From NCBI GenBank assembly GCA_009693335.1, contig SHXK01000011.1, forward strand, positions 1 through 33,640: DNA of 33,640 nucleotides, read 5' to 3'. The DNA comes from Betaproteobacteria bacterium. Its GTDB lineage: Bacteria > Pseudomonadota > Gammaproteobacteria > Burkholderiales > SG8-39. Both the position numbers and the translations under genes were made by a program. Below are positions 1-33,640 of this stretch, piece by piece. How positions within the stretch are numbered: the stretch's first letter is position 1; each line of letters begins with the position of its first letter. Below the pieces are notes generated by a model. That model was given only the letters and a program-made list of their open reading frames with translations, did not search any database and was not told the DNA's origin.

Positions 1-11
1 TTTGCGGGGTG

Positions 12-263
12 TTAACGACTTGAATTTCGAACGCTGCATCTGGCAGCCTCCCGGGATTTCCCCCGGGGGTACCGATGTACGCAGGCAAGCTCGTGTTCGC
101 GCAGGTGATGGAGTTCGCGCCGTGGCACGCGTTTCGCCGCTCGGTCACGGCCGCGCAGGTCGGGGGTGTAGGTCGGATGCTGCGGCGAAAACTGCGCTTG
201 CTGCAGCCGCCAGTCGGTGTGGGTGCAGGCGAAGCCGTACACGAAAACCAGAGGTTTGGCCAA
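12..263 (-). pseudogene. alpha/beta hydrolase N-terminal fragment (truncated or frameshifted; near window edge)
   Basis: The first ~38 aa (MAKPLVFVYGFACTHTDWRLQQAQFSPQHPTYTPDLRG) look like an alpha/beta-hydrolase N-terminus. The rest of the 83-aa ORF does not, and a GC3-rich reading continues in another frame towards the window edge. Confidence 0.4.
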
Positions 264-268
264 GGTGT

Positions 269-1345
269 TTACTTCTTCTTGACTTCTTTTTTGACCAGCA
301 GGTCGGCGCGCTTCTTGATGATGTCTTCGAGCTTGGCTTTCGGCACCAGGAGCGTGTAAGCGGCCAGTGCTTGCTCGCGCGGCAGGCGCTCGTTGATTTT
401 TTTCAGCCGTTCCTCCGCGTCCTTGCCCTCGGGCTTGGGCGCACCGGCAATGGTGACGCTGGCGTAATAGTTGTCGCCCGAGAGCTTGCCCAGTTTGAAC
501 GTGTAGTTGAGGCCGTCCAGGGTGGTGGCGGTAACCACCAGCGGTTTGTCCAGCCCGGTGTCCTCGGGTTTGGCATCCGCAGGCGCCACATCGGCGAGTT
601 CGATCAGGGAGAGTGAGTAGGACGCCGCGTTGGCCTTGCTACTATCGAGCTTTTCATCGCTGCGCGCACCGGCCAGCTTCCAGTCGGCGTTGTCGCCTGA
701 GCGCTCGATTTTCCAACTGCTGGCGGCGCCATCGTGATGCCGCACTTCCATGGTCTTTACTTTTTCGGCGGCGAAACCTGCCTTGCTGATCCAGTCGGCG
801 CTGTGGGTAGAGGCTTGCAGGAGCGGATCGGCGACCACCAGCACCCGCTGCTCGTCGTCCGGCAGCGCCACATAGCGCCCGTCGCCGTTGGCTTTTTCCG
901 CATTCTCCGGCTCGGACTTGAAGTATTTCCTGCCGGCAGTCAAGCGCGCCAGCGGCTTGCCGTCAACGCCGAGGAATTCGATAGCGGTGCCGCCAGCATC
1001 CAGTAGCAGCCGGGCGCGATCCTTTTCACCGACGGACTCGGACTGGCCGATTTTGAGGGCGATCGCTTTGACGACGAACTCGCGTACCTTGTCGACATCG
1101 GCGGGAAAGCCAGCGCGCTCGGCAATCGTCCAGCGCTCGTCTTTTCTGGCGATGGTGATCGCGGCTTTGGGCTGACGGATGGTGATGGCGGTCACTTCCG
1201 AGGCTTGTAGGCCTTTGAGCAGCGGCTGGCCGAGCACGCCCGCATCGGCGGGTTTGCGCGACCCCTGTTGCTCGCGCACCAGCAGCGCGCCGCCACCCAG
1301 CGCGATCAGCAGCACCACCAAGACCCCTGCAATGCGCGAATTCAT
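269..1345 (-). CDS. DUF4340 domain-containing protein
   Basis: 358-aa ORF with N-terminal TM and DUF4340-like architecture, directly downstream of a GldG-like gene (usual context). Confidence 0.8.
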   Translation of the reverse strand: MNSRIAGVLVVLLIALGGGALLVREQQGSRKPADAGVLGQPLLKGLQASEVTAITIRQPKAAITIARKDERWTIAERAGFPADVDKVREFVVKAIALKIGQSESVGEKDRARLLLDAGGTAIEFLGVDGKPLARLTAGRKYFKSEPENAEKANGDGRYVALPDDEQRVLVVADPLLQASTHSADWISKAGFAAEKVKTMEVRHHDGAASSWKIERSGDNADWKLAGARSDEKLDSSKANAASYSLSLIELADVAPADAKPEDTGLDKPLVVTATTLDGLNYTFKLGKLSGDNYYASVTIAGAPKPEGKDAEERLKKINERLPREQALAAYTLLVPKAKLEDIIKKRADLLVKKEVKKK

Positions 1346-3216
1346 GCGGGGGCCTGCTGCCGGCGACGCTTCAGGAAGAACACCGCCAGCCCCAATAACA
1401 CCACTAGCAGGGGCATCAGGGCGATGTTCAGTGCCTTGGTCCAGAACACCAGCGACTCGGCATCCTGACGCAGGTTCTTGCGCAGTTCTTTCAGTTCTTT
1501 GCGGGTCTCGGTGACATTCTTGCGGAAATTATCGATCTCGACCTGCTGCTCCGGGGTCATCAGCTGGGCCGATTTTGCCCCTGCACCGCGCGCTTTTTGC
1601 AGCTCTTGCAGCTTGTCGGTGGTTTTCTGCAGCTGATCTTCGAGTGATTTCAGACGGCCGAAGTACTGCTTCTGCGCCTCGGCCTCCATCTCGCGCACCA
1701 CCGACAGTGGACGGAACGAGGTGGCGCGGCTGCGCAGCGAAGTGAGCGCGTCGCCCGCAGCAAACTGCTCGACCATGCTCTGCGCGAAAGCCAGGTTGCC
1801 GTTGGAGGGCACCACGATGCGCCGACCGAAGGCTTCCTGGATATCCACTGCGGCGCCGTCGTTGAGCATGTCCACGTCGGCGACCAGAACCACAGAGTTC
1901 TCGGCGACCGAGGTCTTGAGGGAGGCCTCCGCTTTCTTGGCGGCAGCTTTTTTATCCTGCGCATCAGGCAGGCCGTCGGGAAAGGCGGTCGTAAATTTTC
2001 CCGTCAGACGCACCGCGAGCGGTCGCGCCTGGTTGTCGGGCTGGAAGCCTTTCATCGCCGCTTCACCAGAGAGGGTCGAGACGACGTTGTCCACCAGCAT
2101 TGAATTGGGCGAGCTCTTGATGAGTTCGGTGACCTTCAATCCGTCCACTGGCTTCACCTCAAACGCGCCGCCGAAAGCGTAGAGCAGGGTCTCGATCTGG
2201 CTGGTGACCACATCGTCGCGATTGAGCGCGCTACGGTTGAGGGTCAGAACCGTCGGCGTATGACGCTGTCCCGCGCCCGAAGCGTAGACCACATCGGCCA
2301 GCACCTTGCCGGGATTCATTTCCAGGCCCCAGGCCTTAAACAGCTTGGGCAGACTGGAACTGGTGCCGCCGCCGCCGACCCCGGGCATCGGGCTTTGCTG
2401 CTGGTCAAAGTAGGCGTAGGGATCGACGAAGGCGATCAGTTTGCCGCCGCGTAGTACGAACTGGTCCAGCGCGTACTCCGTGGCGTCAGACAGGTCGCGT
2501 GGGTGGACCACCAGCAGGACCTTGATTTCCGGATCGATGGCTTGAGTGTGCAGTGGCACCGACTTGACGTTGAAGTCGCGTTTGAGCTCGTTGGCAAGCA
2601 CCCAGGGCTCGGAACTCTGGCGCGTCATCGGGTTGAATCGTTCGCCCAGGATCGGCAGCGCGCTCATCAGGCCGAGCACCGGACGCTCGGTGGTGGCGAC
2701 GCGCGCGATGGCGCGCGCCAGGTCGTACTCGAGCAGGCGCTCGCGTTGCGCCGACACGGCCGGGATCGATTGTTTGCGCTCGAGCTGGTTGACGGTCAGA
2801 CCGAGGTAAAACTGTTCGCCGGAAAACAGCTGCTGGGGTTCGATGCCGTCCAACTGCGCCGCGTCTTCGTCCTCGCTGTCGGGCTTGGGGTTGTAGAGCT
2901 CGATCACCAGGTTGCTGCCGGCGACCGACTTGAACTCGCGCACCAGATCCTCGAGGCGCTGCGCGAAGCTGCGCAGCGGCACCGGCATCGCCTGTTCGCC
3001 GCGCGAGATGTAGAGCTTCACCTTCACCGGCGACTCCAGGGCGCGCAGGAACTTCTTGGTGCCCTCGGAGAGGGTTTGGACTTTTCCTTCGGTCAGGTCA
3101 ATTTTTGTTTGTTGCAGCGAGACCAGATAGTTGGCCGCCACCAGGATCAGGAACAGGGCTACTAGCCCCACTGCCGAGTAAATCAGTGCCTCGTTCTTTT
3201 TCATGAGCGTTTTCAT
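1342..3216 (-). CDS. GldG-family ABC-type transport system auxiliary protein
   Basis: MKTLMKKNEALIYSAVGLVALFLILVAANYLVSLQQTKIDLTEGKVQTLSEGT... is typical of GldG/ABC_transp_aux. Start placed at 3216 (ATGA overlap with the upstream permease) rather than at the 726-aa ORF start. Confidence 0.85.
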   Translation of the reverse strand: MKTLMKKNEALIYSAVGLVALFLILVAANYLVSLQQTKIDLTEGKVQTLSEGTKKFLRALESPVKVKLYISRGEQAMPVPLRSFAQRLEDLVREFKSVAGSNLVIELYNPKPDSEDEDAAQLDGIEPQQLFSGEQFYLGLTVNQLERKQSIPAVSAQRERLLEYDLARAIARVATTERPVLGLMSALPILGERFNPMTRQSSEPWVLANELKRDFNVKSVPLHTQAIDPEIKVLLVVHPRDLSDATEYALDQFVLRGGKLIAFVDPYAYFDQQQSPMPGVGGGGTSSSLPKLFKAWGLEMNPGKVLADVVYASGAGQRHTPTVLTLNRSALNRDDVVTSQIETLLYAFGGAFEVKPVDGLKVTELIKSSPNSMLVDNVVSTLSGEAAMKGFQPDNQARPLAVRLTGKFTTAFPDGLPDAQDKKAAAKKAEASLKTSVAENSVVLVADVDMLNDGAAVDIQEAFGRRIVVPSNGNLAFAQSMVEQFAAGDALTSLRSRATSFRPLSVVREMEAEAQKQYFGRLKSLEDQLQKTTDKLQELQKARGAGAKSAQLMTPEQQVEIDNFRKNVTETRKELKELRKNLRQDAESLVFWTKALNIALMPLLVVLLGLAVFFLKRRRQQAPA

Positions 3217-3938
3217 CGGTTGCGCAGCACGATGCTGGTGGCGAACAGCGCAAAGCCGATCACCGACAGGAAATAAAGCAGGTCGCGGCTGTCGATCACA
3301 CCTTTCTGGAAACCATCGAAGTGGGTCACCACCGAGAACGCCGCCACCGTATCGATGAAAGCGGGGCTGGCCCAGCGCACCATCAGGTCGGTGACCGGAT
3401 TGAAGCCGGCCAGGATCAGGAACAGGCAGGCGACCACCGACAGGATGAAGGCCACCACCTGGTTGCGGGTCATCGCCGAGGTCAGGCAGGTGAGTGCGAG
3501 GTAGGCGCCGGCCAGAAACCAACTGCCCAGATACCCGGCGCAGATCATGCCGTTGTCCGGGTTACCCAGCACATTGGCGGTTACCGCTACCGGGAAGGTG
3601 AGTACGAGCGCTACGCCGAGGAAAATCCAGGAGGCGAGGAACTTGCCAAGAATCGCCTGCCAGGGGGTGATCGGCATGGTCATCAATAATTCAAGGGTGC
3701 CGGAGCGGCGCTCCTCGGCCCACAGACGCATGCCGACCGCGGGCACCAGAACCAGGTACAACCAGGGATGCCAGCCGAAGAACGCGCCCAGGCTCGCTTC
3801 GCCGCGCTCGAAGAACTGGCCGGCGGTAAAAGTGAAAAAGCCGGTGAGCAACAGGAAGATGACCAGAAACACGTAGGCCACCGGGGAGGTGAAATAGCTC
3901 CCCAGTTCGCGCTTGGCAATGACCAGGATGCTGTTCAT
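3213..3938 (-). CDS. ABC transporter permease (GldF/ABC-2 type)
   Basis: 241 aa, multiple TM segments, MNSILVIAKRELGSYFTSPVAYVFLVIFLLLTGFF N-terminus typical of ABC-2/GldF permeases. Confidence 0.88.
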   Translation of the reverse strand: MNSILVIAKRELGSYFTSPVAYVFLVIFLLLTGFFTFTAGQFFERGEASLGAFFGWHPWLYLVLVPAVGMRLWAEERRSGTLELLMTMPITPWQAILGKFLASWIFLGVALVLTFPVAVTANVLGNPDNGMICAGYLGSWFLAGAYLALTCLTSAMTRNQVVAFILSVVACLFLILAGFNPVTDLMVRWASPAFIDTVAAFSVVTHFDGFQKGVIDSRDLLYFLSVIGFALFATSIVLRNR

Positions 3939-4648
3939 GCGTTCACCGTGTCGGGCAGGGTAATGCGGCGGAACACCTCGTCCAGCGGCCTGCCCAGTTC
4001 ATCCGGGGTGCCTTGAGCGACGATCTTGCCGCGGTCGATGATGATCGCGCGCGTGCAGGCGGCGTCCACTTCTTCCAGGATGTGGGTCGAGAACACCACT
4101 GCTTTGCTGCGCCCCAGTTCCTTGATCAGATTGCGGACTTCGTGTTTCTGGTTCGGGTCGAGGCCGTCGGTCGGTTCATCCAGCACCAGCACTGCCGGGT
4201 CGTGGATCAGCGCCTGCGCGAGGCAGGTACGGTGCCGGAAGCCCTTGGAAAGCGTATCGATGGACTGGTGCAGCACCGAGGCCAGGAAGCAGCGCTCTAC
4301 TGCGCGCCCGACCGCTTTGCGTTTCGCCGCGCCCGAGAGACCACGCAGCTCGGCGGCAAATTCGAGGAAACCGCGTACCGTCATGTCGGTATAAGCAGCG
4401 GCGTTCTCGGGCAGGTAGCCGATCAAGCGCTTGGCTGCCAGCGGCGACTCAACCACGTCATGGCCGCCCACGCTGACCGTGCCGCTGGTGGGCGCGTAGT
4501 AGCCGGTGATCATGCGCATGGTGGTGGACTTGCCCGAGCCGTTAGGCCCGAGAAAGCCGACCACTTCGCCGCGTTCGACATTGAACGAAATGCCGTCCAC
4601 AGCGCGTTTCGCGCCGAACGCCTTCATCAGGTTTTCGATCTTGATCAT
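3935..4648 (-). CDS. ABC transporter ATP-binding protein (GldA-like)
   Basis: Walker A GPNGSGKST, Walker B VLVLDEPTDGLDP; 4-bp overlap with permease. Confidence 0.92.
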   Translation of the reverse strand: MIKIENLMKAFGAKRAVDGISFNVERGEVVGFLGPNGSGKSTTMRMITGYYAPTSGTVSVGGHDVVESPLAAKRLIGYLPENAAAYTDMTVRGFLEFAAELRGLSGAAKRKAVGRAVERCFLASVLHQSIDTLSKGFRHRTCLAQALIHDPAVLVLDEPTDGLDPNQKHEVRNLIKELGRSKAVVFSTHILEEVDAACTRAIIIDRGKIVAQGTPDELGRPLDEVFRRITLPDTVNA

Positions 4649-4704
4649 GGGGAGGTTCGAATTGCAGGGGGCGCATTATCGCCGAAAACCGCGCTGGAAT
4701 TAAA

Positions 4705-4724
4705 TAGAATAGGTTTTTAGGAGG
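4705..4724 (+). promoter_or_regulatory. putative -10 (TAGAAT) and Shine-Dalgarno (AGGAGG) of Bug gene
   Basis: AAATAGAATAGGTTTTTAGGAGGAGTGCCATG; no convincing -35 seen. Confidence 0.4.
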
Positions 4725-4730
4725 AGTGCC

Positions 4731-5681
4731 ATGAAGATCCTTGCAGCCCTCGCCTTTTCCTTGCTGGCGCTGCCGGCTTGGGCGCAGCAATATCCGCTCA
4801 AGCCGGTGCGGATCATCGTGCCCTTCGCCCCGGGTGGTGGCTCTGACTTCATCGCGCGCTTCATGGCGCGGCGCTTGACCGAGACGCTAGGCTCGTCAGT
4901 GCTGGTCGAGAACAAACCGGGCGCGGGCGGCGTGCTGGGGATCGAAATCGGCGTCAAATCCCCAGCCGACGGCTATACGCTCACCCTGATTGCCTCCAGC
5001 TACACGGTCAACCCCAGCGTGTACAAGCTCAATTTCGATCCCGTCGGTGACATCACGCCGATCATCCAACTGTCGCAGGGGCCACTGCTGGTGGTGGCCA
5101 ATCCGGCGCTGCCGGTAAAGACCATCAAGGAATTGATCGCGCTGGCAAAAGCGAAGCCGGGGGCGGTCAATTTTGCCTCTTCTGGGCAGGGTAGCGTGAT
5201 CCACCTTGCCACCGAGTTGTTCGACAGCATGGCGGGCAGCAAGATGAATCACATCCCCTACAAGGGAACCGGTCCAGCGCTCACCGATACGATCTCTGGC
5301 CAGACGAATGTATTGTTCAGCAGTACCGCGGCCGCCATGCCGCACGTCAAGTCAGGCCGTCTCAGGGCCATTGCGGTGACGACCGCCAAGCGCATTCCTG
5401 CTTTGCCGGAAATTCCCACCATTGCCGAATCCGGCTTGCCCGGCTACGACGTTACCCTGTGGCATGGCCTGATCGGCCCGAAAGGCCTGCCGCGCACGAT
5501 CGTGGAGCGCATCAATGGGGACGTCACCAAAGCGCTCACGCTGAAAGAGACTGCCGATCAGCTGCAAAACGACGGTGTCGCGCCCGCCGGTGGCACGCCG
5601 GAACAGTTTGCGGCGCAGATCAAGATGGAAATTGGCATCTGGCGCAAAGTCGCGGCCGATGCCGGGGTCAAAGCAGAGTGA
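4731..5681 (+). CDS. Bug-family tripartite tricarboxylate transporter substrate-binding protein
   Basis: Signal peptide (MKILAALAFSLLALPAWAQQ) then YPLKPVRIIVPFAPGGGSDFIARFMA...VLVENKPGAGGVLG, the Bug/TctC signature. Confidence 0.92.
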   Translation: MKILAALAFSLLALPAWAQQYPLKPVRIIVPFAPGGGSDFIARFMARRLTETLGSSVLVENKPGAGGVLGIEIGVKSPADGYTLTLIASSYTVNPSVYKLNFDPVGDITPIIQLSQGPLLVVANPALPVKTIKELIALAKAKPGAVNFASSGQGSVIHLATELFDSMAGSKMNHIPYKGTGPALTDTISGQTNVLFSSTAAAMPHVKSGRLRAIAVTTAKRIPALPEIPTIAESGLPGYDVTLWHGLIGPKGLPRTIVERINGDVTKALTLKETADQLQNDGVAPAGGTPEQFAAQIKMEIGIWRKVAADAGVKAE

Positions 5682-6918
5682 TCTCCGGGTTGCCGCACTG
5701 AAGCAGCGAGACTACACGCCGCAGGCAAAGGGCACTCTCAACGGTGTGCGGGTGCTGGATCTCTCGCGCCTGTTCGCCGGCAACCTGCTGACCCAGGTGC
5801 TGGGCGATTTCGGCGCCGAAGTGATCAAGGTGGAGCCGCCGGCGGGGGACACGCTACGGGCTTGGCAGACGGCCGGGGTGGCGACGCACTGGAAAATTTT
5901 CGCCCGCAACAAGAAAAGCCTGTGCCTGGAACTGCGCCGACCTGAGGCGCGCGCACTGCTGTTCAAGCTGCTGCCCTCCGCGGCGATCTTCGTCGAGAGC
6001 TTTCGCCCCGGCACGCTGGAGGCGATGGATTTGAGCCCGGAAAAACTGTTGAAGAAAAACCCCAAGCTGGTTGTCGTGCGTATCTCCGGCTGGGGCCAGG
6101 ACGGGCCTTACAGCCGGCGTCCGGGATTCGGTACTTTGGTGGAAGGCATGTCGGGCTTCGCCGCGATCAACGGTTTCGCCGACCGCGAGCCGGTGCTGCC
6201 GCCGATGTACCTCGCCGACGGCATCGCTGGGCTGTACGGCGCTGCCGCGGTCATGATGGCGTTGCGCGAAGCCGAAAAAAAGGGTGGGCGCGGGCAGGTG
6301 ATCGACCTGCCGCTGCTCGATCCGCTGTTCGCCATCGTTGGACCGCAGGCGGCCATTTACCGCCTCACCGGCGAGGTGAAACCGCGCACCGGCAGTCGTT
6401 CGACCAATACCGCGCCGCGCAATGTCTATCGCTGCAAGGACGGCAAGTACGTCGGCTTGTCAGCTTCAATTCAGAAGATGGCCGAGCGCACCTTGCGTGT
6501 CATCGGTGGTGAAGATTTGGTGAACGATCCGCGCTACCGGACCAACGCCGGGCGTGTGAAGCATGTCGAGGAACTCGACGCCGTCATCGGCGCTTTCATC
6601 GCCCAGCGCACGCAGGCCGAGAACGTCGCCTTCTTCGAGAAGGCCGAAGTCACCATCGGCCCGATCTACGACGTGACGCAGATCGTCGCCGACCCGCATA
6701 TCCTCGAGCGCGAGTTGCTGGCCGATTATCCCGATGCCCAGATGGGCCAGTTCCCAATGCACCATGTGGTGCCGCGGCTGCTGGGCACCCCGGGTTCGAT
6801 CCGCACGCCGGCGCCGCGCCTGGGGGAGCACAACCAGGTTTTGCTTGCAGAACTGGGTTTGAAAAAAGATCAGATCAAAAACTTAATAGCGAAAGGCATC
6901 GTTGTCGGTGAAACCTGA
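5659..6918 (+). CDS. CaiB/BaiF (family III) CoA-transferase
   Basis: LNGVRVLDLSRLFAGNLLTQVLGDFGAEVIKVEPPAGDTLR...GWGQDGPYSRRPGFGTLVEGMSG...YLADGIAGLYG. In-frame ATG at 5659 gives a 23-bp overlap with the Bug gene; start uncertain. Confidence 0.88.
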   Translation: MPGSKQSDLRVAALKQRDYTPQAKGTLNGVRVLDLSRLFAGNLLTQVLGDFGAEVIKVEPPAGDTLRAWQTAGVATHWKIFARNKKSLCLELRRPEARALLFKLLPSAAIFVESFRPGTLEAMDLSPEKLLKKNPKLVVVRISGWGQDGPYSRRPGFGTLVEGMSGFAAINGFADREPVLPPMYLADGIAGLYGAAAVMMALREAEKKGGRGQVIDLPLLDPLFAIVGPQAAIYRLTGEVKPRTGSRSTNTAPRNVYRCKDGKYVGLSASIQKMAERTLRVIGGEDLVNDPRYRTNAGRVKHVEELDAVIGAFIAQRTQAENVAFFEKAEVTIGPIYDVTQIVADPHILERELLADYPDAQMGQFPMHHVVPRLLGTPGSIRTPAPRLGEHNQVLLAELGLKKDQIKNLIAKGIVVGET

Positions 6919-7816
6919 TCTGCCAGTCTGGCGTTCGCTGCTGTATGTCCCGGTCAATGTCGAGAAATATGTGGAGAGGGCCCACACGCGCGGCGCTGAC
7001 TGCATTCAGCTCGACCTCGAGGACAGCGTGCCGGCGTCCGAGAAAGACCGGGCGCGCACGCTGGTGCCGGTGGCTGCGGCCAAGGTGCGGCGCGGCGGCG
7101 CCGATGTGGTGGTGCGCATCAATCGCCCGGATGCGCTGGCCGCGCGTGACCTCGAGGCGGCCATCTGCAGCGAGGTCAATGGCATCGCGGTGACCAAGGC
7201 CGAGAATCCCGCGCACCTGCAACGACTGGACGACATCGTCTCGCGCCTCGAGGCCCAGCGCGGCCTGCCGAATGGCCACACCCGCTTCATCGCCATGATC
7301 GAGACTCCGGCGGCGTTCTTCGAGATGCCGGCGATCGCGCGCGCGCTGCCGCGTCTGGTGGCGATGAACATCGGCGGCGAGGATTTCGCCCTGGAGAACG
7401 GCATGGAGCCCAATGAGGAGACGCTGCTGATGCCCAAGCAGCAGATGATCTTCGCCGCGCGCTCAGGCGGCCTGATGCCGCTCGGCTTCATCGCCAGCGT
7501 GGCGGCGTTCGGCGACTGGGAAGCCTTCGCTCGCATGGTGCGGCGCTCGCGCCAGTTCGGCTTCATGGGCGCTGGCTGCATCCATCCCGGCCAGGTGCCG
7601 ATCGTGAATCAGGAATACAGCCCCAACGCCGAAGCAGCGGCCTACGCGCAGCGCGTGATAGAGGAAAACGCCAAGGCCGAGGCCGCTGGCCGCGCCTCTT
7701 TCGCCATCGACGGCAAGATGATCGACGTGCCGGTGGTCGAGCGCGCACGGCGGTTGCTGGCGCGTCTTGCAGCGATCGAGGCGAGGGAGGCGAAAAAGCA
7801 GCAGGTCCCGGTGTAA
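6902..7816 (+). CDS. HpcH/HpaI aldolase / citrate lyase beta-like CoA ester lyase
   Basis: RSLLYVPVNVEKYVERAHTRGADCIQLDLEDSVP...INRPDA...IETPAAFFEMPAIA...IHPGQVPIVN. Start TTG 6902 or GTG 6908. Confidence 0.88.
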   Translation: MSVKPDLPVWRSLLYVPVNVEKYVERAHTRGADCIQLDLEDSVPASEKDRARTLVPVAAAKVRRGGADVVVRINRPDALAARDLEAAICSEVNGIAVTKAENPAHLQRLDDIVSRLEAQRGLPNGHTRFIAMIETPAAFFEMPAIARALPRLVAMNIGGEDFALENGMEPNEETLLMPKQQMIFAARSGGLMPLGFIASVAAFGDWEAFARMVRRSRQFGFMGAGCIHPGQVPIVNQEYSPNAEAAAYAQRVIEENAKAEAAGRASFAIDGKMIDVPVVERARRLLARLAAIEAREAKKQQVPV

Positions 7817-7843
7817 AGTCCTGGTGTAAAATTTCCTTCGAAT

Positions 7844-7867
7844 TTTTTCAGTTAACTTTCTGAAAAA
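7844..7867. repeat. inverted repeat TTTTTCAG-N8-CTGAAAAA upstream of aldolase
   Basis: Perfect 8-bp arms 7844-7851 / 7860-7867, ending 9 nt before the ATG at 7877. Confidence 0.6.
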
Positions 7868-7876
7868 GATCCCGCA

Positions 7877-8899
7877 ATGGACAAATCCCTGTTGGCAAGA
7901 ACCGCAGCGGCGATGGTCGCCAAAGGCAAGGGCATCCTGGCCGCCGACGAATCGAGCGGCACCTGCGAAACCCGCTTCAAGACTATCAACACCGCCTGCA
8001 CCGAAGAGAACCGTCGCGCTTACCGCGGCCTGTTGTTCACCACGCCCGGCGCGGAGCAGTTCATCTCGGGGGTGATCCTGTATGACGAGACCATCCGCCA
8101 GAAGACCAACGACGGCGTGCTGTTTGCCGATTACCTGGCGAGCAAGGGAATCCTGCCGGGCATCAAGGTGGATACCGGGGCGAAGAACCTCGCCCTCTGC
8201 CCCGGCGAAAAGGTCACCGAAGGACTCGACGGCCTGCGCGAACGCCTCGCCGCGTACTTCAAGCTGGGCGCCCGCTTCGCCAAGTGGCGTGCGGTGATCA
8301 CTATAGGCGAGGGGATCCCCAGCGCTAGCTGCCTGCAAGCGAACGCGCATGCGCTCGCGCGCTACGCAGCACTGTGCCAGGAAGCCTCCATCGTGCCGAT
8401 GATCGAGCCCGAAGTGCTGCTCGAGGGCGAGCACAGCATTGAGCGCTGCGAGGAAGCCAGCGAGGCGGCGCTGCGCGCGACCTACGCCGCGCTCGCCGCG
8501 CACCAGGTTTCCTTCGAGCACACCATCCTCAAGGCGAGCATGGTGGTCTCGGGCAAGAGCTGCGCGCGCCAGGCGGGCGTGGATGAAGTGGCTGAGCGCA
8601 CGCTGCGGGTGTTGAAGCGCACCGTGCCGGCGGCCCAGCCAGGCGTGGTGTTTCTCTCCGGTGGCCAGTCGGATGTGGCGGCGACCGCGCACCTGAACGC
8701 CATGGCGGCGACGCCCGGGCTGCCCTGGCCGCTCAGCTTCTCGTATTCACGTGCGCTGCAGAACCCGGCGCTCAACGCGTGGCAGGGCCAGAGCACCAAC
8801 GCCGGTGCGGCGCAGCGCGCTTTCCATCATCGCGCCCGCATGAACGGTCTGGCGGCGCAGGGCAAATGGCAGGCGGCACTGGAACAGCAGGCCGCGTGA
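7877..8899 (+). CDS. class I fructose-bisphosphate aldolase
   Basis: [33 protein letters not shown] (Schiff-base Lys region), [18 protein letters not shown]. Confidence 0.93.
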
Positions 8900-9786
8900 T
8901 GGTTTTATTCGACTCCAACATCAAAAGCCTGCCAAGGCTAGGGCGCGGCAAAGTGCGGGACATTTACGCCATCGGCGACGACAAGATGATGATCGTGGTT
9001 ACCGACCGCTTGTCCGCTTTCGACGTGGTGCTGCCCGATCCGATTCCCGATAAAGGCCAGGTGTTGACCGAGCTGGCGAATTTCTGGTTCGACAAGCTCG
9101 TCCATGTGACGCGCAACCACCTGACCGGCATTGATCCGCAGAGCGTGGTGACCGGCGAGGAGGAGAAGGCGCAGGTGCGGGGTCGCGCCATCGTGGTGAA
9201 GAAGCTAAAGCCGCTGCCGGTCGAGGCAGTGGTGCGCGGTTACCTGATCGGTTCCGGCTGGAAGGACTACCAGGCGAGCGGCGCGGTCTGCGGCATCCGG
9301 CTGCCCAAAGGCCTGCAGCAGGCGCAGCAGTTGCCAGAGCCGATATTCACGCCTGCCACCAAGGCCGAGAGCGGCCACGATGAGAACATTTCCTTCGAGC
9401 GCATGTGCGAGATTGTTGGCAAGGATATTGGCGCGAGGGTGAAGGAGATCAGCATCCAGCTCTACCAGGAGGCGTCGGAATTCGCCGCCACCAAGGGAAT
9501 CATCATTGCCGATACCAAATTCGAATTCGGCCTAGATGACAGGAATGAAATCGTGCTGATCGACGAGATCCTGACGGCGGACTCCTCGCGCTTCTGGCCC
9601 GCCGACCAGTATCAGGTCGGCAGCTCGCCGCCTTCCTACGACAAGCAGTTCGTGCGCGACTACCTCGAGACGCTGGCTTGGGACAAGACCCCACCGGCGC
9701 CCAAGCTGCCGGCCGACGTGATCGCGCGCACTTCGGCCAAGTACCGCGAAGCACTCGAGAAACTCACCGGCAAGAGCATCGCATGA
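8899..9786 (+). CDS. purC: phosphoribosylaminoimidazole-succinocarboxamide synthase
   Basis: [46 protein letters not shown]...SKDYQ-like and [14 protein letters not shown] motifs. ATG at 8899 overlaps the aldolase stop (TGATG). Confidence 0.95.
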
Positions 9787-10271
9787 AGCCTCTGGTGGGT
9801 ATCGTGATGGGCTCGACCTCCGATTGGGAGACCATGAAGGCCTCGGCGAAGGTGCTGGAGGAGTTCGGCGTGCCCTATGAAGCGAAAGCCCTGTCCGCGC
9901 ACCGTTCGCCGAAAGCGGTCGTCGCCTGGACCGAGGGCGCAGCGAAGAACGGCATGCAGGCGATCATCGCAGCGGCAGGCGGTGCTGCGCACCTGGCTGG
10001 TGTGGTGGCGGCGCATACGACGCTGCCGGTGCTGGGCGTGCCGATGCCCTCGAAGCACTTGAAGGGGATCGATTCGCTTCTCTCCACGGTGCAGATGCCA
10101 CGGGGCATCCCGGTCGCGACCTTCGCCATCGGCGAGGCGGGTGCGGCGAACGCCGCGCTTTTCGCGGTCGCCTTGCTGGCGCTCTCGGATAAGGCGATGG
10201 CCAACAAGCTGGACAAGTTCCGCCGCAAGCAGACCGCAGCGGTGCTCAAGGTCGCCCCGCTGAAATTGTAA
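9783..10271 (+). CDS. purE: 5-(carboxyamino)imidazole ribonucleotide mutase
   Basis: [70 protein letters not shown]. Confidence 0.94.
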
Positions 10272-10281
10272 GACCCCTGCC

Positions 10282-11217
10282 TTGAACCCCGAGGTCCGCC
10301 GTGCGGCCGAGATTCTCCGCGCTGGCGGCTTGGTCGCTTTTCCCACCGAGACCGTCTATGGACTGGGCGCGGATGCGTCCAACGCCGCAGCGGTGGCGCG
10401 CTTGTATGCGAGCAAAGGGCGGCCCGCCGAGCATCCGGTGATCGTGCACTTCGCCGATGCCGAGCGCGCTTTCGAGTGGGTGCGGGAGATGCCGGAGGCG
10501 GCGAAAAAACTGGCGGCGCGCTTCTGGCCCGGCCCGCTGACCATGATCCTGAAGCGTTCGGCAAAGGCGCAGGACTTCGTCACCGGCGGGCAGGACAGCG
10601 TCGGCCTGCGGGTGCCCTCTCATCCGGTAGCTCAGGACTTGCTGCGTGAATTTGGCGGTGGGGTGGCGGCGCCCTCCGCAAACCTGTTCGGCAAGCTGAG
10701 CCCAACGGCGGCGCATCACGTGCTCGAAGACCTCTCCGGCCGCATCGATTTGATTCTGGATGGCGGCGCTAGCGAGGTCGGTATTGAATCCACCATTGTG
10801 GATCTTTCGGGCGGAAGTGCGGTATTGCTGAGGCCGGGAGGTATTACAAAGGCCCAGCTGGCAGAGGTGCTGAATGCAAAAATCGAAGAAAAAAAAGCCC
10901 AATCCCCTCGCCACTCCGGAGGGCTGGTGCGCCATTACGCGCCGAGGACGCCCGCGCGGCTGGTGTCGGCGCACGGCCTCGATGCCGAGATCGCCAAGCT
11001 CAAGGATCGAGTAGCGGTGCTGGCGTTTTCGCGGCCCGACGAGCGCGTCGAATACTGGATCCGAATGCCAAGCGAGCCGCGCGCTTACGCGCAGAGACTG
11101 TACGCCGCGCTGCGCGAACTGGACCGCGCGCAGTGTGAAACGATCCTCATCGAATCGCCGCCGGAGGGCGTTGAATGGGCCGCAGTAAAAGACCGGCTTA
11201 CCCGCGCCACGGGATGA
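10282..11217 (+). CDS. L-threonylcarbamoyladenylate synthase (Sua5/YciO/YrdC family with Sua5 C-terminal domain)
   Basis: GGLVAFPTETVYGLGADA, KGRPAEHPVIVHF, FWPGPLTMIL, C-terminal GGLVRHYAPRTP linker; 311 aa. Confidence 0.92.
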   Translation: MNPEVRRAAEILRAGGLVAFPTETVYGLGADASNAAAVARLYASKGRPAEHPVIVHFADAERAFEWVREMPEAAKKLAARFWPGPLTMILKRSAKAQDFVTGGQDSVGLRVPSHPVAQDLLREFGGGVAAPSANLFGKLSPTAAHHVLEDLSGRIDLILDGGASEVGIESTIVDLSGGSAVLLRPGGITKAQLAEVLNAKIEEKKAQSPRHSGGLVRHYAPRTPARLVSAHGLDAEIAKLKDRVAVLAFSRPDERVEYWIRMPSEPRAYAQRLYAALRELDRAQCETILIESPPEGVEWAAVKDRLTRATG

Positions 11218-11245
11218 GCAGGAACGCACTCGTGCGTTAGACTTT
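11218..11245 (-). repeat. palindromic repeat element, locus 1 (GTCTAACGCA-CGAG-TGCGTTCCTGC, minus orientation)
   Basis: Reverse complement reads AAGTCTAACGCACGAGTGCGTTCCTGCTCA. 6-bp stem and tetraloop; the TAA is the phoD-like stop codon (11237-11239). Confidence 0.75.
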
Positions 11246-12796
11246 CTGAGGGCCTGCCTTGCCGTCCTCGACCACGAAACTGGCGAGGGTGCTGCACGCC
11301 GCGTCAGGCTTGGCCACTGACGCCATTGCGCGCAGATCGGCGCGCATCTGTGTCGTCGTGACTTCGACGCGCACGTAGCCGCGGGCACGGCTGTCCACCA
11401 GCTTCATGTGCGGGTTGTCGAGCAGGAAGGCGTTCAGTCGCTCCTGCGCCCAGGCCTGCGAGGTGATGGAAGTGCTGACGAATTCGCTCGCCACCACCGG
11501 CGAAGCAGGATCGTCGAAATCGAGCTTGAGATCGCTGACGTTGAAGGAGTGGACATCACCGCCGATGACCACCGGATTGCAAATTTTCCGCTGATGCACA
11601 AACTCCAGCAGGCGCTGGCGGGCGGCCGGATAACCGTCCCAGCCATCGGTCCAGGCGCTGCGCCCGGGCCCTGGCTTCTGGTCGAACTGCGCCATGGGTG
11701 TTTGCTGGGCGAGCACCTGCCAGCGCGCTGGCGATTTTTCGAGTGCGCCCTCGAGCCAGCGCTCTTGCGCCCGGCCGAGCATGCTGCGGCCGGGGTTGAA
11801 CAGCCGCGGACAGTGCTCGATGTCCACCGTGTTCGAGCCGCCGCGCCGTCCCGGCCGCGGGCAGGCGTGCCAGGAGCGGTACTGGCGATCGTCGAGCAGA
11901 CAGAAGCGCGCCAGCGTTCCCCAGTCGAACTCGGTGTAAATGCGCATCTCCGGACCCTTGGGCCGCATGCGTGAGGGCAACGGCATGTGCTCGTAGTAGG
12001 CGCGGTACGCGGCTGCGCGCCGCAGCAGGAAGCTCTCGCGGTCCATGCCGTCCTCGGGGCGATCGTCGGCGTAATCGTTGTCGACCTCGTGATCGTCCCA
12101 GGTCAGGAGCCATGGCATCGATCGATGCACTTCCTGCAGATCGGCATCGGTCTTGTAGAGCGCGTGCCGAATCCGGTATTCATCCAGGCCATAGGGTTCC
12201 GCAGCACCGTGTTTTCTGACATGCTCGCGGCCCCAACTGGTCTCGTAGATGTAGTCGCCGAGGAAGACGAGCAGGTCCGGGTCGTCTTTCACGATGTGGC
12301 GATAAGCGTTGAACCAGCCCTGCTCGTAGTGCTGGCAGGAAGCGAAGGCAAAGCGCAGGCGCGGGGAATCGGCGCTCAGCAGTGGCGCAGTGCGGGTTCG
12401 TCCGACCGGGCTCAGCGCGTCGCCGGCGATAAAACGGTAGAAGTACCAGCGCGCGGGCGCCAAGCCCGTCACCTCCGCGCGCGCCGAGTGCGCCCAGTCC
12501 TGCGTCAGGAATTCAGTGCCGCTGGCGACTACCTTCGCAAAGCGCTCGTCTTCGGCGACTTCCCAGCGCACCGGCACTGGCTCGGGCCCCAGGCCACCTC
12601 CCGGCGCCAGCGGTTTGGGCGCCAGCCTAGTCCAGAGCACGAATCCGTCCGGCCTTGGATAACCCGAAGCGACCCCGAGTGTGTAAGGGTAGGTATCGAA
12701 TCGAACTTTGTGATTGGTGGCGCGAGCTGGCGCCGCTTGCGAAACTCCCAGCGCGGCAAGGGCTTCCAGGAACCTGCGGCGGTCGAACATGCGCAT
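11237..12796 (-). CDS. alkaline phosphatase D (PhoD) family protein, Tat-exported
   Basis: Tat-like signal MRMFDRRRFLEALAALG; SGYPRPDGFVLWTRLAP, FASCQHYEQGWFNAYRHI, FLGDYIYE, TWDDHEVDNDYA, GGDVHSF. Start moved from ORF start 13090 to 12796. Confidence 0.9.
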   Translation of the reverse strand: MRMFDRRRFLEALAALGVSQAAPARATNHKVRFDTYPYTLGVASGYPRPDGFVLWTRLAPKPLAPGGGLGPEPVPVRWEVAEDERFAKVVASGTEFLTQDWAHSARAEVTGLAPARWYFYRFIAGDALSPVGRTRTAPLLSADSPRLRFAFASCQHYEQGWFNAYRHIVKDDPDLLVFLGDYIYETSWGREHVRKHGAAEPYGLDEYRIRHALYKTDADLQEVHRSMPWLLTWDDHEVDNDYADDRPEDGMDRESFLLRRAAAYRAYYEHMPLPSRMRPKGPEMRIYTEFDWGTLARFCLLDDRQYRSWHACPRPGRRGGSNTVDIEHCPRLFNPGRSMLGRAQERWLEGALEKSPARWQVLAQQTPMAQFDQKPGPGRSAWTDGWDGYPAARQRLLEFVHQRKICNPVVIGGDVHSFNVSDLKLDFDDPASPVVASEFVSTSITSQAWAQERLNAFLLDNPHMKLVDSRARGYVRVEVTTTQMRADLRAMASVAKPDAACSTLASFVVEDGKAGPQKV

Positions 12797-12838
12797 AGAA
12801 TAGCGGCTTCCACCAAGAAAAATTAGCGGAGCGCGTGA

Positions 12839-13120
12839 ATGATTCATTTTGTTGTGCATGAAGAGGGCGACGGCGTCGGTGTGGTCGTTGTCGAGGGCGT
12901 GAAAGCGGGTCAGGAACTGATCGGCTGGATCATGGAGGACGACAAAGAACTGCGGATCGCCGCCAAGAGCGACATCCCGATCGGCCACAAGCTGGCGCTC
13001 AAGGACTATCAGCCCGGCGACACGGTGATCAAGTACGGCGTCGACATCGGCAAGGTGGTGGCGCCCATCGCACGCGGCGAACATACCCACGTGCAGAACC
13101 TCAAAACGAAGCGGTGGTAA
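12839..13120 (+). CDS. UxaA-family hydro-lyase small (SAF-domain) subunit, SuyA/UxaA-N like
   Basis: 93 aa: [46 protein letters not shown], characteristic of altronate/galactarate dehydratase N-domains. Confidence 0.85.
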
Positions 13121-13124
13121 GAAA

Positions 13125-14294
13125 ATGGATCTGACAAAAGCAAGCTTCTGGGGCTACCAGCGCGAGAACGGACGCATTGGCGTGCGTAACCATGTGTTGA
13201 TCCTGCCGGTGGACGATCTGTCGAACGCCGCCGCCGAGGCAGTGGCGCACAACATCAAGGGCGCGATCGCCATTCCGCATCCCTACGGACGGTTGCAGTT
13301 TGGCGCTGACCTGGATCTGCATTTCCGCACCCTGATCGGCACTGGCTGCAATCCGAACGTCGCCGCAGTGGTGGTGATCTGCATCGAGGACGGCTGGGCG
13401 AAGAAAGTCGCCGACGGCATCAGCGCCACCGGTAAGCCGGTGTCCTGGTTCGGTATCGAACAGCACGGCGACCATGACACCATCCTGCGCGCCTCCAAGG
13501 CCGCCAGGGAATACGTGCAGTGGGCTTCCGAACTGCGCCGCGTAGAGCGCCCGCTGAAGGACCTGTGGGTGTCGACGAAATGTGGCGAGTCGGACACCAC
13601 TTCGGGTTGCGGCGCCAACCCGACCGTGGGCAACGCCTTCGACAAGCTTTATCCGCACCAGGTAACGCTGGCGTTTGGCGAAACCACCGAACTGACAGGC
13701 GGCGAGCACCTGGTGGCGGCGCGCTGCCGCAACGACGAAGTGCGCAAGAAATTCCAGTTCATGTTCGACCGTTACCAAGCGATCATCGACAAGCACAAGA
13801 CCAGCGACCTCTCAGATTCCCAGCCCACCAAGGGAAATATTGCCGGCGGCCTTACCACCATCGAGGAAAAAGCGCTCGGCAACATCCAGAAAATCGGCCG
13901 TAAGTGCATCGTCGATGGTGTGCTCGACAAGGCGGAAGTGCCGACCGGTCCGGGTCTTTGGTTCATGGACTCCTCCTCGGCGGCGGCGGAAATGGTGACG
14001 CTGTGCGCCGCCTCCGGCTACACGGTGCATTTCTTCCCGACGGGACAGGGCAACGTGATCGGCAACCCGATCCTGCCGGTGATCAAGCTGTGCGCCAACC
14101 CGCGCACCGTGCGCACCATGAGCGAACATGTCGACGTCGACGTATCCGGACTGCTGCGCAAAGAAATGACGCCCGATCAGGCGGGCGACCAGTTGCTGGA
14201 ATGCATGTTCCGCACTGCCAACGGCAGGCTCACTGCCGCCGAAGCGCTGGGGCACCGCGAGTTCGTGCTGACTAGGTTGTACGAAAGCGCTTGA
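13125..14294 (+). CDS. UxaA-family hydro-lyase large subunit (altronate/galactarate dehydratase or SuyB-like)
   Basis: [93 protein letters not shown]. Confidence 0.88.
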
Positions 14295-14303
14295 CGCTTT
14301 CGT
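14281..14303 (+). other. stem-loop spanning the stop codon of the UxaA-like gene
   Basis: ACGAAAGCG-CTTGA-CGCTTTCGT: perfect 9-bp stem with the TGA stop (14292-14294) in the loop; no U-tract. Confidence 0.65.
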
Positions 14304-14319
14304 TCTTGAACAGATCGGC

Positions 14320-15033
14320 TTGAATTTGATTCAGGTCCACGTCTGGCGAGGGGGTGCGAAAGGCGCTTTCCAGTCCTTCGAGGTGCCGCGCCACGCCAGC
14401 CAGACCGTGCTTGATGTGGTCACGCATATCCAGCGGACGCTCGATGCCACGCTCGCTTATCGCTACGCCTGCCGCGTCGGCATGTGCGGCTCCTGTGCGA
14501 TGACAGTGAATGGCGTCGCGCGTTGGACTTGTCGAACGCATGTGGACAAGGTCGTCAAAAACGATCAAATCGAAATTGCGCCGTTGCGCAATCTGCCGGT
14601 GATCCGCGATCTGGTTACCGACATGCGCGAGTTCTTCGACAAATGGGCGCGGGCCAAGGGTAGTTTCGAGAGTGACAGAACGCGCCAGGACGATTTCGCG
14701 GTGCTTCCCCCTGAGGACGAAAACAGAAAACAGGTGGATGCGGCGATCGAGTGCATCGGCTGCGGCGTGTGCTACAGCGCCTGCGACGTGGTTGCCTGGA
14801 ATCCGGATTACCTCGGACCCGCCGCGCTGAACCGCGCCTGGACGCTGGTCAAGGATGAAAGGGACACGGCGGGCGTGGCGCGGCTGCGCGCGATCGCCGG
14901 CGACGCCGGTTGTCATGCCTGCCATACGCACCTGAGTTGCACCGAGCGCTGCCCGAAGCAACTTTCGCCCACTGCCAGCATCGCTGGCTTGAAGCGCGCG
15001 GTCGCCCTGGCCGCGCTGCGGGGGGAGCTGTGA
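14320..15033 (+). CDS. succinate dehydrogenase/fumarate reductase iron-sulfur subunit-like
   Basis: CRVGMCGSCAMTVNG (2Fe-2S), CIGCGVCYSAC and CHTHLSCTERCPKQLSP (Fe-S clusters). Probable TTG start. Confidence 0.88.
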   Translation: MNLIQVHVWRGGAKGAFQSFEVPRHASQTVLDVVTHIQRTLDATLAYRYACRVGMCGSCAMTVNGVARWTCRTHVDKVVKNDQIEIAPLRNLPVIRDLVTDMREFFDKWARAKGSFESDRTRQDDFAVLPPEDENRKQVDAAIECIGCGVCYSACDVVAWNPDYLGPAALNRAWTLVKDERDTAGVARLRAIAGDAGCHACHTHLSCTERCPKQLSPTASIAGLKRAVALAALRGEL

Positions 15034-15368
15034 GCACCCGGGCGCAAACCCTGCTGTGGATGGCGCAACGCGTGAGCGCGGCGGTGCTGGCGCTGTGCGT
15101 GGTGGTGCACCTGGCGACCATGATCTACGCGGTGCGCGGCGGCCTCACGGCGGTGGAGATCCTTGCCCGTACCCGAGGCAGCATCGCCTGGTTGTTGTTC
15201 TATATGCTGTTCGTGCTGGCTACCGTGGTGCACCTGCCTATCGGCCTGCGCGCAGTGCTGGGTGAATGGCTGGGTTGGCGCAGCCCGTCGCGGGACGCAG
15301 CCCTGTTGCTATTTGCCGCAGTCCTCGCCTGGATCGGTATGCGGGCCGTGCTTGGAGTCTTTCTTTGA
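15030..15368 (+). CDS. SdhC/FrdC-like membrane anchor subunit
   Basis: GTG start overlapping upstream stop. ~112 aa, three TM segments, LLWMAQRVSAAVLALCVVVHL and TVVHLPIGLR His-containing helices. Confidence 0.75.
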   Translation: MSTRAQTLLWMAQRVSAAVLALCVVVHLATMIYAVRGGLTAVEILARTRGSIAWLLFYMLFVLATVVHLPIGLRAVLGEWLGWRSPSRDAALLLFAAVLAWIGMRAVLGVFL

Positions 15369-16633
15369 AAGCATGGCAAGAAATGAAAGAAGGCAAAACA
15401 GCGGCCCTGGTCCATCGCCTCTCCGGGATCATGCTGGCGTTGTTCCTGCCGCTGCATTTCTGGGCCTTGAGTCAGGCCCTGCAGGGCGAAGCGAGACTAG
15501 AATCGTTTCTGCGCTGGACCGATCAGCCGCTGGTCAAGGCGAGCGAGTGGGCCATTGTGTTGTTGCTGGCAGTGCATCTAACGGGAGGCATCAGGATTCT
15601 CATGATCGAATTTCTCGCATGGCGTGATTGGCAGAAAAATCTGGCTGCAAGCGCGGCCGCCGTGGCTCTGGCGATCGGGCTCTTGTTCGCTCTCGCCAGC
15701 ACTGCGCAAGCGCAGTCAAGTACCGCGCAAGCGCAGAGCTGGCCGCAGAAGTCGGTGCGCTTTATCGTGCCGTTCCCGCCCGGCGGCGCCACCGACATCG
15801 CGGCGCGGCTGCTCGGCCAGAAGCTCACCGAGGGCTGGGGGCAGACCGTGGTGGTCGAGAACCGCGGCGGCGCGAGCGGCGGTGTCGGCGCGGCCGAAGC
15901 GGCGCGCGCAGCACCCGATGGCTACACCTTCTTTTTTCCCTCCGGTTCGGTGATGACCGCCAACCAGCACATCTACGCGAAGATGGCCTACAACCCGGAG
16001 AAGGATTTCGTTCCAGTCACCAACGTGGTGAGCGGCCCCCAAGTGCTGACCGTGCCGGCAAATTCGCCCTTCAAGACCGTGAAAGAGCTGATTGAATCGG
16101 GCAGGGCACATCCGGGCAAGCTCCTTTTCGGTCACGCCGGCATCGGCTCGCAGACCCACCTCGCGGCGGAGAATTTCGTGTACCAGGCGAAGCTCGATGC
16201 AGTCGCGGTGCCCTACCGGGGTGAGGCCCCCGGGCTGGCGGCGCTGGTCGGCGGCGAGACCCATTTCTTCGTCGGCAACGTGGCGGGCTCGATCGGCTTC
16301 ATCAAGGGGGGGCGCTTGCGCGCGCTGGGGGTGACGAGCAGGACAGAGGCGCCGCAGCTGCCTGGTGTGCCGCCGATCGCGGAAGCGGTGCCGGGATTTG
16401 AAAACGCTGGCTGGTTCGGCATCGTCGCGCCGCGCGGCACGCCGAAGGAGATTATCGACAAGGTTTACCGGGACACTAAGACGGCGCTACAGGACCCGGT
16501 GATGAAAGACAAGCTCTTCGCGCAGGGGTTGGCGCCCGTCGGCAATACGCCCGAGGAGATGGGCCGGGCCATGAAGGAGGAGACGGCGCTGTGGGCGCGC
16601 GTCGTCAAGGAACGCAAGATCAAGGTCGAGTGA
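15365..16633 (+). CDS. fusion: SdhD/FrdD-like membrane anchor + Bug-family substrate-binding protein
   Basis: One uninterrupted frame. ALVHRLSGIMLALFLPLHFWALSQAL...WAIVLLLAVHLTGGIRILMIEF (anchor) runs into NLAASAAAVALAIGLLFALASTAQAQSSTAQAQSWPQKSVRFIVPFPPGGATDIAARLLG (Bug). TTG 15365 or ATG 15383 start; internal in-frame ATG at 15602. Confidence 0.8.
   Translation: MKAWQEMKEGKTAALVHRLSGIMLALFLPLHFWALSQALQGEARLESFLRWTDQPLVKASEWAIVLLLAVHLTGGIRILMIEFLAWRDWQKNLAASAAAVALAIGLLFALASTAQAQSSTAQAQSWPQKSVRFIVPFPPGGATDIAARLLGQKLTEGWGQTVVVENRGGASGGVGAAEAARAAPDGYTFFFPSGSVMTANQHIYAKMAYNPEKDFVPVTNVVSGPQVLTVPANSPFKTVKELIESGRAHPGKLLFGHAGIGSQTHLAAENFVYQAKLDAVAVPYRGEAPGLAALVGGETHFFVGNVAGSIGFIKGGRLRALGVTSRTEAPQLPGVPPIAEAVPGFENAGWFGIVAPRGTPKEIIDKVYRDTKTALQDPVMKDKLFAQGLAPVGNTPEEMGRAMKEETALWARVVKERKIKVE
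15698..15739 (+). repeat. 21-bp in-frame tandem duplication (STAQAQS x2)
   Basis: AGCACTGCGCAAGCGCAGTCA / AGTACCGCGCAAGCGCAGAGC, encoding STAQAQS-STAQAQS at the predicted signal-peptidase region. Confidence 0.85.
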
Positions 16634-17505
16634 AAGTCGATCTGCAGCAGGTCGAGGAAGCAGCCAAGGAGCTCTACATCCGGGCGCTGAAGCTGCTGCC
16701 GCCCGACATCAAGCAGGGTTTCGACAGGCTCGCGGCGACCGAGTCGGAGGTGGGTGCCAAGCGCATGCTCGGCGCCATGATAAAGAACATCAAGGTGGCC
16801 GAAGACACCGCCAACCTTCTTTGCCAGGACACAGGCATCCCGATCTACAACGTGCGCATCGGCCGCGGCGTCGAGGTGGACGGTTTTGGCCTGAAGGAAG
16901 CGATCCGGCGCGGCTGCGCGCGCTCGACGCGCGAGTATTCGTTCCGTTCCTCGATCGTCCATCCGACCACCCGCATCAACGAGCAGACCTCCACCGGACG
17001 CGGGGTGCCGATCATACACATCGATTTTTCAGATCAGAACGATCTCCTCGAGATCCAGATGATTCCCAAGGGCTCCGGCTCGGAGAACAATTCCTGGCTG
17101 AAAATGGCGATCCCCGCCGAGGGCGTCGATGCGATCAAGACTTTCGTCGTCGATTGCGTGCTGGCAGCGGGTGGTAAAACCTGCCCACCGACCATCGTCG
17201 GCGTCGGGGTCGGCGGCACCGCGGATCTGTGCGTACATTTGGCCAAGACCGCGGCGACGCGCGCACTCGGCTCGCGCTGCGAGGATCCCGAGGGCGCGAA
17301 GCTGGAGGAGGCGCTGACACGCGCGGTCAACATGCTGGGCGTCGGTCCGCAGGGACTGGGCGGGGATTCGACCGCTTTCGCCGTGCAGGTCGAAACCGCC
17401 GCCACGCATATCACCATGAACCCGGTGGCGGTAAATATGCAGTGCCATTCGGCGCGCCGTGCGCGCGCGACCTTCCGGCCCGACGGCATCGAGTACGGTT
17501 ACTGA
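16630..17505 (+). CDS. class I fumarase / L(+)-tartrate dehydratase alpha subunit-like
   Basis: NLLCQDTGIPIYNVRIG, TPPT-type CPPTIVGVGVGGT, GPQGLGGDSTAFAVQVETAATHITMNPVAVNMQCHSARRA. GTG start overlapping upstream stop. Confidence 0.9.
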   Translation: MKVDLQQVEEAAKELYIRALKLLPPDIKQGFDRLAATESEVGAKRMLGAMIKNIKVAEDTANLLCQDTGIPIYNVRIGRGVEVDGFGLKEAIRRGCARSTREYSFRSSIVHPTTRINEQTSTGRGVPIIHIDFSDQNDLLEIQMIPKGSGSENNSWLKMAIPAEGVDAIKTFVVDCVLAAGGKTCPPTIVGVGVGGTADLCVHLAKTAATRALGSRCEDPEGAKLEEALTRAVNMLGVGPQGLGGDSTAFAVQVETAATHITMNPVAVNMQCHSARRARATFRPDGIEYGY

Positions 17506-17506
17506 G

Positions 17507-18118
17507 ATGGCGCATTACACCCTCAGGGCGCCGTTCACCGAAGCGCAGGTGCGTGCGCTGCGGGTCAACGACAGCGTGACGCTGGAGGGAACGCTCTACG
17601 GCATCCGCGACGCGACGCAGATACACCTGTTCGACCACGGGCGCAAAACACGTTTCGATCTCTCGGGCCAGGCGGTCATCCATACCGCGCCTAATGTGAA
17701 GAAGGTCGAAAAAAGCGCGCTGCATCCCGTGGGCTATGCTCCGGTGTGCGTGGGCACCACCACCAGCGATCGTATGGAGCGCTTCACCCGACCGCTGATG
17801 GTCCAGTACGGAGTGCGCTTGGTCATTGGCAAGGGCGGCTTGCGTGACGATTCCCTCAAAGCCCTGCATGAAATGGGCGGAGCCTACCTGGCGATCATCG
17901 GCGGGGCGGCCGCGCTGGAGACCACTTGGGTCGAGGCAATCGAGGACGTGGACCTGGACGACCTGCACCCGGAATCGCTGTGGAAGTTTCGCGTCAGAGG
18001 CTTCGGGCTGCTGCTGGTGGCGATGGACAGCCACGGCGGCAGCCTCTACGCGCAAGTGAATAGCAGCGCCCAAGGGCGTCGCGCCAGGGCGCTCGAGAGC
18101 CTCGGCGTGAAGGTCTAA
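17507..18118 (+). CDS. class I fumarase / L(+)-tartrate dehydratase beta subunit-like
   Basis: VTLEGTLYGIRDATQIHLF, GPTTS-like VGTTTSDRMERFT, IGKGGLRDDSLKALHEMGGAYLAIIGGAAAL. Confidence 0.9.
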   Translation: MAHYTLRAPFTEAQVRALRVNDSVTLEGTLYGIRDATQIHLFDHGRKTRFDLSGQAVIHTAPNVKKVEKSALHPVGYAPVCVGTTTSDRMERFTRPLMVQYGVRLVIGKGGLRDDSLKALHEMGGAYLAIIGGAAALETTWVEAIEDVDLDDLHPESLWKFRVRGFGLLLVAMDSHGGSLYAQVNSSAQGRRARALESLGVKV

Positions 18119-18188
18119 CGCACGAGTGCGTTCCAGTCTCAATGCACGAGTGCGTTCCAGTCTCAACGCGTGAGCGCGTTCCTGTCTA
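18112..18188 (+). repeat. palindromic repeat element, locus 2: three tandem copies, 24-bp period
   Basis: GTCTAACGCACGAGTGCGTTCCA / GTCTCAATGCACGAGTGCGTTCCA / GTCTCAACGCGTGAGCGCGTTCCT / GTCTA. Stems start at 18117, 18141 and 18165. Confidence 0.88.
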
Positions 18189-18218
18189 GTAGAATTGATC
18201 CCCCTTAGAGGAGAAAGC

Positions 18219-19181
18219 ATGAAATCCACGATTGCTATTGCGGCGCTTGCGCTGCTCGGACTGGCGGGCGGCGCGCTGGCGCAGGACAAAGTTACGATCT
18301 CGATCTCCACCGGACCCACCGGCGGCGTGTATTACCCGTTGGGTGGCGGCATCGCGAATATTCTCTCCAAATATGTGCCCGGTTACTCCGCCAACGCGGA
18401 ATCAACCGCGGGCTCGGTCGCCAACCTGCAGCTCATGACGCAGAAGAAATCCGACCTCGCGCTGACGATGGCCGATGCGGCTTGGGACGGCTACAAGGCG
18501 CAGGGCAAGTTCAGCGGCGCCGAAGTGCCGGTGCGCGCGCTGATGGTGGCTTATCCGAACCGCATGCACGTGGTCACCGTGGAAGGCCGCGGCATCAACA
18601 GCTTCGCTGACTTGAAGGGCAAGCGTGTCTCCACCGGCGCGCCGAACAGCGCCACCGAACTGATGACCCAGCGCCTGCTCGAGGCATACGGCATGGACTG
18701 GAACAAAGACATCCGCCGTGACCGCTTGACGCCGGAGAAGTCGGCCGACGCCATCAAGGACAACAAGAGCGACGCCTTCTTTTTCGTGGTCGGGATCCCG
18801 ACCTCATCGGTCACCGATTTGGCGGCGACGCCGGGGACCAAAATCAAGTTGATCGACCACGCCGAGGCGGTGGAAAAAATGGTGGCCAAGCACGGCCCGC
18901 TCTATGTGCGCGACGTAATTCCGGCGGGCTCTTATCCCGGCCAGGACAAGGTCAACCACGTAGCGACGGTGTGGAACCTGCTCGTCGCCCACCGTGACAT
19001 GCCCGACCAAGTGGCCTACAACATCCTGAAGACCATCTTCGACAAGAAAGCCGATCTCATCCTGGTGCACAAGGAAGCGGCCAATTTCGAGGTCAAGACC
19101 CAATCCAAGGCCGCGGCGACGATTCCCTATCACCCCGGGGCAGTTAAATACTATGCAGAGAGGGGCTTGAAGCTGAATTGA
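18219..19181 (+). CDS. TAXI family TRAP transporter solute-binding subunit
   Basis: Signal peptide; VTISISTGPTGGVYYPLGGGIANILSKYVPGYSANAESTAGSVANLQLM. SD AGAGGAG upstream. Confidence 0.92.
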   Translation: MKSTIAIAALALLGLAGGALAQDKVTISISTGPTGGVYYPLGGGIANILSKYVPGYSANAESTAGSVANLQLMTQKKSDLALTMADAAWDGYKAQGKFSGAEVPVRALMVAYPNRMHVVTVEGRGINSFADLKGKRVSTGAPNSATELMTQRLLEAYGMDWNKDIRRDRLTPEKSADAIKDNKSDAFFFVVGIPTSSVTDLAATPGTKIKLIDHAEAVEKMVAKHGPLYVRDVIPAGSYPGQDKVNHVATVWNLLVAHRDMPDQVAYNILKTIFDKKADLILVHKEAANFEVKTQSKAAATIPYHPGAVKYYAERGLKLN

Positions 19182-21190
19182 ACGTGGCCGGGGAGGCGCA
19201 GCCGCTGACCACGCAGGTCGATGCCTCGGCCCTTAAGAAGGCCGGGGAGTTCATCGAGGAGGAAGAGGGCGTCCACCACCGCTTTGTTGGCGCGTGGGGG
19301 ACTTGTCTGTTCGTTCTTGCTGTCATCATGTCGCTGTTCCACCTGTGGGCGGCGTACGGCAACATCAATCCCTATCAGCTGCGTTACGCACACGTCGGTT
19401 TCGTGCTGTTCCTCTCCTTTACGCTGTTTCCGTGGCGCCGTGCGGCGCGCAATCGTTTCTCCTGGCTAGACCTGGGGCTGGCGCTGCTGAGTGTGGCGGC
19501 CATGCTGTACGCCGTGTGGGGCGGCGACGATTTCCTCGATCGCAGTACGCTGCCGAACCGCATCGACAATGTCCTCGGCGTTGTTTTCATGTTGCTGGTG
19601 CTCGAGGCGGCGCGCCGCACCACGGGCTGGATCATGCCGTTCGTGGTGATTCTGTTTGTCGTCTATGCGATGGTGGGCCGCTGGTTGCCCGCGCCCTGGA
19701 CCCATGTCGGCTATGACATCGGGCGCTTGGTCGGCCACATGTACATGACGTTGGAAGGAGTTTTTGGCACCGCGGTGGATGTTTCCTCCTCGCTCATCAT
19801 CCTCTTTACGATCTACGGGGCGATGTTGCAGTTCTCGGGCGCGGGCAAGTTCTATCTCGATTTTTCATTCGCAGCCCTCGGCGGCAAGCCGACCGGCGCG
19901 GGCCGCACCATCGTGTTGTCGTCGTTCCTGCTCGGCGGGCCTTCGGGATCCGGGGTGGCGACCACAGTCACCTTGGGCACGGTCGCTTACCCGATGCTCG
20001 CCAAGGCGGGCTATGAGAAAAACGCCGCCGGCGGGTTGCTCGCGGCCGGTGGCTTGGGCGCGATTCTTTCGCCGCCGGTGCTGGGCGCTGCGGCCTTCCT
20101 GATCGCCGAGTTCCTCAAGATGAGCTACCTCGACGTGATCAAAATGGCGGTCATCCCGACTTGCCTGTATTACCTGTCGCTGTTCTTGATGGTCGAGATC
20201 GACGCGCGCAAGTACGGCATGAAAATGGTTGACGTGCAAGCGACGCAGAGCGCTTGGCAGCTCACGAAAACCCAGGGCTTTCACTTCTTTTCGCTGATCT
20301 CGATTGTGGTGTTCATGTTGGTCGGTTTCTCGCCGATTGGCGCCGTTTTCTGGGCGACGGTAGTCGCGGCGCTGACCAGTTTCATCCATCGCGACTGCGC
20401 GCTGCTGGATCTGCGGGTATTCCGCGAGCGGCCCAAGGGCTGGGTCAGGGACATCTTGCTGCGCTCGAAACTCGCCAAGGCGCTGGAGGCGGGGTCGGCC
20501 GGCATGATCAACGTCGGCGCCACCTGCGCCGCCGCCGGCATCATCGTGGGTATCGTCACCCTGACCGGGCTCGGCTTGCGCTTCTCCGAGATCGTCATTT
20601 CTTACGCCGGCGGCAGCCTGGTGCTGACGGCGATTTTCACTGCCCTGATCGTCTGGGTGGTTGGCCTCGCGGTGCCGGTGACCGCGAGCTACATCATCTG
20701 TGCGGTGATCGCGGCGCCGGCGCTGATCAAGCTGGGCGTGCCCGATTACGCCGCGCACATGTTCATTTTCTACTACGCGGTGCTCTCGGAAGTCTCACCA
20801 CCGACGGCCTTGTCGCCTTTCGCCGCCGCTGCGATTACCGGAGGCGACCCGTACAAAACGACGCTGCAGTCCTGGAAGTACACCCTGCCCGCCTTCGTGG
20901 TGCCGTTCATGTTCGTGCTCGACCCGATCGGCGTTGGCCTGCTGCTCAACATCCCGAAAGGCGGTAGCTGGGTTGACGTGCTGACGATTACCACGCTCGC
21001 GGTGGTGGCCTTGGTGGCGCTCGCCGCAGCCGCCGAGGGCTGGCTGTTCAAGAAGACCACCCTGCTAGAGCGCCTGGTGCTGCTCGCGGCCGGGATCCTC
21101 GTCCTCACACCCGCTGCGCTCAACGACGCGGTCGGGATCGGGCTGCTCGCCGCGGTAATGGCGATCCAATTCTTCCGATCCCGTGCGTGA
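19178..21190 (+). CDS. TRAP transporter fused permease (4TM/12TM)
   Basis: 670 aa, many TM segments; FLLGGPSGSGVATTVTLGTVAYPMLAKAGYEKNAAGGLLAAGGLGAILSPPVLGAAAFLIAEF. Start TTG 19178 or GTG 19184. Confidence 0.92.
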   Translation: MNVAGEAQPLTTQVDASALKKAGEFIEEEEGVHHRFVGAWGTCLFVLAVIMSLFHLWAAYGNINPYQLRYAHVGFVLFLSFTLFPWRRAARNRFSWLDLGLALLSVAAMLYAVWGGDDFLDRSTLPNRIDNVLGVVFMLLVLEAARRTTGWIMPFVVILFVVYAMVGRWLPAPWTHVGYDIGRLVGHMYMTLEGVFGTAVDVSSSLIILFTIYGAMLQFSGAGKFYLDFSFAALGGKPTGAGRTIVLSSFLLGGPSGSGVATTVTLGTVAYPMLAKAGYEKNAAGGLLAAGGLGAILSPPVLGAAAFLIAEFLKMSYLDVIKMAVIPTCLYYLSLFLMVEIDARKYGMKMVDVQATQSAWQLTKTQGFHFFSLISIVVFMLVGFSPIGAVFWATVVAALTSFIHRDCALLDLRVFRERPKGWVRDILLRSKLAKALEAGSAGMINVGATCAAAGIIVGIVTLTGLGLRFSEIVISYAGGSLVLTAIFTALIVWVVGLAVPVTASYIICAVIAAPALIKLGVPDYAAHMFIFYYAVLSEVSPPTALSPFAAAAITGGDPYKTTLQSWKYTLPAFVVPFMFVLDPIGVGLLLNIPKGGSWVDVLTITTLAVVALVALAAAAEGWLFKKTTLLERLVLLAAGILVLTPAALNDAVGIGLLAAVMAIQFFRSRA

Positions 21191-22910
21191 GCTTGCCACC
21201 GACATCCTGATCCTCGGCGCGGGGGGCGCGGGCCTCTTTGCCGCGCTGCACGCGCACCAGACGAATCCTTCGCTCTCGATCACGGTGGCGGTGAAGGGGC
21301 TGCTCGGCAAGAGCGGTTGCACGCGCATGGTGCAGGGCGGCTATAACGTGGCGCTGGCGAAGGAAGACTCGGTCGAGCGACACTTCATGGACACCATCGA
21401 AGGTGGCAAGTGGTTGCCCGACCAGGAGCTCGCCTGGAAGCTGGTTACTTTGGCGGTGGAGAGAATCCGCGAGCTGGAAAATGAACTGGGTTGTTTTTTT
21501 GACCGCAATCCCGACGGCAGCGTGCACCAGAAAGCTTTCGCCGGGCAGACCTTCGACCGCACGGTGCACAAGGGCGATCTGACTGGGATCGAGATCATAA
21601 ACCGGCTCGCCGAGCAGGTCTGGGCCAGAAAGATCGGCCGGCTGGAGGAATACCGGGCTATGGAGTTGATAAAAAACACCTCCGGTACTGCGATCGCGGG
21701 GGTTTTGTTCATCGACATGCGCAGCGGCGAATACGTTTTCGTGCGCGCCAAAGCGGTGCTGCTCGGCACCGGCGGCGGGCCAACTATGTACAAGTACCAC
21801 ACCCCCTCGGGCGACAAAAGCTGCGACGGTCTGGCGATGGCGCTGCGCGCCGGATTACCGCTGCGCGATATGGAGATGGTGCAGTTCCATCCGACCGGCC
21901 TGTATGCAGGCGCGCACACACGCATGACGGGCACCGTGCTCGAAGAGGGTCTGCGCGGCGCGGGCGGCCACCTGTTGAATGGCGCCAAGCAGCGCTTCAT
22001 GCCGAAGTACGCCCCGCAAGCGGAACGCGCGACGCGCGACTTGGTCTCGCGTGCGATGTACGCGGAGATGAGGGCCGGAAATACCAGCCCCAACGGCGGG
22101 CTTTATCTCTCAATGCAGCACCTGGATAGTGAACTGGTTCGCAAGCAATTCCGCGGCATGGTGGAACGCTGCACCGATTGCGGCTTCGACCTGGCGGGCG
22201 GTCTGGTCGAAGTGGTGCCGACCGCGCATTACATGATGGGCGGTGTCGAATTCAGCGCCGATTGCAGCACGGTCCTGCCGGGCCTGTTCGTCGCCGGTGA
22301 GGATGCGGGCGGGGTGCATGGTGCCAACCGTCTGGGCGGCAACGGCGTCGCCAACTCGACGGTGTTCGGCGCCGTGGCCGGCGAGGCGATGGCGCAATGG
22401 CTAGATCAGGAAGTCTCGTTTGCTGAGCCGGATCGTTCGACCATCGAGAAGTCGATGGCCGAATGTGAAGCGCCATTCAAGGCGAGTAAGGCTGTGCACG
22501 GCGCTCTCGAACCGCTGCGCGAGCGGCTCTACGAAGTGATGTGGCACAAGGTCGGGATCATTCGCGACGATGCGGGCTTGCGCGCGGCATTGGCGGAACT
22601 ATCCGCCATCGAGCACGACCTGTCGGTATGCGGCATCGCGGACGCCAACCGCGCCTTTAACTTGAGCTGGCACGACTGGCTGAACCTGAAGAGCTTGACC
22701 CAGACCAGCCGCATAATCGCCACAGCGGCGCGCGCGCGCAACGACTCGCGCGGCGCGCACTTCCGTGATGATTATCCGCAGACCGGGCCGTTGGAGAACT
22801 CTGCGTATACGAGCTTGCAAATGACAGCTGCCGGGCTGCAGGTCGAAACCAAACCCGTGCTGTTCACGCGCGTGCGGCCCGGCCAGAGCCTGCTGCAGGA
22901 CGCCGCCTGA
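21183..22910 (+). CDS. FAD-binding SdhA/FrdA-like flavoprotein
   Basis: TDILILGAGGAGLFAALHA (dinucleotide fold), MVQGGYNVAL, MEMVQFHPTGLY, HYMMGGVEF, GLFVAGEDAGGVHGANRLGGNGVANSTVFG. GTG start. Confidence 0.9.
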   Translation: MRELATDILILGAGGAGLFAALHAHQTNPSLSITVAVKGLLGKSGCTRMVQGGYNVALAKEDSVERHFMDTIEGGKWLPDQELAWKLVTLAVERIRELENELGCFFDRNPDGSVHQKAFAGQTFDRTVHKGDLTGIEIINRLAEQVWARKIGRLEEYRAMELIKNTSGTAIAGVLFIDMRSGEYVFVRAKAVLLGTGGGPTMYKYHTPSGDKSCDGLAMALRAGLPLRDMEMVQFHPTGLYAGAHTRMTGTVLEEGLRGAGGHLLNGAKQRFMPKYAPQAERATRDLVSRAMYAEMRAGNTSPNGGLYLSMQHLDSELVRKQFRGMVERCTDCGFDLAGGLVEVVPTAHYMMGGVEFSADCSTVLPGLFVAGEDAGGVHGANRLGGNGVANSTVFGAVAGEAMAQWLDQEVSFAEPDRSTIEKSMAECEAPFKASKAVHGALEPLRERLYEVMWHKVGIIRDDAGLRAALAELSAIEHDLSVCGIADANRAFNLSWHDWLNLKSLTQTSRIIATAARARNDSRGAHFRDDYPQTGPLENSAYTSLQMTAAGLQVETKPVLFTRVRPGQSLLQDAA

Positions 22911-23582
22911 TCAGCCCAGGTGCTGGCGGAAGAATTCGAGGGTGCGGCTGCGCGCCAGCTTGGCGGCTTCGGCGTTCCAGGAGCCGCGCTGGTCGCAGTT
23001 GAAGCCGTGGCCGGCGCCGGCGTAGAAGTGCGCCGAGATCCCCGGGTGCGCGGCGACGATTTCCTTGGCTTGCGCCAGGGTCGGCGACTGGTCGGTTTCG
23101 CCGAAGTTGCACATCACCGGGACTTGCGGCTTTTCGCCGATCAGGCCGTGCATGCCGCCGCCGTAGTACGGCACCGAGCAGGCGAGACCGCTGGCGCGTG
23201 CCGCAGCCATCCAGGACACCGTTCCCCCGTAGCAATAGCCAACGATACCGACCTTGCCGGCTCTGCCTGCTTCTGCGATCGCTGCTTGCACGTCCAGCAT
23301 GCTGTGTTGCGGGGTCAGCTTTTGCATGATGGCGACACCCGCCTGGATCTCGGGCTGTGAGTAGCCCGTGTCGTAATTGCGCTGTGCGCGGTCGAACATC
23401 GCGGGCGACACCGCCAGGTAACCGTCGGCAGCGAAACCGTCAGTGACCTGCTGGATGTGGCTGTTGACGCCGAAGATTTCCGGGATTACGACCACGCCGC
23501 CGCGTGGCTTGCCGGAAGGTTGTGCGACAAAAGCCGCGAAATTGTGGCCGTCGGTCGCTTTTAGTTCGATGAATCTGCCCAT
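22911..23582 (-). CDS. dienelactone hydrolase family protein
   Basis: GGVVVIPEIFGVNSHIQQVTDGFAADGYLAVSPAMFDR, VGIVGYCYGGTVSW (Cys nucleophile), GAGHGFNCD. Confidence 0.92.
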   Translation of the reverse strand: MGRFIELKATDGHNFAAFVAQPSGKPRGGVVVIPEIFGVNSHIQQVTDGFAADGYLAVSPAMFDRAQRNYDTGYSQPEIQAGVAIMQKLTPQHSMLDVQAAIAEAGRAGKVGIVGYCYGGTVSWMAAARASGLACSVPYYGGGMHGLIGEKPQVPVMCNFGETDQSPTLAQAKEIVAAHPGISAHFYAGAGHGFNCDQRGSWNAEAAKLARSRTLEFFRQHLG

Positions 23583-23600
23583 AGTGCTCTCCCTGTAGAT

Positions 23601-23628
23601 TTGCTGCGCTCGGTGACCCCGTTAGAAT
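23601..23628 (+). promoter_or_regulatory. putative promoter TTGCTG-N16-TAGAAT for the Ldh-family gene
   Basis: -10-like hexamer ends 7 nt before ATG 23636. Confidence 0.4.
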
Positions 23629-23635
23629 CGGTATT

Positions 23636-24640
23636 ATGAAGAAAAAACCCGCACAACTGCTGCAACTGGCGCGAAATGCCCTCGAAAAAGCCGGTGCCAA
23701 CCCGGTCATGGCCGAGGCCGCAGCACAGCACCTGGTGCGCGCCGAGGAGCACGGGCTGCCGACGCATGGCCTGTCGCGCGTGCCCTTCTATTGCAGCTTC
23801 CTGCGCAACGACCGCGCCGATGGCGCTGCGCGGCCGAAGATGCTCTCGGATCGAGCCGCGGTGTGCCTGATCGACAATTGCGATGGCCTGCCCTACGAAT
23901 CGGCCGCATGGGCCATCGAGGAAGTCATTCAGCGCGCGCGCCGCAACGGTATCGGCTTTGCTGGCATTACCAACAGCGCGCATGTCGGGGTGCTGGGCAT
24001 CCATTTGCTGCCGATCGCTGCGGCGAACATGGTCGGCGTGGCGTTCACCAATTCGCCGGCCGCGATTCCGCCCTGGGGCGGCAAAAAAGCGCTGTTCGGC
24101 ACCGATCCGGTGGCCTTTGTGTTCCCCCGAAAAAATGGCGATCCGTTGGTGATCGACCTTGCACTCACGACCGTGGTGCGCGGCAAGATCATGGTGGCGA
24201 TGCAAAAGGGCGAGAAGATTCCCGAGGGTTGGGCGCTCGACCGCGACGGCAAGCCGACCACCGATCCCAAGGAAGCGATCGAGCACGGCAGCCTGTTTCC
24301 GATTGGTGGCGCCAAGGGGGCGATGCTGGCGCTCGCTTTTGAGCTGATTTGCACCGCGCTGACCGGTGCCGCGATCGGCACGGAGGCGGATTCGTTCTTC
24401 TCCGAGCAGGGCAACAAGCCGAGAATCGGCCACGCTTTCCTTGCCATCGACCCCGGCGCGCTGGCCGGAGTTGGGCGCTACTTCGAGCGCATCGAAACGG
24501 TGGTAACGACGATGCTTGCCGACGAAGGCGTGCGCTTGCCTGGAGCGCGGCGCTTCGCTGCCGAGAAGAAACTGCGCGCCGAGGGCATCGAGATCGCCGA
24601 TGAGTTGCTGGCCAAAATCGAGGCGCTCGCCCAAGGATGA
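23636..24640 (+). CDS. Ldh family (malate/L-lactate/sulfolactate dehydrogenase type) oxidoreductase
   Basis: HLVRAEEHGLPTHGLSRVPFY, NAHVG-type SAHVGVLGIHLLPIAAANMVGVAFTNSPAAIPPWGG, LFGTDPVAFVFPRKNGDPLVIDLA. Confidence 0.92.
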   Translation: MKKKPAQLLQLARNALEKAGANPVMAEAAAQHLVRAEEHGLPTHGLSRVPFYCSFLRNDRADGAARPKMLSDRAAVCLIDNCDGLPYESAAWAIEEVIQRARRNGIGFAGITNSAHVGVLGIHLLPIAAANMVGVAFTNSPAAIPPWGGKKALFGTDPVAFVFPRKNGDPLVIDLALTTVVRGKIMVAMQKGEKIPEGWALDRDGKPTTDPKEAIEHGSLFPIGGAKGAMLALAFELICTALTGAAIGTEADSFFSEQGNKPRIGHAFLAIDPGALAGVGRYFERIETVVTTMLADEGVRLPGARRFAAEKKLRAEGIEIADELLAKIEALAQG

Positions 24641-25527
24641 TGAGCGCTACGCCGGACAACGCGGCGATGCTGGACGCATTTGGCGATGCACTATGGCTTG
24701 AAGACGGGCTGTCGAAGAACACGCTGCAGTCCTACCGGCGCGACCTGGAGCAGTTGGCCTCGTTTTTGCAGGAAACTTCTTTTCAGCAAGCGAGCGAAGA
24801 AGAGCTATTCGCTTTCCTTGCTGCGCGCCGAGGCCGAGCCTCGAGCGCAGCGCGCATGCTCTCCAGCCTGAAGCGCTTCTACGCCTGGTGCCTGCGCGAG
24901 CAGCGCATCAAAACCGATCCGACCCTCAAGCTGGAGCCGCCCAAGCGCGTACCGCGCTTTCCGAAGATCCTCTCGGAGGCCGATGTCGAAGCGCTGCTTG
25001 CCGCACCTAAGGTGAATACGCCGCTCGGCATGCGCGACCGCACGATGTTCGAAGTGCTCTACGCCGCCGGTCTGCGCGTCTCGGAGCTGGTCGGGCTGAA
25101 GGTGTTCGAGGTCAATCTGGATGCGGGCGTGCTGCGCGTGTTGGGCAAGGGTTCGAAAGAGCGCCTGGTGCCCTTGGGCGAGGAGGCGGTCGATTGGCTG
25201 CGCCGTTATTTGCAAACAGCTCGAATTGAACTTCTCAAGAAAAAAAGTACCGACTATCTGTTCGTCACGGCGCGCGGCGCCAGCATGACCCGGCAGGCGT
25301 TCTGGCAGAACCTCAAGCGCTACGGCGCGCGCGCGGTCCCGGGCAAGCCGCTGTCGCCGCACGTGCTGCGTCATGCCTTTGCCACACACTTGATCAACCA
25401 CGGCGCCGACCTGCGCGTGGTGCAGATGCTGCTCGGCCATGCCGACATCGCCACCACCCAGATCTACACCCACGTCGCACACGAGCGCATGAAGGTGCTG
25501 CACGCCAAGCACCATCCTCGCGGCTGA
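24637..25527 (+). CDS. xerD: site-specific tyrosine recombinase XerD
   Basis: LEDGLSKNTLQSYRRDLEQLASFL, LYAAGLRVSELVGLK, SPHVLRHAFATHLINHGADLRVVQMLLGHADIATTQIYTHV. Confidence 0.93.
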   Translation: MMSATPDNAAMLDAFGDALWLEDGLSKNTLQSYRRDLEQLASFLQETSFQQASEEELFAFLAARRGRASSAARMLSSLKRFYAWCLREQRIKTDPTLKLEPPKRVPRFPKILSEADVEALLAAPKVNTPLGMRDRTMFEVLYAAGLRVSELVGLKVFEVNLDAGVLRVLGKGSKERLVPLGEEAVDWLRRYLQTARIELLKKKSTDYLFVTARGASMTRQAFWQNLKRYGARAVPGKPLSPHVLRHAFATHLINHGADLRVVQMLLGHADIATTQIYTHVAHERMKVLHAKHHPRG

Positions 25528-25560
25528 TCGCCGCACCGATGCGCGCAATGCTTGCAACCC

Positions 25561-26034
25561 ATGGCTGATACTCCGGCGACCGCCTTCCTGAAGTCTCACC
25601 ACGTGGAGTACTCGGAACACACCTACGAGTACCTTGAACACGGCGGCACGGGGGTGTCCGCGGCATCGCTGGGCGTACCCGAGCACGAGGTGGTAAAGAC
25701 CCTGGTGATGCAGGATGAGGAGGGCAAGCCGCTGATTGTGCTGATGCACGGCGACCGGAAAGTTTCGACCAAAAATCTGGCGCGGCAGGCGTGCTGCAAG
25801 CGTATCGAACCCTGTAAACCCAAGGTGGCGGCGCGCCACTCCGGCTACCAGGTCGGCGGTACCTCGCCTTTCGGTACCAAGAAGAAGCTGCCGGTCTATC
25901 TGGAGCGCTCGATCCTGGACCTGCCGAAGATCTACCTCAACGGCGGGCGGCGTGGATTGCTGCTGAGGATCGCGCCCGGGGAAATCGTTCGCACCCTGGC
26001 GCCGGTTCTGGTGGCGGTGGCGCTGGAGGACTGA
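25561..26034 (+). CDS. ybaK: YbaK/EbsC family Cys-tRNA(Pro) deacylase
   Basis: DTPATAFLKSHHVEYSEHTYEYLEHGGTGVSAASLGVPEHEVVKTLVMQ; GGTSPFGTKKKLPVYLE. Confidence 0.88.
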   Translation: MADTPATAFLKSHHVEYSEHTYEYLEHGGTGVSAASLGVPEHEVVKTLVMQDEEGKPLIVLMHGDRKVSTKNLARQACCKRIEPCKPKVAARHSGYQVGGTSPFGTKKKLPVYLERSILDLPKIYLNGGRRGLLLRIAPGEIVRTLAPVLVAVALED

Positions 26035-26087
26035 TAACAGCCGACGAGCTCTACGTTTTGATCGGTCCGAACGGCGCAGGAAAGTCC
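26031..26087 (+). pseudogene. remnant of an ABC-transporter ATPase (Walker A region only)
   Basis: In-frame LITADELYVLIGPNGAGKS (GPNGAGKS P-loop with typical preceding beta strand), then unrelated sequence; no further ATPase motifs. Confidence 0.65.
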
Positions 26088-26120
26088 TGTGGATATGAAC
26101 AACCCCCTGGAGAAGCAGAC

Positions 26121-27902
26121 ATGGCAAAGATGAAAGGCGGCGAACTGATCGCCGAATACCTGGTCAAGCAAAAAGTACCGTACGTGTTTGGCCTCTGCGG
26201 CCACGGCAACGTGGGGATCCTGGATCCCCTCTACGAGGTGCGCGACAAAGTGAAGCTGGTGTCGCCGCGGCACGAGCAATGCGCGGGCCACATGGCCGAC
26301 GGCTATTTCCGTGTCAAGCACCAGCCTGTGGCGACGCTGACCTCGACCGGCCCCGGCTCGGCCAATCTGGTGATGTCACTGGCTACCGCTTTGGCGGATT
26401 CGTCCGCGTTTCTCGCCATCACCTCCAACGTGCCCACCTCGCAGGCCAACCGCGCGCCGTTCCAGGAGATCTACAAGCACAACCAGTCGGACTTCCCGTC
26501 GGTGTTGCGTCCGGTGGTCAAGCGCTCCTTCCAGCCCTCGCGTGTGGACATGCTGCCACTCGCGCTGCGCCAGTCCTTCGACACCATGCTGACCGGTCGG
26601 CCCGGTCCGGTGAATCTGGATGTGCCCTACAACGTTTATCAGGAAGAAGATGATGTCGAGGTTCCACCTGCCTCGCACCTGTTCGGCGCGCATCGCCCGG
26701 GCGCTTCCGCTGCGGATCTCGCAGCCGCGGTGGAACTGCTTGCCAATGCCAAGCAGCCCGTGTTGTTCATCGGCCAGGGCGCAACCCTCGCTGAAGCGGG
26801 CCCGGAGATCGCCGCCTTGCAAAAACGTTTGGGCATGCCGGTAATCACTTCGCCCAATGGTATGGGCTGCGTGCCGGCTGATGACCCGCTGACGCTGGGC
26901 TTCATCGGGCGCAACGGCGCGTATGCGGCCAATCAGGCGGGCCGCCATGCCGATTTGGTGATCACCATTGGCACGCGCTTCGACGATCGTTCCTCGTCTT
27001 CGTGGTATCCGGGCTATTCGTGGAATTTTCCGAAGTCCAAGCTCCTGCACGTGGACATCGACCCGCAGGAACTGGGCCGCAACTACCTGCCGACGCTGGG
27101 CATCATCGCTGATGCGAAAGTGTTTGCCGCACAGCTGCTGGCCGCGGTAATCGCGCGCCGTGGCCTGGAGGCGCAGCGCTTTGCCGAATGGCGCGCGCAA
27201 GTGGCAGGCTGGCAGGCCGAGTGGGAGAAACACGTGCGCCCGCACTTTACCGACGTCACCACGCCGCTGCGGCCCGAATACGTGGTCGACGCGCTGCAGC
27301 AGGTGCTGCCGGAAGACGCGATCCTGACGCTCGATTCCGGCGTGCACCACAACTGGTTCATGCAGTTCTGGAAACCGCGTCGACCGCAGAGCATGTTGAA
27401 TAGCTGGGGCTTCTCCTCGATGGGCTTTGGCGTGTGCAGTGTGCTGGGCGCGAAACTCGCGGCCCCCGAACGACCTTGCATCTCCGTGTGCGGCGACGGT
27501 GGCTTCTCGATGACGCCGTACGTGGTCGCCACCGCAGTCGAGTACGACCTGCCGTGCATCTGGGTGGTGTGGAACAACTTTGCCTGGGGCGCGATCCGCG
27601 ACATCCAGTACGGCATGTTCGGCGGCCGCGAGCACGGCACTGCTTTTTACCGCGGCCAGGACCGCAAGCAGCCCTACAACCCCGATTTCGCCGCCTGGTC
27701 GCGCGCCTGCGGTGCCGACGGTGTCACCATAACCAAGAGCGAAGACCTGCGCGGCGCCCTCGAGCAGGCGATCCGCAACAACCACCCCTGCGTTCTCGAT
27801 GTACACGTGGACGCGGAAGTGCGCCCGCCTTCCACCGGCACCTGGCAACTGCCGCCTACGCCGTTCAAGGAACCCGCCTACGGCAAACCGTGGGTCGCCT
27901 GA
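26121..27902 (+). CDS. thiamine pyrophosphate-dependent enzyme, acetolactate synthase-like
   Basis: VFGLCGHGNVGILDPLY, HEQCAGHMADGY, TSTGPGSAN, CGDGGFSMTPYVVATAVEYDLPCIWVVWNN (GDG...NN TPP motif). ATG at 26121 preceded by GGAGA. Confidence 0.88.
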   Translation: MAKMKGGELIAEYLVKQKVPYVFGLCGHGNVGILDPLYEVRDKVKLVSPRHEQCAGHMADGYFRVKHQPVATLTSTGPGSANLVMSLATALADSSAFLAITSNVPTSQANRAPFQEIYKHNQSDFPSVLRPVVKRSFQPSRVDMLPLALRQSFDTMLTGRPGPVNLDVPYNVYQEEDDVEVPPASHLFGAHRPGASAADLAAAVELLANAKQPVLFIGQGATLAEAGPEIAALQKRLGMPVITSPNGMGCVPADDPLTLGFIGRNGAYAANQAGRHADLVITIGTRFDDRSSSSWYPGYSWNFPKSKLLHVDIDPQELGRNYLPTLGIIADAKVFAAQLLAAVIARRGLEAQRFAEWRAQVAGWQAEWEKHVRPHFTDVTTPLRPEYVVDALQQVLPEDAILTLDSGVHHNWFMQFWKPRRPQSMLNSWGFSSMGFGVCSVLGAKLAAPERPCISVCGDGGFSMTPYVVATAVEYDLPCIWVVWNNFAWGAIRDIQYGMFGGREHGTAFYRGQDRKQPYNPDFAAWSRACGADGVTITKSEDLRGALEQAIRNNHPCVLDVHVDAEVRPPSTGTWQLPPTPFKEPAYGKPWVA

Positions 27903-27928
27903 CGCGGCGTATTTTGGGCGCCATGTTT

Positions 27929-27976
27929 ACTAACGCACCAGTGCGTTCCTGCCAACGCACAAGTGCGTTCCTGCTA
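27929..27976 (+). repeat. palindromic repeat element, locus 3: two tandem copies, 22-bp period
   Basis: CTAACGCA-CCAG-TGCGTTCCTGCC and AACGCA-CAAG-TGCGTTCCTGCT; stems start at 27932 and 27954. Confidence 0.85.
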
Positions 27977-27980
27977 CGGA

Positions 27981-28823
27981 TCAGCGGAACAACTCTTCCA
28001 CCGTGTAGCGCTGCGGGATGAGGCGCTGTCGATAGACGTAGTCGATCGCGACCTCCAGGTTGCGGCGGTTGGCTTCGATGCCATATGGGTTCAGGTCCGG
28101 ACTGCCGGCGGCCCGGATGCTCGCTTCCAGCATTCGGGAAATTTCGGCGGCGGCCTGATCCGAAACCGTATCCTTCACCGCCACCATGTGGTTGATCTGG
28201 ATCGCGCCGGTGCGCGCGCGCCAGGCGCGCGCCGCTGCCTCGGGTTCCGGAATCAACGGCCGGATGCGCGGGTCGGTGGGCTTGTCGTCGCGAACTATGG
28301 CGGCATCGATTTCTCCGGCGAGCAGCATGGCGGTGAGGTCCTTGCCGTGCGGCGCGCGCTCCACATTGGGCGGATCGCGGAACTCCGCAACATGCGCTTC
28401 CTTGAAGGTTACCCAGGTGATGCGGTCGCCGTCCACGCCGTGGTCCTCGGCGAGGATGCCGCGCAGCCACATGCCGGTGGTCACTGAGTAGGAACGTACG
28501 CCGACGCGTTTGCCCGGCAGGTCGCTGGGTGCGAGCGGCCCCCGCTCGGCGTTGTGGACGAGCAGCGCATGCTGCATCCGCCCAAGCACAACCGCGGGCA
28601 GCAAGCTAAGTGGCTTGCCCGCCGCTTTGGCCATCAGGAAGGTCGTGATGGCGAGCTCGGCAACATCGAACTCGAGGTCGCGCACCACGCGCTTGAATGC
28701 GCTGCTGGGGGGCTTCACGTCAGCGAAGTCGAGCTGCACCGATGGCGAGCGTACGGCGCCGTTTTTCAACGCCGCAGTAACTGGGTAGTCGCCAAGCAGG
28801 GTTTTCAGACTAAGCGTGCTCAT
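27981..28823 (-). CDS. 4,5-dihydroxyphthalate decarboxylase-like / ABC substrate-binding-like protein
   Basis: LKTLLGDYPVTAALKNG..., FKRVVRDLEFDVAELAITTFLMAKAAG, LPGKRVGVRSYSVTTGMWLRGILAEDHGV resemble the Pht5/periplasmic-binding-like superfamily. Confidence 0.75.
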   Translation of the reverse strand: MSTLSLKTLLGDYPVTAALKNGAVRSPSVQLDFADVKPPSSAFKRVVRDLEFDVAELAITTFLMAKAAGKPLSLLPAVVLGRMQHALLVHNAERGPLAPSDLPGKRVGVRSYSVTTGMWLRGILAEDHGVDGDRITWVTFKEAHVAEFRDPPNVERAPHGKDLTAMLLAGEIDAAIVRDDKPTDPRIRPLIPEPEAAARAWRARTGAIQINHMVAVKDTVSDQAAAEISRMLEASIRAAGSPDLNPYGIEANRRNLEVAIDYVYRQRLIPQRYTVEELFR

Positions 28824-28860
28824 TTGTGACGTGAGATCATGCTTCTTTTTTGGAGGGGCC

Positions 28861-29838
28861 ATGAATCTTAACCGTCGTTCCCTATTGCAGGCATTGGGCT
28901 CGATTGTGGCGCTATCCCCATTTGCTGCGCTCGCGGCCTGGCCTGAGCGGGCCATCCGTCTGATCGTGCCCTTCGCGCCCGGCGGCAATGCCGACATCGT
29001 GGCGCGACTGGTGGCCGAGCGCATGGCCGAGGCGCTCGGCCAACCGGTGGTGGTGGAGAACCGCGCCGGCGCCGGCGGCAGCATCGGCGCGGAGGTCGTC
29101 GCGCGCGCCACGCCCGACGGCTACACGCTGCTCACCGGCTCCAACGGGCCGCTCACCGTCAACCCCTTCGTGCAGGCCAAGCTGGGCTACGATCCGCTCA
29201 AGGACTTCCTGCCAGTCGGCCTGACGAGCTTCGTGCCACACGCGATCATCGTCAACGCTGCAGTGCCGGCCAGGACATTGCAGGAACTGGTGGCGCTCTC
29301 CAAGCAGCAGCAGGTCAGTGTCGGCACCGCCGGCATCGGCAGTGCGACGCACCTCACCCTGGAGCGCTTCAACGCGCAGACCGGCGCGAAGCTGCTGCAT
29401 GTTCCGTATCGCGGTGGCGGTGCGCTGCTGCCGGACCTGGTGGCGGGCACCATCCAGGGGGCGATGACCGAATTCTCCAGCGCCCTGCCGCACCATCGCG
29501 GGGGCAAGGCGCGTTTCGTCGCCATCGCCGCAGTGAAACGTGCCGCGCTTGCGACCGAGGTGCCGACCATGATCGAGAGCGGGGTCAAGGAGTTCACCGC
29601 GGCGAGCTACATCGGCATTCTCGCGCCAGGCGCAACGCCGGCGGAGGTCATGGCTCGATTGCAGGCCGCGCTCGCCACGGCGCTAGGCGCGCCGAAAACA
29701 CTCGAACGGCTGCGTGAGCTGGGTGTGGAAGTGGCGCCGCCCGAGCTGATGACCTCTGCCGGCTTCGGCGTCTTCATCCGGCAGGAGTTCGAGCGCTCGC
29801 GCGAGGCCGCGCAGCTGGCCGGGCTAAAGAAGGAATGA
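28861..29838 (+). CDS. Bug-family tripartite tricarboxylate transporter substrate-binding protein
   Basis: MNLNRRSLLQALGSIVALSPFAALAAWPERAIRLIVPFAPGGNADIVARLVAERMAEALGQPVVVENRAGAGGSIG; SD GGAGGGG. Confidence 0.92.
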   Translation: MNLNRRSLLQALGSIVALSPFAALAAWPERAIRLIVPFAPGGNADIVARLVAERMAEALGQPVVVENRAGAGGSIGAEVVARATPDGYTLLTGSNGPLTVNPFVQAKLGYDPLKDFLPVGLTSFVPHAIIVNAAVPARTLQELVALSKQQQVSVGTAGIGSATHLTLERFNAQTGAKLLHVPYRGGGALLPDLVAGTIQGAMTEFSSALPHHRGGKARFVAIAAVKRAALATEVPTMIESGVKEFTAASYIGILAPGATPAEVMARLQAALATALGAPKTLERLRELGVEVAPPELMTSAGFGVFIRQEFERSREAAQLAGLKKE

Positions 29839-30725
29839 TCGCGCCCAGCCGGCCGGCTGGCGCCAAGACCATCGCCCCGCCTGACCCACACCCGCGCCAG
29901 CCGCACTTTGTGTTGCCGGCGCTGGCGTGCGACGCGCATTGCCACATCTTCGGTCCGGCAGCGGCGTTTCCTTATGACCCCAAGGCGGCCTATTACCCGC
30001 CCGATGCGCCTTTCGAAGCGCTCAAGCGGCTGCACGCGCTCCTAGGCATCGAGCGGGCGGTGATCGTGCATGCGAGCTGCCATGGCGCCGACATGCGCGC
30101 GACTCTCGATGCCATCGCGCGCTCGAACGGCCGTTATCGGGGAACCGCCATCATTGACGAAGCAGTCACCGCCGCCGATTTCGAGCGTATGCACGTGGCC
30201 GGCATCCGCGGTGTCAGGTTCAACTTCGTCAAGCACCTTGGTGGTCGGCCCGATCCGGCGTTTTTTCATCGCACGGTGGATAGTCTGAAAGCGCTCGGCT
30301 GGCATCTGATCCTGCATCTCGATGCGACCGACATCGTCGAGTTCCAGGACCTGTTGCGGAAGATTCCGGTGCCGATCGTGATCGACCACATGGCCCGCAT
30401 CAAAGCGGCCGACGGCCTGGCGCAGAAGCCGTTTCGTGTGTTGCTCGAGTTCATGAAGAACGAGAACGCCTGGGTCAAGGTGTGCGGCGCGGAGCGCGTC
30501 TCCTCGCTGGGGCCGCCCTTCACCGATGCCCTGCCTTTCGCGCAAGCGCTCATCGCCGCCGCGCCCGAACGCATTCTTTGGGGCACGGATTGGCCGCATC
30601 CGAACGTTGGTCAGCACATGCCGAACGATGGCGACTTGGTGGACCTCATTCCCTTGATGGCGCCCGATCTGGCCACGCAGCGCAGGATCCTGGTGGACAA
30701 TCCCGCGCGTCTCTACGGGTTTTGA
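29835..30725 (+). CDS. amidohydrolase family, 2-pyrone-4,6-dicarboxylate lactonase (LigI)-like
   Basis: ACDAHCHIFGPAAAFPYDPKAAYYPPDAP; GVRFNFVKHLGG; ILWGTDWPHPNV. 4-bp overlap with Bug gene. Confidence 0.85.
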   Translation: MIAPSRPAGAKTIAPPDPHPRQPHFVLPALACDAHCHIFGPAAAFPYDPKAAYYPPDAPFEALKRLHALLGIERAVIVHASCHGADMRATLDAIARSNGRYRGTAIIDEAVTAADFERMHVAGIRGVRFNFVKHLGGRPDPAFFHRTVDSLKALGWHLILHLDATDIVEFQDLLRKIPVPIVIDHMARIKAADGLAQKPFRVLLEFMKNENAWVKVCGAERVSSLGPPFTDALPFAQALIAAAPERILWGTDWPHPNVGQHMPNDGDLVDLIPLMAPDLATQRRILVDNPARLYGF

Positions 30726-30762
30726 CCCAAGTTGAACCGACGACCGCGTCCCCGCGCCAGTA

Positions 30763-31113
30763 TTAGCGTCGCCGCTCGATCGACACGCCGACGGACTTGG
30801 CGTTGGGCAGGATGCCGATCTTGGCGGCGCTGACCTTCACCCAAGGGGCCTTGAAATCGTCGATCAGCAGCTTGGCGATGCGCTCGGCGAAGGTTTCCAC
30901 CAGTTTGAAGTGGCCGCTGGTGGCAAGGGTGCCGATTCTGAGCGCCACCTGCTCGTAGTCGATGGTGTCGGCGACGCGGTCGGAGGCGAATACGGCCTCC
31001 CCGGGTAGCCCGATGTCCAGATCGATGGAGACCACTTGCGCCACGTAGCGCTCGCGCTTGTGGATGCCGATTAGCACTTGAACCCGTAGGTCGCGAACCA
31101 GAATGGTGTCCAT
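30763..31113 (-). CDS. folB: dihydroneopterin aldolase
   Basis: MDTILVRDLRVQVLIGIHKRERYVAQVVSIDLDIGLP...DTIDYEQVALRIGTLATSGHFKLVETFAERIAKLLI. Confidence 0.93.
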   Translation of the reverse strand: MDTILVRDLRVQVLIGIHKRERYVAQVVSIDLDIGLPGEAVFASDRVADTIDYEQVALRIGTLATSGHFKLVETFAERIAKLLIDDFKAPWVKVSAAKIGILPNAKSVGVSIERRR

Positions 31114-31124
31114 GTCGAAGCGAG

Positions 31125-31134
31125 ATTATAGAAT
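31125..31134. promoter_or_regulatory. overlapping divergent -10 elements between folB and plsY
   Basis: ATTATAGAAT reads TATAAT on - (31130-31125) and TAGAAT on + (31129-31134), inside the 30-bp divergent gap. Confidence 0.5.
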
Positions 31135-31143
31135 CACCGCCCT

Positions 31144-31767
31144 ATGCAGACGGTTCTGATCGAAACGGTGGTAATTGCGCTGGCTGCCTACGCCCTCGGT
31201 TCGGTGTCCTTTGCCGTCGTCGTCAGCAAGGCGATGGGGCTACCCGATCCGCGCGATTTCGGCTCGCACAATCCCGGGGCCACCAACGTGCTGCGGACCG
31301 GCAACAAGCTCGCCGCGGCGCTGACGCTGATTGGCGATGCGGGCAAGGGCGCGCTCGCCGTGGCGTTGACGGTGCTCTACACCGGTCAGAGCGCGACAGC
31401 CGGGTTCGAGGCGCCGCTGGCTGGCGCGATGGCGTTTTTTGGCCATCTCTATCCGGTGTTTCATGGGTTCAAGGGCGGTAAGGGGGTTGCCACCGCGGCC
31501 GGTGTTTTACTTTCTTTAAGCTGGGTTCTTGGACTGGGCACGCTGCTGAGCTTCGGGATCATCGTATTTTTCTTTCGCATGATTTCTTTTGCCGCCATCG
31601 TGGCGGCGGTTTTCGCGGTATTTTGGGCTTGTTTCCTGTTCGGCTTCACTGCCATCACCCTGGTGGTCGCGGCGATCGCTCTGCTGCTCGTTTGGCGCCA
31701 CCGCGAAAACATGCTGCGAATCCTGCGTGGCGCCGAGCCGCGCCTGGGAGAAACCCAGAAAAACTAG
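31144..31767 (+). CDS. plsY: glycerol-3-phosphate 1-O-acyltransferase
   Basis: [85 protein letters not shown]. Confidence 0.95.
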
Positions 31768-32831
31768 CTCAGCGTCGAGAGGTCCCAGCGCGGCCGGACG
31801 CTGAACGCGTGTTCTGAGGCTGGTATTGTTTTCCCGGCTTGCAGACGAAGCGCGGCGGCGAAGGCGATCATGGCGCCGTTGTCGGTGCACAGCTCCGGTG
31901 CGGGATAGAAGACCTCGAAACCGGATGCAGCCGCCTTGGCGTCCAGCGCCGCGCGCAGTTGCTGGTTGGCGCCGACGCCACCGGCGACGACCAGCTGGGT
32001 CAGGCCGGTCTGCGCTATCGCCAGGGTGCATTTGGCGACCAGTACGTCCACTACCGCATCCACGAAAGCGCGCGCCAGATCCGGGTGGGACACTTTGTTT
32101 TGCGTATCACTTGCCTTCTTCAGCAAAGTCAACACCGCGGTCTTAAGGCCAGAAAAACTGAACTCGAGGGAGCCTGCATTTTTCCCTTTGTCGAGCATCG
32201 GCCGCGGCAGCCGGTAGCGTCCCGGTTGGCCCGATTCGGCGAGCTTCGAGAGCGCGGGTCCGCCCGGATACCCCAGGCCGAGCAACTGCGCGGTCTTGTC
32301 GAAGGCCTCGCCTGCGGCGTCGTCCTGCGTTTCGCCCAGCAGTTCGTAGCGCCCCAGTTGCTGCACGCGCATCAGCTGCGTGTGGCCGCCTGACACCAGC
32401 AGGGCCACGAACGGAAATTGGGGCGCTCTGGCCGCCAGCAGCGGGCAGAGGAGGTGCCCTTCAAGGTGGTGAATGCCGATCGCGGGAACGCCCAGCGCCT
32501 GCGCCAGACTGCGCGCAAACGCCGCGCCGGCAAGCAGTGCACCGGCGAGCCCCGGCCCTTCAGTATAGGCAATAGCGCCGATGTCCATGATCCTGCGTCC
32601 GGCCTGCTCGAGGACCTGCCTGCTGAGGGGGACCAGTCGCTGGATATGGTCCCGGGAGGCGAGTTCGGGAACCACCCCCCCGTAGGCCTCATGCATCGCA
32701 ATCTGGGAGTGCACCGCGTGGGCGAGCAGGGTCCCAGTCGGGGCATGGCGCATGGCCGAGTCCCGTTCCGGGGTCTCGTAGAGCGCCAGTCCGGTCTCGT
32801 CGCAGGAGGTCTCGATGCCCAGGATTAGCAT
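31764..32831 (-). CDS. tsaD: tRNA N6-adenosine threonylcarbamoyltransferase
   Basis: [54 protein letters not shown]. Start at 32831; stop overlaps the plsY stop (CTAG). Confidence 0.95.
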
Positions 32832-32865
32832 AGGGGTGGGATTGTGCAGGATCAAGGATGGATTC

Positions 32866-32874
32866 TGATACAAT
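32866..32874 (+). promoter_or_regulatory. extended -10 element (TGATACAAT) upstream of rpsU
   Basis: TG-N-TACAAT, about 40 nt before the rpsU ATG. Confidence 0.5.
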
Positions 32875-32910
32875 TTCGCCCTTTCCGAATTTCCGGGACA
32901 CAGGAACCGC

Positions 32911-33123
32911 ATGACGACCGTACGCATCAAGGAAAACGAGCCCTTCGAAGTAGCGATGCGCCGCTTCAAGCGCACTGTTGAGAAAACTGGGTTGCTCACC
33001 GAACTGCGCGCACGTGAGTTCTACGAGAAGCCAACCGCGGAAAGAAAGCGCAAGCAGGCGGCTGCCGTGAAGCGCCACCACAAGCGCCTGCGCAGCCAGC
33101 TGCTGCCGAAGAAAATGTACTAG
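32911..33123 (+). CDS. rpsU: 30S ribosomal protein S21
   Basis: [59 protein letters not shown]. Confidence 0.97.
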
Positions 33124-33146
33124 ATCCCCTTACTGGGATTCGACCG

Positions 33147-33174
33147 CGCCCTGGCCTGCCGGGGCGTTTTTATT
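33147..33174 (+). terminator. Rho-independent terminator/attenuator after rpsU
   Basis: CGCCC-TGGCCTGCCG-GGGCG followed by TTTTTATTT. Confidence 0.75.
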
Positions 33175-33188
33175 TCAGGGGTTGTTCC

Positions 33189-33640
33189 ATGTTGCTCAAA
33201 GACCGGGTTACCGAAGACATGAAGGCCGCGATGCGTGCCAGGGATGGCGTGCGCCTCTCGACGGTGCGCCTGCTGCTGGCGGCAATGAAGCAAAAAGAAG
33301 TTGATGAGCGGGTCGCCGGTAACGAGCGTTCTGCGCTGACCGACGCTGAGATTCTCGCCATCATCGACAAAATGGTGAAGCAGCGACGCGAGTCCATTGC
33401 CCAGTACGAGAAGGCCGGCCGCAAGGACCTGGCCGATGCCGAGCAAGCCGAAATCCTGGTGCTCTCGGCCTATCTGCCGCAGCCGCTGTCCGAAGCACAG
33501 ATCGGGCAGGCGATCGCCGCCGCCATTGCCGAGACCGGTGCTGCGGGCGTCAAAGATATGGGTAAAGTCATGGCTCTCCTCAAGCCCAAGCTCGTCGGTC
33601 GTGCCGATATAGGCAAAGTTTCAGGGCTGGTGAAGGCCAG
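33189..33640 (+). CDS. yqeY: GatB/YqeY domain-containing protein (truncated by window end)
   Basis: MLLKDRVTEDMKAAMRARDGVRLSTVRLLLAAMKQKEVDER...ILVLSAYLPQPLSEAQIGQAIAAAI; open to the window end. Confidence 0.9.
   Translation, partial: MLLKDRVTEDMKAAMRARDGVRLSTVRLLLAAMKQKEVDERVAGNERSALTDAEILAIIDKMVKQRRESIAQYEKAGRKDLADAEQAEILVLSAYLPQPLSEAQIGQAIAAAIAETGAAGVKDMGKVMALLKPKLVGRADIGKVSGLVKA

Follow-up and report, generated by a model that had tools for sequence, protein, structure and literature searches.

Does a gene in which a respiratory membrane anchor runs in frame into a periplasmic solute receptor yield one protein or two? The question is raised by an open reading frame at 15365-16633 of a 33,640-nt stretch of DNA from Betaproteobacteria bacterium (hereafter the window; all features described here lie on its plus strand), which joins an SdhC-type anchor to a Bug/TctC receptor. 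The answer proposed here, to which a probability of about 0.5 is given, is that this is a nested in-frame gene: an internal start and cleavage by signal peptidase I would together lead to two proteins, an SdhC anchor and a soluble Bug receptor.

A fused frame in six species

The frame runs uninterrupted from a TTG at 15365 to the TGA at 16633. Its start codon overlaps the TGA (15366-15368) of the preceding anchor gene in an NTGA arrangement, and the other fused genes begin at the homologous place with ATG, GTG, or TTG, likewise in NTGA overlaps. Two Pfam domains are found in the translated product, both above their gathering cut-offs: Sdh_cyt (PF01127, E 1.1e-9, residues 12-103) and TctC (PF03401, E 2.2e-62, 211.5 bits, residues 147-418). 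The AlphaFold model of the fused protein, built on a 44-row alignment, has a mean pLDDT of 89.7, with the junction among its least confident parts (block pLDDT 66-76). With an open frame, two full domains, and five more fused species, the in-frame fusion claimed in the preliminary description is borne out, and the fused frame at 15365-16633 is confirmed as real.

The relatives compared were the 12 other species of the genus, in separate assemblies. The same in-frame fusion is present in five of them (G061, G068, G069, G070, and G071); another five (G060 and G063-G066) carry separate genes, with bug directly downstream of the anchor gene, and no match to the locus was found in the other two. 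The six fused species are related, uncultured bacteria. Elsewhere in the family, too, the two genes are separate and bug follows the anchor gene directly. The family loci examined (99 genomes searched, the remainder judged by open-frame length) contain no further fusion, and neither do 250 genomes taken from the order or, outside the genus, the best 80 loci of a species-level genome collection. Two candidates were rejected along the way: a 433-aa frame in G233, which is unfused and merely extended upstream, and an apparent Bug-fumarase fusion in G060 (L124, about 1800-1845), where a run of N marks a scaffold gap and creates a false fused frame.

Between the fused genes, the anchor halves differ by a dN of 0.02-0.22 at a dS of about 0.3-2, which argues that the fused frame is old and has been kept, and indicates that the anchor half is under purifying selection in all six. 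A fusion common to six species at such a synonymous distance is neither chance nor sequencing error. Although the genomes come as fragmented drafts, most of them from metagenomes, the probability of an assembly or sequencing artefact is negligible, the same junction being found in six species with separate assemblies and high synonymous divergence. The suspicion of an isolated case or a sequencing error was thus already refuted by the relatives, of which some share the junction and others have separate genes.

The two halves and their junction

The first half (15365-15700) is an SdhC-type anchor part with three transmembrane (TM) helices, as indicated by PF01127, TIGR02970, a phmmer search in which E. 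coli SdhC (cytochrome b556, 1nek_C) is the best PDB match, and the AlphaFold model, where the helices span residues 2-38, 55-83, and 88-120. The TIGR02970 score is 54.3 bits in the window, just above the cut-off of 52.3, but 44-46 bits, below it, in four fused relatives. This half had originally been taken for a two-helix segment of the SdhD/FrdD type. Neither part of that description holds, since TIGR02970 and 1nek_C place it closest to SdhC and the model has three helices; the SdhD-like subunit is, weakly, the product of the preceding gene (15030-15368), which matches PF01127 and falls below the cut-off of TIGR02968.

The likeness to E. coli SdhC comprises the three TM helices, the presence of sdhA and sdhB in the operon, and two aligned residues, His71 with the heme ligand His84 and Arg18 with the quinone-site Arg31. 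Contrary to E. coli SdhC, the C-terminus continues into a receptor, and an equivalent of the quinone-site Ser27 is absent, with Ala14 in its place. The most diverged of the fused genes is that of G070 (L115): its anchor sits on a long branch, its TM3 contains a proline, and its Bug half is closest to another genus (L021, L026).

The second half is a mature Bug/TctC domain (WPQKSVRFIVPFPPGGATD..., 15740-16630), recognized by PF03401 and by Foldseek. The domain is complete, as the preliminary description had stated: in the model, its 297 aa adopt the two-lobed Bug fold, with a TMt of 0.96 to Bug27 (2qpq_A) in Foldseek. It resembles Bug27 (2qpq), AdpC (5oei), and TphC (7ndr) in sequence and in the completeness of the fold, but here the receptor has no signal peptide of its own, follows on from a complex II anchor in the same frame, and belongs to a TAXI-TRAP operon. 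More precisely, it lacks a cleavable signal peptide in that the n- and h-regions are gone with respect to the unfused relatives, while the c-region and the AXA motif are kept.

How the two halves were joined can be read from the unfused relatives. There, SdhC ends in ...GLAFALAL followed by a stop codon (FALAL-stop), and in the closer relatives the bug start lies 17-60 bases past this stop, usually after a Shine-Dalgarno (SD) sequence. Unfused Bug begins with a normal signal peptide, e.g., MKLSKLLLIAAGLALAGTAQA-QSWPQKSVRF, whereas the fused genes read ...GLLFALSSTAHA-QAWPQKSVRF at the junction. What is missing in the fused genes is the SdhC stop, the SD and start codon of bug, and the part of its signal peptide that comprises the n- and h-regions, so that a complete TM3 runs directly into the AXA motif and the mature domain of Bug. 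We infer that the fusion arose by deletion. According to hydrophobicity and to the alignment with the unfused SdhC and Bug ends, TM3 of the anchor (15641-15697) stands in for the h-region of the Bug signal peptide. The double role originally ascribed to this hydrophobic stretch is therefore well founded, a complete TM3 being joined to the Bug c-region and AXA.

The first AXA (A-Q-A, 15704-15712) is a predicted signal peptidase I site, separated from the mature domain by only about 2-9 residues; each of the six fused genes has either AHA or AQA here. In this genome only among the six, a 21-nt tandem duplication (STAQAQS-STAQAQS, STAQAQSSTAQAQS; 15698-15739) gives rise to a second AXA (15725-15733) and doubles the signal-peptidase site. 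The AXA follows a TM helix whose end would face outward, judging from the orientation of E. coli SdhC. This arrangement supports the earlier suggestions that the Bug domain is periplasmic and, given the motif in all six genes, that cleavage at AQA is possible. The uncharged run of TM3 comprises 21-23 residues in five of the six fused genes, compared with 14-19 in native Bug signal peptides, a difference in length that could slow cleavage.

A candidate internal start and the products of the frame

Inside the anchor half, an SD-like GGAGG (15584-15588) precedes an ATG (15602-15604) that is proposed to be the start of a pre-Bug (MIEFLAWRDWQK...). The arrangement GGAGG-N13-ATG (15584-15604) is common to all six fused genes, and no other in-frame ATG or GTG is shared by them all; in the aligned anchor, this ATG is codon 65. 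The spacing of 13 nt is longer than usual; a nearer and weaker SD-like purine stretch is provided by an AGR arginine codon (15593-15595), which is AGG here and AGG or AGA in each of the six. The internal SD is strong in each of the fused genes (-9.3 to -10.3 kcal/mol). Around the start, the local GC content of the fused genes is 0.47-0.57, whereas unfused members of the family have about 0.73; the local MFE is -7 to -15 kcal/mol against -16 to -36 kcal/mol, the former range overlapping that of the true bug starts of unfused relatives (-5 to -17 kcal/mol).

Upon synonymous resampling, the joint probability of the SD and the weak folding was 0.0013, 0.025, 0, 0.0027, 0.027, and 0.0007 in the six species; SD strength alone is unremarkable given the amino acids (P 0.04-0.16), and the internal-start segment ranks 2-31 of about 400 for weak folding, not first. 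An invariant A is found at one of 151 four-fold sites of invariant residues, namely in the GGA of GGAGG, and AGR is used by all six genes at one of ten invariant arginines, the one just before ATG 15602, counts in which the six sequences are not independent because they share ancestry. Synonymous variation is not lower across the whole internal-start region (0.47 vs 0.37 overall), only the SD-forming positions being fixed, and no sigma-70-like site that could serve as an internal promoter was found in 14250-16700. The n-region of the proposed pre-Bug signal peptide has a net charge of about zero. A fusion-specific Met was discarded as a sole argument, since LLMLEF is frequent in unfused SdhCs outside the family. 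Use of ATG 15602, which had been raised as a possibility, gains support from its presence in frame with a conserved SD and a weakly folded, AT-rich context, and the conserved internal start probably still allows the Bug receptor to be made alone.

In the proposed mechanism, translation of the whole frame would be coupled to ribosomes finishing the upstream anchor gene, and SdhC would insert into the membrane in an N-in/C-out orientation. A cut by signal peptidase I after A-(Q/H)-A would then yield a free periplasmic Bug and an SdhC that is close to normal. Extra pre-Bug would be produced from the conserved GGAGG...ATG, with the TM3 codons acting as its signal peptide, and this internal initiation would give back to the receptor the supply of its own that was lost with the fusion. 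Bug would thus have two sources, the precursor and, probably mainly, the internal start. Its role would be the usual one of a periplasmic receptor, here within an operon for uptake and oxidation of the dicarboxylate type. An evenly balanced proposal is that the fusion may have survived thanks to the new internal ribosome-binding site, with about 110 bases serving as both TM3 and export signal, and may have spread between species as a recombination cassette of roughly 0.5 kb.

A tentative alternative, clearly behind the reading with internal initiation, is that the frame works as a polyprotein only, translated once and cut by signal peptidase I into SdhC and Bug at a ratio of 1:1, with the internal start unused. 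The outward end of TM3, with the conserved AXA immediately behind it, fits this reading. So does the Bradyrhizobium fbcH cytochrome b/c1 polyprotein, which is processed likewise and whose junction helix is the signal sequence for signal peptidase. In that gene, too, a multi-helix respiratory membrane subunit is fused in frame to a protein of the periplasmic side, but both halves of fbcH belong to one complex, whereas the present anchor is followed by a solute receptor unrelated to it, and the frame has a predicted internal start. Cleavage of a single product, however, leaves the conservation of the GGAGG, the AGR codon, and the ATG unexplained, as well as the AT-rich surroundings with their weak folding, and the level of Bug would be tied to that of the anchor.

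For the nested gene with two products, parallels exist in Cas11b (PMC11899642) and in RpnS within rpn (PMC10327210), where in-frame internal starts give a second product that shares the frame and the stop codon of the first. In those cases the small product is a soluble portion of the large one, whereas here the shared stretch would be a TM helix once and an export signal once, and only the fused lineage has the start context.

The preliminary description had also suggested that Bug could stay on the complex II-like anchor, coupling substrate capture to quinone-linked oxidation or reduction. The frame is open, TM3 is long enough for a stable anchor, and helix 88-120 continues into the linker in the full-length model. 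Such a tethered receptor is nevertheless unlikely, because the AXA is kept in all six genes at so short a distance from the mature domain, and because lineages have exchanged their Bug halves, also with species in which Bug is separate, so that close co-adaptation of anchor and receptor looks weak. The conserved AXA and the conserved internal ribosome-binding site favor release or separate synthesis of Bug, which leaves this coupling unsupported and a permanently tethered receptor less likely than a nested gene with two products. Even less probable is a loss of function of the fused anchor, in which the frame would mainly supply Bug with a leader and signal peptide while the full-length protein is degraded: the long anchor branch and the TM3 proline of G070 would suit such decay, but purifying selection in all six genes, the conserved heme- and quinone-site residues, and an operon complete with SdhA and SdhB speak against it.

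Within the literature collection searched, no paper turned up on Bug or TctC fused to a respiratory subunit, nor one on the processing of fbcH. The locus shows how the fusion of functionally unlike genes can be tolerated: the helix of one protein replaces the export signal of the other, and internal initiation probably brings back separate dosage. A single genus here allows separate genes to be compared with a fused gene that likely has a new internal start. Automatic annotation would report one fusion protein, and the proposed second product would be overlooked.

Recombination history and operon context

The fused anchor halves form one clade (100/99), whereas the Bug halves and flanking genes of the same species do not. 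The anchor data reject the groupings of the Bug tree (AU p about 1e-7), and the fused group as a clade is rejected by Bug (AU p 0.0004), sdhB (0.0003), and uxaL (0.002), with fumA borderline (0.037) and the upstream anchor not rejecting it (0.19). Vertical inheritance of the whole operon together with the fusion is therefore rejected on the Bug, sdhB, and uxaL trees. A search for rpoB as the basis of a species tree gave no match in G000, G063, G064, and G070.

Identity profiles point in the same direction. Between the fused G069 and the unfused G063, identity is 81-95% across sdhB and most of Bug and falls to 53-68% over about 15220-15620; between 15420 and 15660, G069 is 83-94% identical to the fused G061. 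In the window and at homologous places in L120-L123, the sdhC segment is strongly mosaic, and the flanking genes have other histories. The incongruent trees and the identity switches indicate that the fused anchor and junction moved between species as a short homologous-recombination tract of roughly 0.5 kb, placed approximately at 15150-15780 by sliding identity at homologous positions. Equivalently, unfused alleles may have moved the opposite way in some lineages. Taken together, the trees show a single origin of the fused anchor segment and its later exchange between species by recombination. The anchor tree rejects the genus as one clade (p 0.019), and the source of the fused allele may therefore lie in another genus.

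The order of the operon (12839-22910) is conserved. It begins with a UxaA/galactarate-dehydratase-type hydro-lyase (12839-14294) of two subunits, small (12839-13120) and large (13125-14294), followed by an SdhB-like iron-sulfur subunit (14320-15033), the upstream anchor, and the anchor and bug, fused or separate. Downstream lie a class I fumarase/tartrate-dehydratase-type hydratase (16630-18118; alpha 16630-17505, beta about 17507-18118), a TAXI solute-binding protein (18219-19181) with a fused TRAP permease (19178-21190; together 18219-21190), and an SdhA/FrdA-like flavoprotein subunit (21183-22910). This gene content suggests the uptake and the oxidation or hydration of a C4-C5 dicarboxylate or hydroxyacid.

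Orphan Bug receptors without an adjacent TctAB are common (PMC5812351). The whole genome (G000, 2.06 Mb, incomplete) holds 54 Bug/TctC-like matches, a large expansion for its size. In the operon itself, two receptor types, Bug and TAXI, are found together, and the gene for the complex II-like flavoprotein comes last.
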